From: Bacteroidota bacterium
Lineage (GTDB): Bacteria > Bacteroidota > Bacteroidia > B-17B0 > Aurantibacillaceae
Direction of reading: 5' to 3'
DNA: 64,000 nucleotides
Assembly: GCA_030692515.1 (NCBI GenBank)
Contig: JAUXZS010000015.1
Coordinates: 310,001 to 374,000, forward strand
Made by a program: the position numbers and the translations under genes. Within the stretch, counting starts at the first letter, position 1. Each line of letters begins with the position of its first letter. Of the stretch, positions 1-64,000 are shown in pieces. Below the pieces are notes generated by a model. That model was not told the DNA's origin and ran no database searches. It saw nothing but the letters and a program-made list of their open reading frames with translations.

Positions 1-16
1 ATTTAGCTTAAAAAAC

Positions 17-46
17 TTGGTACTTACACAACCTTTTCTAATTTTG
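17..46 (+). promoter_or_regulatory. Predicted promoter of icd
   Basis: A TTG at 17-19 is followed by exactly 19 nt and then TAATTTTG at 39-46. This fits the Bacteroidota housekeeping promoter (-33 TTG/TTTG, -7 TAnnTTTG). Transcription would begin near 52, giving a leader of about 30 nt before the icd ATG at 85. The in-frame GTG at 46 lies inside the -7 box, so it cannot be the translation start. Confidence 0.7.
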
Positions 47-84
47 TGAAGTATTTTCAAAAAAATCTTAAAAAGCCTAAACAC

Positions 85-1314
85 ATGAGTAAAATTAAAG
101 TAGCAAATCCCGTTGTAGAATTAGATGGGGATGAAATGACCCGTATTATCTGGAAATTTATTAAGGATAAATTAATAGTTCCGTATTTAGATATAGACAT
201 TAAATACTACGATTTAGGCATGGAGCATCGTGATGCTACAAACGACCAAGTTACAATTGATTCTGCAGAGGCAATCAAAAAATATCAAGTTGGTATTAAG
301 TGTGCTACTATCACTCCTGATGAGGCGCGTGTTGAAGAATTTAAATTAAAGCAAATGTGGAAGTCTCCTAACGGAACTATCCGTAATATTTTAGATGGTA
401 CTGTGTTTCGTGAGCCAATCGTTTGTAAAAACGTACCGCGTTTAGTGCCAAACTGGACAGCTCCTATTTGTATTGGACGTCACGCTTTTGGAGATCAATA
501 CCGCGCAACAGATTTCGTTGTTCCTGGAAAAGGAAAATTAACTATGAAGTTTGAAGGTGAAGATGGAAAAGTAATGGATTTTGAAGTTTATAATTTTAAA
601 GGTCCAGGTGTAGCAATGGGTATGTATAACACTGAAGAAAGTATCCGTGGTTTTGCACACTCTTGTTTTAATATGGCTTTAACTAAAAAATGGCCATTAT
701 ATTTATCTACAAAAAATACCATCTTAAAAAAATACGATGGTAGATTTAAAGATATTTTTGAAGAAATTTTTCAAGCAGATTACAAAGCTAAGTTTGATGC
801 AGCAGGAATTGTATACGAACATCGTTTAATTGATGACATGGTTGCTTCAGCATTAAAATGGAATGGAAATTTTGTTTGGGCTTGTAAGAATTATGATGGA
901 GATGTTCAATCAGATACTGTTGCTCAAGGTTTTGGTTCATTAGGTTTAATGACATCTGTATTAATTACTCCAGATGGTAAAGTAATGGAAGCAGAGGCAG
1001 CTCATGGTACTGTTACTCGTCACTATAGAGATCATCAAGCAGGTAAGCCAACTTCAACTAATCCAATTGCAAGTATTTTTGCATGGACAAGAGGTTTAGA
1101 GTTCCGTGGTAAATTAGATGGTAATAAAGAATTAATGCACTTTGCACAAACATTAGAAAAAGTTTGCGTTGAAACTGTTGAAAGCGGTAAAATGACAAAA
1201 GATTTAGCGGTTTGTATACATGGTAATAAAGTTAAGCATGGCGACCACTATTTATATACCGAAGAATTTTTAGCAGCTATCGATGATAATTTAAAGAAAG
1301 CTTTAGGTAAATAA
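85..1314 (+). CDS. icd: NADP-dependent isocitrate dehydrogenase
   Basis: Oxidatively decarboxylates isocitrate to 2-oxoglutarate with NADP in the TCA cycle; cytoplasmic. The 409-residue protein is of the homodimeric type also found in eukaryotes, shown by its start ([19 protein letters not shown]), the substrate-loop region [19 protein letters not shown] near residues 95-110, and [10 protein letters not shown] near residue 310, which belongs to the nucleotide-binding part. The length is normal for this type. I chose the ATG at 85, because an in-frame GTG 39 nt upstream is part of the predicted -7 box and would add a tail foreign to the family. It is monocistronic, with its own promoter and a strong terminator downstream. 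Family assignment is secure; cofactor choice is inferred from subfamily resemblance. Confidence 0.96.
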
Positions 1315-1336
1315 TTTAAATTTTTATTTTTCAAGA

Positions 1337-1368
1337 AGCCTCGTTTTATAAACGGGGCTTTTTTTTTG
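1337..1368 (+). terminator. Rho-independent terminator after icd
   Basis: Arms AGCCTCGTT (1337-1345) and AACGGGGCT (1351-1359) form a 9-bp stem with one G-T pair and a 5-nt loop. A run of nine T follows. It lies 22 nt past the icd stop. Confidence 0.9.
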
Positions 1369-1381
1369 TCACGAACTATTC

Positions 1382-1414
1382 ACACCTGTCAGGTTTTTAA
1401 AACCTGACAGGTGT
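1382..1414. repeat. Perfect 16-bp inverted repeat (intergenic palindrome)
   Basis: ACACCTGTCAGGTTTT at 1382-1397 is followed by one T and then its exact reverse complement at 1399-1414. There is no T-run after it and a full terminator already lies just upstream, so it is more likely a dispersed palindromic repeat than a second terminator. I recall similar palindromes between genes of other Bacteroidota, but could not check that here. Confidence 0.75.
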
Positions 1415-1421
1415 TTGTTTT

Positions 1422-1507
1422 AATCAGTGAAATCAGTGGCTATCCTTTTCGAAAGGTAACATTAAATCCAGTTTAGTGCTAATTAGTGAAATTAGTGGCT
1501 ATCCTTT
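1422..1507. repeat. Two imperfect 27-nt direct repeats
   Basis: Copies at 1422-1448 and 1481-1507 match in 25 of 27 positions; the core is AATCAGTGAAATCAGTGGC, with C to T changes in the second copy. Each copy is itself a near-duplication of an AATCAGTG unit. The second copy overlaps the stop codon of the minus-strand gene at 1506. Shorter look-alikes occur near 7971 and 19955. Confidence 0.6.
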
Positions 1508-1913
1508 ATTGATATTCATTCAAATACATTTTACAAAAGCGTTCAAAGTATTGTTTTATATCACTTCTTAAATCAGTCAAACTTTCTTTTATTTCTATGT
1601 CGGGAATTTTAAAATTGTAATTAAATTTTAAAGCGGCTTTAAATTCTTTTTCAATAAAAGTATTAGCATTTGCACTTAAACTTATGATATAGTCAAATTC
1701 GTAGCTGTGTAACTCGCTTAAAGAATAAATAATGTTAAACTCCTGCGTAATAGTATCCTCTTTAAGAAGCTCAATTACGGCCCCATTAATAGGTTTTGCG
1801 TCAATCCCAAAACTGTAAACTTCAGCTTTACATTTCTTGAATCTATCAATATAAGCCGCCGCTAGCGGACTTAATATCGAATTTGTATCACAAACAACTA
1901 GTACTTTTTTCAC
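1506..1913 (-). CDS. Degenerate low-molecular-weight protein tyrosine phosphatase-like protein
   Basis: The fold of low-molecular-weight phosphatases/ArsC is suggested by a beta strand ending in a cysteine (VLVVCDTNSILSPLAAAYI), a following GIDAKPINGAVIELL stretch, FDYIISLS and a late IPDI where the family has the general-acid Asp region. The catalytic CX5R(S/T) loop is broken: the Arg position is Leu (C-DTNSI-L-S), so phosphatase activity is doubtful and a binding role is possible. I start it at GTG 1913, which puts the cysteine at residue 8 as in the family and directly follows a TACATTTG box (1925-1918). An ATG at 1964 would add 17 residues encoded across that box. It is divergent from rnr with very little space between. 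Confidence 0.6.
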   Translation of the reverse strand: MKKVLVVCDTNSILSPLAAAYIDRFKKCKAEVYSFGIDAKPINGAVIELLKEDTITQEFNIIYSLSELHSYEFDYIISLSANANTFIEKEFKAALKFNYNFKIPDIEIKESLTDLRSDIKQYFERFCKMYLNEYQ

Positions 1914-1917
1914 CCTA

Positions 1918-1925
1918 CAAATGTA
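1918..1925 (-). promoter_or_regulatory. Possible -7 box for the phosphatase-like gene
   Basis: TACATTTG on the minus strand (1925-1918) is an exact TAnnTTTG match ending 4 nt before GTG 1913. A start of transcription at or next to the GTG would make the message leaderless. No clear -33 element was seen. Confidence 0.4.
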
Positions 1926-1993
1926 CACAACCTTGTTAATAATCCCTTCTAGTATTGTTTCCATTTTTAAAGCTTTAACTTTACCTTTAAAAT

Positions 1994-4336
1994 ATGTCTA
2001 GAAACAAAAAACCTAAACGTTATTTATTTGAAGAAGTTTTAGACTTTTTAAAACATAACGATACAAAAATATTTAATTACAAGCAGCTTGGTGCTGCCAT
2101 GGAAATAAACACCGAAGGCGAACGATTAGAATTGATAAGTGTATTAGAATCTCTTAAACAGCAAGGTTTTGTTGTTGAAACAGAAACTGGTAAATATCAA
2201 ATAAAAGATAGTAAACAATATCTCACCGGAACAATCGATTTTACTACTCAAGGAACAGCATTTGTTGTTTTTAGCGAAACCGAAGATGATATTTATATTC
2301 CTCAATATAAAACACGCGATGCTTTACAGGGCGATCTTGTAAAAGTAATTCTTTCTCAAAAAAGGAGTGGTAAGCGTAAAGAAGGCGAAGTGGTTGAAGT
2401 TATTAAACGTGCTAAAACAGAATTTGTTGGTACAATAAAAATTAATCCAAAGTTTGCTTTTGTAATTCCTGATAGCCATAAAATTCACGTAGATTTTTTC
2501 ATCAATAGCAGAGATATTAATCATGCAGAGGATGGACAAAAAGTAAAAATAAAATTTAAAGAGTGGCGTTCTGGAGATCAAAATCCTACTGCTGTTGTAG
2601 ATGAAGTGTTTGGATTTCCGGGTGTTCATAAAACTGAGATGAACGCTATTATGGCGGAGTATGGTTTACCAGAGCATTTTCCGGAAGCGGTGGAAAATGC
2701 AGCAAAAAAAATATCTACCACTATTACGCAAGAAGAAATTGCAAAACGTAGAGATTTTAGAGATATAACAACATTTACAATCGACCCTGTAGATGCAAAA
2801 GATTTTGATGATGCTTTGTCTATTCAAAAATTAGAAAATGGATTTTGGGAAGTTGGTGTTCATATTGCAGATGTTACTCATTTTTTAAAAGTTGGTAACA
2901 TCTTGGACGATGAAGCCGTAGAAAGAGCAACCAGTGTTTACTTGGTGGATAGAGTTATTCCAATGTTGCCAGAGGTGTTAAGTAATTTTGCTTGCTCTTT
3001 ACGTCCGAACGAAGAAAAATATTGTTTTAGCGCAGTGTTTCAATTGGATGAAAATGCAGATATTCATTCGCAATGGTTTGGTAAAACTGTAATCAATAGT
3101 GATAAGCGTTTTGCTTATGAAGATGTGCAAACTATCATTGAAACAGAAGAGGGAGAATATAAAGACGAGATTTTATTATTAGATCGCTTAGCAAAAAAAT
3201 TACGTGCAGAGCGTACAAAAAGAGGTTCTATCTTTTTTGATAAAGCCGAAGTAAAATTTAATTTAGATGATGAGGGAAATCCGATTGGTGTATTTTTTAA
3301 GGCGCAAAAAGATGCACATAAATTAATTGAAGACTTTATGTTGCTTGCAAACAGAACAGTTGCAGAGTTTTTAGGCAGGGGTGGTAAAAATGATGAAAAT
3401 CCTCAGCATCAAAATCAAAAGAAAAAAGACGATCCAAAAAATTTATGTGTTTACCGTATTCACGATGTGCCAAGTGATGAAAAAATGCAGGAGTTAAGTG
3501 CTTTTGTTGCACGCTTTGGTTACGATATGCAATTGGGTGGTAAGCAAAAATCGGCACAAGCAATTAATAAATTATTGGTTGATGTAAAAAATAAAAAAGA
3601 GCAGGGCATGATTGAAATGCTTGCTGTGCGTAGCATGCCTAAAGCAATTTACACCACTAAAAATGCAGGGCACTATGGTTTAGGTTTTGAGTATTACACG
3701 CACTTTACTTCGCCTATTCGTCGTTACCCCGATGTAATGGTGCATCGTTTATTAGAGGCGCGTTTAAATGGAACAAAGTATTCTACTCAAGAAGAATTAG
3801 AATTGTTATGTAAACACAGTAGCGACCAGGAACGCACTGCGGCAGAAGCAGAGAGAGCTTCTGTAAAATACAAACAAGTGGAGTTCATGAAAGATAAAGT
3901 TGGCGAAACCTTTGATGCTATTATTAGTGGCGTTACCGAATGGGGAATTTATGCTGAAATTATTGAGAACAGATGCGAGGGGATGATAAAGAGCAGAGAT
4001 TTAAAAGGAGACCATTATACTTTTGATGCCGAGGCGTACCGATATGTTGGACGTAATTCAGGGAAAGTATTTGCGCTTGGAGATCAGGTAAAAATTATTG
4101 TGGTGGATGCGGACTTAGTTAAAAAACAATTGAATTTTAGATTTGCCGAAATGGAAGGAGAAGTTAGCCATTCTGATTTTGGAGATAAACGTTCAAATTT
4201 TGACAGAAGTAAATCAAGGTCCAAAGGAAGCAGTAGTTCTAGAGGTGGAGATAAAAGTAGTTCGAGCTATGGGGATAAAAATAAATCCAGATCTGGCGAT
4301 AATAAAAATAGTGGCAATAAAAAAAGAAGAAGATGA
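1994..4336 (+). CDS. rnr: Ribonuclease R
   Basis: A processive 3'-5' exoribonuclease that degrades structured RNA in mRNA turnover and rRNA quality control; cytoplasmic. Domains in order: winged-helix-like N-terminus (about 1-70), two cold-shock/OB domains (about 74-205), RNB catalytic domain (about 255-600) with the magnesium-binding signature DPVDAKDFDDAL near 263-274, and an S1 RNA-binding domain (about 634-720, beginning GETFDAIISGVTEWGIY). The last 50 or so residues are a low-complexity Ser/Lys/Arg/Gly tail ending KKRRR, a common RNA-binding extension. The length of 780 residues is typical. The stop overlaps the start of the next gene (ATGA), so the two are probably translated together. 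A TACCTTTA box lies just upstream of the ATG. Confidence 0.96.
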   Translation: MSRNKKPKRYLFEEVLDFLKHNDTKIFNYKQLGAAMEINTEGERLELISVLESLKQQGFVVETETGKYQIKDSKQYLTGTIDFTTQGTAFVVFSETEDDIYIPQYKTRDALQGDLVKVILSQKRSGKRKEGEVVEVIKRAKTEFVGTIKINPKFAFVIPDSHKIHVDFFINSRDINHAEDGQKVKIKFKEWRSGDQNPTAVVDEVFGFPGVHKTEMNAIMAEYGLPEHFPEAVENAAKKISTTITQEEIAKRRDFRDITTFTIDPVDAKDFDDALSIQKLENGFWEVGVHIADVTHFLKVGNILDDEAVERATSVYLVDRVIPMLPEVLSNFACSLRPNEEKYCFSAVFQLDENADIHSQWFGKTVINSDKRFAYEDVQTIIETEEGEYKDEILLLDRLAKKLRAERTKRGSIFFDKAEVKFNLDDEGNPIGVFFKAQKDAHKLIEDFMLLANRTVAEFLGRGGKNDENPQHQNQKKKDDPKNLCVYRIHDVPSDEKMQELSAFVARFGYDMQLGGKQKSAQAINKLLVDVKNKKEQGMIEMLAVRSMPKAIYTTKNAGHYGLGFEYYTHFTSPIRRYPDVMVHRLLEARLNGTKYSTQEELELLCKHSSDQERTAAEAERASVKYKQVEFMKDKVGETFDAIISGVTEWGIYAEIIENRCEGMIKSRDLKGDHYTFDAEAYRYVGRNSGKVFALGDQVKIIVVDADLVKKQLNFRFAEMEGEVSHSDFGDKRSNFDRSKSRSKGSSSSRGGDKSSSSYGDKNKSRSGDNKNSGNKKRRR

Positions 4337-5124
4337 GAAAGAGTTTAATTTTAATTTTTTTATGCGTTTCAATTTTTGGGTTTTCTCAAACAATTAAAAC
4401 AGACTTAGTTTATAAAATAAACGAGCCCTTAAAAAAAACAGATAAAGCAGCTCCGTTATTAATTATGTTGCATGGTTATGGTAGTAACGAAGAGGATTTG
4501 TTTGATATTGCAAAAGCTTTAGACCCGCGTTTTATGGTGATTTCTTTACGTGGTCCACAAGCATTGGTAGATGGAGGATTTTGTTGGTATGAATTGGAAC
4601 GAATACAGGATAAACCTTTTAAGTATGATTACAACAAAGCAAAAGAAAGTAGAATAAAAGTTTTATCCTTTATAAGTAATGCTTGTAAAACGCTCGCGCT
4701 GGATAGTAATAATGTTTTTGTAATGGGTTTTAGCCAAGGGGCAATTTTGGCCTATGATATTTCGTTAGCGGCGCCAAAAAAAATTAAAGGTGTTTTGGCT
4801 TTAAGTGGAAAGATGATGGAGGAATCTAAAAATTTAAAAACCGATTGGAAAACTGCTGCGAAAACAAAATATTTTATTGCTCACGGCAATTCAGATAACG
4901 TTATAAAAATTTCTGAAGCCGATAGCGTTGTAAGTTTTTTCAAATCAAAAAAAATAAAAGAGGTAAGCTTTAATAATTACGAAATGCCACACTCTATTAA
5001 TGGCGCAGAATTAAACGACATTAAACGTTGGTTAAAAAAAGCCATCGACCCGCCAGAAAAAGCAATTGCTGCTCCAACTTCTACTTTAGCACCAATAAAA
5101 ACGGAAGAGAAGAAAAAAAGATAA
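4333..5124 (+). CDS. Exported alpha/beta hydrolase (carboxylesterase/phospholipase type)
   Basis: A serine hydrolase of the small carboxylesterase/phospholipase family, expected to cleave ester bonds outside the inner membrane. An N-terminal signal peptide (about residues 1-18, ending GFSQ) is followed by LIMLHGYGSNEED (oxyanion region), the nucleophile elbow GFSQG with Ser134, a likely acid Asp188 in AHGNSDNVI, and His220 in MPHSI, so the triad is complete. Its ATG overlaps the rnr stop by four bases (ATGA), indicating translational coupling. The C-terminal 20 residues are Pro/Ala/Lys-rich and not part of the fold. The substrate cannot be told from the sequence. Confidence 0.85.
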   Translation: MRKSLILIFLCVSIFGFSQTIKTDLVYKINEPLKKTDKAAPLLIMLHGYGSNEEDLFDIAKALDPRFMVISLRGPQALVDGGFCWYELERIQDKPFKYDYNKAKESRIKVLSFISNACKTLALDSNNVFVMGFSQGAILAYDISLAAPKKIKGVLALSGKMMEESKNLKTDWKTAAKTKYFIAHGNSDNVIKISEADSVVSFFKSKKIKEVSFNNYEMPHSINGAELNDIKRWLKKAIDPPEKAIAAPTSTLAPIKTEEKKKR

Positions 5125-5136
5125 GTATTAATTGTT

Positions 5137-5592
5137 ATGGAGGATAAATTTCAATTTAGCAACAAAAATCAGCTTTATTTCAATGCGTTTCTTTTATCAG
5201 CATGCCTAATAATAATGTTTTATATAATTGAAAAATATTTTTATTCAATTATTTTAATACCATTGGATATTGTAATCTTATCATTTATTCGTACAATAAT
5301 TTTCAAAGAATCTAGTGTCAGTTTAATTAATAATGTAAATTTCAAAAAAGGAACTTTGGAATTTAGTTATGATGATATAAAGGAAGTTAGCCCTTTGACT
5401 AGACCATCAGGCTTTAAAATTAAATTCAAAAGCGGAGTTAGCTCAGAATTTTTTTTCACAATTGGCGACGAATTAAAACCATTTTATACTTTATTGCTGA
5501 AAAACAAAGTAAATGTAAATCCTAAAGATTTTACCTATCTGTCAGATTTACTTTTCGAGATAAAAAAAGAGTTGAATAAAAAGCAAAATTAG
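5137..5592 (+). CDS. Hypothetical membrane protein
   Basis: I do not recognise this 151-residue protein. Two hydrophobic segments, about residues 15-33 and 36-52, form a tight helical hairpin, followed by a soluble, strand-rich part (about 62-150) that resembles the small pleckstrin-like domains found after such hairpins in bacterial membrane proteins; that comparison is by pattern only. It follows the esterase gene after 12 nt on the same strand and may be the last gene of the rnr operon. After it comes a repeat-filled intergenic region. Confidence 0.6.
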   Translation: MEDKFQFSNKNQLYFNAFLLSACLIIMFYIIEKYFYSIILIPLDIVILSFIRTIIFKESSVSLINNVNFKKGTLEFSYDDIKEVSPLTRPSGFKIKFKSGVSSEFFFTIGDELKPFYTLLLKNKVNVNPKDFTYLSDLLFEIKKELNKKQN

Positions 5593-5635
5593 TGTTTGGA
5601 GATAACGGTCATTTCGAGGGTTTTTCACCCGAAGC

Positions 5636-5653
5636 ACCCGATAGCTATCGGGT
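5636..5653. repeat. 18-bp perfect palindrome
   Basis: ACCCGATAGCTATCGGGT is its own reverse complement. The inner 14 bases (CCGATAGCTATCGG) recur exactly inside the hemF reading frame at 23996-24009. This is a dispersed palindrome rather than a terminator, since no T-run follows. Confidence 0.75.
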
Positions 5654-5683
5654 CTCAAACAAAGTATTTTTCAATTAAACAAT

Positions 5684-5785
5684 TGTCATTTCGAAGGCTT
5701 CTCAATTAAAGAATAGAGCCTGAGAAATCTGACCTGAACTACATTAAATTTATAAAAATAGATTTCTCCTACCGTCGAAATGACA
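5684..5785. repeat. 102-bp element with 11-bp terminal inverted repeats
   Basis: TGTCATTTCGA at 5684-5694 and its exact complement TCGAAATGACA at 5775-5785 bound the element. A nested inverted repeat, GAGAAATCT (5722-5730) and AGATTTCTC (5760-5768), lies inside. A further GTCATTTCGA half-copy lies at 5608-5617. The right end (5760-5785) recurs with one change at 16328-16353. It has no coding capacity, consistent with a non-autonomous MITE/REP-like repeat. Confidence 0.75.
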
Positions 5786-5879
5786 GAATTAAGTATTGTC
5801 TCAATAGCGTGGATTTGTAATAATGTAAATACGCACTAACAAGTGCTCATGTTTTTCTTCACAAACAAAGTATTACTAA

Positions 5880-6563
5880 TTAAAACCTATAAATTAAAAA
5901 TAGGGCAGTTGGGGCCTGTAGTCCAAAATTAATTGGTAAGGAGGTTGTGTTTGTTCCAGAAGGTTGTTGACCAGCAGATGTTGTGATGGTTCGGCTTTTA
6001 TTGACGGATACTTGAAAATTAAAATAAAACTCTGTTCCTATTTTCACATATTTATTAAGAGAATAAAGTAAACCTCCTCTTAGTGCAGGACCAAAGAAAA
6101 ATTTTGTTGTTTTTGAATTTGTCTCTGGGTTATTAATCGTTTGCACTAATTTTGTTTTTAATTTTTGCTCGGTATATCCTAAACCAACTTCAAACCCTAC
6201 AAAAGGTATAAATGTTTCTTCCTGATAAAACTTTTTTTCAATGCCAACTCTGCCAGTAACATTTATTCTATCGTCTGAAATTTCTACTACGCCATCATTT
6301 GAAAAATTATTGCTGGCTGATAAGCCAGTGCCAATCACCATACCGTTTCCGTTTTGTTTGTAGTTAAACGAATAGCTAAATAAGTACGGGTTTGAATTAA
6401 AAGAGTTACTGTTAAAATTTAAAAATTGTTGTAATAATAAATTTGCCTGAACGCCTACATAGTGGTATTTAGTCCTATAAGACCTTACAAGCGAGTCGGT
6501 ATCTTCTTGTGAAATTAAATTAATTGAAATTATACAAAAGAAGAGAAAAAATACTTTACGCAT
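5880..6563 (-). CDS. Outer-membrane beta-barrel protein, function unknown
   Basis: A 227-residue exported protein with an N-terminal signal peptide (about 1-18, ending LISQ), alternating polar/hydrophobic strands, many Gly/Tyr/Phe residues, and a terminal aromatic (IYRF at the C-terminus) as expected of proteins inserted by the BAM machinery. It follows the cytochrome c peroxidase gene after 3 nt and is probably co-transcribed with it from the promoter at 7887-7858. The pairing suggests a shared envelope role, but no substrate or enzymatic motif is visible. Confidence 0.75.
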   Translation of the reverse strand: MRKVFFLFFCIISINLISQEDTDSLVRSYRTKYHYVGVQANLLLQQFLNFNSNSFNSNPYLFSYSFNYKQNGNGMVIGTGLSASNNFSNDGVVEISDDRINVTGRVGIEKKFYQEETFIPFVGFEVGLGYTEQKLKTKLVQTINNPETNSKTTKFFFGPALRGGLLYSLNKYVKIGTEFYFNFQVSVNKSRTITTSAGQQPSGTNTTSLPINFGLQAPTALFLIYRF

Positions 6564-6566
6564 ACA

Positions 6567-7793
6567 CTACGACTTTTTAAACGGATTCGAATACATTGGA
6601 GAAGTTAAAAAATCGTCGTTTTTTAAAGTCTTTAAAAAGGCAACAATTGCATCTCTCTCAATTGTACTAATGTTTAAATTTTTAACAGAGCCGTTCAAAT
6701 TTCTAAACATTGGCGCTAATGTACGTGTATCGTTTATGCCATGACTGTAATGTTCAACAACACTCTCAAGAGTTGCAAATCTTCCATCGTGCATGTATGG
6801 CGCTGTTACAGCAATGTTCTGTAACGTTGGCACTTTAAAAACGCCTTTATCGCCACCAATATTTGTTATAGCTCCTAATCCTTGGTCTTTTGGTGTCGCA
6901 TCTAAACCAATATTAAACATAAACGTTATTTTCTCACCACTAGGCATTGTAACAACTGGTGTGCTTCCTCCTTGATATCCACCATTAGGAACAAAAACTG
7001 TAGTGGCAACTGGTGCTAATGGGTCGTGGCAAGTTGCACAATTATATTTTTCGTGAAATAATTTTTTACCTGTTTTTTCAAAAGCTGTTAAATGAGCATC
7101 TTGATTTGATTGTGATTGTGCTGAACTTGTAGAAGGTGAATTTTCAGCCTTAGTATTTAAGCATGCTAAAAAACCCTGTAAGGCAAAAGCTATTTTTTCC
7201 TGAGTAATTTCGTTGTTACCGTAAGCTTTATTAAACAAATCTACATAGTAATTAGTAGCTTTTAAGGTCTGAATTAAGGTAGCAAAATCTGGCATATTCA
7301 TCTCCTTATGATTAACAACAGGATTTAAAACCATGTCTGCCATACTGCGTTGGCGACCATCCCAAAACAACAATATTTCTTCTTGATTTGTTCGATTTGG
7401 AAAAGAACCGTTTATAGAATCTATAACGTCAACTTTAAAGCCTTTAAGACCTTGAATAGAAGGTGAGTTTCTTGTTAGTTCATGTCCATCTGCACCTCTA
7501 TTAAATTTCACATTATCGGCAAAGGCAAACTCTTGTTTGTGACAACTACCACAAGATGTTGTTTTATTACCAGATAATTTTTTATCGAAAAATAAAACTC
7601 TGCCTAAAGTTGCTAAATCGCTATTAACACCATGCTTTTTGGCGTAGTCATGTGTTTGAGAGGGTAGTACAGGTTCACTATATTCATCTTCCGGGTTTTG
7701 ACCGAAAGAGTAACTCTCTTTTTTACAAGAGTATAATACCACCGCAAAAGCAACTAGTATTAGTGAAAACAGGATGAAGCCACTTTTTTTCAT
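6567..7793 (-). CDS. Di-haem cytochrome c peroxidase family lipoprotein
   Basis: Periplasm-facing di-haem enzyme of the CcpA/MauG family, which reduces hydrogen peroxide or carries out related oxidations. Two c-type haem sites are present: CGSCH (Cys81, Cys84, His85) and CATCH (Cys252, Cys255, His256). Family signatures GRVLFFDKKLSGNKTTSC, NRTNQEEILLFWDGR and APYMHDGRFATLESVVEHY are visible. The N-terminus is a lipoprotein signal with lipobox VLYSC (Cys23), so it is probably anchored to a membrane. Residues about 218-232 form a Ser/Gln-rich insertion just before the second haem. It is the first gene of a two-gene unit with the outer-membrane protein downstream. Whether it is a true peroxidase or a MauG-like oxidase is not settled. 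Confidence 0.9.
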   Translation of the reverse strand: MKKSGFILFSLILVAFAVVLYSCKKESYSFGQNPEDEYSEPVLPSQTHDYAKKHGVNSDLATLGRVLFFDKKLSGNKTTSCGSCHKQEFAFADNVKFNRGADGHELTRNSPSIQGLKGFKVDVIDSINGSFPNRTNQEEILLFWDGRQRSMADMVLNPVVNHKEMNMPDFATLIQTLKATNYYVDLFNKAYGNNEITQEKIAFALQGFLACLNTKAENSPSTSSAQSQSNQDAHLTAFEKTGKKLFHEKYNCATCHDPLAPVATTVFVPNGGYQGGSTPVVTMPSGEKITFMFNIGLDATPKDQGLGAITNIGGDKGVFKVPTLQNIAVTAPYMHDGRFATLESVVEHYSHGINDTRTLAPMFRNLNGSVKNLNISTIERDAIVAFLKTLKNDDFLTSPMYSNPFKKS

Positions 7794-7857
7794 TTCCTTA
7801 TTGGTTAAATTCGTTATTGTAATAAAACGGAGATACTTTAATATTATTACTTATATA

Positions 7858-7887
7858 CGAATTTATTAAAAATAAATGACAAAACAA
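7858..7887 (-). promoter_or_regulatory. Predicted promoter of the peroxidase/outer-membrane pair
   Basis: On the minus strand TTG (7887-7885) is followed by 19 nt and TAAATTCG (7865-7858). This matches the TTG-N19-TAnnTTCG form also seen upstream of the helicase gene (21664-21693). The leader to the ATG at 7793 would be about 60 nt. Confidence 0.5.
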
Positions 7888-8003
7888 CTTTCCCAAAAAT
7901 TAAATAAAGGGTCTGTATTTAAAGACAATTTCTAATGATTTTGGACACTTTAAGAGGATTTATCGCTATAATTAGTGGCAATTGAAGATAAATGAATCGT
8001 TAG

Positions 8004-8714
8004 CTAAAAGTTAAATTTCTCCATCTCTAAGCTTGCTACATTAAAAATAAATAAAGTGTTAATAGAAATGTTTTGCTCTAAAATTACATTCAAGGTGTTT
8101 TGTGCCATCATACTTCCAATAACAGCAGGAATAGTGCCTAACACCCCATTTTCAGAACAATTAGGAACATCTTCCGCACTTGGTGGTTCAGGAAATATAT
8201 CGCGTAAATTTTTGCTGCCTTTATAATTAAAAACTGCCAACTGACCTTGGTAGTCTAAAATGCTACCATAAATTAAAGGCTTATTTAGTTTTACACAAAT
8301 ATCATTTACAACATAGCGCGTCAAAAAATTATCGCAACCATCGATAACAATATCATAATCAGATAAAACAGATTCTGCATTTATATCATTCAATAAAACA
8401 CGATGAGGTATTAGTTTAACGTAAGGATTTTGTGCAGATAATTTTTCTATAGCTACTTCTACTTTAAGTTTACCAATATCTTTTTGAGAATATAAAACCT
8501 GGCGGTGTAAATTTGATTCCTCTACGGTGTCAAAATCAATTACACCAATCGTTCCAACACCAACCGATACTAAATATTGTAACACGGGGCAGCCCAAGCC
8601 ACCGGCGCCAACTACAGCTACTTTAGCTTTTTTAATTTTTATTTGACCATTTATACCAATATCATCAAGCATTATTTGCTTTTGATACCTTTTAAATTCT
8701 TCTTTACTCAACAT
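8004..8714 (-). CDS. thiF: ThiF/MoeB/HesA family sulfur-carrier adenylyltransferase
   Basis: Adenylates the C-terminal glycine of the sulfur carrier ThiS so that it can be thiocarboxylated for thiazole synthesis. The Rossmann ATP loop is VVGAGGLGCPV (Gly36-Gly41), followed by DFDTVEESNLHRQ (residues 61-72) and the FPEPP signature. In relatives a CxxC zinc pair precedes FPEPP; here that site reads NLRDIFPEPP, and only one cysteine (Cys186 in NCSENGVLG) remains of the second pair, so the structural zinc site looks lost. The 236-residue length is near the family minimum. It is the last gene of the thiamine operon, abutting thiH with no gap. Confidence 0.87.
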   Translation of the reverse strand: MLSKEEFKRYQKQIMLDDIGINGQIKIKKAKVAVVGAGGLGCPVLQYLVSVGVGTIGVIDFDTVEESNLHRQVLYSQKDIGKLKVEVAIEKLSAQNPYVKLIPHRVLLNDINAESVLSDYDIVIDGCDNFLTRYVVNDICVKLNKPLIYGSILDYQGQLAVFNYKGSKNLRDIFPEPPSAEDVPNCSENGVLGTIPAVIGSMMAQNTLNVILEQNISINTLFIFNVASLEMEKFNF

Positions 8715-9827
8715 CTAATTAAATTGTCTATCCCAATCTTTATAAACAGGTTGGTAGCCTGATTGAGTTATTAAGTCGCTAATTTGTTTAACTGTTCTAT
8801 CATCACTAATTTCAAATTGTTCTAAGGAAGTTGGTTCTACAGAATAACCGCCTGGATTAGTTTTAGAACCTGCACTCATAGAGGTTACACCAAGTGGAAT
8901 AACATTATTTCTAAAATGTTCAGATTCTCTTGTGGAAATAGATAATTCAACATCTTCATTTAACAAACGGTAAGCAGATAATAATTGTACTAAATTTTTA
9001 TCATTTACAATTACATTTGGTTCGATGATACCTTCTGCAGGACGCATTCTTGGAAATGAAATTGAGTATTTAGTTTTCCAATATGTTTTTTGTAAGTAAT
9101 CTAAATGCAAGGCACAAAAAAATGAATCTACACGCCAATCTTCTAAACCTAGTAATACTCCCAATCCTATTTTATGAATTTGCGCTTCGCCAACTCTATC
9201 GGGAGTTTCTAGACGATAACTAAAGTTTGATTTTTTTCCTTTGGGATGATAGACTTTATACACTTCTTGATGGTAGGTTTCTTGATAAACCAATACAGAA
9301 TAAACACCAGCCTCGTGCAATTTTTTGTATTCTTCAACTTCTAATGGTTGAAATTCAATAGAAATGTTTGCGAAACTAGATTTAATTAAATTAATGGCAT
9401 TTAAAAAATAATCAATATTTACTGTGTGGTTTGATTCTCCTGTAACTAATAAAATGTGATTAAAGCCTTGCTGTTTGATTGCTTCTACTTCAAGAATTAA
9501 TTCAGCATCTGATAAAGTTTTTCGTTTTACTTTATTGTCTAAACTAAAACCACAATAAGTGCAAATATTATTACACTCATTACTTAAATACATAGGTGCA
9601 AATAATTGAATGGTTTTACCAAAACGTTTTTGAGTTAAAGCGCTTGATTTGTTAGCCATTTGTTCGATATACATTTCTGCCGCCGGCGAAATAAGCGCTT
9701 TAAAGTCTTCTAACGTAGGTTTGTTTGCCGCTAAAGCATTAATAACATCTTGTTTATTTTTAGAGTAGATAGATGTTTTTACATCTTCCCAATTGTATTG
9801 ATTAAATATGTTTGAAAAATTAGACAT
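8715..9827 (-). CDS. thiH: 2-iminoacetate synthase (tyrosine lyase)
   Basis: A radical S-adenosylmethionine enzyme that splits tyrosine to give dehydroglycine (2-iminoacetate) for the thiazole ring of thiamine. The [4Fe-4S] motif CX3CX2C is present as CNNICTYC (Cys85, Cys89, Cys92), and the protein has the family's usual 370 residues. [11 protein letters not shown] and [13 protein letters not shown] are further family signatures. The start overlaps the end of thiG by 8 nt. Using ThiH rather than the oxygen-dependent glycine oxidase ThiO is usual in Bacteroidota and somewhat striking beside aerobic genes such as hemF. Confidence 0.95.
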
Positions 9828-10590
9828 TTAAAAAAGAAGTTAAAGGACTACTTGCTTGCGCATTATTTTGAATACTTGCTAATTTTGCCTCATAGGCTAA
9901 GCGCCCAGCCTCTACCGCTAATTTAAAAGCTTTTGCCATTTGAACGGGATTTCCTGCAACTGCAATTGCGGTGTTTACCAATACTGCATCGGCGCCAATT
10001 TCCATTGCTTTAGCCGCATGTGATGGCGAACCAATACCTGCATCTATTATTACTGGCACTTTGCTTTGCTCAATAATTATTTCTAAAAAATCAATTGTTT
10101 TTAATCCTTTGTTTGTTCCAATAGGAGAGCCAAGCGGCATTACCGCCGATGTTCCCGCATCTTCTAACTGTTTGCACAACACTGGGTCGGCATGAATGTA
10201 TGGAAGTATTATAAAGCCCATTTTAGCTAATGCTTCAGTTGCTTTTAAAGTTTCTAATGCATCAGGTAATAAATATTTTGGGTCAGGATGAATTTCTAAT
10301 TTTAACCAATTTGTTTCTAAAGCCTCTCTCGCTAATTGAGCAGCAAAAATTGCCTCTTTTGCATTTCTTGCACCAGAAGTGTTTGGTAATAAATTAATGT
10401 GCGGATGTTTTAAATGAGATAATAAATTATCTGTTTCAGTTTCTAAATCAATACGTTTTAAAGCAACAGTTACTAATTCTGAACCTGAACTAATAACGGC
10501 TTCTTCCATCAATTTGGATGAACCAAATTTTCCTGTGCCTAAAAATAGGCGAGAGGAAAATTCTTTTTGAGCAATTTTAAGAGCTTGCAT
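9820..10590 (-). CDS. thiG: Thiazole synthase
   Basis: Condenses deoxyxylulose phosphate, dehydroglycine and sulfur from ThiS thiocarboxylate into the thiazole phosphate moiety of thiamine; cytoplasmic, working with ThiH. The TIM-barrel signatures are clear: [53 protein letters not shown] with the probable Schiff-base Lys97, [12 protein letters not shown] and [13 protein letters not shown]. At 256 residues it is full length. It overlaps thiE upstream (14 nt) and thiH downstream (8 nt), showing tight coupling. Confidence 0.96.
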
Positions 10591-11209
10591 ATAATTCGTT
10601 TTTTAATTGTTCAATTATATTTTTTTTGTTATTGGATTGTGTAATTATTCCTGAAGCTGCAATACCATAAACACCAGCGTTTAAAATACCTTCTATGTCT
10701 TCCGTCAAAATACCACCAATAGCATAAATAGGTGTTTTTTGTTGTAACTCATTTAACTCAGAAATAATTTTTTTGTATCCTTCTAAGCCTAAGATCGGAC
10801 TTAATTTATCTTTTGTATTTGTAAATCTATAAGGACCCAAACCAATGTAATTGCATTTTTCATCAATGCGTTGAATGACATGATTTAGTGTGTTTGCAGT
10901 ACCCCCAATTATTTTATTTTGTCCTAAAACTTCTCTGGCATTCATTATAGGCATGTCCAACAAGCCTAAATGAACACCGTCTGCATCACAATTTTTAGCA
11001 ATTAAAACATTATCGTTCATAATAAACACCGCCTTATATTTAGTACACAACTCTTTTACTTTTAACGCAGTGTTTTCAATTTCACTTGAATCAAAATTTT
11101 TCATGCGTAATTGAATCCATGTGCATCCCGCATCCAAAACTTCATGAATGTATTGAAGATGTTCTTTTGCTGAAGTTCCTTGTGAAATATATTGTAGTCT
11201 ATTATACAT
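10577..11209 (-). CDS. thiE: Thiamine phosphate synthase
   Basis: Joins HMP pyrophosphate and thiazole phosphate to thiamine monophosphate. The canonical residues are in place: WIQLRMK (pyrophosphate/substrate loop), MNDN followed by DADGVHLG, the GGTAN loop, [13 protein letters not shown] and AIGGI. The protein has 210 residues, normal for the family. It overlaps thiD by 8 nt and thiG by 14 nt. A second, diverged ThiE-like protein is encoded upstream in the same operon (11927-12538); this copy keeps the catalytic signatures and is the likely working enzyme. Confidence 0.94.
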
Positions 11210-11945
11210 TATGATATGCTAAAAGTGTTTCGTTGCTTGAAAGAATTGTTTCGATATATTTTTTGGATAATTTACAGGCTTCAATTAAAGAAGATCCTAA
11301 TGCAAGATTAGCGGTAATTGCTGCTGATAAAATACAACCAGAACCATGCTTAGCAAATGTTTTTGTGTTAGTTGGTGTAATTTCCACAATCTCATTGTTA
11401 GAATATAAATAATCTACACCAGGTTTTTCAATGCTGTGCCCACCTTTTAAAAACACATTACAATAAGTGGAAATTTCTTTTGCGGCTGCGGTTTCGTTAG
11501 TGTTTCCGGTAATTATTTTTGCCTCATCAATATTTGGCGTTATTAAATAGCATTTTTCTAAAATAGAATAAAATAAATTTTTATCAGAATCTTGTATAAA
11601 ATTAAAACCTGTTGATGATTTTAAAATTGGATCAACAATAATTTTAATGTTAGGATACTTTGAATGGATAAATGAAACTATTTTATTTAAATAATCTATA
11701 GAAGGTAAAATGCCCGTTTTTATAACTGAAACCGCGTGTTTAGTTAAAAGTATATCAAGCGTGGTTAAAACATCTTCTATTTTTTCCCAGCGAATTGTGT
11801 AAAAAGCATCCTCAGTTTGTAGAGTAATAGCAGTGCACACGCTTAAACCATAGATTTTATGTTGCTCAAACGTTTTTATGTCGGCAGTTAATCCTGCTCC
11901 GCTACTTGGGTCAAACCCCGCAATAGTTAAAACAAAATTTCGCAT
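11202..11945 (-). CDS. thiD: Hydroxymethylpyrimidine (phosphate) kinase
   Basis: Phosphorylates HMP and HMP phosphate to the pyrophosphate used by ThiE. A ribokinase-like fold is shown by the start LTIAGFDPSSGAGLTADIK, the conserved TGILPS, VDPILKSSTG, ITPNIDEAKIITG, FLKGGH, and the anion-hole motif HGSGCILSAAITA that carries the catalytic Cys/Gly region. At 247 residues it is slightly short, but nothing essential is missing. It overlaps both neighbours (thiE 8 nt; the ThiE-like gene 19 nt). Confidence 0.94.
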   Translation of the reverse strand: MRNFVLTIAGFDPSSGAGLTADIKTFEQHKIYGLSVCTAITLQTEDAFYTIRWEKIEDVLTTLDILLTKHAVSVIKTGILPSIDYLNKIVSFIHSKYPNIKIIVDPILKSSTGFNFIQDSDKNLFYSILEKCYLITPNIDEAKIITGNTNETAAAKEISTYCNVFLKGGHSIEKPGVDYLYSNNEIVEITPTNTKTFAKHGSGCILSAAITANLALGSSLIEACKLSKKYIETILSSNETLLAYHNV

Positions 11946-12537
11946 TTTTTTAATTCCTTTTTTAATGCAACAAACTCTTCGATTGGATTTTTACTTTCCC
12001 AAACGCTGCCTAAAACAGCTACACCATCAAATCCCCAACTTAAGGGCTCTGTACAATTTAATTTTGTAATGCCTCCTAAAGCTATAAGTTTTGTAGTTTG
12101 TTTTTTAATAGTTTTTAATTTCTGTTTAAAATCTACTGCCTTATAATTTTTTTTAGAAATACTATCAAACACCGGACTTAAAAAAGCATAACTAAAAGCA
12201 GTTGGTAAATTTTCAAACTCTTCAATTGAATGAACTGAAGTTGATAGCAGTGTTCCGCTTTTTTTTGTCTCTGATAAATTATCTGTACTTATTTTTTTTC
12301 GGTTTAAAGCAGGATAATGTAATCTATCAGAGCCATAAATTTTTGCCAAATAATGGTATTGATGAAAAACCAATTTTGAATAATGAACAGGATTTATTGA
12401 ATGAATTAGTTGTTTTAATTCTAATTCACTATAATTTGGTTTTCGTAAATGCAATAATTCTAAACCTTCATCAAATAATTGATTAATTAGATTAGCTTCA
12501 TTTTTTAAAGCAGTAGGATATGAAATAACAATTAGCA

Positions 12538-12538
<1 letters not shown>
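11927..12538 (-). CDS. ThiE/TenI-like protein in the thiamine operon
   Basis: A second member of the thiamine phosphate synthase superfamily. Barrel features remain (LHLRKP, LLSTSVHSIEEF, YAFLSPVFDSISKKNY, IALGGI), but the canonical NDN...DGVHLG stretch is replaced by HQYHYLAKIYGSDRLHYP, and the GTAN loop by STSVHS. This resembles TenI-type paralogues, which in other bacteria aromatise the thiazole product of ThiG instead of coupling it. That function is an inference from the family and the operon position between thiC and thiD. It ends by overlapping thiD by 19 nt and starts at the base where thiC ends. Confidence 0.8.
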
Positions 12539-14591
<2,053 letters not shown>

Positions 14592-14637
14592 TCCAAAATA
14601 GTTTTACTCTAGGAATGTTGCGACAAAGAAAGTCACC

Positions 14638-14722
14638 TCACTTTTCCCTTCGTTAGTACTAACTAAATCAGGTTCAACGGGTATAATCTCAGTCCGCAAA
14701 ATAATTGGACACCCCTAAAGTT
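14638..14722 (-). promoter_or_regulatory. TPP (THI-box) riboswitch
   Basis: Read on the minus strand, the conserved THI elements occur in order: AGGGGTGTCC (about 14717-14708), CTGAGA (14692-14687), ATACCCGTTGAACCTGAT (about 14684-14667) and GAAGGGAAAAGTG (about 14651-14639). The ends AACTTTA and AAAAGTG can pair as P1. It should lower expression of thiS to thiF when thiamine pyrophosphate is plentiful. No terminator hairpin was seen between it and thiS, so control of translation initiation is the more likely mechanism. Confidence 0.95.
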
Positions 14723-14725
14723 GTA

Positions 14726-14733
14726 TAAAGATA
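14726..14733 (-). promoter_or_regulatory. Predicted -7 box of the thiamine operon
   Basis: TATCTTTA (14733-14726 on the minus strand) is one base from TAnnTTTG and would start transcription around 14720, exactly where the riboswitch begins. The -33 element is weak. Confidence 0.5.
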
Positions 14734-14912
14734 CTAGATTTAATTATACTAAAACTAAATTTTACTAACTAAATACGAATAGTATGTTAAATGACGCTAT
14801 TTTCAAAAAAATAGCGATTGGTTTGCGCTTTTTTCATTTCCCTTAGTTGCCTGAGGAAAAATATTTTTTCATTTTTTAAAACAGTTTGTTAAATTATATA
14901 TTATGATTCTCC

Positions 14913-14920
14913 TATCTTTG
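14913..14920 (+). promoter_or_regulatory. Predicted -7 box of the MATE transporter gene
   Basis: TATCTTTG matches TAnnTTTG exactly and ends 9 nt before ATG 14930, so the leader would be only a few bases long. It lies inside the reading frame that would begin at ATG 14903, which argues for the later start. Confidence 0.6.
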
Positions 14921-14929
14921 CGCGCCGTA

Positions 14930-16282
14930 ATGATAAAATCATTTTTTAAAAATCACCATACAAAACAAACAATTTATCTTGCTTGGCCTCTTGTTATTAC
15001 ACAAGTTGGGCATATTATTACGGGCATGGTGGACACTATTTTTTTAGGAAAAATTGGTCCAACCGAGCAAGCTGCATGTATTTTATCAAATAATTTATAT
15101 GTGCTTTTAATGGTTTTTGGTATTGGTGTAAGTTATGCGACCACGCCATTAGTAACAGATGCACATCACAATAACGATCTTCTAAAAAAAGCATCCTTAT
15201 TTAAAAATTCCTTATTTATTAATTTGGCAATTGCTGTGGTTTGTTTTGTTATTTTATTTCTTTCGTCAGGTGTTTTAAAACACATGCAGCAACCAGCAGA
15301 AGTTGTTGATTTAGCCGTGCCATTTTTTGATGTGTTAATTTTTTCGATGATTCCGATTTCATTATTTTTTACCTGTAAACAATATTGCGAAGGTTTAATG
15401 AATACACGCATGGCGTTAATAATAAGTGTAGTTGGCAATTTATTAAACATAGTTTTAAATTATGTTTTAATTTATGGCAAATTTGGATTTCCGGAATTAG
15501 GCTATTTAGGTTCTGCTTGGGCATCGTTTATTGCTAGGGCCTTTATGGGAATTTCTTTTTTAGTTTTTATTTTTAAATCTCCTTTAACAAAAGAGATTGG
15601 CTTAGTATATAAACAAGTAAAAATAAATTGGGTAGAGCTAAAAGACCTTGCGCGTATTGGTTTAAACTCGGGAGCACAATTTACTTTTGAAGTTGCAGCT
15701 TTTGTAATTGCAGGCTTAATGGCCGGTACTTTTGGTAAAGAACAAATAGATGCACACGGTATCGCTTTAAGTATTGCAGCTTTTACGTATATGTTTGCAA
15801 GTGGTATTAGTAGCGCGGCCACCATTCGTGTTGGAGTTTATAAAGCTCAACAAAATTGGGTAGAAATCAAAAATGCAGGGTTTACCGCTATTAAATTAGT
15901 TTTTATTGTAATGGGATTTTTTGGTTTGCTCTTTTTAAGTTTAAGTTCTGTTTTACCAATGGCATTTAGTAGCGAAGTTGTTATTATAGAGCAAGCGTCA
16001 AAACTATTAATCATTGCAGCTATGTTTCAATTATTTGATGGCATACAGGTTGTAGCTATTGGTGCTTTAAGAGGTTTAGAAGACGTAAAATATCCAACAA
16101 TAATTACATTGGTAGGTTATTGGTTAATTGCTTTACCGCTTGCTTATTTTTTAGCTTTTAATTTAAAATTAGAAACTATAGGTATTTGGTTTGGTTTATT
16201 AGCAGCTCTTACTTTTGTTGCTATTGCTCTTTTTTGGCGATTTAATTTTTTGGTAAAAAAGAATTTAGTAGGGAAGAGTTAA
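14930..16282 (+). CDS. MATE family efflux transporter
   Basis: A multidrug/toxin exporter of the inner membrane, driven by Na+ or H+. The 450-residue protein has about twelve hydrophobic helices arranged as two related halves, starting TIYLAWPLVITQVGHIITGMVDTIF (split here only by wording) and including the family's conserved first-helix GMVDT motif. Later parts such as IAALRGLEDVKYP-like text (IGALRGLEDVKYPT) and TFEVAAFVIAGLMAG match the family. The ATG at 14930 is preferred over one at 14903, because the promoter box lies between them. It is divergent from the thiamine operon and stands alone; the substrate is unknown. Confidence 0.9.
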   Translation: MIKSFFKNHHTKQTIYLAWPLVITQVGHIITGMVDTIFLGKIGPTEQAACILSNNLYVLLMVFGIGVSYATTPLVTDAHHNNDLLKKASLFKNSLFINLAIAVVCFVILFLSSGVLKHMQQPAEVVDLAVPFFDVLIFSMIPISLFFTCKQYCEGLMNTRMALIISVVGNLLNIVLNYVLIYGKFGFPELGYLGSAWASFIARAFMGISFLVFIFKSPLTKEIGLVYKQVKINWVELKDLARIGLNSGAQFTFEVAAFVIAGLMAGTFGKEQIDAHGIALSIAAFTYMFASGISSAATIRVGVYKAQQNWVEIKNAGFTAIKLVFIVMGFFGLLFLSLSSVLPMAFSSEVVIIEQASKLLIIAAMFQLFDGIQVVAIGALRGLEDVKYPTIITLVGYWLIALPLAYFLAFNLKLETIGIWFGLLAALTFVAIALFWRFNFLVKKNLVGKS

Positions 16283-16294
16283 GTCTGCTATTTT

Positions 16295-16353
16295 TGTCAT
16301 CCTGACGAAGGAAGGATCTGTGGTAATAGATTTCTCCTATCGTCGAAATGACA
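16295..16353. repeat. Short copy of the TGTCAT...ATGACA repeat
   Basis: A 59-bp stretch runs from TGTCAT (16295-16300) to ATGACA (16348-16353). Its right 26 bases match 5760-5785 with a single change. It appears to be a shortened, variant copy of the 102-bp element at 5684, sitting between two convergent genes. Confidence 0.65.
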
Positions 16354-16381
16354 AAGGGATCAAATATAATTTAATCTTGTT

Positions 16382-17368
16382 TTAAGATTTTACTTTTAGT
16401 TTCCACTTATTCATATCGTAGGTTTTTGGAACCATAGATTTATATAAGTATTTGCTATAATAGCTTAATAAAAATCCCGCGGCAATAGAGCCTCCGTAAT
16501 AGGGAGAAAGTTTAACAAAGTCTTTGTATAAAAGTATACCAAATAGCAACGGAAAAACTTTTAATTCTGTTCCGGTAATGGAAGCTGCTAAAGCACCAAA
16601 AGATCTTTTTTTATTATAATGTTTAGAGTAAATAATCGTTTTTACTTTACTCAATGATAAAGCAAATGTGCTATCGTATTTCAAAATATCAAAATTGGTT
16701 GAGCGGTCGTATAATAAATTGTAATCGAATTTAGAGAGGTAGATTGAATCATTAGAAAACCCTTCAACCTGACAGTGATTCAAAACAGTAGTGTCTGAGT
16801 TTAATACTAAAGAAATTAAAACGCCTGATTTAATTTTAACTTTGTTTTTATCGTCTGTTAAGTATGCTTCCTTAGATTTTATTCTTGTGGCATAATTTGT
16901 TTCTTTTAAATGTCTTTGTTTTTTATATTTTTTACGAACATAAACATCTGCATCAAATTTATTTTCGTCAAACTGTTTTATTACTTCACCTTTAGAATTA
17001 TAATATTTACTCACTCCGGTTGGCTTTACTATATGTGAGTAAAGCATTCCGTTTTCTCTATAAGAATCTGTTATGTATTCGTCTCTTTCTTTTCCGTGGT
17101 ATGTGATAGAGGATGGTTTGCCATTTTCAAAATACGATTTTTCGATTCCGAAAGCAGTTTCGTTTTTCCCATCAATAGCTAACCAAACAGAATCTCCTAA
17201 TTGCCCTGTTTTATAATATTTCCTCAGTTCAATCGTATCTGTGCCTCTATAAAAAACAATCTCTTTTAGGTTTCCGTTTTTATAAGTTTTCTTTTCAAGA
17301 ACACTATCTTTTTGCGAGTAAATAAAATTGCCAACAAACAACAAAATAAAAAGTAGTTTTCCTGCCAT
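16382..17368 (-). CDS. Exported protein with MORN-like repeats and a C-terminal membrane part
   Basis: A 328-residue protein with an N-terminal signal (about 1-18, ending IYSQ). Residues about 25-150 carry repeated K-x-Y-x-x-G-x-L/x-like units (KKTYKNGNLKEIVFY, KYYKTGQLGDSVW, KSYFENGKPSSITYH, DSYRENGMLYSH, KYYNSKGEVIK), the variant MORN pattern. The central part is strand-rich; residues about 250-305 contain two hydrophobic segments. It follows recJ after 10 nt and is probably in the yebC-recJ transcript. The precise role is unknown; automatic labels as a YwqK-type antitoxin are common for such repeats but carry no functional support here. Confidence 0.65.
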   Translation of the reverse strand: MAGKLLFILLFVGNFIYSQKDSVLEKKTYKNGNLKEIVFYRGTDTIELRKYYKTGQLGDSVWLAIDGKNETAFGIEKSYFENGKPSSITYHGKERDEYITDSYRENGMLYSHIVKPTGVSKYYNSKGEVIKQFDENKFDADVYVRKKYKKQRHLKETNYATRIKSKEAYLTDDKNKVKIKSGVLISLVLNSDTTVLNHCQVEGFSNDSIYLSKFDYNLLYDRSTNFDILKYDSTFALSLSKVKTIIYSKHYNKKRSFGALAASITGTELKVFPLLFGILLYKDFVKLSPYYGGSIAAGFLLSYYSKYLYKSMVPKTYDMNKWKLKVKS

Positions 17369-17378
17369 GATTTTAAAT

Positions 17379-19097
17379 TTAATTACTTGTTTGGTTAACT
17401 TTTAAATCCTCTATCATAAATTGAATAGTAGTTACTCCTCTATATTCGTTTTCCTGAATTTTAAAAACAATGTCCATCGGAATTTTTCTTTGAAAGTGAT
17501 TTATAAAATCGCCTTTATCATAGGCAATTGCTTGGAAACGAATATTTGGATTTGATTTTTGAAACAACTCTAATTTTAAATGGTTATTGCCAAATACCTT
17601 TCCCCAGCCGGTTTCAAATACATTTTTACAATAAAAAGTGGGCGTCATGTTATGCGGGCCATGGGGTGCAAATTGTTTTAATATTCTAACCAGTTTATCG
17701 CTTATCTCGTGGAAATCTAATTCAATATCAATATCTACTTTTGGAATAAGTTGATCATCAGTAATGCTTTCAGAAACAACTTTTTCGAACTTATTAATAA
17801 AAGCATCCAGGTTTTCTTTTTTCATTGTTAAACCTGCTGCAAATTTATGCCCTCCAAATTGTTCTAATAAATCGCTGCATTTTTCAATGGCAGTATAAAC
17901 GTCGTATTCTTTAACGCTTCTGGCACTGCCGGAAACCATGCCGTCATTTTCGGTTAAAATAATTGTTGGGCGATAATATTTTTCGATTAAACGTGAAGCA
18001 ACAATACCAACAACACCTTTATGCCAGGTTGGACTAAATAAAACAGTCGATTTTTTTTGACTTAAAACTGGGTCGTTTTCTATTTGCGAAATTGCTTCGG
18101 AGGTAGTTCCTTGGTCTAAATCTTTTCGTTGCGTATTTGTTTCATTAATTGCTTTTGCAAATTCTTCTGCATGAATTTCGTCTTCACAAATTAAAAGCTC
18201 AACAGCTTTACTTCCATGTTCTATTCTTCCGGCGGCATTAATGCGAGGAGCTAATACAAAAACTAAAGTGGTAATTGTAACTGCCTGTTTTAGTTGATTT
18301 AAATTTAATAATGCTTTAATACCCGGACGGGCATTTTCATTTATTTTTTCTAAACCAAAATGAGCCATTATTCTATTTTCACCATTTAAAGGAACAATAT
18401 CTGCAGCAATACTAACTGCTACAAGGTCCAAATAGTTATAACACGTATCAAGTGGAAAATTATTTTTAATAGAAAAAGCCTCAATTAATTTTAAGCCAAT
18501 GCCACAACCACTTAATTCTTTAAAAGGGTAGGGGCAATCATTTTGTTTTGGGTCGAGTACTGCAACAGCTTTGGGTACTTCCTCCCCAGGAAGGTGATGA
18601 TCACAAATAATAAAATCTACTCCTTTAGAATTGGCGTAATCAATTTTATCGTTGGCTTTTATTCCGCAGTCTAAAGCAATAATTAGAGAAAAATTATTTT
18701 CTTTCGCAAAATCTATGGCGGTAAAAGAAATGCCGTAACCCTCTTTGTATCTATCTGGAATATAATAATCAATTTTAGCGATATGATCTTTAAAGAAGCT
18801 ATATACAACACTAACGGCAGTTGTTCCATCAACATCATAATCACCATAAATTAAAACTTTTTCGTTTTTCTCTATAGCAGAATTTATTCTAGCAATCGCA
18901 ATGTCCATTCCCTTCATTAAAAAAGGGTCGTGTAATTGTTTTAAATCCGGTCTAAAAAAATCTTTGGCTTCTTCGAAATTAAAAATATTGCGTTGCACTA
19001 AAAGTTTAGCAATAATTGCGTCAACATTTAATTGTTGTTCTAATTCTTCAATAGCTTGTGTGTTACTATTGGTATATATTTTCCATTGCTTTTCCAC
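17379..19097 (-). CDS. recJ: Single-stranded-DNA-specific exonuclease RecJ
   Basis: A 5'-3' single-strand exonuclease of recombination and mismatch repair; cytoplasmic. The DHH phosphoesterase motifs are intact: IYGDYDVDGTTA (residues 84-94), ALDCGIK (141-147) and CDHHLPGEE (165-173), with the DHHA1 half carrying GSARS and LEQFGGHKFAAGL further on, and the OB domain at the end. The 572-residue length is standard. It follows yebC by 5 nt and shares its promoter. Confidence 0.96.
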   Translation of the reverse strand: MEKQWKIYTNSNTQAIEELEQQLNVDAIIAKLLVQRNIFNFEEAKDFFRPDLKQLHDPFLMKGMDIAIARINSAIEKNEKVLIYGDYDVDGTTAVSVVYSFFKDHIAKIDYYIPDRYKEGYGISFTAIDFAKENNFSLIIALDCGIKANDKIDYANSKGVDFIICDHHLPGEEVPKAVAVLDPKQNDCPYPFKELSGCGIGLKLIEAFSIKNNFPLDTCYNYLDLVAVSIAADIVPLNGENRIMAHFGLEKINENARPGIKALLNLNQLKQAVTITTLVFVLAPRINAAGRIEHGSKAVELLICEDEIHAEEFAKAINETNTQRKDLDQGTTSEAISQIENDPVLSQKKSTVLFSPTWHKGVVGIVASRLIEKYYRPTIILTENDGMVSGSARSVKEYDVYTAIEKCSDLLEQFGGHKFAAGLTMKKENLDAFINKFEKVVSESITDDQLIPKVDIDIELDFHEISDKLVRILKQFAPHGPHNMTPTFYCKNVFETGWGKVFGNNHLKLELFQKSNPNIRFQAIAYDKGDFINHFQRKIPMDIVFKIQENEYRGVTTIQFMIEDLKVNQTSN

Positions 19098-19102
19098 TAA
19101 GG

Positions 19103-19816
19103 TTAAGCAATGTTGTGATAAACGGCCTCGATATCATCGTCTTCCTCCATTTTTTCTATCATGGCCATTACTTCTGCTTCCTGTTCGGGAGTGAGTTCTT
19201 TAGTAGTGGTAGGACTATAAATCTTGCTTGTTTCAAGTACATTTATTTTTCTTTCTTCTAATGCAGATTGCATTTTCCCAAAATCAACAAATTGTGTTTG
19301 AATAATGAATTGATTATTTTCTTCATCGTGAGAAATATCTTCTAAACCAAAATCAATTAATTCTAATTCCATATCATCTTTATTTAAACCCGCAGCATCA
19401 ATTTTAAATAACACTACATGCTCAAACATAAAAGCTACGGAGCCATTTGTACCCATAGCACCATTCGCACGATTAAAATATAAACGCACACTTGCAACTG
19501 TACGCGTAGGATTGTTTGTTGTGCAAGCAACCAGAACAGGAACACCATGCGGCGCATAACCTTCGTAAATTATTTCGTCGTAATTACCAGAATCTTTTTC
19601 GCTTGCGCGTTTAATGGCTGCATCCACATTTACCTTTGGCATATTTACCGCCTTGGCGTTTTGCATAATCATTCTTAAACGTGGATTATTTTCCGGGTGT
19701 GGACCACCGGCTTTAACCGCCATTACAATTTCTCTTCCTATTTTTGTAAAAGCTTTTGCCATTTTAGCATAACGCTTAAACATGGTTGCTTTACGTGTTT
19801 GAAATATCCTTCCCAT
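19103..19816 (-). CDS. yebC: YebC/PmpR family protein
   Basis: A conserved cytoplasmic protein long annotated as a transcriptional regulator and more recently linked to rescue of ribosomes stalled at proline-rich stretches. The start MGRIFQTRKATMFKR, the block EIVMAVKAGGPHPENNPRL, NMPKVNVDAAIKRA, EGYAPHGVPVLVAC and FNRANGAMGTNGSVAFMF are diagnostic. The 237-residue length is normal, with an acidic C-terminal segment (EEDDDIEAVY). It is the first gene of a run with recJ and the MORN-like gene. Confidence 0.93.
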   Translation of the reverse strand: MGRIFQTRKATMFKRYAKMAKAFTKIGREIVMAVKAGGPHPENNPRLRMIMQNAKAVNMPKVNVDAAIKRASEKDSGNYDEIIYEGYAPHGVPVLVACTTNNPTRTVASVRLYFNRANGAMGTNGSVAFMFEHVVLFKIDAAGLNKDDMELELIDFGLEDISHDEENNQFIIQTQFVDFGKMQSALEERKINVLETSKIYSPTTTKELTPEQEAEVMAMIEKMEEDDDIEAVYHNIA

Positions 19817-19836
19817 AAAATTTTAATTACTGATTA

Positions 19837-19844
19837 CAAAGATA
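19837..19844 (-). promoter_or_regulatory. Predicted -7 box of yebC-recJ
   Basis: TATCTTTG on the minus strand (19844-19837) is an exact TAnnTTTG match, 20 nt before the yebC ATG. No good -33 element was found at the expected distance. Confidence 0.45.
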
Positions 19845-19983
19845 ATTTTTTTAATGAAATTTCGGGAAGAACTGCTTCCTTTTTTGGCACCGATTTCACA
19901 AATTCTCGCTGTTTTTTATAGGGGCTCTTTTTTTTAATGCAGAATAAAAAAGGTAATCTGTGTTATCTGTACAATAAGTGGCT

Positions 19984-21585
19984 TTATTTTTTGAACTTCA
20001 AAAGAATGGCTAAAAGCATTAAGAATATTGAAAGAACTACCGAAGAATAAGCAATTAAATCACCAAACATAGAGTATAGTGTGTGCTTATTATTTTTATA
20101 AATATCTTTTTCAATAATGGCTTCTTCCCAATAATTTGTTGCATTAGAAATCTCTCCAAACTCATTAATAAAACAACTAATGCCGGTATTGGCACTTCTT
20201 GCAATTTGTAAACGATTTTCTATTGCCCTGAGGCGGGCATAATTTAAATGTTGAACATGGCCTGGGCTATTGCCCCACCAACCATCATTAGTAATAATAA
20301 AAATTACGTTGGCGTTTTTTCTTACATATTCAGTTACATAATCCGAATAAACACTTTCGTAACAAACTATTGGTGCAATGTTTGTGGATGTATAAGTGTC
20401 GGTCAAAACAGCCCTTTCTGCTTGAATACCTAAGCTTCCAAAAGTACCACCCATTTCAATTGCAAGCCCCTCTAGAGGTTTTAAGAGTGCCGGAAAGGGC
20501 ATTCGCTCAACACCCGGCACCAATTTTGATTTGTGATAAATTTGAACTGAGTCGGCATCTATCTGCATAGCCGTGTTATAAGAATCGTAATAAACTCCGG
20601 CGTCTTGGTAGGGCCTTGCGGTTGCAGAAATAGTATTTTTGTCAGTAAAAAAGCGGTAAGTATCTGCGCCAACCACAATTTTAAGTTTTGGAAATTTACT
20701 AATTAAGCTGTCCCTAAAAATTTGTATAGCTTCATTTTCGTTTAAAATATCTTCATTTAAACCTTGTCCAATAATAAACGTTTCGGGTAAAATTATATAA
20801 TCTGTTTGGTTAGTTACTTTCCCTCTTACTAGATTTAGAAATTTTTCAAATTGTTTTTCAAAATCCATTACAAACTTATCGTTATAGGGGTCGATATTGG
20901 GCTGTACAACTATTATTTTTAATTTATCATTTGGATTAGAAAGCGGTTTTCTTGTCACAAAAATTAAATAAGAAAATAAAATAGGGACAATGACACTTGC
21001 AGCTATTTTTAAAATTGGTTTAGAAATTATTTTTAATGTTGCATTATTTTTAAGAACAGAAAAAATTAAAATGTTTACAAATAAAACCCATAAGGTTCCA
21101 CCCGAAGTGCCAGTGAACTCAAACCATTGTATCCAATTAGTATTAAAAGCAAAAACATTTCCTAATATTAACCAACTCCATGATAGATCCCAAACGGTAT
21201 GCAGAAACTCGTAACCTAACCACAAAGGGATAAGCATCCAAATAGCAAAAGGCTTATTAATTTTATTTTTTAAATTAGAAAAAATAAGAAAAACAATACT
21301 CATAAATAATGAGTTAAAAACAAAGGCCACACAAGCGCCACCAAAAGAGGCAAGACTAACCCACCAAGTGGTTAAAATATTCCAAATAAAAAAAGTGAGA
21401 TAAGTGTAAGCAAATAATTTTAATTTTCGTTTAGGTAAATCAAAACGTTTAGAAATATCATCCTCTAATTGAAGTAAAGGAACAAAAGCAAAAAAGATAA
21501 AAAGCGATAAATGCAAAAGCCAACCTGCGGAAAGTAAAATGGCTGAAGAGAAACTTAAAAGAAGATAATTTACTTTTTTTTGCAT
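19984..21585 (-). CDS. lnt: Apolipoprotein N-acyltransferase
   Basis: Transfers a third acyl chain to the N-terminal cysteine of lipoproteins in the inner membrane. The N-terminal half has several hydrophobic helices; the C-terminal nitrilase domain shows the triad Glu in ILPETFI, Lys in KSKLVPGVERMPF and Cys408 in IVCYESVYSDY (numbering from this start). TNDGWWGNSPGHVQHLNYARLRAIE (quoted in part: NDGWWGNSPGHVQH) is the family's hallmark. I start at ATG 21585 because a TATATTCG box lies 4 nt upstream; an in-frame ATG at 21627 would add 14 residues read through the promoter. Bacteroidota with lipoproteins are expected to use it. Confidence 0.93.
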   Translation of the reverse strand: MQKKVNYLLLSFSSAILLSAGWLLHLSLFIFFAFVPLLQLEDDISKRFDLPKRKLKLFAYTYLTFFIWNILTTWWVSLASFGGACVAFVFNSLFMSIVFLIFSNLKNKINKPFAIWMLIPLWLGYEFLHTVWDLSWSWLILGNVFAFNTNWIQWFEFTGTSGGTLWVLFVNILIFSVLKNNATLKIISKPILKIAASVIVPILFSYLIFVTRKPLSNPNDKLKIIVVQPNIDPYNDKFVMDFEKQFEKFLNLVRGKVTNQTDYIILPETFIIGQGLNEDILNENEAIQIFRDSLISKFPKLKIVVGADTYRFFTDKNTISATARPYQDAGVYYDSYNTAMQIDADSVQIYHKSKLVPGVERMPFPALLKPLEGLAIEMGGTFGSLGIQAERAVLTDTYTSTNIAPIVCYESVYSDYVTEYVRKNANVIFIITNDGWWGNSPGHVQHLNYARLRAIENRLQIARSANTGISCFINEFGEISNATNYWEEAIIEKDIYKNNKHTLYSMFGDLIAYSSVVLSIFLMLLAILLKFKK

Positions 21586-21589
21586 TAGG

Positions 21590-21597
21590 CGAATATA
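21590..21597 (-). promoter_or_regulatory. Predicted -7 box of lnt
   Basis: TATATTCG on the minus strand (21597-21590), 4 nt before the preferred lnt ATG. The same octamer serves the divergent helicase gene at 21686-21693. Confidence 0.45.
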
Positions 21598-21663
21598 CCA
21601 AAATAATAACTTACAGAATTTACTCAAAAGCCTAAAAAATTAGTTAATTCTTAATAAAAAAGA

Positions 21664-21693
21664 TTGTATTTAGTTGCTTTAGCCGTATATTCG
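21664..21693 (+). promoter_or_regulatory. Predicted promoter of the helicase gene
   Basis: TTG at 21664-21666 is followed by 19 nt and TATATTCG at 21686-21693. The ATG is 18 nt further on. It matches TTG-N19-TAnnTTCG. Confidence 0.55.
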
Positions 21694-21710
21694 CAAATTG
21701 CCATTTTTTT

Positions 21711-23225
21711 ATGATTGACGACAAAATAGAAGCATCTGAACCCAGAAAACTTTATCCTTTTCAGGAACAAGCTGTAACAAATATTTTTAATCAGTTGGTA
21801 GAGTTGCCACCCAACGCAAACTTACTTTTTCAACTGCCTACAGGTGGTGGTAAAACAATTATTTTTAGTGAAATCGCAAAGCGGTACATCCAGCAATTTA
21901 AACGCAAGGTGTTAATTTTAACCCATCGTATTGAATTAGGAAAACAAACTTCTGATGTGTTAGCCGAAGTAGGAATAAGTAATAAAGTAATTAACAGCGA
22001 AGTTAAACAACTACCGCATCAAAGCGAATATCAAAGTTTTACAGCTTTGGTTGAAACATTAAATAATCGTTTGCAAGAGAACGACCAATTTTTAGAAGAT
22101 ATTGGTTTAGTGATTGTGGATGAGGCTCATAATAATTCTTTCAGAAAAATATTTCATTATTTTAATGATGTAAATATTTTAGGAGTTACGGCAACACCAT
22201 TAAGTAGTAATAAAAAACTACCCTTGTTTCAAACCTATTCATCATTAATTGTTGGCGAAAGTATTTCGGCTTTAATAGAACAAGGTTTTTTATGTGAAGG
22301 TCAAACTTATTCTTACGATGTTAATTTAAGTTCGTTAAGAGTAGGTAATAATGGCGAATTTACTGTTGGCTCGCATGAGGTCTTGTATACGCAGGCAATT
22401 ATGCAAAGTAAGCTTGTTGAAGCTTATGAAGAAATGGGCAAGGGTACAAAAACTTTAATTTTTAACGCTGGTATTTTAACAAGCAGAGCAGTGTATGAAG
22501 CCTTTAAAAAGAAGGGTTACCCAGTTAGACATTTAGATAGCACCTTTAGTGATAAAGAGCGCGTTGAAACTTTAGAATGGTTTAGAAAAACAAAAGACGG
22601 CGTGCTAACGTCGGTGAGTATTTTAACTACAGGCTTTGACGAGCCTGAAGTAGAAACCATTATTTTAAATCGCGCTACAAAATCATTAACACTTTATCAT
22701 CAAATGATTGGTAGAGGTAGTCGTATTTTACCTACCAAAAAAACATTTAAAATTATTGATCTCGGAAATAATTCTAGGAGATTTAATTTATGGCAATATC
22801 CAATTGATTGGAAACATGTTTTTGTTGCGCCGCATTTATATTTAGAGCATAGATATAAAGATGAATGGAACTATGAGTTAGAGAATGATTATGATATGCC
22901 TCCTGAAATAAAGGAGCGTTTCTTAAATTCTAGTGCAGAAGCATTTATTGTACGCGACCGTTATAATATGGCTATAAGAAAGGGGCATAAACCACAAACT
23001 GTTTTAGATCAAAGTTTAGAAGACCATTTTGCACGTATAAAAGATAATGCCTCTGATTTTGATGAAGCCTTAGAGCTTTTTAATTTATTAGGAGAAGAAA
23101 TGAAATATAGGGTAAGACAATACGGAAAATGTATTAACTCTACAAATAACCATACAGATTGGCAGTGTCAAACTTACGGAAGTAAATTGCGCCGAAGAAT
23201 AATGACTTTCTACGCCGAATCATGA
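21711..23225 (+). CDS. DEAD/DEAH-box (SF2, ResIII-like) helicase
   Basis: An ATP-dependent nucleic-acid translocase of superfamily 2. Motif I is LPTGGGKT (Lys48), motif II DEAH in VIVDEAHN (about residue 136), motif III VTATP, and in the second RecA domain SILTTGFDEPEV and HQMIGRGSRI (motif VI). The C-terminal third (about 370-504) is a separate helical part without a motif that I know. There are 504 residues and no nuclease or methylase domain, so it is not a restriction subunit by itself. It is coupled by an ATGA overlap to a small membrane protein. Biological role unknown. Confidence 0.85.
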   Translation: MIDDKIEASEPRKLYPFQEQAVTNIFNQLVELPPNANLLFQLPTGGGKTIIFSEIAKRYIQQFKRKVLILTHRIELGKQTSDVLAEVGISNKVINSEVKQLPHQSEYQSFTALVETLNNRLQENDQFLEDIGLVIVDEAHNNSFRKIFHYFNDVNILGVTATPLSSNKKLPLFQTYSSLIVGESISALIEQGFLCEGQTYSYDVNLSSLRVGNNGEFTVGSHEVLYTQAIMQSKLVEAYEEMGKGTKTLIFNAGILTSRAVYEAFKKKGYPVRHLDSTFSDKERVETLEWFRKTKDGVLTSVSILTTGFDEPEVETIILNRATKSLTLYHQMIGRGSRILPTKKTFKIIDLGNNSRRFNLWQYPIDWKHVFVAPHLYLEHRYKDEWNYELENDYDMPPEIKERFLNSSAEAFIVRDRYNMAIRKGHKPQTVLDQSLEDHFARIKDNASDFDEALELFNLLGEEMKYRVRQYGKCINSTNNHTDWQCQTYGSKLRRRIMTFYAES

Positions 23226-23488
23226 GCCACAGATTAGTTTATAAAATTTTAGGATACCTTTCAATCTTAATTGGATTTGCTGCTGCCTTATCAATTTACA
23301 AAATTCAATTTGCTTTTTATGGTATTGCTTTAGGTCTTTTAGGCTTTATTGTTTCTGGAATAAATATTTTTTTAAATATGAAATATTATTCTGATGAAGA
23401 AAAATATCCAAAAGGATATATCGGAATGCTGTTAAGCTCTTTACCAGTATTGTTTATGCTTTTTGTGATAATGAAGAATAGGCATTAA
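23222..23488 (+). CDS. Small membrane protein
   Basis: An 88-residue protein with three hydrophobic segments (about 7-25, 30-50 and 66-84) separated by short charged loops (YYSDEEKYPKGY). Its ATG overlaps the helicase stop (ATGA), so its translation is probably coupled to it. I do not recognise the family. Confidence 0.65.
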   Translation: MSHRLVYKILGYLSILIGFAAALSIYKIQFAFYGIALGLLGFIVSGINIFLNMKYYSDEEKYPKGYIGMLLSSLPVLFMLFVIMKNRH

Positions 23489-23500
23489 TTCTATTTCTAA

Positions 23501-23656
23501 ACCACATAGATACATATACAAAATTATGTCTATAAACTCAAGAAAATTAGATTTTACATAGCTTTTTCGTCATAAGACGAAGAAAATACTATGATTTCTT
23601 TTTTCAGTAAATTTTTTTGTAATTCTATAACACAACTATGTTTCTATGTGTTTATT
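23501..23656. repeat. Intergenic element with imperfect terminal inverted repeats
   Basis: The left end AACCACATAGATACATA (from about 23500) is the near complement of the right end CTATGTTTCTATGTGTTTA (about 23637-23655), allowing one insertion and a few changes. A small perfect hairpin, TTCGTC-ATAA-GACGAA, lies inside near 23566-23581. It fills the gap between two convergent genes, has no coding potential, and resembles a MITE-like dispersed repeat. Confidence 0.5.
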
Positions 23657-23668
23657 TTTTTGTTGGCA

Positions 23669-24637
23669 TTAAGCCCAAGCAATATCTTTCTTTAATAGAT
23701 TTAAAGTTTTTTCTTCTTCCGAATTTTTTTCCGTTTTAAAATCGTATTCCCAACCGGCAATTTTCGGAAGGCTCATTAAAATAGATTCAACTCTACCATT
23801 GGTCTCTAATCCAAACTTAGTACCCTTATCGTAAATTAAATTAAATTCAACATAACGCCCACGACGTAAAAGCTGCCATTGTTTATTTTTTTCGGTGAAG
23901 GATTTGTTTTTATTTCTGTTTATTAATTCAACATAAATGGGTGCAAAAGCCTGCCCAACATCTTGCCAAAATGCAAAGTTTTTTTCAAAACTCATCCGAT
24001 AGCTATCGGATTCCGAATCGGTATTTAATCTGTCAAAAAATATTCCGCCAATGCCCCTTGTTTCTTTTCTGTGATTAATGTAAAAATAATCATCAGCCCA
24101 TTTCTTAAATTTAGAATAATAATTTAAGTTGTGTTTATCACACACTTTTTTTAATTGGGTATGAAAAAATTTAGCGTCGTTTTCAAAAATATAATGTGGG
24201 GTTAAATCAATCCCTCCCCCTAGCCATTTCACGCCACCATCCCCGCCTGCGCGGGCAGGCATTTCAAAATACCGAATGTTCATGTGAATAATTGGCACCA
24301 TAGGGTTTTTTGGATGAATAACAATAGACACGCCTGTGGCAAAAAACTGCGGCTTTAATTTCGTCTCGTTACTTTGTAAATTGGAAGTAGAAGAAGAGTG
24401 TTCTTTTTCATTAAATAAAAAATCAGGGGCATCGCCGCTAACCGCACTAAATAAAACGCCGCCCTTTTCAATTACATTACCTTCTTTAATAATTCGCGTT
24501 CTACCGCCACCGCCTTCATTTCGTATCCAGTTTTCTTCTTCAAATTTAGCGGCTCCGTCGGCTTGTTCAAGTGAATTACAAATAGAGTCTTGCAAATTTT
24601 TTAACCAATCAGTAATGGTTTCTTTATTTATTTCCAT
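23669..24637 (-). CDS. hemF: Oxygen-dependent coproporphyrinogen III oxidase
   Basis: Uses oxygen to decarboxylate coproporphyrinogen III to protoporphyrinogen IX in haem synthesis; cytoplasmic. Hallmarks are KFEEENWIRNEGGGGRTR near the N-terminus, IHMNIRYFE, WLGGGIDLTPHYIFEND, the RGIGGIFFDRLN block, and RRGRYVEFNLIYDKGTKFGL. At 322 residues it is longer than the E. coli enzyme (299). Part of the surplus is encoded by two palindromes: residues 126-134 (MPARAGGDG) and 210-214 (SDSYR). The start overlaps the end of the LysM gene by 10 nt. Confidence 0.94.
   Translation of the reverse strand: MEINKETITDWLKNLQDSICNSLEQADGAAKFEEENWIRNEGGGGRTRIIKEGNVIEKGGVLFSAVSGDAPDFLFNEKEHSSSTSNLQSNETKLKPQFFATGVSIVIHPKNPMVPIIHMNIRYFEMPARAGGDGGVKWLGGGIDLTPHYIFENDAKFFHTQLKKVCDKHNLNYYSKFKKWADDYFYINHRKETRGIGGIFFDRLNTDSESDSYRMSFEKNFAFWQDVGQAFAPIYVELINRNKNKSFTEKNKQWQLLRRGRYVEFNLIYDKGTKFGLETNGRVESILMSLPKIAGWEYDFKTEKNSEEEKTLNLLKKDIAWA
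23994..24011. repeat. 18-bp palindrome inside hemF
   Basis: ATCCGATAGCTATCGGAT is a perfect palindrome within the hemF frame, coding SDSYR at residues 210-214. Its inner 14 bases equal the intergenic palindrome at 5638-5651. Confidence 0.75.
24242..24260. repeat. GC-rich overlapping hairpins inside hemF
   Basis: CCCGCCTGCGCGGGCAGGC can fold in two ways: CCCGC with GCGGG (loop CTGC), or GCCTGC with GCAGGC (loop GCGG). The stretch is far more GC-rich than its surroundings and encodes residues PARAGG of HemF. From memory it resembles a palindrome dispersed in other Bacteroidota genomes. Confidence 0.65.
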
Positions 24638-26310
24638 CCTGTTTTTTGAAGTTGGTAATTATTATATTTGAAAATAAATACTCCACGGTTATCAAAACCT
24701 GTTGTGTTATCTGGTCTATAAAATTTAAATCGTAAATAATCTGTTTCTTGTGTAAGATTGTTTAGGGTAAAAATAAAATCTGGCCCCCATTCTTTTAAAT
24801 TTTTTAAATAATAATTTGCAATATCGTGTCCAATAAAATAAAATTCTGTTGGGTATGATTCCTGAATTTTTTTGTAGTGCTCAACCGAGGCAGCGTTAGG
24901 GGTAGCACTAATATTGTATTGATGTGGAAAGGTAAAACTTAAAAGGTTTAAATATTCTTGGTCAATATTATCTAATGTACTAGTGTTTTGCCAGCCACAT
25001 AAAACAAAATCTTTTTTATCTGAAAATATTGCTAATTGTGTTGTAAAGTCGGCAATAAAAACTTGATTTGTGCTTAAAGTAACAACTACGTTTTTAGCGT
25101 TTGGTGTGTATCCGCTTTTGATTCCATCAAGGCCTTTTACAATCGTAATTGTGTCTTTATTAGATTTACCTAATAGTTTTTGCTTTTCATTATAATATTT
25201 TTTAAAAGCATTTATATAAGCAATTTCTTTTTTGTCTTTTTGAAAAGGAGAAACTAAAAATATTTTCGCGTTATTTTTCACCAAAGAATCGATACAATAA
25301 TCTGCAAGACTTTCTAGTAAAGTATATTGAGAGGGATTAGTTTTTGATGCATAGGCATTATTAAACAACATTTTATTTTGTTGTGTGATGGGGGTAATAA
25401 TTGGTATGCTTAACTCTTTTGCTCTATGTGCAATAGTTTTGAAGCCATTTGCATATAGAGGCCCAAAAATAAAATCGATTTGTTTTGTTTTTAAATCACT
25501 TATGAGTTGAGAATGATTTAAAGAATCTTTATCATCTTCATCATATAATTCTAAATTTATTTCAAAATCTTTTGTAGTTAATGAGTCTACTGCATTTTTA
25601 AATCCTAAATAAAAATCAAGCGCATAAGCGGAAACAAATGGAAAGCTTGATTTTGATTTTGCAAGACTAACCATATCCAAAGCTAGAGTTTGATCTAATT
25701 TAAAAGGAAGAATTAAAGCAACATTGTACTTTGGTTTAAAAGATTTAGAAATTACTTTTGCCTTACTTGTGTCAATACTTACTATTGTAGTTGCCGTTTC
25801 AAATGCTTCTTTTACATTTTTACGTTTATTTTTTTCGCCAATAGCAATCAATTGCCCTTCTTTTAGGCCTTGAGAAATACTAGGGTTGTAAGCGGTTAAT
25901 TGTGCTTGTGTTAAATTAAATTTTTTGGTAATTGAATAAACAGTTTCGCCTTTTGAGATGCGATAAGTAAAATATTTTAGTGTATCTACTTCATTTAAAG
26001 CCTGCGTATTTGTTGCTACTGCTGTAGTTGCTGTTTTAACTGCAGTTGCACCAGTTGGAATTTTTATTTCTTGACTAGCTTTAACGCCAGCTTTTAATTC
26101 AGGATTAACGTTGTAAATATCCTCTAAACTAACGTTGTATAATTTTGAAACGGAATATAAGCTTTGTCCTTTTTCAACTGTATGGATATAATATGTTTTA
26201 CCATCTATTGTTTGAATGTTGGATGATTTTGTTTGCGCAAAAAAGATAAACGATGCAAGACACAGGATGCAAGACAAGCAATATTTATTAATCGTATTTT
26301 TTATTATCAT
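24628..26310 (-). CDS. LysM-domain protein fused to a periplasmic-binding-protein-like domain
   Basis: A 560-residue exported protein. A signal peptide (about 1-25, ending IFFAQ) is followed by two LysM peptidoglycan-binding modules (about 42-86, YYIHTVEKGQSLYSVSKLY; about 112-158, TYRISKGETVYSITKKFNL). Residues from about 190 to the end form a region like type-1 periplasmic binding proteins: KYNVALILPFKLD, IDFIFGPLYANGFK, IPIITPITQQNKMLF, FYFIGHDIANYYLKN. Such fusions are widespread in Bacteroidota and their ligand is unknown. It is probably anchored to peptidoglycan in the periplasm. It lies between guaA and hemF on the same strand and overlaps hemF by 10 nt. Confidence 0.8.
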   Translation of the reverse strand: MIIKNTINKYCLSCILCLASFIFFAQTKSSNIQTIDGKTYYIHTVEKGQSLYSVSKLYNVSLEDIYNVNPELKAGVKASQEIKIPTGATAVKTATTAVATNTQALNEVDTLKYFTYRISKGETVYSITKKFNLTQAQLTAYNPSISQGLKEGQLIAIGEKNKRKNVKEAFETATTIVSIDTSKAKVISKSFKPKYNVALILPFKLDQTLALDMVSLAKSKSSFPFVSAYALDFYLGFKNAVDSLTTKDFEINLELYDEDDKDSLNHSQLISDLKTKQIDFIFGPLYANGFKTIAHRAKELSIPIITPITQQNKMLFNNAYASKTNPSQYTLLESLADYCIDSLVKNNAKIFLVSPFQKDKKEIAYINAFKKYYNEKQKLLGKSNKDTITIVKGLDGIKSGYTPNAKNVVVTLSTNQVFIADFTTQLAIFSDKKDFVLCGWQNTSTLDNIDQEYLNLLSFTFPHQYNISATPNAASVEHYKKIQESYPTEFYFIGHDIANYYLKNLKEWGPDFIFTLNNLTQETDYLRFKFYRPDNTTGFDNRGVFIFKYNNYQLQKTGWK

Positions 26311-26352
26311 TAATCCTAAATCCTAATTCTTATATCAAAAATCTTAAATTGA

Positions 26353-27882
26353 TTATTCCCATTCAATAGTTGCTGGTGGCTTAGAGCTTATATCGTAAAC
26401 TACTCTATTTACTCCTTTAACTTTGTTGATGATTTCGTTACTTATAGTTGCTAAAAACTCATATGGTAAATGACACCAATCAGCAGTCATGCCATCTGTT
26501 GATGACACAGCTCTTAGTGCTACAGCGTTTTCATAAGTTCTCTCATCGCCCATAACACCAACGCTTTGGACGTTAAGTAATATTGCGCCTGCTTGCCAAA
26601 CATCGTTATACAAGTTGTTAGATTTTAAACCATCAATATAAATGGCATCTACCTCTTGTAAGATTGTTACTTTTTCTTCTGTAACATCTCCCAAAATACG
26701 AATCCCTAAGCCTGGTCCAGGGAAAGGATGACGATTTAAAATATTTTCATCTAAACCTAAAGTCTTACCAACACGTCTTACTTCATCTTTAAACAAAGCA
26801 CGCAAGGGCTCTACTATTTTTAATTTCATATAATCAGGTAAGCCGCCAACATTATGATGAGACTTAATTGTTGCCGAAGGACCGTTTACAGAAACGCTTT
26901 CAATAACATCAGGATAAATGGTTCCTTGACCAAGCCATTTGGCATCTTTATCTAATTTTGATTCTCTATCAAACACATCAATAAAAACTTTTCCAATTGC
27001 TTTTCGTTTTCCTTCAGGGTCTGATATGCCTTTTAGTGCTGAATAAAATTCTTTTTTTGCATTAACACCTTTTACATTTAAACCCATGTGTTTATAAGAA
27101 TCTAAAACACTTTCGAATTCGTTTTTACGCAATAAACCATTATCTACAAAAATGCAATGTAAATTTGTTCCAATTGCTTTATGCAATAATATTGCAGCAA
27201 CACTACTATCAACACCACCCGATAAGCCTAAAATAACTTTATCGTTACCAAGTTGTTTTTTTAAATCTGCAATGCTTGTTTCTACAAATGATGCGGGAGT
27301 CCAGCTACCTATGCAACCACAAATATCGTAAACAAAGTTTTTTAATAGTTGAGCGCCTTCTGTAGAGTGATAAACTTCGGGATGAAATTGAATGCCAAAT
27401 GTTTCTTCTCCATTGATACAAAACCCTGCAACCTTTACATCTTTAGTGCTTGCAATAATTTTAAAATTATCGGGCGTTTTAAGTATGGTGTCTGCATGGC
27501 TCATCCATACTTGAGAGTTATTACTAATTGATTTAAATAGAGGGTTGTTATCATCCACAAAACTTAAGTTCGCTCTACCATATTCTCGAGAACTTGATTT
27601 GCCAACTTCACCATCATAAAAATGTGCTAAGTATTGTGCGCCATAGCAAACTCCTAATAGTGGTAATTTACCTTTTATGTTTGATAAATCGGGTTTTGGC
27701 GGGTCTTGCTGCCGAACGCTGTGGGGGCTGCCAGATAAGATAACCCCTTTTATATTTGCTGTTATTTCGGGAACTTTATTGTAAGGATGAATTTCACAAT
27801 AAACGTTTAACTCGCGTAAACGACGGGCAATAAGCTGTGTATATTGTGAACCAAAATCTAAGATTAGGATTTGTTCTTGCAT
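26353..27882 (-). CDS. guaA: GMP synthase (glutamine-hydrolysing)
   Basis: Amidates XMP to GMP in purine synthesis; cytoplasmic. The N-terminal class-I glutamine amidotransferase domain has its nucleophile in LLGVCYGAQ (Cys79) and FHPEVYHS for the His/Glu pair; the ATP-pyrophosphatase loop is [13 protein letters not shown] (about 219-231), and the dimerisation domain ends in KPPATIEWE, the family C-terminus. The length of 509 residues is normal. The ATG at 27882 is chosen over an in-frame TTG at 27891, which is the last three bases of a TATTTTTG box. Confidence 0.97.
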
Positions 27883-27888
27883 AGATAG

Positions 27889-27896
27889 CAAAAATA
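27889..27896 (-). promoter_or_regulatory. Predicted -7 box of guaA
   Basis: TATTTTTG (27896-27889, minus strand) ends 6 nt before the guaA ATG, implying a leader of a few bases at most. The -33 element is unclear. Confidence 0.5.
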
Positions 27897-27966
27897 CAAT
27901 TTAATTTTACTCAGTAGGGCTTAGAAACAAAGGGTTAAACATTATTTAAGAAAAATGCTTAGTTTT

Positions 27967-27996
27967 TTTGTAGAACTTAAAATTTATGTATATTTG
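27967..27996 (+). promoter_or_regulatory. Predicted promoter of tRNA-Pro
   Basis: TTTG (27967-27970), 18 nt, then TATATTTG (27989-27996), about 30 nt upstream of the tRNA. Good match to the Bacteroidota consensus. Confidence 0.65.
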
Positions 27997-28027
27997 CACT
28001 CTCAAAATTTTTGAGATACGCTTACTT

Positions 28028-28101
28028 CGGGGTGTAGCGTAGCCCGGTATCGCGCCTGCTTTGGGAGCAGGAGGTCGTCAGTTCGAATCTGGCCACCCCG
28101 A
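28028..28101 (+). tRNA. tRNA-Pro (anticodon TGG)
   Basis: A complete cloverleaf: acceptor CGGGGTG (28028-28034) pairs with CACCCCG ending at 28100, discriminator A at 28101. The anticodon arm CCTGC-TTTGGGA-GCAGG gives TGG for proline, and the T-loop GTTCGAATC is standard. CCA is not encoded. The 3' half lies directly before a tyrosine recombinase gene, a usual integration site. Confidence 0.96.
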
Positions 28102-28127
28102 CAATATCACAATCAAACAAAATCAAA

Positions 28128-28162
28128 AGCCTGTAAAACTCCCATTTTACGGGCTTTTTTGT
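28128..28162 (+). terminator. Terminator after tRNA-Pro
   Basis: AGCCTGTAAAA (28128-28138) and TTTTACGGGCT (28145-28155) form an 11-bp stem with one T-G pair and a 6-nt loop, followed by a T-run. Confidence 0.9.
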
Positions 28163-28237
28163 TTTTCACCACTTCATTTTATATCAAAAAACTCCATTAT
28201 TCGCGTGACCAAATCGGTGGCCAATTCATTTTTTTTG

Positions 28238-28350
28238 AATTTGGACACCTGAAAGCGAAAACCCTTTATTACCAAGGGGTTTGATGCATATTGGTGTGCC
28301 GTTGTGAAAAAGTTTGACGGTAAATTTGTGCCCATTCTGGTGTCCAAATT
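28238..28350. repeat. 12-bp inverted repeats flanking the integrase promoter
   Basis: AATTTGGACACC (28238-28249) and its exact complement GGTGTCCAAATT (28339-28350) are 89 nt apart, between the tRNA terminator and the integrase start. A third, imperfect relative, GGTGGCCAATTCA, lies at 28216-28228 in the second orientation. Possible recombinase arm sites or operators; nothing else explains the conservation. Confidence 0.55.
28321..28328 (+). promoter_or_regulatory. Possible -7 box of the integrase gene
   Basis: TAAATTTG matches TAnnTTTG and lies between the two arms of the 28238/28339 inverted repeat. The upstream TTG at 28302 is only 16 nt away, so the -33 fit is poor. Confidence 0.4.
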
Positions 28351-28374
28351 ATCAACTTTTTAAAACACAGAAAA

Positions 28375-29637
28375 ATGAAAACAAAAAATTCGTTCGCCGT
28401 ATTCTTTTATCCGCGATTAAACAGAACAAAAAATGGTAGCGCCCCACTGATAGCAAGACTTACAGTCAACAAACAACGCAAAGAAATTTCTTTGAAGTAC
28501 AACATCCCGGTCGACAAATGGAATGCTACCAAGCAAACCGTTAGCGGATCCTCGCCGGAAATTACCTCACTAAACAAATATATCTCCGAAATAAGGACAG
28601 AACTCCATAACGCCTATCGTCAGCTTCAAATAGAGAAAAAACTCGTCACAGCCGACGCAATTAAGGCAATTTTCCTTGGGGAAGAAGAAGATGCGAAGTC
28701 CGTTATGCAGGTAATTCAGTATCACAATGATACAATGAAAGACGTCCTTGCTTGGGGAACAGCCAAGAATTATTACACAACCCAAAAGTATGTCAAGGAG
28801 TTTTTGCAGGTAAAGTTGAAAACTTCGGATATCTATTTAACCCAACTTAACTACAAATTTCTCACAGATTTTGACGTGTTTTTACGCAATCATGTTCCTG
28901 GCGAAAATCAAAAACCTTGCTCAAATAATACGGTCATGAAGCACATCGAGAGGTTTCGGAAAATTATCACTATGGCCATCAAAAATGAGTGGCTAAAACA
29001 TGATCCTTTTTTGAAATTCAAACCTACGTTTATTAAAAAAGATCGCGGATTTTTATCTGAAGAAGAATTGGAAGCAATCGAAAATAAGCAAATTGAAAAT
29101 GTCAGTCTCAGTACTGTAAGAGATCTTTTTGTTTTTTCTTGCTATACCGGATTAGCATTTATTGATGCTTATAATTTAAAACCGGATAACTTAAACAAGG
29201 GAATTGATGGCAGATTATGGATTACTATTCACAGGCAAAAAACAGATGTAAAATCGCAGATACCTCTTTTGCCAAAAGCACTTGAAATATTGGACATCTA
29301 TAAAAATCATCCGAAAGTTAAACGAGATGGCACTTTACTTCCTATGCTTACAAATCAACGGTTCAATTCTTACTTAAAAGAAATTGCAGACATCACCGGT
29401 GTAACCAAAAATTTAACTCATCACCTGGCAAGGCACACATTCGCTACTACAATTTGTTTGTCAAACGGTATTTCAATGGAAGCAACTTCAGGTATGCTTG
29501 GTCATGCTTCAATGCGTACAACTCAAATTTACGGTAAAATTTTACCTAAGCGTATTAGTTCTGAAATGGAAGTGCTAATCGAGAAATTCAATAATAGAAA
29601 AACAAATAGTTTAGGTTTTGTAAGAGAAGCGCAATAA
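28375..29637 (+). CDS. Tyrosine recombinase (IntDOT-like site-specific integrase)
   Basis: Catalyses integration/excision of a mobile element by a tyrosine-linked DNA intermediate. The N-terminal part (about 1-95) resembles the arm-binding domain of Bacteroidota integrases (FAVFFYPRLNRTKNGSAPL, IPVDKWNATKQ); a SAM-like core-binding domain follows (about 105-205), then the catalytic domain: Lys in HRQKTDVKSQIPL, HLARHTF (His-x-x-Arg), GHASMRTTQIYG with His and the nucleophile Tyr. The first catalytic Arg is missing (YTGLAFIDAYNL), as known for IntDOT and many relatives. The first half is visibly less AT-rich than neighbouring genes, consistent with transfer. It sits next to tRNA-Pro. Confidence 0.92.
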   Translation: MKTKNSFAVFFYPRLNRTKNGSAPLIARLTVNKQRKEISLKYNIPVDKWNATKQTVSGSSPEITSLNKYISEIRTELHNAYRQLQIEKKLVTADAIKAIFLGEEEDAKSVMQVIQYHNDTMKDVLAWGTAKNYYTTQKYVKEFLQVKLKTSDIYLTQLNYKFLTDFDVFLRNHVPGENQKPCSNNTVMKHIERFRKIITMAIKNEWLKHDPFLKFKPTFIKKDRGFLSEEELEAIENKQIENVSLSTVRDLFVFSCYTGLAFIDAYNLKPDNLNKGIDGRLWITIHRQKTDVKSQIPLLPKALEILDIYKNHPKVKRDGTLLPMLTNQRFNSYLKEIADITGVTKNLTHHLARHTFATTICLSNGISMEATSGMLGHASMRTTQIYGKILPKRISSEMEVLIEKFNNRKTNSLGFVREAQ

Positions 29638-29873
29638 TTTATCCTAATTAATAACCAAAACGATTCATATGCCTCGTATTTTCAATTTCATCTTGTATTA
29701 TTAATAATTGAAAAATATATTTATCTGATTGTTTCACTTTCTTAAATTAAGTAACTTTTAATAGGCAGACACATCTGGATTAGTACATAGTAATTTGTTA
29801 AATGACGGATCTCCCAATTAACTAAAAAAATATTCGTAATGAATCAGGATTAAGTATTAACTAAATTTTATTG

Positions 29874-29881
29874 TACTTTTG
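29874..29881 (+). promoter_or_regulatory. Predicted -7 box of the Crp/Fnr gene
   Basis: TACTTTTG matches TAnnTTTG and ends 7 nt before ATG 29889, so the message would be nearly or fully leaderless. No TTG at the -33 distance. Confidence 0.45.
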
Positions 29882-29888
29882 AAAAAGC

Positions 29889-30458
29889 ATGTATTCTCTT
29901 CTTCAACAAACGATAAAAAATACAATTTCTATTTCGGAAGTAGATATTAATTTTATGTTATCCTTATTCAAGCCGTTAACACTTAGAAAAGATGACTATT
30001 TTTTGGAAATTGGAAAAAAATGCAACCATGTTGCTTTCGTTAAATCAGGGATGTTGCGGATATATTATCCTAATGAAAAAGCAGAAGAAACTACCTGTTA
30101 TTTCTCAATGCCTAACGAATTTGTAACTTCATTTTCAAGTTTTACGACAGGAAATCCGTCAATAGAAAACATACAAGCAATTCTGCCAACTGAATTATTC
30201 GTTATAAAAAAACAAGACCTTGAAATGTTATATCAAAAAATTCCTGTAACACAAGAGTTTGGTAGAAAAGCAGCAGAAAATCTCACCATTATTATGGAAA
30301 AAAGAATTTCACTATTCTTAAACAACTCAGCGGATGAACGCTATCAACTTTTATTAAAGAATGATCCTATTCTAATCCAAACAGTTCCACTACAATATCT
30401 TGCTTCATATCTTGGTATTTCAGCACAACATTTGAGTAGATTGAGAAAAAACACTTAG
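29889..30458 (+). CDS. Crp/Fnr family transcriptional regulator
   Basis: A 189-residue cyclic-nucleotide-binding-fold regulator. Residues about 20-115 form the beta-roll (DDYFLEIGKKCNHVAFVKSGMLRIYY), a long dimer helix follows (about 118-150), and the C-terminal helix-turn-helix is VPLQYLASYLGISAQHLSRLRK (about 165-186). No Fnr-type cysteine cluster is present. A decayed close copy lies at 48740-49235, proving a past duplication. It precedes a gene for an outer-membrane protein by about 85 nt, with a separate TAAATTTG box (30491-30498) between; ligand and targets unknown. Confidence 0.88.
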   Translation: MYSLLQQTIKNTISISEVDINFMLSLFKPLTLRKDDYFLEIGKKCNHVAFVKSGMLRIYYPNEKAEETTCYFSMPNEFVTSFSSFTTGNPSIENIQAILPTELFVIKKQDLEMLYQKIPVTQEFGRKAAENLTIIMEKRISLFLNNSADERYQLLLKNDPILIQTVPLQYLASYLGISAQHLSRLRKNT

Positions 30459-30542
30459 CTTTATTTTCTTCGCAAATGTTCAGTGGAATTTAAATTTGTT
30501 CAACGAATTTTGTGCCTTAATCATTAAATAAAAAAAGGCACA

Positions 30543-31220
30543 ATGCAAAAGTTTAAAAAATCATTCATAGTTATCACAACATCATTATTGCTTATTCAGA
30601 CCTGTTTCGCACAAGATACAAAGCAGAAAAAAACCTTTCTTTATTCTAATCGATTTAGTTTATTAGCAGGGCTAATCCAGCCCGTTGTACTAAAAGGCGG
30701 AAATATAGAGGTAACCTATTTCACAAAAAGAATGAGCTTCGATTATTCTCACGGTTTTCTATTGAACATGGCTGGGGAAACAATGGTGGGTGATGCAAAG
30801 GCACAAAAATTAGCCTATCATTTACCATATTCTACAGGTTTTGGTATTGGCTATCGATTGACTTCCTTTTTTGATATCCGAATAGAACCTAAGATGCATA
30901 GTTGGGAAGTATACTATGATGGAGAAACACAAAACAAAATTAATTTAATAAAATCGTATAAAACTTATTCACTCGGACTTGGTGCTTATTATAGATACAT
31001 GCCTTTTCATAAAAAAGACAATTGGCTACAAGGTATAACAACCAGTACTAGTTTGCGTTGGTGGCCAAATATAGGCACTAGTTTAAAAGATGATAAATTT
31101 ATTTATCACAATAAAATCACAAACAATAACGAAACTTTAAAGGCTTCAAATATTGGTATTGCCGGCTCGCAGTTTTTATTTAATATAAGCGTTGGTTATA
31201 CTTTTGGTAGGAAGCAGTAA
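30543..31220 (+). CDS. Exported protein, probable outer-membrane beta-barrel
   Basis: A 225-residue protein with a signal peptide (about 1-23, ending CFAQ) and repeated amphipathic strands rich in Tyr/Gly (GFGIGYRLTSFFDIRIEP, YSLGLGAYYRYMPF, FLFNISVGYTFG near the end). No enzyme motif. A TAAATTTG promoter box lies at 30491-30498, so it has its own promoter but may also be a target of the adjacent Crp/Fnr regulator; that link is inferred only from position. Confidence 0.7.
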   Translation: MQKFKKSFIVITTSLLLIQTCFAQDTKQKKTFLYSNRFSLLAGLIQPVVLKGGNIEVTYFTKRMSFDYSHGFLLNMAGETMVGDAKAQKLAYHLPYSTGFGIGYRLTSFFDIRIEPKMHSWEVYYDGETQNKINLIKSYKTYSLGLGAYYRYMPFHKKDNWLQGITTSTSLRWWPNIGTSLKDDKFIYHNKITNNNETLKASNIGIAGSQFLFNISVGYTFGRKQ

Positions 31221-31363
31221 CGATCTTACTTATTTTATAATGATGGGCAGTGCTAATTAATTAGATTAAAAAAAACTATTTAAAAACCCTGTAACCTTTC
31301 CGTTTGTCATATACTCTAATGTTGTATAAGTCAAAATTAATTTAACAATCTAAAAAAATTAAA

Positions 31364-31747
31364 ATGGAAAGTATCAATTTAAATCAGTCAATTAAACCAA
31401 CATTTAATCTGCTTAAACTAACATTTGGTATCGTACCTATTGTTGCAGGATTAGATAAATTCACTAATATCCTTACAAACTGGGAACAATATGTTCATCC
31501 AGGCCTTGGAAGCATGTTACCCTTTTCTGCATCAGTATTTATGATGATTGTTGGTGTTATTGAAATTGTGGCCGGAATAATTGTGCTAAAGAAAACAGAA
31601 ATAGGTGGTTATATTGTTGCGGCATGGTTAACATTAATAGCACTTACTCTGTTGGCAAGTTTTAAATTCATGGACGTAGCCGTTCGTGATCTTGTTATGG
31701 CAATTGCAGCTTTCTCCATGGCTCGCATAGCTAAATTAGTTAAATAA
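31364..31747 (+). CDS. DoxX-like integral membrane protein
   Basis: A 127-residue protein with four hydrophobic helices (about 20-36, 52-75, 82-103, 106-122) and the DoxX-like pattern GIVPIVAGLDKFTNILTNW at the first helix. Members sit in the inner membrane and are often found with oxidative-stress or quinone/thiosulfate genes, but their activity is mostly undefined. It is followed after 62 nt by a haem lipoprotein gene, which fits a redox setting. Confidence 0.75.
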   Translation: MESINLNQSIKPTFNLLKLTFGIVPIVAGLDKFTNILTNWEQYVHPGLGSMLPFSASVFMMIVGVIEIVAGIIVLKKTEIGGYIVAAWLTLIALTLLASFKFMDVAVRDLVMAIAAFSMARIAKLVK

Positions 31748-31809
31748 GCCGTTTGCTTGTAACCTATTTCATCAACAACCACTCTAATACTCTATAAACC
31801 ATATATAAA

Positions 31810-32154
31810 ATGAAAAAAATAATAGTAATTGCTTCAGTACTAATCTCAATAACAGTAGCTTGTAAATCAAAAAAAGCTGCAACTTCAACCGCTTCCACTG
31901 ATTCTAGTATGGATGCACAATTAACCGCTGTAAATACCCGGTTTCCGAATACTACAATGGAAGAATTGAAAAAAGGGCATTCCATATACACGGGTGCTTG
32001 TACAAAGTGTCACGGCACCAAAGATGTAACGGTTTATACAGAGCCTAGATTATTAGAAATAGTGGATGTGATGGCTGTAAAAGCAAAATTAACAGCAGAA
32101 GAAAAACAATCCTTAATAAAATTTGCTGTTGGAGTGAGAGCAACATCAAAATAA
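31810..32154 (+). CDS. Small c-type cytochrome lipoprotein
   Basis: A 114-residue protein with a lipoprotein signal (lipobox ITVAC, Cys18), a Ser/Thr/Ala linker, and one haem-binding site CTKCH (within TGACTKCHGTKDVTVYT). A methionine in IVDVMAVKAKLT is the candidate second iron ligand. The size and single haem point to an electron-transfer role in the periplasm. It lies 16 nt before the ECF sigma gene. Confidence 0.85.
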   Translation: MKKIIVIASVLISITVACKSKKAATSTASTDSSMDAQLTAVNTRFPNTTMEELKKGHSIYTGACTKCHGTKDVTVYTEPRLLEIVDVMAVKAKLTAEEKQSLIKFAVGVRATSK

Positions 32155-32170
32155 TCCTCAACTTTATAGT

Positions 32171-32833
32171 ATGACGAGTATAAAAGAATTTGAGCATTAT
32201 TCTGATGCCGAAATAATTGGTAAAATATTAGAGGGTGAAAGTAAACTCTATGAATTACTGATTCGTAGAAACAATCCGTTTTTATATAAAATTGGAAGGT
32301 CTTATAATTACACCCATCACGATACAGAAGACTTGATGCAGGAAACTTATATTAATGCATTTTATAGTTTGTCAAAATTTGAAGGTAAATCCTCTTTTAA
32401 AACATGGGTTACAAGAATAATGCTCAATAACTGTTATCAAAAAAACAAAAGAAGCAGCTATAAAAATGAAAACCCTGTTCATGAAATAACTCTCGAAAAA
32501 AATAATCCAATGTTTCAAAATCAAGCTAGTACCGAAAAGACTATTTTAAATAAAGAACTGGGGCATGTATTGGAAAATGCACTTAATAAAATCCCCGAAG
32601 ATTACCGGGTAGTATTTACATTACGAGAATTAAATGGACTTAATGTTGCAGAAACCTCTGAAGTGACCAATATTACTGAAACCAATGTGAAAGCTAGATT
32701 AAGTAGAGCAAAAACCATGTTACGATCAGAAATTGAAAAAATGTATTCTCCCGAAGATATCTACGAATTTAACTTGGTTTATTGTGATAGAATGGTAGAG
32801 CGAGTAATGGCAAATATTAATACTGATAAATAA
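32171..32833 (+). CDS. ECF-type RNA polymerase sigma factor
   Basis: A 220-residue sigma-70 family factor with region 2 (HHDTEDLMQETYINAFYSL, about residues 56-74) and region 4 (PEDYRVVFTLRELNGLNVAE, about 140-160, then TETNVKARLSRAKTMLR). It has a C-terminal tail of about 30 residues (EDIYEFNLVYCDRMVERVM) beyond region 4. No anti-sigma gene is adjacent; folE follows after 9 nt and is presumably co-transcribed. Confidence 0.9.
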   Translation: MTSIKEFEHYSDAEIIGKILEGESKLYELLIRRNNPFLYKIGRSYNYTHHDTEDLMQETYINAFYSLSKFEGKSSFKTWVTRIMLNNCYQKNKRSSYKNENPVHEITLEKNNPMFQNQASTEKTILNKELGHVLENALNKIPEDYRVVFTLRELNGLNVAETSEVTNITETNVKARLSRAKTMLRSEIEKMYSPEDIYEFNLVYCDRMVERVMANINTDK

Positions 32834-32842
32834 AAAGGGACA

Positions 32843-33511
32843 ATGATAGAAGATGTTTTAACTGAAAAACTATTATCCGAAATAAACGAGGAACATTTCA
32901 GTAGCTCGTTAGATACTCCTATGCGTGAAGGTGCCTTTAACTTAAATGACACGCAAAAAATCAAAATTATTGCTGAACATTTTAAACAAATTATGCATAC
33001 GCTAGGTTTAGATTTAACAGATGATAGTTTAAAAGACACTCCTCTCAGAGTGGCAAAGATGTATGTTAAAGAAGCTTTTAGTGGGTTAAATCCAGCGAAT
33101 AAGCCGCAAGCGGCATTGTTTGATAATAAGTATCAATACAACGAAATGTTAGTTGAAAAGAACATTACACTTTATTCCTATTGTGAACACCACTTTGTTC
33201 CCATAATTGGTAAAGTGCATGTAGCTTATATCTCATCTAACAATAAAGTAATCGGGCTATCAAAAATTAATCGTATAGTTGAATACTTTGCAAAACGACC
33301 TCAAGTCCAAGAGCGCTTAACCAATCAGATAGCTAATGAATTAAAGATGGCTTTAAATAGCGAACATGTAGCTGTAGTAATTGATGCAGTTCATCTTTGC
33401 GTTAGTTCAAGAGGCATAAAAGATACAAATAGTACCACAATTACTTCGTATTATTCCGGTAAGTTTCAAGAGGAGAAACTAAAAATGGAGTTTTTAGCTT
33501 TGATCAAATAA
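32843..33511 (+). CDS. folE: GTP cyclohydrolase I
   Basis: Converts GTP to dihydroneopterin triphosphate, the first step to folate and other pterins; cytoplasmic zinc enzyme. The zinc ligands are recognisable in YCEHHFVP (Cys, His) and HLCVSSRGI (Cys), and IGLSKINRIVEYFAKRPQVQ is the signature helix. The 222-residue length is normal for the type I enzyme, with a variable N-terminus. It is unusual to find it 9 nt behind an ECF sigma gene in an accessory region; a second housekeeping copy elsewhere is possible and cannot be seen here. Confidence 0.95.
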   Translation: MIEDVLTEKLLSEINEEHFSSSLDTPMREGAFNLNDTQKIKIIAEHFKQIMHTLGLDLTDDSLKDTPLRVAKMYVKEAFSGLNPANKPQAALFDNKYQYNEMLVEKNITLYSYCEHHFVPIIGKVHVAYISSNNKVIGLSKINRIVEYFAKRPQVQERLTNQIANELKMALNSEHVAVVIDAVHLCVSSRGIKDTNSTTITSYYSGKFQEEKLKMEFLALIK

Positions 33512-33592
33512 TATGATTAGTACAAGCTAACACCAAGCAGTTCAATCACATCATCTTTCCGCAGCAATAAAAACAAAAAACTAATTCTTTTT

Positions 33593-33645
33593 TTTGTATA
33601 GTAAGGAATCCTTACTATATTTGTATTGTAATTGCAATTACAATA
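33593..33645 (+). promoter_or_regulatory. Promoter with two overlapping operator-like inverted repeats
   Basis: TTTG (33593-33596), exactly 19 nt, then TATATTTG (33616-33623). An inverted repeat with 11-bp perfect arms (TATAGTAAGGA, one A, complement; 33597-33619) fills the spacer and overlaps the -7 box. A second perfect palindrome (TATTGTAATTG and complement, 33624-33645) starts right after the -7 box and covers the transcription start. Both are plausible binding sites for a dimeric repressor, most simply the MarR protein at the end of the operon. Confidence 0.8.
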
Positions 33646-33680
33646 AATCTAATTATTATTAATATCTAAAAAACAAAAAA

Positions 33681-33914
33681 ATGAGCAAACCAGTTTTCTT
33701 TCACGCAGGTTGTTCTGTTTGCGTAAGCGCAGAGCACGACATCATTAATCTACTTGGTGCAAATAATGTAGATATTGTACACTTTGGTACAGATAAATCA
33801 AGAATTGCAGAAGCTGAAAAGGCGGGCGTAAAATCTGTTCCTGCATTAGTAACTCCAAATGGCAATGTATTACACATTAATTTTGGAGCATCAATGGCAG
33901 ATGTAAAAGGCTAA
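33681..33914 (+). CDS. Minimal thioredoxin-fold protein (CSVC)
   Basis: A 77-residue protein with a redox-type CxxC at Cys11/Cys14 (FFHAGCSVCVSAEHD) and a cis-proline loop at Pro54 (KSVPALVT), in glutaredoxin-like order and size. There is no signal peptide, so it should be cytoplasmic. It is the first gene of the MarR-linked operon, about 50 nt after the probable start of transcription. A paralogue with the same residue numbering follows at 33964. Confidence 0.75.
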   Translation: MSKPVFFHAGCSVCVSAEHDIINLLGANNVDIVHFGTDKSRIAEAEKAGVKSVPALVTPNGNVLHINFGASMADVKG

Positions 33915-33920
33915 AAAAAT

Positions 33921-33948
33921 AATGCCCTGCTAGTAATAGCAGGGCATT
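33921..33948 (+). terminator. Strong hairpin between the two thioredoxin-like genes
   Basis: AATGCCCTGCTA (33921-33932), loop GTAA, and the exact complement (33937-33948) form a 12-bp perfect stem 6 nt past the first gene. Only TTAAG follows rather than a T-run, so partial termination or protection of the upstream message is more likely than full termination. Confidence 0.6.
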
Positions 33949-33963
33949 TAAGTTCATCGATCT

Positions 33964-34203
33964 ATGAAAAATTTAATGCTTTATCACGATGGATGTGACA
34001 TTTGTGCAGCTATTGGACAAGAAATTATAAATCTAATTGGACTTGCCAATTTGGACATCATTCATATTGGACTTAATCCTTCACGAATGGAAGAAGCTAA
34101 AAAAATTGGAATAAAGGCCTTTCCTGCCTTAGTAACTAGCAATGGAAATGTACTACATTTTAATGTTGAAGAGCATGAAGGAAGTATATCTTGCTTGTTT
34201 TAA
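33964..34203 (+). CDS. Minimal thioredoxin-fold protein (CDIC)
   Basis: A 79-residue paralogue of the gene upstream: Cys11/Cys14 in YHDGCDICAAIGQE and Pro54 in KAFPALVT, with VDIVHFG matched by LDIIHIG. The C-terminal tail differs (EEHEGSISCLF) and holds an extra cysteine. Tandem duplication with divergence around the active site suggests two partner specificities. Cytoplasmic; no signal peptide. Confidence 0.75.
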   Translation: MKNLMLYHDGCDICAAIGQEIINLIGLANLDIIHIGLNPSRMEEAKKIGIKAFPALVTSNGNVLHFNVEEHEGSISCLF

Positions 34204-34233
34204 AAATTATAAACATTAATTAAAACAAAAAAA

Positions 34234-34965
34234 ATGAAAAAACTATTTTATACAATGTCTCTAGCGACACTACTTATAGCCTCAAAAGCATTTGCGTGCG
34301 ATAAGTGTCAAAAATTTAAAAATGATAATTTCTTTATTGTATCTACAAGTGCCAACTACAATACTAATTTAAAACAAGTGGTAATGTCTATACAGGTAAA
34401 AGGACAAGCAGGCGTAACCATGCCTGATTCAATCGGAAAATTAGATGGTGCGGGGGTTTTGGGTTATGTTTTTCCAACAACATTAAAACCTGAAGATGTA
34501 GGATTTAATCAAACAGAAGGTATCGTAGCTTTAGCGCTTACTTCACATCCTGACTTTGATGATTCTCCGTTATGGGATGAAAACAATAATGGTGTTTTTT
34601 CTGATGATGGTCGTGTTTGGCATCCACACTGGGTAATACTGGTGAAAGATGAGAGGGTGAAAGGCGGACTTGCTGTAAAAGAATTTAAAAAAGAAGATAA
34701 GAATGTAAAGCTGCCGCCAACAGCTCCAAATATGCCGATGTATATGGATAGTCCTGGCTTTCAGGTGGTAACAAAAGGAAATACGATTCAGGTTGTCATT
34801 CCATCGTACAGAATTAACAACAAAAATGATTTTAAATTTGATGCAGTTACCTGCTACATGTCTGTTAATACTTCCGATATGATGATGCCTATGCTTGGTG
34901 TAATGGATGTTTATAGCGTTGCATCAGGTAAATTAACTTTGCCTTATACTATAAAAATAAAATAA
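34234..34965 (+). CDS. Exported protein of unknown function with an N-terminal CxxC
   Basis: I do not recognise this 243-residue protein. A signal peptide (about 1-21, cleavage near SKAFA) leaves a mature start with Cys22 and Cys25 (CDKCQKF). An acidic, calcium-loop-like stretch DENNNGVFSDDGR is followed by VWHPHWVILV, whose two histidines could bind a metal, and a Met-rich stretch SDMMMPMLGVMD. Strands dominate the rest. Location is periplasmic or extracellular. Being in one operon with redox and MarR genes suggests a redox or metal role, but that is inference. Confidence 0.6.
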   Translation: MKKLFYTMSLATLLIASKAFACDKCQKFKNDNFFIVSTSANYNTNLKQVVMSIQVKGQAGVTMPDSIGKLDGAGVLGYVFPTTLKPEDVGFNQTEGIVALALTSHPDFDDSPLWDENNNGVFSDDGRVWHPHWVILVKDERVKGGLAVKEFKKEDKNVKLPPTAPNMPMYMDSPGFQVVTKGNTIQVVIPSYRINNKNDFKFDAVTCYMSVNTSDMMMPMLGVMDVYSVASGKLTLPYTIKIK

Positions 34966-34974
34966 TTATAACCA

Positions 34975-35014
34975 AAGCCCGACACGCATTGAAATAGTTT
35001 ATGCGTGTCGGCTT
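34975..35014 (+). terminator. Intra-operon hairpin before the DUF2024 genes
   Basis: AAGCCCGACACGCAT (34975-34989) pairs with ATGCGTGTCGGCTT (35001-35014) with one bulged C. No T-run follows. It is the second such hairpin in this operon and probably sets the ratio of upstream to downstream message. Confidence 0.6.
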
Positions 35015-35028
35015 AAAAATTAGATTCT

Positions 35029-35307
35029 ATGGAAATATCACTATACGATACCGTATTTAAAAAAGAAGATGGTAATCTCTTAAAGTTTGACATCATTGTT
35101 CCCTCAGAGTTCAAGGATATAGATAAAATTTACCAATTTGGTAATGAGTTTTTAAAAGAAGAAGGGATAAAGGCAAAAAAACTAATTAGCGCCGAGGAGT
35201 GCGATTTTTGTCACATGGAAATTGCTAATGAAAAGATTTCAGGAGAAATAAAGGAAAAGGGATATTCTATTTTCAAACATTGGGGTTTTGAGAAAAATTT
35301 AATCTAG
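35029..35307 (+). CDS. DUF2024 family protein
   Basis: A 92-residue protein with the DUF2024 pattern: start ISLYDTVFKKEDG, KFDIIVPSE, and the CDFCHME motif (Cys58, Cys61, His62), which could bind a metal ion or a thiol. The function of the family is not established. It is the first of a tandem pair; compared with the second copy it has a longer C-terminus. Cytoplasmic. Confidence 0.75.
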   Translation: MEISLYDTVFKKEDGNLLKFDIIVPSEFKDIDKIYQFGNEFLKEEGIKAKKLISAEECDFCHMEIANEKISGEIKEKGYSIFKHWGFEKNLI

Positions 35308-35341
35308 CAATTCAAATAAACACAATTTTAAATTTAATAAG

Positions 35342-35605
35342 ATGAATGTAGCAGTTTGGGATACTTATGTAACAAAAACAGATGGCACTATTATGCATTT
35401 TGATATTATTGCACCTTCCGAAGTAAAAGACAGCGAAGTTATATATGCTTACGGCAAGGCATATTTAACATCAAAAGGGCTAACTGAGCAATCATTAACA
35501 GCAAAAGAATGTACTTTTTGCCACGTAGAGTCAATAAAACCTATGTGGGAAGATGCCATAATTAAAAATGGTTATTATATTTACGAAATGGAAAATTGCA
35601 ACTAA
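35342..35605 (+). CDS. DUF2024 family protein, second copy
   Basis: An 87-residue protein closer to the usual DUF2024 form: VAVWDTYVTKTDGTIMHFDI at the start (20 residues), AKECTFCHVES (Cys57, Cys60, His61), and the end GYYIYEMENCN. It is followed with no gap by the MarR gene (stop 35605, next ATG 35606). The tandem arrangement repeats the duplication seen for the two thioredoxin-like genes at the other end of the operon. Confidence 0.8.
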   Translation: MNVAVWDTYVTKTDGTIMHFDIIAPSEVKDSEVIYAYGKAYLTSKGLTEQSLTAKECTFCHVESIKPMWEDAIIKNGYYIYEMENCN

Positions 35606-36214
35606 ATGAAGAGATCTGTTTTCGATAATAAATTTCAAGAAGAAAGTGTTGAAAGTAAAATAGTAGTGGCATTAGAAAGAATTTCTGAGGCCTTTCGAGT
35701 TTTGCTTTGGGAAGAAAGCAAAGAACACGCCTTAAGTCCTATACAGACACAAATATTGATTTATTGTTTATATCATAAATCTGATAAGACAACAGTAAGC
35801 AATTTGGCCAATGAGTTTAATATGACAAAGTCAACAATTAGTGATTCTGTAAAATCCTTATTGACTAAAAAACTAATCATTAAAGAAACTGAATCTGATG
35901 ACAATAGAAGTTATTCAATCAAACTTACTGATTCAGGGAGATTGTTAGCGAAGAAGGTGTCGCTATTCGCAAACAAAATTCTTGAGCCTTTAGCTAATTC
36001 AACTAATGCGCAAAACGAGCTTTTGCTTTCTAGTTTACTTGGCTTAATTTCAAATCTTCAAAATACTGGTGTTATTTCTATAAACCGCATGTGTTTATCT
36101 TGTCGCTTTCACGAATTAAAAAAGGAGCAACATTATTGCCATTTATTAAATACAACGCTTAAAAAATCAGATCTTCGTATCGATTGCCCTGAACACGAAG
36201 TAGTGCTTACTTAA
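35606..36214 (+). CDS. MarR family regulator with a cysteine-rich C-terminal extension
   Basis: A winged-helix dimeric repressor type. The DNA-reading helix is in LANEFNMTKSTISDSVKSL (residues 67-85) and the wing in TESDDNRSYSIKLTDSGR (95-112). Beyond the usual MarR end, residues 160-195 hold a conserved Cys pattern: CLSC (Cys163, Cys166), HYCH (Cys178) and DCPEH (Cys194), which looks like a metal or Fe-S site and may be the sensor. As the last gene of the operon and with two palindromes at its promoter (33597-33645), it is probably an autoregulator. A broken copy of its 3' end follows. Confidence 0.88.
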   Translation: MKRSVFDNKFQEESVESKIVVALERISEAFRVLLWEESKEHALSPIQTQILIYCLYHKSDKTTVSNLANEFNMTKSTISDSVKSLLTKKLIIKETESDDNRSYSIKLTDSGRLLAKKVSLFANKILEPLANSTNAQNELLLSSLLGLISNLQNTGVISINRMCLSCRFHELKKEQHYCHLLNTTLKKSDLRIDCPEHEVVLT

Positions 36215-36269
36215 TATTATCAACGCAATGTGTTGCTGTATCTTATTGGGGTTATCACAATACAAAAGG

Positions 36270-36395
36270 ATGTGCTTAACTTGCTCCTATTACAAATTAA
36301 GCAGCAACGGAAAACAATATTTTTTTAGCCTGTTAAATCAAAAACTTGCGGCCACCGGATTACGTATCGACCGTCCGGAGTATAATTTAAATTAA
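36270..36395 (+). pseudogene. Remnant of a second MarR C-terminal domain
   Basis: An open stretch beginning RMCLTCSYYKL and ending GLRIDRPEYNLN aligns with the last 42 residues of the MarR protein just upstream (RMCLSCRFHEL ... LRIDCPEHE). Homology continues upstream only in another frame (GVITIQ versus GVISIN), so a frameshift lies near 36265. The later cysteines of the motif are replaced (YCHLL by YFFSLL, DCPE by DRPE). It looks like a decayed duplicate of the regulator. Confidence 0.7.
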
Positions 36396-36445
36396 CAGCA
36401 ATCCAAAAACACAGGTATATAACTGAGGTTAATTACTAACAGTTG

Positions 36446-38125
36446 TCATTCAGTGATGACTAATTTATCAGTTACTATTATTTTATTATCTTGGGTGATG
36501 CGAATGAAATATAATCCATTTGGTAAATTATCCCGATTTATTTTTACAATGTCGCCGTCTACACTTAGACTTTTAATCATTTCTCCGTAAATATTATAAA
36601 GGCTTAAATGGGCAGCTGTAATTTTATTTGATAATTGTATTGTAACCTCAAAATTAAAAGGATTTGGGTACACAGTAGTTTTTACTTGATTATTTATTTC
36701 AGAAATCGAGGTAAAGGGATTGTTAAGTTTTGCGACGTAGATATCTGCAAAACCGGAATTGGTTAATGTAGTAGTGCTAAAGGTAATGCTTGAACTGGCA
36801 AAATTTCCGGCTATATATATGGATCCTGAAGTCGCATCAAAGGCAATATCATAGGCGAAATCATCATTTGTTCCTCCTGCACTTAGTGCCCACACTACAT
36901 TACCTGATGCATCTAGTTTTGAAACAAAAAAATCACCTGATGGTGCTGCTGGATTAATTAAATTGAAAGTACCAAAAATAGCCGTATCACTATGAATTAT
37001 TCCTGCTGTGTATATATTTCCATACGTATCTGTACAAATACCATATCCTATGTCATCACCAATGCCACCAAAATTTTTAGCCCATACAACATTCCCACTG
37101 ATGTCATATTTCACTATAAAAACATCACCTGAAGTTGATAATGGATGAGTTAAAGTGAAACTTCCAAAAACTATGCTTGGGCTATCAAAGGCTCCTGTAA
37201 CAAACGCATTCCCAAAAACATCAGTACAAATCCCGAACGCACCATCGTTATTAAGTCCGGTACCCCCAGCACTTTTCGCCCAAAGGACATTTCCTACTGA
37301 ATCGTATTTCACAACGAATAAATCATAAGAACCCGTTGTGTTATTTAATGTAGTACTCCCAAACGTAATTTGGGCACTACTAAAATATCCAATGGCAAAC
37401 ACATTACCGTTAGCATCTGTAGTAATAGTACCGCCATTATCATTGGCATTTGGTCCATTTTCATCATTAAATCCACCTGCACTTTTTGTCCACAGCCGAG
37501 TACCGCTTGCACCGGCATATTTTGTTATAAAAACATCGTAGCCTCCTGCGTTTGTTAATGTAGTTGTTCCAAAACTTATTATTGGACTTGCGAAACTTCC
37601 AGTTAGATATACGTTATTGTATGCGTCAGCTCTGATTCCAATACCTCTATCATCACCTGTACCACCATCACTTATTGCCCAAATTACATTTCCTGATGTT
37701 GCATCTAACTTTACAATAAAAATATCATTACCTCCCGTATTTGTTAAAGTTGTAGAGCTAAAAGTAATACTCGGACTTGAAAAATATCCGGTAACATAAA
37801 TGCTGCCACTAGAATCACTACTTATTCCAAATCCTCCCTCATCATTTACGCCCCCAAAACCTTTAGCCCAAAGTGCATTCCCGTTTAGATCATATTTGGC
37901 TATAAAAATATCGGCAGAACCAACATTGGTTAAAGAGTAGCTGCCAAATAAAATTGGGCTTGTAAAAAAACCTGTCGTATATAAATTTCCCACACCATCA
38001 GCACTAATACTATAGCATTTTTCTCCACTCGTACTTCCTGATTTCCTTGCCCACTGCCAATTAGGAGTTTGTGCAGTTACAATTTCGCAAAGCACAATAA
38101 GTCCGATAAATAGTTTTACTCTCAT
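36446..38125 (-). CDS. Secreted SBBP/beta-propeller-type repeat protein with T9SS type A sorting domain
   Basis: A 559-residue cell-surface or secreted protein. After a signal peptide (about 1-18) come seven units of the type W-A-x-x-x-G-G-x-x-x-D (for example WAKSAGGTGLNNDG, WAKNFGGIGDDIG), each with a D-x-x-G-N-x-Y/F strand, as in SBBP repeats. The C-terminal 75 residues (VYPNPFNFEVTIQLS ... NLPNGLYFIRI) are a T9SS type A sorting signal, so export through the type IX machine is expected. It is the paralogue of the protein at 41713-43383, on the opposite side of the two-component system. Confidence 0.85.
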   Translation of the reverse strand: MRVKLFIGLIVLCEIVTAQTPNWQWARKSGSTSGEKCYSISADGVGNLYTTGFFTSPILFGSYSLTNVGSADIFIAKYDLNGNALWAKGFGGVNDEGGFGISSDSSGSIYVTGYFSSPSITFSSTTLTNTGGNDIFIVKLDATSGNVIWAISDGGTGDDRGIGIRADAYNNVYLTGSFASPIISFGTTTLTNAGGYDVFITKYAGASGTRLWTKSAGGFNDENGPNANDNGGTITTDANGNVFAIGYFSSAQITFGSTTLNNTTGSYDLFVVKYDSVGNVLWAKSAGGTGLNNDGAFGICTDVFGNAFVTGAFDSPSIVFGSFTLTHPLSTSGDVFIVKYDISGNVVWAKNFGGIGDDIGYGICTDTYGNIYTAGIIHSDTAIFGTFNLINPAAPSGDFFVSKLDASGNVVWALSAGGTNDDFAYDIAFDATSGSIYIAGNFASSSITFSTTTLTNSGFADIYVAKLNNPFTSISEINNQVKTTVYPNPFNFEVTIQLSNKITAAHLSLYNIYGEMIKSLSVDGDIVKINRDNLPNGLYFIRITQDNKIIVTDKLVITE

Positions 38126-38177
38126 TGTTTGATTTGTTGGTCTATATTATTGAATTCAGCGCAGCTAAGCTATATCA

Positions 38178-38918
38178 CTATATCTTATTAAAAAGCTTAA
38201 AAAACTCGTTTTTCTTTAGCGATGATATTTCAACAACAACATCATTTAATAATAAAACCTGGTTTTTGTCTTTTAAATATTTTGTAATATAGTTTAGGTT
38301 TATTATCCACGATTTATGACATCTAAAAAAATTATTTGATAAAGTACCTTCAATTTCTCCAATGTTTTTAGATGAAGTAAAAGTTTCCTTTTTATTAGTG
38401 TAAATATTAGTGTACTTGCCATCTGCATTAAAATAAACAATGTCTGCCTCATCAATAAACGAGTATCCTTTTTCCGAAATAAAAGCGATTTTTTTACCAC
38501 CAGCGGTACTTAGATTTATATTATTTAATAGTAATTGATCTCGTTGTGTATTTAGGATGTCATTTTTTTCCTTTTCTATTCTACCAATACTACCGGCTAA
38601 CTCTGTTGGGTCAATAGGTTTCAATAAATAATCAAAACATTCCGTTTTAAAAGCTTTTATTGCGTATTTTTCATGAGAGGTTGTGAAAATTACTATAAAA
38701 TTCGGGTTGGAAAAAAATGGAAACAAGTCAAATCCGGTTTCATTATTCATCTCAACATCTAAAAAAACTATATCTGGGCTTAATTCATTAATTAATAATA
38801 CAGCATCTTTAATCGACTGCGCCTTGCCTATAACCTTTACTTGCGGACAAAAATGCTTAAGCAAACCATCAAGTGTTTTAATAGCTTGTTCGTTATCATC
38901 AATTATTATACTCGTCAT
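38178..38918 (-). CDS. LytTR family response regulator
   Basis: A 246-residue two-component regulator. The receiver domain (about 1-120) has the acidic pair IIDDNEQ near the start, phosphoacceptor Asp54 in IVFLDVEM, and the Lys in LLKPIDP; the LytTR DNA-binding domain is at about 145-246 (FFRCHKSWIINLNYI). I start at ATG 38918, which overlaps the stop of the upstream SpoIIAA-like gene (ATGA); an in-frame ATG at 38936 would add six residues. The adjacent LytS-type kinase at 39469-41469 is the obvious partner. Confidence 0.92.
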   Translation of the reverse strand: MTSIIIDDNEQAIKTLDGLLKHFCPQVKVIGKAQSIKDAVLLINELSPDIVFLDVEMNNETGFDLFPFFSNPNFIVIFTTSHEKYAIKAFKTECFDYLLKPIDPTELAGSIGRIEKEKNDILNTQRDQLLLNNINLSTAGGKKIAFISEKGYSFIDEADIVYFNADGKYTNIYTNKKETFTSSKNIGEIEGTLSNNFFRCHKSWIINLNYITKYLKDKNQVLLLNDVVVEISSLKKNEFFKLFNKI

Positions 38919-39340
38919 GTTACGTGTTTTAGCCAATCAATAGCATCTGTTTCGTTTTTAAATATTTTTGTGGGTCGTTGTGGTTTATTAATATTTAAAT
39001 AAAAATTCACAATTAAAGTCATGGGTAAATTATTAATTAATATCGCCTCTGCTAAGGATATTTCATTTCGTTCCTTGGCCGCCCAAAATTCCCTGACTTC
39101 AACAGAGGGGTTTATATAATTCGCTAAGCTAATTAAAATTAAACACTTTTTCACTGGTGCTAATGGCTGAATAATATTAAAAATATCTATAACATGGTCC
39201 AATTTTAATTCCTCAACTTCTTTAAATTCAATTTTAATAATATGATCGCTTCTTAATATTATATCACAAGTAAGATGAGAAATTGTCTTTAAGTTAATGA
39301 CAATTGCTGATTTAAGTGTTTCTGCAAAAAGTTTTTTCAT
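38915..39340 (-). CDS. SpoIIAA/STAS-like hypothetical protein
   Basis: A 141-residue cytoplasmic protein ending in KIFKNETDAIDWLKHV, a pattern seen at the end of SpoIIAA-like domains. The rest has alternating strands and helices (LIVNFYLNINK, KCLILISLANYI). It overlaps the response regulator by 4 nt and lies between it and the sensor kinase, so it may modulate the pathway. No catalytic motif; the family assignment is tentative. Confidence 0.55.
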   Translation of the reverse strand: MKKLFAETLKSAIVINLKTISHLTCDIILRSDHIIKIEFKEVEELKLDHVIDIFNIIQPLAPVKKCLILISLANYINPSVEVREFWAAKERNEISLAEAILINNLPMTLIVNFYLNINKPQRPTKIFKNETDAIDWLKHVT

Positions 39341-39468
39341 CAGTTAAATAAAATATTTATAAATATATATTCAAATCTTAACCTTTTTACTATATAATAC
39401 TAAGTTAATTTAATATTTATGGTTTATCAATTACTGCATTCGTAAGTTTTAATTCTCAATTAATCAAA

Positions 39469-41469
39469 TCACGCCATATAACATGGGCAAATAATCTTTA
39501 CCCTGGTTCCGTTAATAATATTGTTTTCATCATAGATTCTGTCCTTTATGCTTAAATATTCTTCAATGTAAATATCATTCTTTTTTAGTTCCAATAATAA
39601 TCGTTGTTTGGTTATTTTAAGGCCTTTTGATTCATGGCCATCTGCACCCTTTTTTAATCCTTTTCCGTTATCAATAATTTCAATTTCTAACAGGTTTCCT
39701 TTAGCGTTTTCCACCATACTTAATCTTACAGCAATCTCACCGTTATCTATATCGTTGAGTCCTGCGTGTTTAATGGCATTTTCAACCATTGGTTGTATTA
39801 TCATGGTTGGTATGAATAAATTTTTCTCTACATCTTCATTCGCATCAAACTTAAACTTAAATTTTTTCTTAAATCGTAACAATTCAAATTCAATATATTT
39901 GTTTAAATAATTCTCTTCCTCACTTATTGTAATATATTCGCTTTCCGAGTTATTCAAGGTTAATCGCAATAATTTAGATAAGGATTGTATTTGCTCTATA
40001 GCTTTAAATTTATCTTCTTCCAATACCATACTTTGTAGCCCGTTTATTGCATTAAAAATAAAGTGAGGATTCATTTGGCTTTGATACCTTGCAATTTGAA
40101 CTGCTTGAGTATTAATTTCCCTGTTCTTTTGTTCAATCTCTTCACTCTGTTTTACCAAAAGGGTATTTATATTCTTCATCTTTGTATTTGATCTTTTTAA
40201 AATTACTCCTAGCAATACTAATATCAACAAAACAACTATTACTCCAACAACAATAATTAATAAGTTTCGTTTTTCAATCTCTTTTCGTTCTAATTCAATT
40301 TGCTTTACCTCATTATCCTTGGCAAGTTTTAAAAGTTCCTTATCTTTCTTTTCTGACTCATATTTCTCACTCATTTCGGCCATCTGTTTGTTCGATTGTA
40401 TATCGTAAAGTTTATCGATATATAACGAATAAACTTTATGATATTCATAAGCCTTTTTGAAATCTCCTTTTAGGTAATTTAATTCAGATAGCTGTTGGTA
40501 CACATCTTTTATAAAAGCCTTGTCTTCTAATTTTTTTCCTAAATCGGCGGCTAAATTTAAATACTCTCCGGCAGCGTTTAACTTACCGAGTTTCAAATAA
40601 ACCTTACCAATATTAATATAACTATGCGAAATCACATATAAATATTTCAATTCTTTTGCAATTTCAAGAGCTTTAAAATGGTACTTAATAGCTTCATCGT
40701 ATTTCTCTTGTTCATAGTAAACAATACCAATATTGTCATAGCAATCAGCAATTCCTTGCTTATCTCCAATTTCTTGTCTTAATTTTAATGATGCAGTGTA
40801 ACTATCTATTGCCTCTACATAATTCTTTTGATCAAGATATATAATTCCTAAATTATTATACCCAACAGCTATTCCAAGCTTATCTTTTATACTATCCTTA
40901 AAACGTAACGATTTTTTAAAAGCTTCAGTAGCTTTGTCATAATTATGCTGGCTATAGTATGCAATTCCTATACCGTTATAAGCCATACCAATTGCCTTTC
41001 GGCTTTTTGTTTCTTCTAAAATTTTTAATCCCTGTAATAGATAAGTAAGCGCCTCTTGGAAATCCCCCTTCATTAAATAAATATTACCCTTGAAATTATA
41101 TCCTGCCCCAATTTCTAACTTGTCACCTAAAGCCTTTTGGATAATTATAGATTTATCAATAGCATCTAAAGCATTTGTATATTCACCTTTTTTGATAAGA
41201 ATATAACCAGTCAGTTTGTACGATGTTGCACTACCCTTTTTGTAATTTATTTCTTTGGCTAATTGTTTCGCTTCATCAACGTATTGCAAAGCTAAATCAT
41301 ATTCCGCTTTTTCATAAAGCTTAGAACCAAGTGCATTTAACGTTTTGATCTTGTTTGTGTCGCTAAGCTCAGTTTTTAAAACAGTTTGTAGCGAATCAAT
41401 AGTTTTATTTTGAGATAAACATTTAACTGATAGCAATACAGTAAGTAAAAACAAAAATTTATTTATCAT
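39469..41469 (-). CDS. TPR-containing LytS-type sensor histidine kinase
   Basis: A 666-residue sensor. A signal peptide (about 1-20, ending CLSQ) is followed by about seven TPR repeats (about 45-330; for example GIAYYSQHNYDKATEAFKKS), a coiled coil (about 355-400), one membrane helix (about 402-425) and the His_kinase/HATPase module. The phosphorylated His is His469 in QMNPHFIFNAINGLQ, and DNGKGLKKG is the ATP-lid G-box. The periplasmic TPR domain is the presumed sensor. Partner: LytTR regulator at 38178-38918. Confidence 0.92.
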   Translation of the reverse strand: MINKFLFLLTVLLSVKCLSQNKTIDSLQTVLKTELSDTNKIKTLNALGSKLYEKAEYDLALQYVDEAKQLAKEINYKKGSATSYKLTGYILIKKGEYTNALDAIDKSIIIQKALGDKLEIGAGYNFKGNIYLMKGDFQEALTYLLQGLKILEETKSRKAIGMAYNGIGIAYYSQHNYDKATEAFKKSLRFKDSIKDKLGIAVGYNNLGIIYLDQKNYVEAIDSYTASLKLRQEIGDKQGIADCYDNIGIVYYEQEKYDEAIKYHFKALEIAKELKYLYVISHSYINIGKVYLKLGKLNAAGEYLNLAADLGKKLEDKAFIKDVYQQLSELNYLKGDFKKAYEYHKVYSLYIDKLYDIQSNKQMAEMSEKYESEKKDKELLKLAKDNEVKQIELERKEIEKRNLLIIVVGVIVVLLILVLLGVILKRSNTKMKNINTLLVKQSEEIEQKNREINTQAVQIARYQSQMNPHFIFNAINGLQSMVLEEDKFKAIEQIQSLSKLLRLTLNNSESEYITISEEENYLNKYIEFELLRFKKKFKFKFDANEDVEKNLFIPTMIIQPMVENAIKHAGLNDIDNGEIAVRLSMVENAKGNLLEIEIIDNGKGLKKGADGHESKGLKITKQRLLLELKKNDIYIEEYLSIKDRIYDENNIINGTRVKIICPCYMA

Positions 41470-41712
41470 GGGGTATCGGCTATAGTATACGAGATTAAAC
41501 TAAATTACAATTGTTTTGGGCATTTACCTAATTCAAAATGACACAAAATATAGCATTTCGGTAGTGGTGATAAATATCAATCCAATTTCCTTCCCTATTA
41601 ATAGGTGTTTGTTCCCTAAATACGTTACGCAGTTAAAACGTAGTCGAAAAACCTCTTTACATCCTTAACTTGGACAAAACAGAGAATAAACTATAATCAA
41701 AATAACAAAACT

Positions 41713-43383
41713 ATGAAAAAAACGAGCAATTTAATATTTACTTTAATTCTGCTAAGTCTTACTAAGTTATCACTAAGTCAAATCACAAATTATGCTTGGG
41801 TACAAAACGCAAGCACTATCTCCTCTGGATATGGCAAGAGTACTACTACTGATAATAGCGGTAATATTATTGTGGTTGGTGATTTTAGTGGACCTAATAT
41901 TTCATTTAGTACAACAACGCTTAATAATAGTGGTCTTGGCGATATTTTCATGGTTAAGTATTCCCCATCGGGTAATATTATTTGGGCCAAAGGATTAGGT
42001 GGTAGTGATTATGATTACGTAAAAAGTGTAGCCACAGATCCGAGTGGAAATATTTTAATCACGGGTTATTTTAATAGCCCAACGATAACTTTTGGTACAA
42101 TTACCCTGACAAACGCTGACAATACAGGCACTAGTCGTGATATTTTTATTGTAAAGTATGATCCGCTAGGTAATGTAGTGTGGGCAAAAAGTGCAGGAGG
42201 TTCACTAAATGATTATGGTTATTCAGTAGATGTGGATGTAATGGGCAATATTACGGTTGTTGGTGGCTTTTATAGTAATACCATTACATTCGGAACATTC
42301 TTACTAACCAATGCCGGTAATGCTGAAGCATTTATTGTAAAGTACGATTCAGTAGGAAATACTATTTGGGCTATGAGCGCAGGAGGTTCTGTAGCTGATG
42401 TGGCGTATGGCGTTACTACTGATGCTACCGGCAATAGCATTGTAACTGGTTATTTTAATAGTTCTCTTATAATTTTTGGATCAATAACCCTTAATAATAC
42501 AGCAGGTACAGGTACTTCTGATTATTTTGTAGTAAAATTTGACCCGCTTGGGAATGTTTTATGGGCAAAAAATGCTAATGGTGCTGCAAATGAATCCGGG
42601 CAAAGCGTTTCAGTTGATAGTAATGGCAATATTTTTGTCTTGGGGAATTATGATGGATCGAGCATGAGTATTGGTACAACTACAATTACTAATTCAGGTG
42701 GAAATGATTTTTTTATTGCAAAGTATGATGCATTTGGAAGTTTTATTTGGCTAAAGGGAAATGGAGGGATAGCAAATGATCATGGACAATCTATATCGAC
42801 TGATAATAATGGCAATGCTGTTTTAGCTGGCTACTTTCAAAGTCCAAGTATTTTAATTGGCTCAACAACACATACAAATACAGGAAACTCAGACGTTTTT
42901 GCTATAAAATACGATTCTACTGGAAATGTAATTTGGAGCGAGACTTGGGGAGGCTCACTTAATGACGAGGGCTACGGAATTTCTACAGATGCAAGTGGCA
43001 ATATTGTACTTACTGGTAGTTTTACAAGTTCAACTATTAACTTTGGTTCAAATAACTTAACAAATACGTCGGGTAATGGAAACTATTTCCTGATTAAAAT
43101 AGGGTTATCTCAACTAACAAATATGATTACTATAAGTAAAAATCCCCTTGTCGAAATCTATCCAAACCCATGCAGTGATTTCTTTTCAATCCGATTAATT
43201 GACAACTACTTTGGAATTCATAAATTGGAAATAACTAATATGTTTGGGGTAGTTGTTTTTCAAAACAGCAACTCTGAAACTAACTATAAAGTTCCGCTAA
43301 GTAACTATGCAAATGGTGTCTATTTTATTAAAATTGATAACGGCAGGGAATCTTCTTATACTAAATTAGTCAAACAAAATTAG
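41713..43383 (+). CDS. Secreted SBBP/beta-propeller-type repeat protein with T9SS type A sorting domain
   Basis: A 556-residue paralogue of the protein at 36446-38125. A signal peptide (about 1-22) precedes seven W-x-x-x-x-G-G-type units (WAKGLGGSDYDYV, WAMSAGGSVADVA, WSETWGGSLNDEG) with STTL-like strands between them. The end (VEIYPNPCSDFFSIRL ... NYANGVYFIKI) is a type A T9SS sorting domain. Its 243-nt upstream region holds no other gene; a TAACTTGG stretch near 41670 weakly resembles a -7 box. Role unknown; surface display is expected. Confidence 0.85.
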   Translation: MKKTSNLIFTLILLSLTKLSLSQITNYAWVQNASTISSGYGKSTTTDNSGNIIVVGDFSGPNISFSTTTLNNSGLGDIFMVKYSPSGNIIWAKGLGGSDYDYVKSVATDPSGNILITGYFNSPTITFGTITLTNADNTGTSRDIFIVKYDPLGNVVWAKSAGGSLNDYGYSVDVDVMGNITVVGGFYSNTITFGTFLLTNAGNAEAFIVKYDSVGNTIWAMSAGGSVADVAYGVTTDATGNSIVTGYFNSSLIIFGSITLNNTAGTGTSDYFVVKFDPLGNVLWAKNANGAANESGQSVSVDSNGNIFVLGNYDGSSMSIGTTTITNSGGNDFFIAKYDAFGSFIWLKGNGGIANDHGQSISTDNNGNAVLAGYFQSPSILIGSTTHTNTGNSDVFAIKYDSTGNVIWSETWGGSLNDEGYGISTDASGNIVLTGSFTSSTINFGSNNLTNTSGNGNYFLIKIGLSQLTNMITISKNPLVEIYPNPCSDFFSIRLIDNYFGIHKLEITNMFGVVVFQNSNSETNYKVPLSNYANGVYFIKIDNGRESSYTKLVKQN

Positions 43384-43504
43384 TTTTTTAGAAGTATCAA
43401 TTAGTCGAAATTTTAAGTTTTATCATTACCTAAGGGAAATTCAAACAATAAATTAACTCCGGAAAAAATTATAAAACAATAATTACTACTTAAAACCAAA
43501 CATC

Positions 43505-45541
43505 ATGCAAAAATATACTTTAAAAACACTGCGTTTAATGTTAGTTGTAATTTGTTTTTTACTTATTAAAAATACTTTTTCTACAACCTATTACGTAAGC
43601 TCCTCCATGGGCAATAATGTGAATAATGGTGCGTCAGCTCTCATGCCGTGGAAAACAATTTCAAAAGTAAATTCAATTACATTTTTGCCTGGAGATTCTG
43701 TTTTATTTAAAAAAGGTGATGTTTGGAAAGGAACTAACAATCTTTTTTTTACTGAAAGTGGTACGGCTAGTAATCCCATTGTAATTTCATCTTATGGTAC
43801 TGGTACTAAACCAGTAATTTCAGACATTCTACCACTTATTGGATCTACTGTCACCGGCAATTGGACAAATACCTCAACTAATATTTGGAAAATGAAATAT
43901 TTACCGGGAACATCACCAAATCGCTTATGGTTAAATGGTACAGAGGTCCTTGTTTCGGTAATTCTAGCCGATGTAGGTACAACAAACAGCCAAGGTACTT
44001 TCGAAAAATGGTTTTATAATAGCATTGATTCTTCGCTCTATGTTCACGCCACAGGTAATCCTGCAACAACATATTCTGCAATTGAAGGAAATAGTCCTTC
44101 TGGTGTTTTTGCTTTGTATGGTAGTGCATACGTAATAGTTGATGACTTAGATTTTCGCGGTGGCAGATGGAGTACTGTTTATCTTGGCGCAGCTTCCTAT
44201 TGCAGTATTAAAAACTGTAACATTGGTTATGGTCTAACTGGGATTTCAGCAACGTCATCGAGTAGTGTATCAGCTACTCATCACGTGACAATTGAAAATA
44301 ACACTTTCGATTCTGGATTTAATTTTTTGTATGGGATGAGCTCTACTTTAACTGATGGTGCTCTTAATAGAGGTAGTGAAGATGGTATCACAATGTCATT
44401 TGCAGTTAATAATTGTATTATCAGAAATAACATATTCAATGGCTGGGGGCATGCCGCAATTAATGGTTATTGTAAGGATAATGCCTTTAGCGGCATCCAC
44501 GATAATAAAATATACAGCAACACATTTACAGGAAATAATAATTCATACAACCGTGCAATCGGGCTGGATGGTTTTGAAGGTAAGAATTATAATAATGAAT
44601 TTTATTATAACTTGATGAAAAACCATAAAGTAAGAAGTCAGGTTAACGGTAATAACAATTGGGTACATCATAATATTTTTGATGGACAAACCACTTCGCC
44701 TGCGAGGAATTATTCTACAGATGGAGCTGGACAGGCTATTGAAATGTCCGTTTATGGATTAGGTTTAGTTAGCCATGATAATAAAATCGATAACAATCTT
44801 TTTATTAATACTACCGAAGCAGCTCTTGTATTTAGATCTTATGGCGGCTACCCTGATAAATCCACGAATCATCTAATTCGTAATAATATTTTTTACAATA
44901 CCGGATACAAAACAGCTTTAGCGGCCGATTCTGGTTTAGCAATTAAATTAACTACCACCGTTGAAGCGTTTAATAATACATTTCAAAATAATTGCATATA
45001 CAATCCCGGTAAACCAATAACCAGCGCCATTAAATATTACGGTACTTTGCAAAGTGTAGTTCAGTTTAATTCTCAGAACGGAAATGCCGGAAATATCATT
45101 ACAAATAATATTCAAATGGATCCACTGTTTATTAATTACATAAACGATTTTCATTTGCAGGTAACTTCGCCTTGTATTGATTCGGGTATTGTAATCACAG
45201 GCCTTACTAACGATTTAGATGGCAATCCCATTTTTAGCGGCATAACTTCCGATATCGGCCCTTACGAATTTATTTCAGGCGTTGGCATCACAAATTATTT
45301 TCTTAGCAAGCAACAGCTTTTAGTTTATCCTAACCCTTCTAACGGTCAATTTACAATCGAAGTTCAAAAAACAGAAAATATCCTGGTTAAAATATACAAT
45401 ATGCTAGGTGAAAAAATATTTGAAAACCAAAGCGATAATTCAAAAATCAAAGTCAACCTTAGCACTGGTGCTGGAATTTATTTTTTCGAAGTAAAAACAC
45501 AGCAAAAAATAATCGGCAACGGGAAAATAGTAATTCAATAA
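43505..45541 (+). CDS. Secreted right-handed beta-helix protein with T9SS type A sorting domain
   Basis: A 678-residue exported protein. After a signal peptide (about 1-25) comes YYVSSSMGNNVNNGASALMP, the typical opening of pectate-lyase-like proteins, followed by many parallel-helix coils (IENNTFDSG, IRNNIFNGWGHAA, HNKIYSNTFTGNN, IDNNLFINTTEAAL), and CIDSGIVITGLTNDLDGN near the C-terminal side, where this class caps the helix. The T9SS signal starts LLVYPNPSNGQFTIEV. Catalytic residues cannot be told, so polysaccharide lyase activity is only possible. Confidence 0.82.
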   Translation: MQKYTLKTLRLMLVVICFLLIKNTFSTTYYVSSSMGNNVNNGASALMPWKTISKVNSITFLPGDSVLFKKGDVWKGTNNLFFTESGTASNPIVISSYGTGTKPVISDILPLIGSTVTGNWTNTSTNIWKMKYLPGTSPNRLWLNGTEVLVSVILADVGTTNSQGTFEKWFYNSIDSSLYVHATGNPATTYSAIEGNSPSGVFALYGSAYVIVDDLDFRGGRWSTVYLGAASYCSIKNCNIGYGLTGISATSSSSVSATHHVTIENNTFDSGFNFLYGMSSTLTDGALNRGSEDGITMSFAVNNCIIRNNIFNGWGHAAINGYCKDNAFSGIHDNKIYSNTFTGNNNSYNRAIGLDGFEGKNYNNEFYYNLMKNHKVRSQVNGNNNWVHHNIFDGQTTSPARNYSTDGAGQAIEMSVYGLGLVSHDNKIDNNLFINTTEAALVFRSYGGYPDKSTNHLIRNNIFYNTGYKTALAADSGLAIKLTTTVEAFNNTFQNNCIYNPGKPITSAIKYYGTLQSVVQFNSQNGNAGNIITNNIQMDPLFINYINDFHLQVTSPCIDSGIVITGLTNDLDGNPIFSGITSDIGPYEFISGVGITNYFLSKQQLLVYPNPSNGQFTIEVQKTENILVKIYNMLGEKIFENQSDNSKIKVNLSTGAGIYFFEVKTQQKIIGNGKIVIQ

Positions 45542-45619
45542 ATAATTTAACCTTTGTGATTAAACCATTGGGTAAAAAATGCATCTAATATTTATTAAAT
45601 TAAATGCTATAATAACAAA

Positions 45620-47206
45620 ATGAAAAAAAGAGTAATAAAATATATTTTATCCTGGTTATTTATATCCCAAACAGCATTAGCCCAACCAACTAACATTAAC
45701 TTATCTACAACAACCCTAGTTGCAAGTGAACCTTTTTTGGCAATAAACCCGACAAATACATCAAACATAGTTGTTAGTTGGATGTCCCTAGATGCTTCCA
45801 CTGCTTATAGAATGGCTATTAAAACTAAAGTTAGTTTTGATGGCGGAGCTTCTTGGGCTAACCAAAGTATTCAACCCCATTTTTCATCAACATGGAATTC
45901 AGCGGATGTTTCTATGCAGTTCACAAACGATGGAATGTTGCATCTTACTTATGTTGATTTCTGCCAAAGCCCAGATTCGGGAGGAGTTTATTATACGCAT
46001 TCAACAAACGGTGGAATTTCTTGGATTCCTCCTGTGCAAGTTTGGAATGGTAATACTGAAGATGCTGCAAAAAAACCCTTTGATAGGCCGTGGATTGTTG
46101 CGGATAATTCAGGCTCGGTAAACAACAAAGTGTTATACCTTACTACAAAGCCGGCACCTTGGATAACAAGCCCTTCAAATCGGCCATACTTAAAATTTTC
46201 TGCAGATAGTGGTCAAACATGGAGTACGTATAGATACATCGACACAACAAATTACCTTGTTGGTAGCTACACAAGTCCAATGGCCTCGCCTGCGGTAGGC
46301 CCCACTGGTACTTTTTTTGCAGCGTACCCAAGTTATAACACATCTCAATCCCCTTTTCTGAAATTTTTTTTAGCAAAATCAAACAATCGTGGTGGCACCT
46401 TTACATTTAACGATATAATTGCTAGTCCAACTATTGCCGCCCAACCAAACTATAAAAAGGCATGGCACCTTGCCGCTAACCCGGCAAATAGTAATCAATT
46501 GGCTTTTGCCTACATAGGTTCTGCGTATGGTGATCCTGATGTGTTTATAACTACAACAAACAATGGCGGCTCAACATGGTCCGCGCCGGTCCGTGCAAAT
46601 GATGATGCTATTTCAAATGGAAAAGGGCAGGATTTGATTTGGATCACGTATTCAAATATTGGAACACTTTTAGCTACATGGAGAGATAGAAGAAACGCAG
46701 CCGGCACGGGCTTTTCACAACCAACAGATATTTATTATTCTACTTCTTCAAACAACGGTATAAGCTTTAAAGCAAATAAGCCCTTAACAACCTATACTTT
46801 ACCTCACGATACCGCACTTCTATTGTCAGATAATGCTTTTATGTGTTCACAAATGATGAACAATGATGTATATGCAACTTGGGGCGATGTGAGAACCGGA
46901 AACTTAAATATTTTTTTTACAAAAGTGGTTAATGATACATTAACTTTTATCTCTGAATTAAATCATACTGATAATTTAAGTTTTTCATTCTATCCTAATC
47001 CGGCTAGTGCTAAAGTAACAGTTAAATCTTCCAATTCTGTTTTTTCTGTATCAATTTGTGATTTACTCGGAAATGAAATTATAAAATCCGAAAACAAAAG
47101 TAATCTATCTGAAATCGATATCAGTAAATTCCCAAGCGGCACATATCTGTTAAAAATTTATACTGCCAACAGATATAGCACACAAAAACTTTTAATACAA
47201 CACTAA
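45620..47206 (+). CDS. Sialidase-like (BNR/Asp-box) secreted protein with T9SS type A sorting domain
   Basis: A 528-residue exported protein with at least four Asp-boxes on a beta-propeller: SFDGGASWAN, STNGGISWIP, SADSGQTWST, TNNGGSTWSA; FDRPWIVAD resembles the Arg-containing region preceding the second box in sialidases. Signal peptide about 1-20. The T9SS type A signal begins FSFYPNPASAKVTVKSS. Real sialidases need an Arg triad and a Tyr/Glu pair that I cannot confirm here, so the enzyme activity is uncertain. Confidence 0.78.
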   Translation: MKKRVIKYILSWLFISQTALAQPTNINLSTTTLVASEPFLAINPTNTSNIVVSWMSLDASTAYRMAIKTKVSFDGGASWANQSIQPHFSSTWNSADVSMQFTNDGMLHLTYVDFCQSPDSGGVYYTHSTNGGISWIPPVQVWNGNTEDAAKKPFDRPWIVADNSGSVNNKVLYLTTKPAPWITSPSNRPYLKFSADSGQTWSTYRYIDTTNYLVGSYTSPMASPAVGPTGTFFAAYPSYNTSQSPFLKFFLAKSNNRGGTFTFNDIIASPTIAAQPNYKKAWHLAANPANSNQLAFAYIGSAYGDPDVFITTTNNGGSTWSAPVRANDDAISNGKGQDLIWITYSNIGTLLATWRDRRNAAGTGFSQPTDIYYSTSSNNGISFKANKPLTTYTLPHDTALLLSDNAFMCSQMMNNDVYATWGDVRTGNLNIFFTKVVNDTLTFISELNHTDNLSFSFYPNPASAKVTVKSSNSVFSVSICDLLGNEIIKSENKSNLSEIDISKFPSGTYLLKIYTANRYSTQKLLIQH

Positions 47207-47247
47207 TACAATTGATTATTTTTAGCGTACAAAGACATTCTCAAACA

Positions 47248-47733
47248 ATGAATAATAAAGAACTAATAACAAAATTTTACACTTCTTTTGCTGAAGCTGA
47301 TGCAGAAGCAATGATAAATTGTTACGACTCAATAATTACATTTACCGATCCGGCTTTTGGCACATTAAAAGGCAACGATGCTAAAAACATGTGGCGTATG
47401 CTTATTGAAAAAAGTAATGGCAATTTAAAAATTGAATTTGCTAATGTAGAAGCGAATGATAAAATAGGTTCGGCAAATTGGACGGCAGTATATTTGTACG
47501 GAGATACTCAAAGAATAATTGTAAATAAAATTTCAGCTAAGTTCGAGTTCGAGAATGGAAAGATAATCAAACATACGGATTATTTTGATTTATGGAAGTG
47601 GACTAGGCAAGCATTAGGCTGGAAAGGCTATTTATTTGGCTACACTTCGTTTATGAAAAAGAAGATTCAAAAGCAAGCATCAAGCTTATTGTTAACTTAC
47701 AGCTCAAAACAAAGACACATCATTGCTAAGTGA
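47248..47733 (+). CDS. NTF2-like (SnoaL) family protein
   Basis: A 161-residue protein with the cone-shaped NTF2-like pattern: MNNKELITKFYTSFAEADAE, a central YDSIITFTDPAFGTLKG, and strands IGSANWTAVYLYG and ENGKIIKHTDYFDLWKW. Members bind or transform small hydrophobic ligands; the specific role here is unknown. I start at ATG 47248; an upstream in-frame TTG (47212) lies right after the sialidase-like gene. It is probably co-transcribed with that gene or with the hydrolase downstream. Confidence 0.75.
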   Translation: MNNKELITKFYTSFAEADAEAMINCYDSIITFTDPAFGTLKGNDAKNMWRMLIEKSNGNLKIEFANVEANDKIGSANWTAVYLYGDTQRIIVNKISAKFEFENGKIIKHTDYFDLWKWTRQALGWKGYLFGYTSFMKKKIQKQASSLLLTYSSKQRHIIAK

Positions 47734-47855
47734 AATTCCTAATAAAAAATAGTTCCGTTCATTATTTGAATATTTCTTCACATGTTAGTTGATTTCAATA
47801 AATACTCAGCGCTTTAAAAAACAATAATTTATTTTCACAAAAAAACATTCAAATT

Positions 47856-48638
47856 ATGAGTAATCTTCATCAAGCTAAAACTATTGTGTTTGTTCATGGG
47901 CTTTTTGTAAACGCCAAAAGTTGGTGCAATTGGGTAAAATTTTTCGAAGCAAAAGGTTATAAATGCTTTGCGCCAAATTATCCCTTTCACGAAGGTGAGC
48001 CATCACTTTTAAGAAACAACATTAATTCAAACGTTGGCAAATTAACTTTTAAAAAAGTAGTGGAAAACTTTTCTGATTTTATTGATACACTACCCGAAAA
48101 ACCAATATTAATTGGGCATTCAATTGGTGGACTTGTGGTGCAAAAACTTATCGAATCAAATAAAGCTATTGCAGGCATTTGCATCGATTCGGCACCACCC
48201 TCAGGCGTTATAAGTTTTGAGCGCAGTTTTTTAAGGGCAAATTTACCAACCTTAAACCCATTTAAAGGAAACTCCCCTTGTTTACCAAGCGTAAAGTGGT
48301 TTCAATACGCTTTTTGTAATACTATGACAATGGAAGAAACAGAAATTGAATATAATAAATACGTAGTGCCTGAAAGTAGAAATATTCCACGAAACACAAC
48401 ATTAGGCGCGTGTTTTATTGATTTTAAAAAACCACATAATCCTTTATTGATAATTGCTGGTGAGAAAGACAATATAATTCCCTCTTCACTTAATAAGAAA
48501 AACTTTAAAGCCTATAAAGATAAGAATAGTGTCACTGAATTTAAAGAATTTTTAAATCGAACCCATTATATTTGTGGCCAAAAAAACTGGGAAGAAGTAG
48601 CAACATTTATTAATGATTGGTTAAGTAGATTAAAATAA
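47856..48638 (+). CDS. Alpha/beta hydrolase
   Basis: A 260-residue cytoplasmic serine hydrolase. FVHGLFVNAKSWCNW carries the oxyanion loop, GHSIGG the nucleophile Ser89, AGEKDNIIP the acid Asp205 and RTHYICG the catalytic His237, so the triad is complete. Substrate not predictable. It stands next to the NTF2-like gene, and small hydrolase/NTF2 pairs are compatible with detoxification or secondary metabolism, but this is conjecture. Confidence 0.82.
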   Translation: MSNLHQAKTIVFVHGLFVNAKSWCNWVKFFEAKGYKCFAPNYPFHEGEPSLLRNNINSNVGKLTFKKVVENFSDFIDTLPEKPILIGHSIGGLVVQKLIESNKAIAGICIDSAPPSGVISFERSFLRANLPTLNPFKGNSPCLPSVKWFQYAFCNTMTMEETEIEYNKYVVPESRNIPRNTTLGACFIDFKKPHNPLLIIAGEKDNIIPSSLNKKNFKAYKDKNSVTEFKEFLNRTHYICGQKNWEEVATFINDWLSRLK

Positions 48639-48739
48639 ATTAAGAAGTTTTTTCTTAATTGGGTGATTTTTTTGTTATGGAATTGTTTTTATTCTTCAAT
48701 ATGCCCGCTTTAAAAAACAATTTATTATGCATAGAAAAT

Positions 48740-49235
48740 ATGAATTTATCTCTTAGGCTTACCATTAAAAATACTATTCCTATTTCAGAAGTAGATCCTG
48801 ATTTTAGGTTACCCTTATTCAGGCCATTGACGCTTAAAAAGATGATTATTTTTTAGAAATTGGTGAACAATGTAGGCATGTTGCTTCTGTTAAATCAGGA
48901 ATGTTGCGAATTTATTACCCTAATGACAAAGGAAAAGAAGCTACTTGTTATTTTTCATTACCCAACGAATTTGTAACTTCGTTTTCCGCTTTTACAACAG
49001 GAAACCCATCAATAGAAAACATTCAAGCAATTCTACCGACTGAATTATTTGTCATAGAAAACAAGCCCTTGAAGAATTACATCTAAAAATTCCTATTACA
49101 CAAGAGTTTGGAAGAAAGGCAGCGGAGAATCTCGCCATAATTATGGAAAAGAGAATTTCAGTATCTTTAAATAACTCCGCCGATGAACGTTACAATTTTT
49201 TATTAAAACGCAGCCCTATTTTAATTCAAATGTGA
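48740..49235 (+). pseudogene. Decayed Crp/Fnr regulator, close copy of the gene at 29889
   Basis: Three fragments in different frames align end to end with the intact regulator: NLSLRLTIKNTIPISEVD ... LTLKK (from ATG 48740), then EIGEQCRHVASVKSGMLRIYY ... PTELFVIE, then KIPITQEFGRKAAENLA ... LLKRSPILIQ. One base is missing in an A-run near 48838 and another near 49058, and a stop at 49233 comes before the DNA-binding helix-turn-helix. The decay sites and the missing reader domain make it non-functional. Confidence 0.85.
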
Positions 49236-49280
49236 TACCATAAGCATCATTTTTATGGCTTTTAGGCAGACTTACCCCTG

Positions 49281-49385
49281 TTTCATTCCTCTAAATCCTG
49301 TGTTAATTCCCTAAAAACTTATTCAGGTTAATGTTCTGTTGTTTCATCTTTTTTACTACTTAACTTTATTTGAAAACTATTTACC
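49281..49385 (+). promoter_or_regulatory. Conserved upstream region of the first giant T9SS gene
   Basis: This 105-nt stretch matches 57093-57199 upstream of the second giant gene at most positions. It contains TTG (49339-49341), 19 nt, TAACTTTA (49361-49368), i.e. the -33/-7 arrangement with A in place of the final G. The common block ATTCAGGTTAAT just upstream may be a regulator site. Confidence 0.6.
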
Positions 49386-52300
49386 ATGAAATTTAATTCT
49401 ACTTTTTGTAAGCGTATTATCCTGTTATTATTTATCTGTACCTCAACTCTGTTCAGTAACAATAAAAATCCTTTTGCAAATAGTAGTAATTCTGCTTTAA
49501 GTAAACCACTTCAGTCAAGTGATGATTCCAAACTAAAGGAAAAAGCACAGCAATGGATGCAAAACCAACCTGTTCAGTTTCTTGAAAATAAAGGTCAAAT
49601 AGCCGATGTAAATGGTCAGCCGGTTTCTTACGTTTTATTCGAAGCCACTACTCCTGGCATGAATTTGTACGTTACCGAAAAAGGGTTAAGCTATTTTTTT
49701 GTTGCGCCCGATGAAGATAAGGAAGAGTATGAAAGAGAGAAAAATCATTCCGGTAAAAATAACCTTGGGATGAGCGAAGAGAATTTTGAAATTAAATACT
49801 CCCGAATTGATATGCTTTTAAAGGGCGCATCCATTAAAAGAGAAAATATTATTAAGGAAGGTGAAAGCTCGGATTTTATGCAATTTTTTTTAGGCCATTG
49901 CCCAAAGGGAATTACGGATGTACACAAGTATAAAAAAATTACTATTAAAGAGATATATACTGGTATCGATTGGATACTTTATAATTCAGATAATAATGGT
50001 TTTAAGTATGATTTTATTGTACATCCTGGTGCTAATCCAAAGCAAATAGAAATGGTTTACTCCTCTTTAAAGCCATTAACATTAAACGAGAAGGGCGATA
50101 TTGTAATTAAAACTAAATTGGGCACACTAACTGAAAATGCTCCTGTTAGTTATCAGGGCGACAAAGAGATTCAAAGTAGCTTTATAAAAACAGTAAATCA
50201 AAAAAATAATAATGATGGATATGATTCACATATTCAGTTTGCAATAGAAAATTACAATCTAAAAGAAACACTTACCATTGATCCACAATTAGCTTGGGGT
50301 ACTTTTATTGGTAATTTAGCGCCTTCTGTTTTAACAGGCCCAAAAAGTATTACAACCGATCTGTCTGGAAATGTTTTTGTAACAGGTTATGGTTCTGCAA
50401 ATGCATTATTTAATCCTGGAGGCTCTGCTTATTATCAAGGCGTATCAGGTGGTGGAGGCGGCGAATTTTGGATTTTAAAATTTAGTAATTCCGGTGTGTT
50501 GCAATGGGGTACTTTTTATGGAGGAAGCGGTACCGATGAATCTACATTTATTTGTACTGACAATTCTGGAAATGTTTTTTTGACAGGATATACATCTTCA
50601 ACTAATTTTCCTGTAATGAATTCTGGTGGCTATTTTCAGGCAACGCCAGCTGCTGCAAGCAATACGGATGCTTTTATACTAAAATTTACAAACGCAGGTG
50701 TTCTCCAATGGGCTACTCTATATGGCGGTACAGGCTCTGGAGGTCCTTTTACTCAAGGTTTATCAATTTGCATTGATCCATCAAATAATGTATATGTTAC
50801 CGGATCAACAATGGCAACTACTTTCCCAGTTCTTAATCCGGGGGGTGGGGCTTATTTTCAGCCAACAAAATCTAATCCATTTGCCGGTAGTGCATATTTA
50901 TTAAAATTTTCTAATACCGGTACGCTTATTTGGTCTACTCTTTTTGGTACAGGTACGGGAACTAATACTTCTAATAGTAGCGCTGTATCTACTGACGCTC
51001 TTGGTAATGTGTTTATTTCAGGGGTTGGCACCGTTCCTCTTTTAAATCCTGGCGGAGGAGCCTATTATCAAGCAGTAAATGCAGGTGCGAGCGATCTTTT
51101 TGTTACAAAGTTCTTGAGTACAGGTGCACTTTTTTGGTCAACGTATTATGGGGGCTCCGGCACTGATAAAGTAATTTCTATTTGCACAGATAATTCAGGA
51201 AATTTGTTTGCAACTGGCTGGACCACTTCATTGAATTTACCTGTACTTAATCCAGGATGTAGCGCTTATTTTCAAAATGCCTATGGAGGAGGTTCGCAAG
51301 ATGCTTTTATTCTTAAATTTAGTAACAGTGGTGTAAATTTGTGGTCTACATATTATGGAGGTGTTAGTAATGAGGATTTTTTATCAAATGATGTGATTAC
51401 CACTGACCCTTGTGGAAATTTATACATTGGATTGAATGGTCAAGGAAATGGCACGCCCTTACAATTATCTTCGTGTTCTGTAGGGTTTAATGATTTAACT
51501 TATGGTGGAGGAGCAAGAGATAACGTCATATTAAAATTTAGTAACATCGGTGTTCGTTTATGGGCAAGTTACACCGGAGGAGCGTTTGCCGCTCGTGTTT
51601 CAGTTGCTTGTGATGCAATTGGAAATCTATTTATAACAGGTGAGTGGGGAACGGGTGCTGGATATCCTATATTAAATCCTGGTGGAGGCGCATATTATGT
51701 TTCGAGTGGAACTAATAGCGATAATGGTTATGTCGTGAAGTTTGCTCCTGATCCCCCACCAACTTACTCGCAGTCTCAAATTAATAATTCAGGTACATGC
51801 AGTGGTTGTAATGGTAGCGCTTCCTTTACTGTAAATTGTGGTTCGCCCCCGTTTAATTATATTTGGAGCAATAGCTCGCAAACACTATGTAGCACCAATT
51901 CAGTCAATGCTATTTCAAGTATTTGTCCTGGTAATTACTCGGTACAAATTACAGATCAAGATTGCCATACAAACACTCTGTCTTATACAATAACAGGAAG
52001 TGTAGGTTCACCACCAAGCTTAACCGTCGTACCTGCAGCCACCTTGGCATGTAATCCAAATACTACTACATTAATTGCATCGAGTACTGCAACGGGTGTT
52101 CTTACCTACACTTGGTCTGGGCCAAGTATTATTAGTGGCTCAGCAACTCCAACACCAGTGGTTAATTTACCGGGAAATTATACAGTAACATTAACTCAAG
52201 GTGTTTGTAGCAATACAGCTATCGTTTCTGTGGCAAACAACACAAATACTCCTAATATTTCTATTATAGCTTCTAATACTTTATTAACTTGCTTAAATAC

Positions 52301-53693
52301 CTCTATACAAGTTACCGGCACATCAAGTACAAGTGGCGTAACATACTCTTGGTCCCCTCAAAATGTTACTACGAATACTGCGGTTGCAAATACCTCAGGA
52401 AGTTATACTCTTGCTATAACCAATACACTAAGTGGTTGCAGTTCTACGTCTGTATTAACAATAGCACAAAACACAACTGCTCCTAATATTTCTACTACTC
52501 TTCCATCAACCTTAACATGTATAACTCCAAGCGTCATCTTAACGGGCACGTCAACTACTTCCGGTGTCACGTATTCCTGGCAACCACAGGGCGTTACCAC
52601 CAATACTTCTATTGCAAATGTCGCAGGTAATTATACTTTGGCTATTTCCAATACACTCAGTGGTTGTAAGTCTACTTCTGTAATAACAGTAACGCAAAAC
52701 ACGGTATCTCCAAATATTTCATCAAATGTTAGTGGTGTTTTAACCTGTCTAAATACTTCTGTTGTTTTATTAGGAACCTCTACAACATCCGGTGTTACTT
52801 TTACATGGCAACCGCAAAATGTAAATACAAATACCGCAACCGCAATAAATTCTGGTAATTATACTTTAACAGTCGCCAATCCAACAACCGGTTGCTTAAA
52901 TAGTACAGTTGTGGTAGTCTCTCAAAACACAACTTCTCCTAATGCTTCAGTAAGCGGTGGCGGAACTTTAACTTGTTTAAATACAACGGTTAGTTTATTA
53001 GGTAATTCAACCACAAGTGGTGTTTCATATTTCTGGAATGGCCCGGGTATTATTTCTGGTACAAATATTGCCATAGCAATAGCAGATCAACCCGGCATTT
53101 ATACTCTAACTGTTATTGAGCCTGCTACAGGATGTGCAACAACAACAATAGTTAGTGTTTCAAGTAGTAGTATACCAATAGCTTCATTTACACAAAATGT
53201 CACAAGTGGTTCAGCCCCCTTAAATGTTAGCTTTACAAATTTAAGTTCGGGTGCAACATCTTATAGTTGGAATTTTGGTAACGGTGTCTCTTCTCTAACA
53301 AATCCAACAAATGTATTCACTACCCCTGGAACATATACGGTGGTTTTAACGGCAATAAACGCTCCATGTACTTCAACAACCGATATCGTGATAAAAGTAA
53401 ATACTAGTTTGGGTATCATACCGCAAGTGTTTACTCCAAATGGAGACGGGATAAATGAAGTATTCGAAATCAAGGGATTAGATTCTTATCCAAACAATAA
53501 TTTGCAAATATTTAATAGGTGGGGTAATCCGGTTTATTTCTCCAAGCCATATAAAAATGATTGGGATGGTACACCCAATACCGTTGGTAAAACGGGCGCA
53601 AATAAATTACCAACAGCAACCTATTTTTATATCTTGGATTTAGGCGACGAATACCAAACAATTTTTAGAGGATTTATTCAATTGCAATATTAG
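49386..53693 (+). CDS. Giant secreted adhesin-like protein with T9SS type B sorting domain
   Basis: A 1435-residue cell-surface protein. Order: signal peptide (about 1-25); DUF7948-like N-terminal domain with the FLENKGQ hallmark (about 58-295); SBBP repeats (about 300-790, units like [16 protein letters not shown]); strand-rich Ig-like region; four 76-77-residue Cys-paired repeats (about 956-1262); a PKD domain (about 1265-1340, GTYTVVLTA); and a type B sorting domain (about 1345-1435, [17 protein letters not shown]). Type B cargo often needs a PorP/SprF partner, which is encoded directly downstream. Likely attachment or gliding adhesin. Confidence 0.85.
52251..53172. repeat. Four tandem 76-77-residue coding repeats
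   Basis: Units start near 52251, 52482, 52710 and 52938 (spacing 231, 228, 228 nt). Each encodes a strand-rich domain with two cysteines (L-T-C and S-G-C type) and phrases such as TTSGVTYSW and AGNYTL. They are in frame, so they are protein repeats and not spacers or mobile DNA. Confidence 0.85.
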
Positions 53694-53711
53694 TTGATAA
53701 AAAAAGATATA

Positions 53712-54644
53712 ATGAAAAATTCAAAAATATTAATTCTATTGGCAATCTATTTCCAAGGCTTTACATATACTTCATTTGGTCAACAAGAAGCACAAAACTC
53801 ATTTTACATGTTTAACCCTTCGGCTTTAAATCCCGCTTATGCTGGCAGCCGTAATGCTTTAAGCGCAATTCTCGATGTTCGTAGTCAATGGACAGGATGG
53901 ACAGGAGCACCAAAAACTAATGGTTTTATAATACACTCGCCATTAATGAATGAATCTATTGGTGTAGGATTAAATTTGGTAAATGATTTAATTGGACCAA
54001 CAAATAAAACTGCACTGTTCGGTGATTTTGCCTATCGTATTCGTTTGAATAAAGCCAATGATCGCTTGTGTTTTGGTGCTCGTGCCGGTGTTGATTTTTC
54101 CAGGAACAACTTGGCAAACCTTGATATAAATAATGCGTCTGACCCAGTAGTTACAAATAATGCCAATTTTAATACAACTACGTTTAATACTGGATTTGGT
54201 ATTTATTACTACGGGAAACGTTTTTTTCTTGGTTTAACAGCTCCAAAAGTCCTACCAAGTAAGTTAAGTAAAGATTCTAATTTCCCTCAATCAAAACAGG
54301 TTTTACATTACTACTTAATAGCTGGATATGTTTTTAATTTAAATAGTCTTTGGGACCTTAAGCCTAGTTGTTCTATAAAATATACTCAAAATGCACCTCT
54401 GTCCGTTGATGCTAACCTTTCTGTATTGTATAATAGTAAAATATGGTTTGGTATTATGTATCGTTATGGTTCTGCAGCAGGGGCAAACATTGTGTTCAAT
54501 TTCACTAAGCAATTAAGAGTTGGTTATGCCTATGATTACTCAATCACTAATATGGGTAAATATACTCCCAGCTCACATGAAATAATTTTTGGGTTTGACC
54601 TCCTGCCCGCTAATAAAGCAGTAAAATCCCCTCGATATTTTTAA
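53712..54644 (+). CDS. PorP/SprF family type IX secretion membrane protein
   Basis: A 310-residue outer-membrane barrel of the PorP/SprF family that pairs with type B cargo or forms part of the T9SS/gliding machinery. FNPSALNPAYAGSRNALS near the mature N-terminus is the family hallmark, followed by SQWTGWTGAPKT and IGVGLNLVNDLIGPTN. A signal peptide spans about 1-25. I start at ATG 53712 since an in-frame TTG at 53694 would overlap the previous stop region. It lies 18 nt behind the first giant gene and 35 nt before the OmpA/PD40 gene, clearly one operon. Confidence 0.92.
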   Translation: MKNSKILILLAIYFQGFTYTSFGQQEAQNSFYMFNPSALNPAYAGSRNALSAILDVRSQWTGWTGAPKTNGFIIHSPLMNESIGVGLNLVNDLIGPTNKTALFGDFAYRIRLNKANDRLCFGARAGVDFSRNNLANLDINNASDPVVTNNANFNTTTFNTGFGIYYYGKRFFLGLTAPKVLPSKLSKDSNFPQSKQVLHYYLIAGYVFNLNSLWDLKPSCSIKYTQNAPLSVDANLSVLYNSKIWFGIMYRYGSAAGANIVFNFTKQLRVGYAYDYSITNMGKYTPSSHEIIFGFDLLPANKAVKSPRYF

Positions 54645-54679
54645 AAATTAGTACAAATTAATATTAAAGAATTCAGTAA

Positions 54680-56890
54680 ATGAATAAAGCAACATTATTA
54701 TTTTTGATTTTATCCACAACAACCCTCTTAAAATCTCAATCGAATAAAGAAAAGATTGCCGATAAGTATTTCGCAAATTTAGAGTATCTCCCTGCCTCTA
54801 AAATGTACGAAGAGTTGGCGAAAAGCAAACACGCAAAAATTAAATATTATGTAAGAGCCGGCGAAAGTAATTTAAACATAGGTAATTATAGTAAAGCACA
54901 AAAATATTATGAAAATGCGTATGCGAATACAGGTATGTCTGATAAAGATTTCTATAATTATTATCAGGTACTAAAGTACAATTCAAACTACAACAAAGCT
55001 TCCGAAGTTTTTTCAAAAATTAGCAACGATCAATATAAATTGATACGTAGTAATATTAACCGTAAAAATTTTGCAATTGAAGAGTTAAAAAAGGATTCGG
55101 GTAATTATTCTTTGAAGAGATTAACAATTAACTCAGAAGAAAATGATTTCTGCTCTTATCTGTTAAATAATCAAATGTATTTTCTCTCTTCCCGAAGAAA
55201 CACCTCTTTTGTTGGACGTAAATATGGATGGGATAATTCGTATTATTTAGATGTTTATATGGGTGATATAGAAGGAACAGATGTAAAAAAATGCCAAGTT
55301 GTAAAAGAAGGATTAAAAACAAAAGCTCATGAAGGCCCTATATGTTTTACCGATGATGGTAATATCCAATTCATAACACGCGATAATTTAGTTAACAATA
55401 AACTAAAAAAAAGTAGCGAAAATCAAGTAAATCTTAAGATCCTAGTAAGAAAAAAGGAAAACAATAATTGGGGAGCCTGGTTTGAGTTCCCTTTTAACAG
55501 CAATGAATACTCCTGTGGTCATCCTGCGGTAAGTGGCGATGGAAATACCCTATACTTTGTTTCCGATATGCCGGGTAGTTTTGGTTTAACAGATATTTGG
55601 GTATCCCACTATAAAAACAACAATTGGTCAAAACCTGAGAACTTGGGTAAATCTGTTAATTCAGAAGGTAGAGAAATGTTTCCTCATTTATTTAATAATG
55701 AAGTCCTTTTTTATTCAAGTGATGGGAAAGTAGGATTAGGGGGATTAGATATATTTTACACTATGCCAACTGGGAATGACTATTTTGAAGCACAGAACTT
55801 GGGTTACCCAATCAACTCACAGTTTGATGATTTTGGTTTTTTAGCAAAAACAACCACTCAAGGCTACTTTGCAAGTAATAGGGGGGAAACAAAAGATGAT
55901 ATTTATAGTTTCGAGTCAATTAATCCAATAATTGGCGGTTCTATTAATTTGGTTGTAAAAGATAATATTACAAAAAAATATATCCCCAATACTAAAATTG
56001 TTTTAATCGCCGAAAATAGCAAATCCATCTATAAAGGCGTAACCGACGATAAGGGAGAGATTAGATTTAATGTTTTAGATGACAAAGGATATAAAATAGC
56101 AGCTAACAAAGATGGGTATAAAGAAGGAATTGAAATAATTAAAGGTGGAGGGCTGAAAGTTTTAATTAATTCCAAAAAAGAAGTATTTATCGAAAGCATG
56201 ATTTTCGGTTTGATAGGTTCGATTTCAGATGCGGAGAATGCTTTACCAATAGATGGAGTTAAAGTTACAATTACTGATGGCTTTAATCAAACGCAACCTT
56301 TGACTTTTACAACTGATAAAGAAGGTGGTTTTAAGCATACCTATAAAGATAAAAAAATAGGTGATGAATTGTCATACGTCATCAAATTGGAAAAAGAAGG
56401 CTATTTAACAAAGATTCAACCTGTCGACATGGTTATTAAAAAGGATGGTTATATCGTTTTGAACGACTACTTAAATAACAAAATGTGTAAAATGAAACTG
56501 GGTACCGATATTGGCAAAGCCGTAGATCTCAAACCAATTTATTTTGACCTTGACAAGTCAACCGTTCGCATGGATGCAAAATTGGAGTTAGATAAAATTG
56601 TTCAGTTATTAAAACAAAACCCGGAAATTGTTATTGAACTTAGTTCACACACAGATTGCAGGGGCACTGCTACAAGAAACTTGGCTTTATCTGATAGAAG
56701 GGCAAAAGCCTCTGCCGGTTATATTATTTCCAAAGGTATAAGTCAATCCCGTATTTATGGGAAGGGTTATGGAGAATCTAAACTAATTAATGACTGTAAA
56801 TGTGAAAACATGATTAATATTCCTTGTAGTGAGGAACAGCATGCCCAAAATCGCAGAACCGAATTTAAGATCACAAAAATAAAACCATAA
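54680..56890 (+). CDS. OmpA-family protein with TPR and PD40 domains (T9SS-associated)
   Basis: A 736-residue envelope protein. Signal peptide (about 1-20); TPR-like helices (about 22-130); PD40/WD40-like propeller (about 150-410, including HPAVSGDGNTLYFVSDMPG); a carboxypeptidase-regulatory-like strand domain (about 420-610); and a C-terminal OmpA domain (about 619-736) with PIYFDLDKSTVR and the peptidoglycan-binding SHTDCRG and LSDRRAKA. PorE-type proteins of this plan anchor the T9SS to the cell wall. It is the last gene before the second giant gene. Confidence 0.9.
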   Translation: MNKATLLFLILSTTTLLKSQSNKEKIADKYFANLEYLPASKMYEELAKSKHAKIKYYVRAGESNLNIGNYSKAQKYYENAYANTGMSDKDFYNYYQVLKYNSNYNKASEVFSKISNDQYKLIRSNINRKNFAIEELKKDSGNYSLKRLTINSEENDFCSYLLNNQMYFLSSRRNTSFVGRKYGWDNSYYLDVYMGDIEGTDVKKCQVVKEGLKTKAHEGPICFTDDGNIQFITRDNLVNNKLKKSSENQVNLKILVRKKENNNWGAWFEFPFNSNEYSCGHPAVSGDGNTLYFVSDMPGSFGLTDIWVSHYKNNNWSKPENLGKSVNSEGREMFPHLFNNEVLFYSSDGKVGLGGLDIFYTMPTGNDYFEAQNLGYPINSQFDDFGFLAKTTTQGYFASNRGETKDDIYSFESINPIIGGSINLVVKDNITKKYIPNTKIVLIAENSKSIYKGVTDDKGEIRFNVLDDKGYKIAANKDGYKEGIEIIKGGGLKVLINSKKEVFIESMIFGLIGSISDAENALPIDGVKVTITDGFNQTQPLTFTTDKEGGFKHTYKDKKIGDELSYVIKLEKEGYLTKIQPVDMVIKKDGYIVLNDYLNNKMCKMKLGTDIGKAVDLKPIYFDLDKSTVRMDAKLELDKIVQLLKQNPEIVIELSSHTDCRGTATRNLALSDRRAKASAGYIISKGISQSRIYGKGYGESKLINDCKCENMINIPCSEEQHAQNRRTEFKITKIKP

Positions 56891-57092
56891 TTGAGTTTTG
56901 TAAACTTTAATAGGGTGAGCGACTAAACGTATTAATTTACCATTTTGTAAGATTAATAGTCCGTACAAAAAAAATCAATACATGTATATTTAGCGTAAAA
57001 TTTTACACCCATCATTCTCAAAAATTCAGATTACATACCCTAATTAATACAATATAGTTCGTTTTATTGTTTTTTGAATCATTTTACCTTCA
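56891..57092. other. Intergenic stretch without recognisable features
   Basis: About 200 nt between the OmpA gene and the conserved promoter region of the second giant gene. AT-rich; no coding potential, no strong hairpin, no repeat noticed. Confidence 0.5.
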
Positions 57093-57199
57093 TTTCATTC
57101 CGATAAATACGGTGTTAATACCTTAAAACCTCATTCAGGTTAATACGCTGTTGAAACAGTTTTTTTAGTATTTAACTTTAGTTAATAAAATTATTTGTT
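57093..57199 (+). promoter_or_regulatory. Conserved upstream region of the second giant T9SS gene
   Basis: TTG (57151-57153), 19 nt, TAACTTTA (57173-57180), the same arrangement and octamer as at 49339-49368, within about 107 nt of otherwise similar sequence. Shared blocks include TTTCATTCC, GTGTTAAT and ATTCAGGTTAAT. Confidence 0.6.
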
Positions 57200-60100
57200 A
57201 TGAAAAACAAGCTATCTTTTTTGATTTGTAAGGCGTTATTATTATTGATTTGCACCTCAACTTTTGCTGTTAATGGCAATAGTCCTTTTGATAGTTTTAA
57301 AAATGTTGCTTCACCAACTCAAACAGCTGCCGATCCGGCATTAAAACAAAAAGTAAACCAATGGATGAATCAATCCAAAGTTTTAGGCTTTCAAGAAAAT
57401 AAAGGTCAGGTAATTAGTGATGATGGTAAACCGGCAGACTTCGTTTTATATAAAGCCGAGGCGCCTAATTTAAATATTTGGATAACCAATACAGGTCTCA
57501 CCTATCAATTTTTTAGGAAGGAAGAAGGAGAAGAAAGGGAAAAAGAATATAAGAAAGATCGTTTTGAAAAGTCTGAAGGTAAAAAGGATAGGAAAACAAA
57601 CTGGCATAGAGTAGATATGGTTCTTAAAGGTGCTAACATCAAAAAAGAAAATATTATAACGGAAGGCAATATTACCCAAGGCGAAGTAAATTACTACTTA
57701 GGCCATTGTCCCAACGGAATTTTTAACGCAAAAACATTCACAAAAATAATCATCAAAGAAGTCTATAAAGGGATAGATTGGGTAATATATACATCAAAGG
57801 AAGGCGGTATAAAACATGATTTTATTGTACATCCGCAAGCGGACCCCAACCAAATAAAACTCATATACGAAGGCAACGGAAAGTTTAATATAAAAAACAA
57901 TCAAATTATTTTCGAAAACAAACTAGGCAAAGTTATAGAAGGAAATTTACTTTGCTATCAGGGTGACGAATCAAATGTAGTCCAATCAAACTACGCGGTT
58001 GAAGAAAATGAATCTCCAAAATATTTGGGCGCTGGGAATTTATCTGAAGAACAAGAATCATCAAGCTTTAAGAAAAATAAAAGGAGTATTTTCTCTTATG
58101 AAGTATCTGTTGAGCTTAATGAATATAACAAAAACGAAACACTTATAATTGACCCACAGCTAACTTGGTCCACATTTTTTGGATCAAACAACGCTGATGG
58201 AACGTATGATATAAAATTAGATCCAAGCGGTAATATTTATTTAGTTGGTTATACATCCTCAACAACATTTCCTTTGCAAAACGTTGGTGGTGCTTATAAT
58301 CAGGCAACTTCAACAGGATGGGAAGGGATCATTTTACGTTTTAATAGTTCCATGGCACTAACTTGGTCTACTTATTATGGTGGTAGTAGTATGGAAGAAT
58401 GCCGGTCAATTGCCATAGATGCAAGTGGTAGTATCTACATAACTGGATATACTGCATCAACGAATTTTCCATTACAAAATTTGGCAGGCGCTTATAATCA
58501 AGCAGCCTTAAATGGTAGTGGTGATGCGTTTATTCTTCGTTTTGCGAGTACGGGTGTTCGTACTTGGGCCACTTATTATGGTGGCAATGCTGCCGATTGG
58601 GGAAATTCAATAGCAATTGATGTATCAGGGAATATACATGTTACAGGCCATACACAATCCAACATTTTTCCAACGCAAAATTGGGCAGGTGCTTATAATC
58701 AGGCTGTTTACGGTGGAGGAACCGGAGATGTTTTTATTTTGAGATTTACCAATGCGGGCGTGCGAATATGGGCAACGTATTACGGTGGTAATGGCATAAC
58801 AGGTCAGGAACAGGGTAATTCAATAACTTGTGATCCTGCAGGTAATATTTATGTCGCAGGTCTCGCATCCTCTGCAAATTTTCCAATTCAAAACTGGGCA
58901 GGTGCATATAATCAATCAATTTTAGGGTCTTCTGCTGGTGATGCTTTTATTTTGCGTTTCACAAATGCGGGTGTACGAACTTGGGCAACTTTTTATGGTG
59001 CGAATGCAGGAGTTAGTAGAGCGCATTGCGTAAAAATTGATCCTACAGGAAATATTTATGTAGCAGGCTCTACGGCTGCTTCAAACTTTCCAACCCAAGT
59101 TCTTGCCGGAGCTTACAATCAAACAGTTTTTGGTGGCTCAAGTGACGCGTATATTTTGAAATTTACAAGTAGTGGCGTTCGCACTTGGGCTACATTCTAT
59201 GGTGGCAACGGGGCGGAGTCAATAAGTATGAATGGAGTTGCCGGTAATAATTTGGCTTTTGATAACTGTGGAAACGTATATATGAGTTTTAGAACTTATT
59301 CAACAAACAACTTTACACTAGGAAACGCAAGTTGCGGTTTTTATAGCCCTTCAATAAGTGGTGCTTCTGATCTTTTTTTAGTCAAATTTAATTTATTAAA
59401 CTCGGTTGTTTGGGCTACATATTTTGGAGGCTCTTCTAATGATTGGCGTGAACCATTAACTACTGATAATGCAGGAAATTTATTTTTTGCAGGTGAATGG
59501 AATGCAAGCATTGCTTCTCCGTTAGCAAATCCCGGAGGTGGTGCTTATTATGATGCAACAGCTAATGGTAGTGACGAAATTTTTATTTCGAAATTTATTC
59601 CTGTGCCCCCTACTTACACTCAAACACAAGTTAATCCAACAGCCTGTACATGTAATGGTATTGCAACAATAAGTGTAACTTGTGGTGAAGCTCCTTATAA
59701 TTATTACTGGAGCAATGCGGTTAGTGTTTTAAATACCACGCTTACAACTCATAGCATCTCAGGTTTGTGTCCCGGTGTTTATCAGGTTACTGTAACGAGT
59801 AACTGTAATTATACATATACAACAACATACACCCTAACGGGCGCTGCTTCTACACTCACAGCAAATATCATAACTGTTAATGCAAGTTGTACAAATCCAA
59901 CTGGTAGCGTAACCATTAATAGTGTTACCAACGGCGCACCTAATTATACAATAGCCGAGGGCACCACTACCTTAGCTGCAAACGTAAACGTACCATACAC
60001 TATTTCAGGCGTTATTGTTGGTACACATACATACGTAATTACAAGTTCTAATGGTTGTAGCACAACTTTTACAGCTACTATTTTGCCTGGAGGCACAATG

Positions 60101-62281
60101 CCAAACATTAGCATAGCGCCAACCGCCACTCTTACCTGTTTAACTAATTCATTAATTGTTACAGGCACATCAACAACAAGTGGTGTAAGCTATTCATGGT
60201 CCCCACAAAATGTAATTACTAATACGGCAGTAGTAACAAGTGCTGGCAATTACACTTTAACAGTAACAAATACACTAAGTGGCTGTTCTTCGTCTTCAGT
60301 AATTGCTGTTACGCAAAACACAACTGTACCCAATATTTCCGCAAGCATTAGCGGTACATTAACTTGTTTAACCACAAGTGTAATTTTAACAGGTACATCA
60401 ACAACAGGTGGTGTCACGTATTCATGGCAACCACAAAACGTAAACACCAATACTGCCGTTGCCACAATCGCGGGTAATTATACGTTTTTTGTAAGTGATC
60501 CAAGCAATGGTTGTACCTCAACATCTGTAGTTGCAGTTACTCAAAATATCACGCCTCCTAACTTTACTGCTTTATCAAGTAACAATTTAAACTGTCTACT
60601 GCTTACCGCTAGTCTTACAGCTAGTGGTACAGGCATTGTATTTGTGTGGAATGGTGGCGCTTTAAGTAATGCTGCAAATCCAGCCGTGGTTAGTGTGGTT
60701 GGGTCTTACAGTGTTACTGCTACCGACCTTTCTAATGGCTGTACTTCTTCTTCGGTAACCGCTGTTACACAAAATACAACTGCTCCAAACCTGTCTGCAA
60801 TTTCTTCGGGTAGTTTAAACTGTAACACTACTTCGATTACCTTAACAGGTTCTTCAACAACAAGTGGTGCAACTTATTCTTGGTCGCCACAAAATGTAAC
60901 AACTAACACTGCACTCGCAACAAGTGCTGGCAATTATACGTGTATAGCTATAGATCCTTTAAACGGCTGCACAAATTCAACAATTGTAACAGTAAATTCG
61001 GCACCAATGTTCACCGCTAATGTTTCTGTTTTAAATCAAATTAATTGTTTTGGCAACAATAATGGGGTCATGCAAATAAGTAATTCTGGTGGTAATCCTC
61101 CTTTTATAATCACCAATCTTAATAATAGCAATAACATAAATAATATATTCTCTTTTCCTGTTAATTTGGGTGGTTTATCTGCTGCAAACTATTCTATTCA
61201 AGTTACCGATGCTAATGGCTGCACTCAAATACTTTTTGCAAGCATTAATCAGCCACCTGCACTTAGTATCGGTTTAAATGGCAACGTTTCCATTTGCGAA
61301 GGTCAAGGCACAACAATAACTTCAACTGTTTCTGGTGGCACTGCCCCTTATGCTTTTATGTGGTCACCTTCCGGTGGCAGCACTCCTGTTTTAACTACCA
61401 CGCCAAGTATTAGCACTTCATTTACTGTAACTGTAACCGATAACAATGGTTGTAAAACAACCGCTAATGTTGCTATTATTATTAATCCTAAACCAAACGC
61501 TTCTTTAATTAATAACAAACTCGTTGGCTGCTCCCCTGTGTGTGCTTCATTTAGTCTGTCGCAATCTCAAGGCACCGGTTATTCTTACAACTGGGCATTT
61601 ATTAATAACGCAACGGGCAGTATAACCGCCTCACCACTTTACAATCCCGAACTTTGTTTTAACACTCCAGGTACATATAACGCAAGTTTATTAATTACAA
61701 CGCCAGCTGGATGTACAACAAGTATTAATTATAATACCCTTATAAATGTATACGCTAAACCAAATGCCGATTTTTCAGCTTCACCCGATAAACCGAGTAT
61801 TCTTGAGCCTACAGTTAGTTTTACTAATTTAAGTTCAGGTGCAACCAACTACACTTGGTATAATATAAATACAATATTCTCTAACCAAACCAACCCAACT
61901 TATGTTTTTCAAGATCCGGGTAAGTTTCTAGTAACTCTAATAGCCTACAACGATCAGTGCTCTGATACAATGTCTAAAGTCATTACTATCGAAGATGAGT
62001 TCTTATTCTACATCCCAAACACATTTACACCAAACGATGATAATTTAAACGATTTTTTCTATCCTGTTATACATGGTTACAAGGATGATAACTACAACTT
62101 TATGATTTTTGATCGTTGGGGTGCGCAGATTTTCAGCACCACCGACCCGCGCTCAAAAGGCTGGGATGGTTTTTACAAAAGCGAAATGTGCAAAGATGAT
62201 GTGTATATCTGGAAAATCAATGTAACTACAAATAAAGGTATTGCCAAAGCATTTACAGGTCACGTAACCTTAATGAAGTAA
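57200..62281 (+). CDS. Giant secreted adhesin-like protein with T9SS type B sorting domain, paralogue
   Basis: A 1693-residue protein with the same plan as that at 49386: signal peptide (about 1-24); DUF7948-like domain with GFQENKGQ (about 62-310); SBBP repeats (about 320-800, units such as WATYYGGNAADWGN); Cys-containing strand domains; four 76-residue repeats (about 967-1270); a SprB-like repeat (INCFGNNNGVMQISNSGGN, about 1280); two PKD-like domains (about 1425-1600); type B sorting domain (about 1605-1693, NTFTPNDDNLNDFFYPV). It shares its upstream region and repeat sequence with the first giant gene. Confidence 0.85.
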   Translation: MKNKLSFLICKALLLLICTSTFAVNGNSPFDSFKNVASPTQTAADPALKQKVNQWMNQSKVLGFQENKGQVISDDGKPADFVLYKAEAPNLNIWITNTGLTYQFFRKEEGEEREKEYKKDRFEKSEGKKDRKTNWHRVDMVLKGANIKKENIITEGNITQGEVNYYLGHCPNGIFNAKTFTKIIIKEVYKGIDWVIYTSKEGGIKHDFIVHPQADPNQIKLIYEGNGKFNIKNNQIIFENKLGKVIEGNLLCYQGDESNVVQSNYAVEENESPKYLGAGNLSEEQESSSFKKNKRSIFSYEVSVELNEYNKNETLIIDPQLTWSTFFGSNNADGTYDIKLDPSGNIYLVGYTSSTTFPLQNVGGAYNQATSTGWEGIILRFNSSMALTWSTYYGGSSMEECRSIAIDASGSIYITGYTASTNFPLQNLAGAYNQAALNGSGDAFILRFASTGVRTWATYYGGNAADWGNSIAIDVSGNIHVTGHTQSNIFPTQNWAGAYNQAVYGGGTGDVFILRFTNAGVRIWATYYGGNGITGQEQGNSITCDPAGNIYVAGLASSANFPIQNWAGAYNQSILGSSAGDAFILRFTNAGVRTWATFYGANAGVSRAHCVKIDPTGNIYVAGSTAASNFPTQVLAGAYNQTVFGGSSDAYILKFTSSGVRTWATFYGGNGAESISMNGVAGNNLAFDNCGNVYMSFRTYSTNNFTLGNASCGFYSPSISGASDLFLVKFNLLNSVVWATYFGGSSNDWREPLTTDNAGNLFFAGEWNASIASPLANPGGGAYYDATANGSDEIFISKFIPVPPTYTQTQVNPTACTCNGIATISVTCGEAPYNYYWSNAVSVLNTTLTTHSISGLCPGVYQVTVTSNCNYTYTTTYTLTGAASTLTANIITVNASCTNPTGSVTINSVTNGAPNYTIAEGTTTLAANVNVPYTISGVIVGTHTYVITSSNGCSTTFTATILPGGTMPNISIAPTATLTCLTNSLIVTGTSTTSGVSYSWSPQNVITNTAVVTSAGNYTLTVTNTLSGCSSSSVIAVTQNTTVPNISASISGTLTCLTTSVILTGTSTTGGVTYSWQPQNVNTNTAVATIAGNYTFFVSDPSNGCTSTSVVAVTQNITPPNFTALSSNNLNCLLLTASLTASGTGIVFVWNGGALSNAANPAVVSVVGSYSVTATDLSNGCTSSSVTAVTQNTTAPNLSAISSGSLNCNTTSITLTGSSTTSGATYSWSPQNVTTNTALATSAGNYTCIAIDPLNGCTNSTIVTVNSAPMFTANVSVLNQINCFGNNNGVMQISNSGGNPPFIITNLNNSNNINNIFSFPVNLGGLSAANYSIQVTDANGCTQILFASINQPPALSIGLNGNVSICEGQGTTITSTVSGGTAPYAFMWSPSGGSTPVLTTTPSISTSFTVTVTDNNGCKTTANVAIIINPKPNASLINNKLVGCSPVCASFSLSQSQGTGYSYNWAFINNATGSITASPLYNPELCFNTPGTYNASLLITTPAGCTTSINYNTLINVYAKPNADFSASPDKPSILEPTVSFTNLSSGATNYTWYNINTIFSNQTNPTYVFQDPGKFLVTLIAYNDQCSDTMSKVITIEDEFLFYIPNTFTPNDDNLNDFFYPVIHGYKDDNYNFMIFDRWGAQIFSTTDPRSKGWDGFYKSEMCKDDVYIWKINVTTNKGIAKAFTGHVTLMK
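60101..61010. repeat. Four tandem 76-residue coding repeats, matching those of the first giant gene
   Basis: Units start near 60101, 60329, 60556 and 60784 (spacing about 228 nt). Text such as [11 protein letters not shown] and CSSSSVIAVTQNTTVPNIS is nearly the same as in the repeats at 52251-53172. The third unit is the most diverged. Confidence 0.8.
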
Positions 62282-62414
62282 ATGGGTTTAAACTAAAATA
62301 AAACATTGTCCAATTGGTTTTTAACCAAAGGAACAAGGTTTTATTATTTAATAAGAATGTTGATAAATAAAATGCTGTTTAATAAATTTATAATGGCTCT
62401 GCACCGTTCAAATA

Positions 62415-62648
62415 ATGAGCCTCTCAGATAAACCAAAAGAAATTCATCATTGTCCTGTTTGTCATAGCTCCTGTAATCAAATAACAGAACTATTTACAAC
62501 AATAACTGGCGCCTCTCTAAAAAAGATCAATGGTTTTATCCTCACCATATGTTCCAATTGCGGATTTTGTGAAATAAATAATACAAAAAAAAAGACCCCT
62601 GTAAATAATTTAAATCCATCAGTTAAAAATAAAAATTCATTACAATAA
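62415..62648 (+). CDS. Small zinc-ribbon-like protein
   Basis: A 77-residue cytoplasmic protein with two CxxC pairs, HHCPVCHSSC near the start and CSNCGFC about 30 residues on, as in zinc ribbons. The C-terminal third is Asn/Lys-rich and probably disordered. I do not recognise the family. It follows the second giant gene by 133 nt on the same strand. Confidence 0.6.
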   Translation: MSLSDKPKEIHHCPVCHSSCNQITELFTTITGASLKKINGFILTICSNCGFCEINNTKKKTPVNNLNPSVKNKNSLQ

Positions 62649-62721
62649 CAAAAATAACAGAAGCAATTCTTCTAGTTAATTATTTTATGAAAAAAAATTC
62701 AAAGTAAACCAAATCTGTAAA

Positions 62722-62925
62722 ATGAAACTCTTAATGAAAAATGGCCCTGGAAATTGTCTGAATGTTTACTCTAATTTTGATGGGACCATTACATTAAGTA
62801 ATAACCTTACAAAGGAGAAGATGGATATAAAAATCGATTTTGGGAAAAATTTAGTACGGTATAAATGGGATACAATCGCAATGGGTGAAATGTCATATAA
62901 GGTAATTAATCTCAGCAAATTTTAA
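62722..62925 (+). CDS. Hypothetical protein
   Basis: A 67-residue protein with alternating strands (NCLNVYSNFDGTITLSNN, KMDIKIDFGKNLVRY) and no motif that I recognise. No signal peptide or membrane segment. Its size and composition are plausible for a real small gene, but only the length of the open frame supports it. Confidence 0.4.
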   Translation: MKLLMKNGPGNCLNVYSNFDGTITLSNNLTKEKMDIKIDFGKNLVRYKWDTIAMGEMSYKVINLSKF

Positions 62926-63058
62926 TTGAAAACACTAGGCTACCTAAACAAAATTTTGAAGATGTGTAAGCTCCCCTAGAAACGGTACCAATTGTAATTT
63001 AGTAACTTTAAAAACAATGGATGAAAAACCTATAATGCAGATAATAAACCTTATCAAA

Positions 63059-63085
63059 AGCCTCCGAAAATTCGGGGGCTTTTTT
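63059..63085 (+). terminator. Rho-independent terminator
   Basis: AGCCTCCGA (63059-63067), loop AAAT, and TCGGGGGCT (63072-63080) form a 9-bp stem with one T-G pair, followed by TTTTTT. Confidence 0.85.
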
Positions 63086-63164
63086 ATTTGTGGTCATACC
63101 ATATCCACAACACATATCATCAAGCGAAGGTTAACGTCTGCTTCATGGCTTAAAAACCTGTTCT

Positions 63165-63395
63165 TTGAGTAGTTCTAAAATAATAATAGGTCAGATGTTA
63201 AAACATCAGCGTACTAAATGTGGTTTAACCTTAGAGGAGTTGGCCAAAAAATTAGGCACCGACAGGCATTATGTATGGAAACTCGAAAACGGCAAAATAA
63301 ACATGTCCCTCAATTACCTCGATATGGCATTAAAAAAGTTAAATATTAATCCGGAAAATTTCTTTTTAGAATTCATTAGCAATAACAAACAATAA
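63165..63395 (+). CDS. XRE-family helix-turn-helix regulator
   Basis: A 76-residue single-domain regulator. The HTH core is GLTLEELAKKLGTDRHYVWK (about 20-39) followed by LENGKINMSLNYLDMALKKL, a Cro/C1 pattern. The TTG at 63165 gives the longest sensible N-terminus; ATG 63195 is the alternative and still keeps the domain. TTGTGG...CCACAA arms at 63088-63110 upstream might be an operator. It lies 70 nt before the RteC-like gene, a pairing I associate with Bacteroidota mobile elements. Confidence 0.8.
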   Translation: MSSSKIIIGQMLKHQRTKCGLTLEELAKKLGTDRHYVWKLENGKINMSLNYLDMALKKLNINPENFFLEFISNNKQ

Positions 63396-63465
63396 TTAAA
63401 TCATAAGATACCTCTTCTTCCTCTCTCCGAATACTGAGGGGGTAAGGCTAATCCGATACTTATTT

Positions 63466-64000
63466 ATGGAACAATATGAAAAAATAAATTCCGAGCTCGA
63501 GGAGCAATTATTATTCATCACACAAGAAACCCAATGTTTTATAAAACAATCTGAACTTTCAGTGCCCATTTGTATCAATGCTCTTGATAAAATTAAAAAA
63601 AGAGTGAAAAGCACGCCTTTTAAATCACTCAAAGATGAAATTTTATTCTTTAAGCATCTCAAGCCAAAAATCTCATCCAAATTGATCTATTACGTTCAAA
63701 TATTTAATATCGAAACACGTAAACCATTAGGTACAAATGAGCAGCAAAAGAAATACCTTTCCCGTCAATTAAAAAAACTCAATCACTTTGTTGAAGAAAA
63801 TTTAGAATTTCACCAGTATTATCGAAGCGCTAGTGTTTTTTTAGACGAAAAATATTTTATTCGCGGTAAAGCAGATTTACACTTAATACTAAACAATGGC
63901 TTCTATAATTATGATTCTAATTTCAACACCTCTCACGATCACATGGTTGCTCTCATTATGGCCAATGATAGATTAACAATTTACATTCGTGATGAAATAA
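63466..64000 (+). CDS. RteC-like protein, cut by the window end
   Basis: An open frame from ATG 63466 that runs off the right edge (178 codons visible). Its sequence carries the RteC pattern: YYRSASVFLDEKYFIRGKAD and DLHLILNNGFYNYDSNF, then TSHDHMVALIMANDRLTIYI. RteC regulates excision of the conjugative transposon CTnDOT; relatives are common in Bacteroidota integrative elements and also as strays. The start MEQYEKINSELEEQ fits an intact N-terminus. Function beyond the family link is unknown. Confidence 0.8.
   Translation, partial: MEQYEKINSELEEQLLFITQETQCFIKQSELSVPICINALDKIKKRVKSTPFKSLKDEILFFKHLKPKISSKLIYYVQIFNIETRKPLGTNEQQKKYLSRQLKKLNHFVEENLEFHQYYRSASVFLDEKYFIRGKADLHLILNNGFYNYDSNFNTSHDHMVALIMANDRLTIYIRDEI

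Follow-up and report, generated by a model that had tools for sequence, protein, structure and literature searches.

Our analysis of a 64,000-nucleotide stretch of Bacteroidota DNA (the window) revealed six genes on one strand behind a single upstream promoter (33593-36395), which almost certainly represent a conserved unit and apparently belong to an undescribed bacterial stress-response system extending across several phyla. The operon codes for two thioredoxin-fold proteins (Trx1 and Trx2), an exported protein (EXP), two DUF2024 proteins and a MarR-family repressor with a four-cysteine tail, and both gene calls and promoter sequence agree with the original prediction of six adjacent same-strand genes under one promoter. 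Whether the genes occur together elsewhere had been set there as the test, and the gene set indeed recurs far beyond chance: at least 569 Trx relatives were confirmed in genome contigs, a MarR bearing this tail is encoded 3' of the Trx gene in 69 of the 75 sufficiently long related loci, and among the best 80 of the at least 569 Trx loci, DUF2024 is a neighbour in at least 45 and EXP in 18. Moreover, when Pseudomonadota were sampled by the MarR tail alone (397 genomes), tail-defined MarR proteins were found in 28 genomes, and 25 of 30 MarR loci adjoin Trx, EXP, DUF2024, Rof, redoxin, MOSC, HTHP, P460 or protoglobin genes. Plasmids in Hymenobacter, Spirosoma, Enterobacter, Phaeobacter and Thermus also bear parts of the system; on the Thermus plasmid the Cys-tailed MarR adjoins cytochrome P460, and the Enterobacter MarR-Trx pair had no DNA match among E. 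coli complete genomes. Cultured non-pathogens with the operon include Algoriphagus boritolerans, Arenibacter and Flavobacterium cellulosilyticum, and the P460-MarR pair occurs in Thermus thermophilus HB27. The searched literature contained no match to a system of exactly this make-up, as had been claimed, and none to MarR combined with truncated hemoglobin in Bacteroidetes.

The promoter region links the operon to its own regulator. By its sequence, the promoter is of the Bacteroidota type, TTTG-N19-TATATTTG (33593-33623, plus strand), with the -33 element TTTG at 33593-33596, a spacer of 19 nt and the -7 element TATATTTG at 33616-33623. The operator TAGTAAGGAATCCTTACTA, a 19-nt palindrome assigned to neither strand (33599-33617), is placed inside this spacer and is conserved in 75 loci, where the palindrome TAGTWAGGANTCCTWACTA abuts the -7 box; in 65 of 75 relatives, TAnnTTTG comes after the operator. 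Across the 4.33 Mb genome of the window, GTWAGGNNNCCTWAC has a single match, at the six-gene operon. Operator and MarR occur together in 65 loci, no MarR lacks the operator at testable sites, one locus has the operator without MarR and four have neither (Fisher p 5e-6). Pseudomonadota carry a different palindrome, TATCGANTCGATA, at MarR/Trx, MarR/EXP and MarR/P460 promoters, and also 74 nt upstream of an unlinked MOSC gene (G421); two of the three matches away from the operon (G498 and G608) fell inside unrelated genes and were dropped. Because both operators, TAGTWAGGANTCCTWACTA and TATCGANTCGATA, are tied to MarR and to operon promoters, local autoregulation is well supported, and MarR very probably controls its own six-gene operon at the TAGTWAGGANTCCTWACTA site. 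The proposal of a self-regulated system is thus upheld by an operator that tracks MarR presence and a gene set that recurs across phyla. A second perfect palindrome, TATTGTAATTGCAATTACAATA (33624-33645, neither strand), lies 3' of the -7 box, and 35 of 75 relatives have a weaker one, GGCAATAWTGCC with up to two mismatches, at this position. Furthermore, since strong hairpins occupy two intergenic regions, one uniform transcript is not certain: AATGCCCTGCTAGTAATAGCAGGGCATT (33921-33948, plus strand, -20.7 kcal/mol) between Trx1 and Trx2, where the T-rich tail is solely on the minus strand and many relatives have a second operator, and another between EXP and DUF2024a (34975-35014, plus strand, -21.0 kcal/mol).

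All genes described in the following lie on the plus strand. Trx1 (33681-33914, 77 aa, CSVC), the anchor gene of the conserved operon, falls in the close family of the solved 'Thioredoxin' 2k8s (family profile, E 7.2e-39), and its CxxC is present in 82 of 82 family sequences; the Trx proteins score under the cut-off of generic Pfam thioredoxin models. Trx2 (33964-34203, 79 aa, CDIC) is a divergent paralogue that was not seen in most relatives. Both DUF2024a (35029-35307, 92 aa, CDFCH) and DUF2024b (35342-35605, 87 aa, CTFCH) are full members of PF09630 (84.9 and 113.6 bits, respectively, over a gathering score of 27), here inside a regulated operon, and DUF2024b matches the solved relative 2hfq (E 1.3e-17). 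In the two Bacteroidota tested, Hymenobacter and Spirosoma, the single DUF2024 copies are closer to DUF2024b (50-56%) than to DUF2024a. The two pairs described as tandem duplications are real, yet the sequences speak against a recent origin: both duplications are old or local, because Trx1 and Trx2 share 44% and the DUF2024 proteins 38% identity, and most relatives have single copies, one Trx and one DUF2024. We take 2k8s and 2hfq both to originate from the ammonia oxidiser Nitrosomonas europaea; in the searched literature, NE0084 and NE1680 gave no matches, and DUF2024 one paper on an unrelated topic.

EXP (34234-34965, 243 aa) has no Pfam or NCBIfam family and is predicted to fold as a beta-sandwich, with H105, H130, H132 and much of a D-x-DG loop region invariant. 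It had been described as an exported protein starting at its cysteines; the N-terminal CxxC is present here, but it is missing from many Bacteroidota EXP and from all Proteobacterial EXP, so that, on the sequences compared, it is a local and not a defining feature. Foldseek returned no match at E<=0.001, and the best non-antibody row in the structure comparison, the ethylbenzene dehydrogenase gamma-type heme domain 2ivf_C (Z 6.9, rmsd 4.4, 148 aligned), is within noise and tied with antibody rows.

The regulator (35606-36214, 202 aa) is a MarR-family protein with HTH_27 and MarR_2 over cut-off (MarR_2 32.9 bits, cut-off 27), and the AF2 model of its core superimposes on ST1710 with Z 15.8 and rmsd 2.7 over 140 residues, a comparison that spanned residues 8-158 and barely covered the tail. 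The four cysteines described in an extra C-terminal domain were located as C163, C166, C178 and C194 (36083-36196), which are invariant in 48 of 48 relatives and also across Bacteroidota, Proteobacteria and Thermus, with the motif CX2C-X(8-20)-C-X(14-15)-C. Such a tail probably binds a metal or an Fe-S cluster, whereas the chance that it is specifically Fe-S falls slightly short of even; the four cysteines could equally hold zinc. The protein falls far below the models for the zinc regulator AdcR (NF038251, 31.9 vs 175 bits), although this was its best NCBIfam match, for SufR (TIGR02702, 13.5 vs 178.8 bits) and for OhrR (24.8 vs 200 bits, one equivalog model), and, unlike Rrf2/NsrR, it has no Rrf2 domain match.

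Together, the whole may be a locally autoregulated detoxification or repair operon, an explanation to which we give about an even chance. A MarR dimer would bind TAGTWAGGANTCCTWACTA, covering the -33/-7 region, and repress its own operon, with the tail cysteines carrying an Fe-S cluster (or zinc) as the sensor. Reactive nitrogen (NO, or hydroxylamine derived from NO) would damage the tail site and release the repressor from DNA, and the Trx-like, DUF2024 and exported proteins would then repair or remove nitrosative damage, with related loci supplying hemoproteins that fit this role (truncated globin, protoglobin, P460, HTHP), YiiM-type MOSC and vitamin-B6 proteins.

That reactive nitrogen (NO or hydroxylamine) is the main signal is an evenly balanced proposition. 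It is favoured over sulfide or metals because NO/hydroxylamine-type hemoproteins (truncated globins, protoglobin, P460), RIC, YiiM-type MOSC and vitamin-B6 proteins recur as neighbours in related loci. Truncated globins are found in 8 and RIC in 5 of the best 80 of the at least 569 Trx loci (RIC expected 0.11), with the RIC equivalog over cut-off; Hemerythrin and ScdA_N rank first or nearly so in an unbiased count of co-oriented neighbours, and P460, protoglobin, HPP and Rrf2 are also among the neighbours. Counting against reactive nitrogen, the contexts of L018 and L042, which make up two of the five loci with RIC, are nearly identical, and across whole genomes RIC is not significantly more frequent with Trx (8/13 vs 110/283, p 0.15). 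A nitrogen-specific neighbour is seen in a minority of loci. The host genome has no NirK over cut-off and no NosZ, therefore NO would be external. A gene called 'HMP' beside the L138 MarR was a weak match (30 bits) and, judged by its likeness to an annotated L008 gene, a VanB-type oxidoreductase, and was dropped.

A thiol-reactive agent, as originally proposed, is a possible signal, given that redoxins, old yellow enzymes and a protein resembling AhpD occur in the neighbourhood; reactive nitrogen is the better guess. Here, electrophiles or oxidants (hypochlorite, quinones, organosulfur) would oxidise or alkylate bare or zinc-bound tail cysteines, and Trx-like proteins and redoxin would repair thiols. 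Cysteine-based MarR sensors are common (OhrR and SarZ types), and redoxin/AhpC-like proteins stand by many Pseudomonadota loci, some of which have old yellow enzymes (3 of 64 scanned neighbours) or carboxymuconolactone decarboxylase (one protein), fitting electrophiles or peroxides; HTHP is reported to show peroxide electrocatalysis (PMC4813847). However, globin, RIC, P460, protoglobin and Rrf2 neighbours stay unexplained, and the tail, whose four cysteines never vary and combine a CxxC pair with spacers of variable length, looks more like a metal site than a peroxidatic thiol, which leaves this reading unlikely, at roughly half the weight of reactive nitrogen. Less probable still are agents attacking pyridoxal phosphate (PLP) and heme, such as hydroxylamine or hydrazine proper, or cyanide, against which B6 proteins would replace or protect PLP, and MOSC and P460 would remove N-hydroxy compounds. 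The YggS-type PLP protein occurs in 14 of the best 80 loci against about 0.25 expected (assuming one per genome), a ptsJ/yggS/PdxK-like cluster adjoins the operon on the Enterobacter plasmid and in L151, the MOSC is YiiM-type, and MpaR, a regulator of cyanide-modified PLP, is known (cited in PMC11837568); yet rhodanese, nitrilase and cyanide-insensitive oxidase do not recur among the neighbours, and RIC and globins indicate NO. Hydroxylamine is common to this reading and to the preferred one, and may be the true signal. Sulfide or metal homeostasis with MarR as an AdcR-like sensor of zinc or copper, also part of the original prediction, draws on the four-cysteine tail and the AdcR match, but the neighbourhoods give it no support: metal transporters, P-type ATPases, sulfide:quinone reductases and persulfide dioxygenases are all missing from the recurrent neighbours listed, and we consider it very improbable.

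Returning to reactive nitrogen, we tentatively propose a cross-phylum MarR family with a Cys4 Fe-S tail that would sense NO or hydroxylamine and control EXP, DUF2024, the 77-aa Trx, YiiM-type MOSC and proteins that protect B6. Such a defence would differ from those of NsrR, NorR, DNR/NnrR, HcpR and ArnR. The closest logic is that of ArnR, a wHTH repressor of nar and hmp that senses NO through a C-terminal [4Fe-4S] cluster and is nearly confined to Actinobacteria (PMC12343034); its Corynebacterium form, however, has three conserved cysteines (179, 193, 223) and no CxxC (PMC12343034), whereas by motif comparison our MarR has four invariant cysteines in other spacing and another gene set. SufR likewise combines, in concept, wHTH and C-terminal Fe-S cysteines, but no suf genes were seen near the operon. 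NsrR/Rrf2 regulons overlap in genes (RIC, globins) and an Rrf2 protein adjoins some loci, yet the regulator here is a MarR; a comparative study from 2005 that reconstructed nitrogen-oxide regulons mentions neither MarR nor thioredoxin in its main text. CioR, similar by title as a MarR autorepressor of a stress operon, was rejected as the same system, being of the GbsR subgroup and controlling a cytochrome bd operon (PMC11837568). The system ties at least three uncharacterised families (EXP, DUF2024, 77-aa Trx-like) to one regulator with a defined operator, so that one reporter would suffice to test their role. Should reactive nitrogen prove to be the signal, a MarR-type sensor would join the known NO regulators, and nitrosative defence in Bacteroidota would seem to have a hydroxylamine/B6 arm. 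Additionally, a seventh ORF (36228-36395) is a decayed remnant of the MarR tail (36% identity across 53 aa), with the third and fourth cysteine lost and no HTH, and extends the end of the region to 36395.

Six genes on the same strand (33681-36214) lie behind one Bacteroidota-type promoter (TTTG-N19-TATATTTG, 33593-33623) and encode two thioredoxin-fold proteins (Trx1 and Trx2), an exported protein (EXP) that belongs to no Pfam or NCBIfam family, two DUF2024 proteins and a MarR regulator (35606-36214) whose C-terminal extension bears C163, C166, C178 and C194, so that gene calls, promoter and tail cysteines agree with the original prediction. The two duplicated pairs it described exist as well, but a fresh origin of the Trx pair and the DUF2024 pair is ruled out by their identities of 44% and 38%, which mark them as old paralogues. 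A seventh ORF (36228-36395) is a degenerate second version of this tail. Owing to strong hairpins at 33921-33948 and 34975-35014, the genes downstream of Trx1 may be expressed at a level other than that of Trx1.

Searching genome contigs with a Trx profile gave at least 569 confirmed relatives, of which the best 80 loci were kept; these are chiefly from Bacteroidota, with others from Balneolaceae, Ignavibacteriae, Acidobacteria and Betaproteobacteria. Among these 80, a MarR of the same kind follows Trx in 69 of the 75 loci extending far enough, a rate biased upward since the nearest relatives were compared, and the proposed recurrence of the gene set in other genomes is thereby confirmed. DUF2024 was found in at least 45 of the best 80 loci, EXP in 18, YggS in 14 and truncated globin in 8, with small genes undercounted because gene calling relied on a simple ORF chooser. 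In three Chryseobacterium loci (L022, L027, L039) this Trx has neither operator nor MarR nor DUF2024 with it and follows a MocR/cupin/DHDPS-family cluster; MocR/cupin/DHDPS-type genes also flank the full operons of L003 and L085. Trx occurs in 13 of 296 evenly drawn Bacteroidota genomes, which points to an accessory, probably mobile system, also present on plasmids.

Upstream of Trx, 75 loci share TAGTTAGGAnTCCTtACTATATTTG, a palindrome reaching into the -7 box (operator at 33599-33617 and box at 33616-33623 in the window), at a median of 45 nt from the start codon. Across testable loci (L015, too short there, was left out), operator and MarR occur together in 65, neither in four (L022, L027, L035, L039), the operator alone in one (L079) and MarR alone in none (Fisher p 5e-6). 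The pattern GTWAGGNNNCCTWAC has a single match in the 4.33 Mb host genome, at this operon, and 0-2 matches in each relative tested, for which reason the role that fits MarR best is local repression of its own operon rather than global control, in line with the self-regulation originally proposed. Just downstream of the promoter, a perfect 22-nt palindrome (TATTGTAATTGCAATTACAATA, 33624-33645) is a possible second binding site; relatives carry GGCAATAWTGCC-like palindromes there. In 45 of 80 loci, L018, L019 and L055 among them, the Trx stop codon is followed 15-36 nt later by another operator-like palindrome, TTAGGNNNCCTAA (at most one mismatch; 25 are exact), which in several loci forms the apex of a terminator-like hairpin. 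Exact matches number 40 near Trx, counting both sites, versus 2 elsewhere in 857 kb; in the window, a plain hairpin occupies the corresponding position after Trx1. The post-Trx palindrome may act as an internal promoter, roadblock or attenuator.

In Pseudomonadota, sampled evenly over the phylum by the MarR tail alone, the Cys-tailed MarR was found in 28 of 397 genomes, and in 25 of 30 loci it adjoins Trx, EXP, DUF2024, Rof, redoxin, MOSC, HTHP, P460 or protoglobin. A Pseudomonadota operator, TATCGANTCGATA, recurs with at most two mismatches in divergent MarR/Trx, MarR/EXP and MarR/P460 intergenic regions. In one genome (G421) an exact, unlinked copy precedes a MOSC gene by 74 nt and so ties MOSC independently to the regulon.

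The MarR core has an ordinary MarR fold. Its tail motif, CX2C-X(8-20)-C-X(14-15)-C, has lost none of its four cysteines in any of the 48 relatives aligned, and representatives from Bacteroidota, Proteobacteria and Thermus have them too; AF2 predicts short strands in the tail, with moderate confidence. That the cysteines never vary while the spacers between them do is suggestive of a site for a metal or an Fe-S cluster. A MarR dimer bound at the operator, which overlaps the promoter, would block RNA polymerase; NO or hydroxylamine would damage the tail cluster or zinc site, a sensing step for which the cysteine tail of ArnR (PMC12343034) is a precedent; and release of MarR would allow Trx, DUF2024 and EXP to be made. 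EXP, which has three invariant histidines and a D-x-DG loop, is predicted to be secreted and to fold as a beta-sandwich, and may bind metal or heme. MarR regulation, C-terminal cysteine sensors and autoregulation are each known singly. For the combination, operator and gene set, the searched open-access literature, which leaves out most subscription papers, held no match, as the original prediction had expected. The system is of real interest because several unknown protein families gain a testable context.

That reactive nitrogen is the signal has, in our judgement, roughly an even chance. RIC (TIGR03652 over cut-off) is present in 5 of 80 loci versus 0.11 expected (p about 1e-7), an enrichment that weighs less than this value says, as two of the loci share context. 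Hemerythrin and ScdA_N, the latter tied with AAA, head an unbiased Pfam count of co-oriented neighbours. Truncated globins lie inside the operon in L011, L012, L014 and L015, protoglobin is found in L003, L073 and L142, P460 in Thermus and in L161, HPP in L018 and Hmp near the Hymenobacter copy. The MOSC protein is of the YiiM type, and YiiM acts on N-hydroxylated compounds; the recurrent B6 proteins (YggS, PdxK-like, MocR) would fit hydroxylamine, which poisons PLP. Against reactive nitrogen, however, the host genome has no NirK over cut-off and no NosZ, RIC and Trx do not co-occur significantly at the genome level, and redoxins and old yellow enzymes are also among the neighbours. As the signal, thiol electrophiles are judged about half as likely. 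A recurrent cluster stands beside the operon in L018 (2611-5540) and L059 (2934-5916), made up of a truncated globin, a tryptophan-2,3-dioxygenase-like protein, RIC and a hemerythrin protein, with Rrf2 additionally in L059.

A search of 36 further genomes from the genus found EXP in G034 only, where the operon occurs in two tandem copies (L163, 9793-17721): copy A, Trx-EXP-DUF2024-DUF2024-YggS-glutamine amidotransferase-MarR, and copy B, Trx-DUF2024-DUF2024-MarR. Between them lie DoxX-like, cytochrome-like, ECF sigma and folE genes, the same that precede the window operon, where a tyrosine recombinase, Crp-like regulator, outer-membrane protein, DoxX-like protein, cytochrome-like lipoprotein, ECF sigma and folE occupy 28375-33511; from the Crp-like gene onward this flank stands beside the operon in G034 too (95-98% DNA identity). 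On either side of Trx2 and EXP (33951-35028) the window shares 92-95% DNA identity with copy B, so its operon probably derives from copy B by an insertion, copy A apparently having been lost. The window also holds a thiamine biosynthesis cluster (8004-14382; thiC and others, ThiF-like protein), and thi genes likewise adjoin the operon copy on a Spirosoma plasmid (L004).
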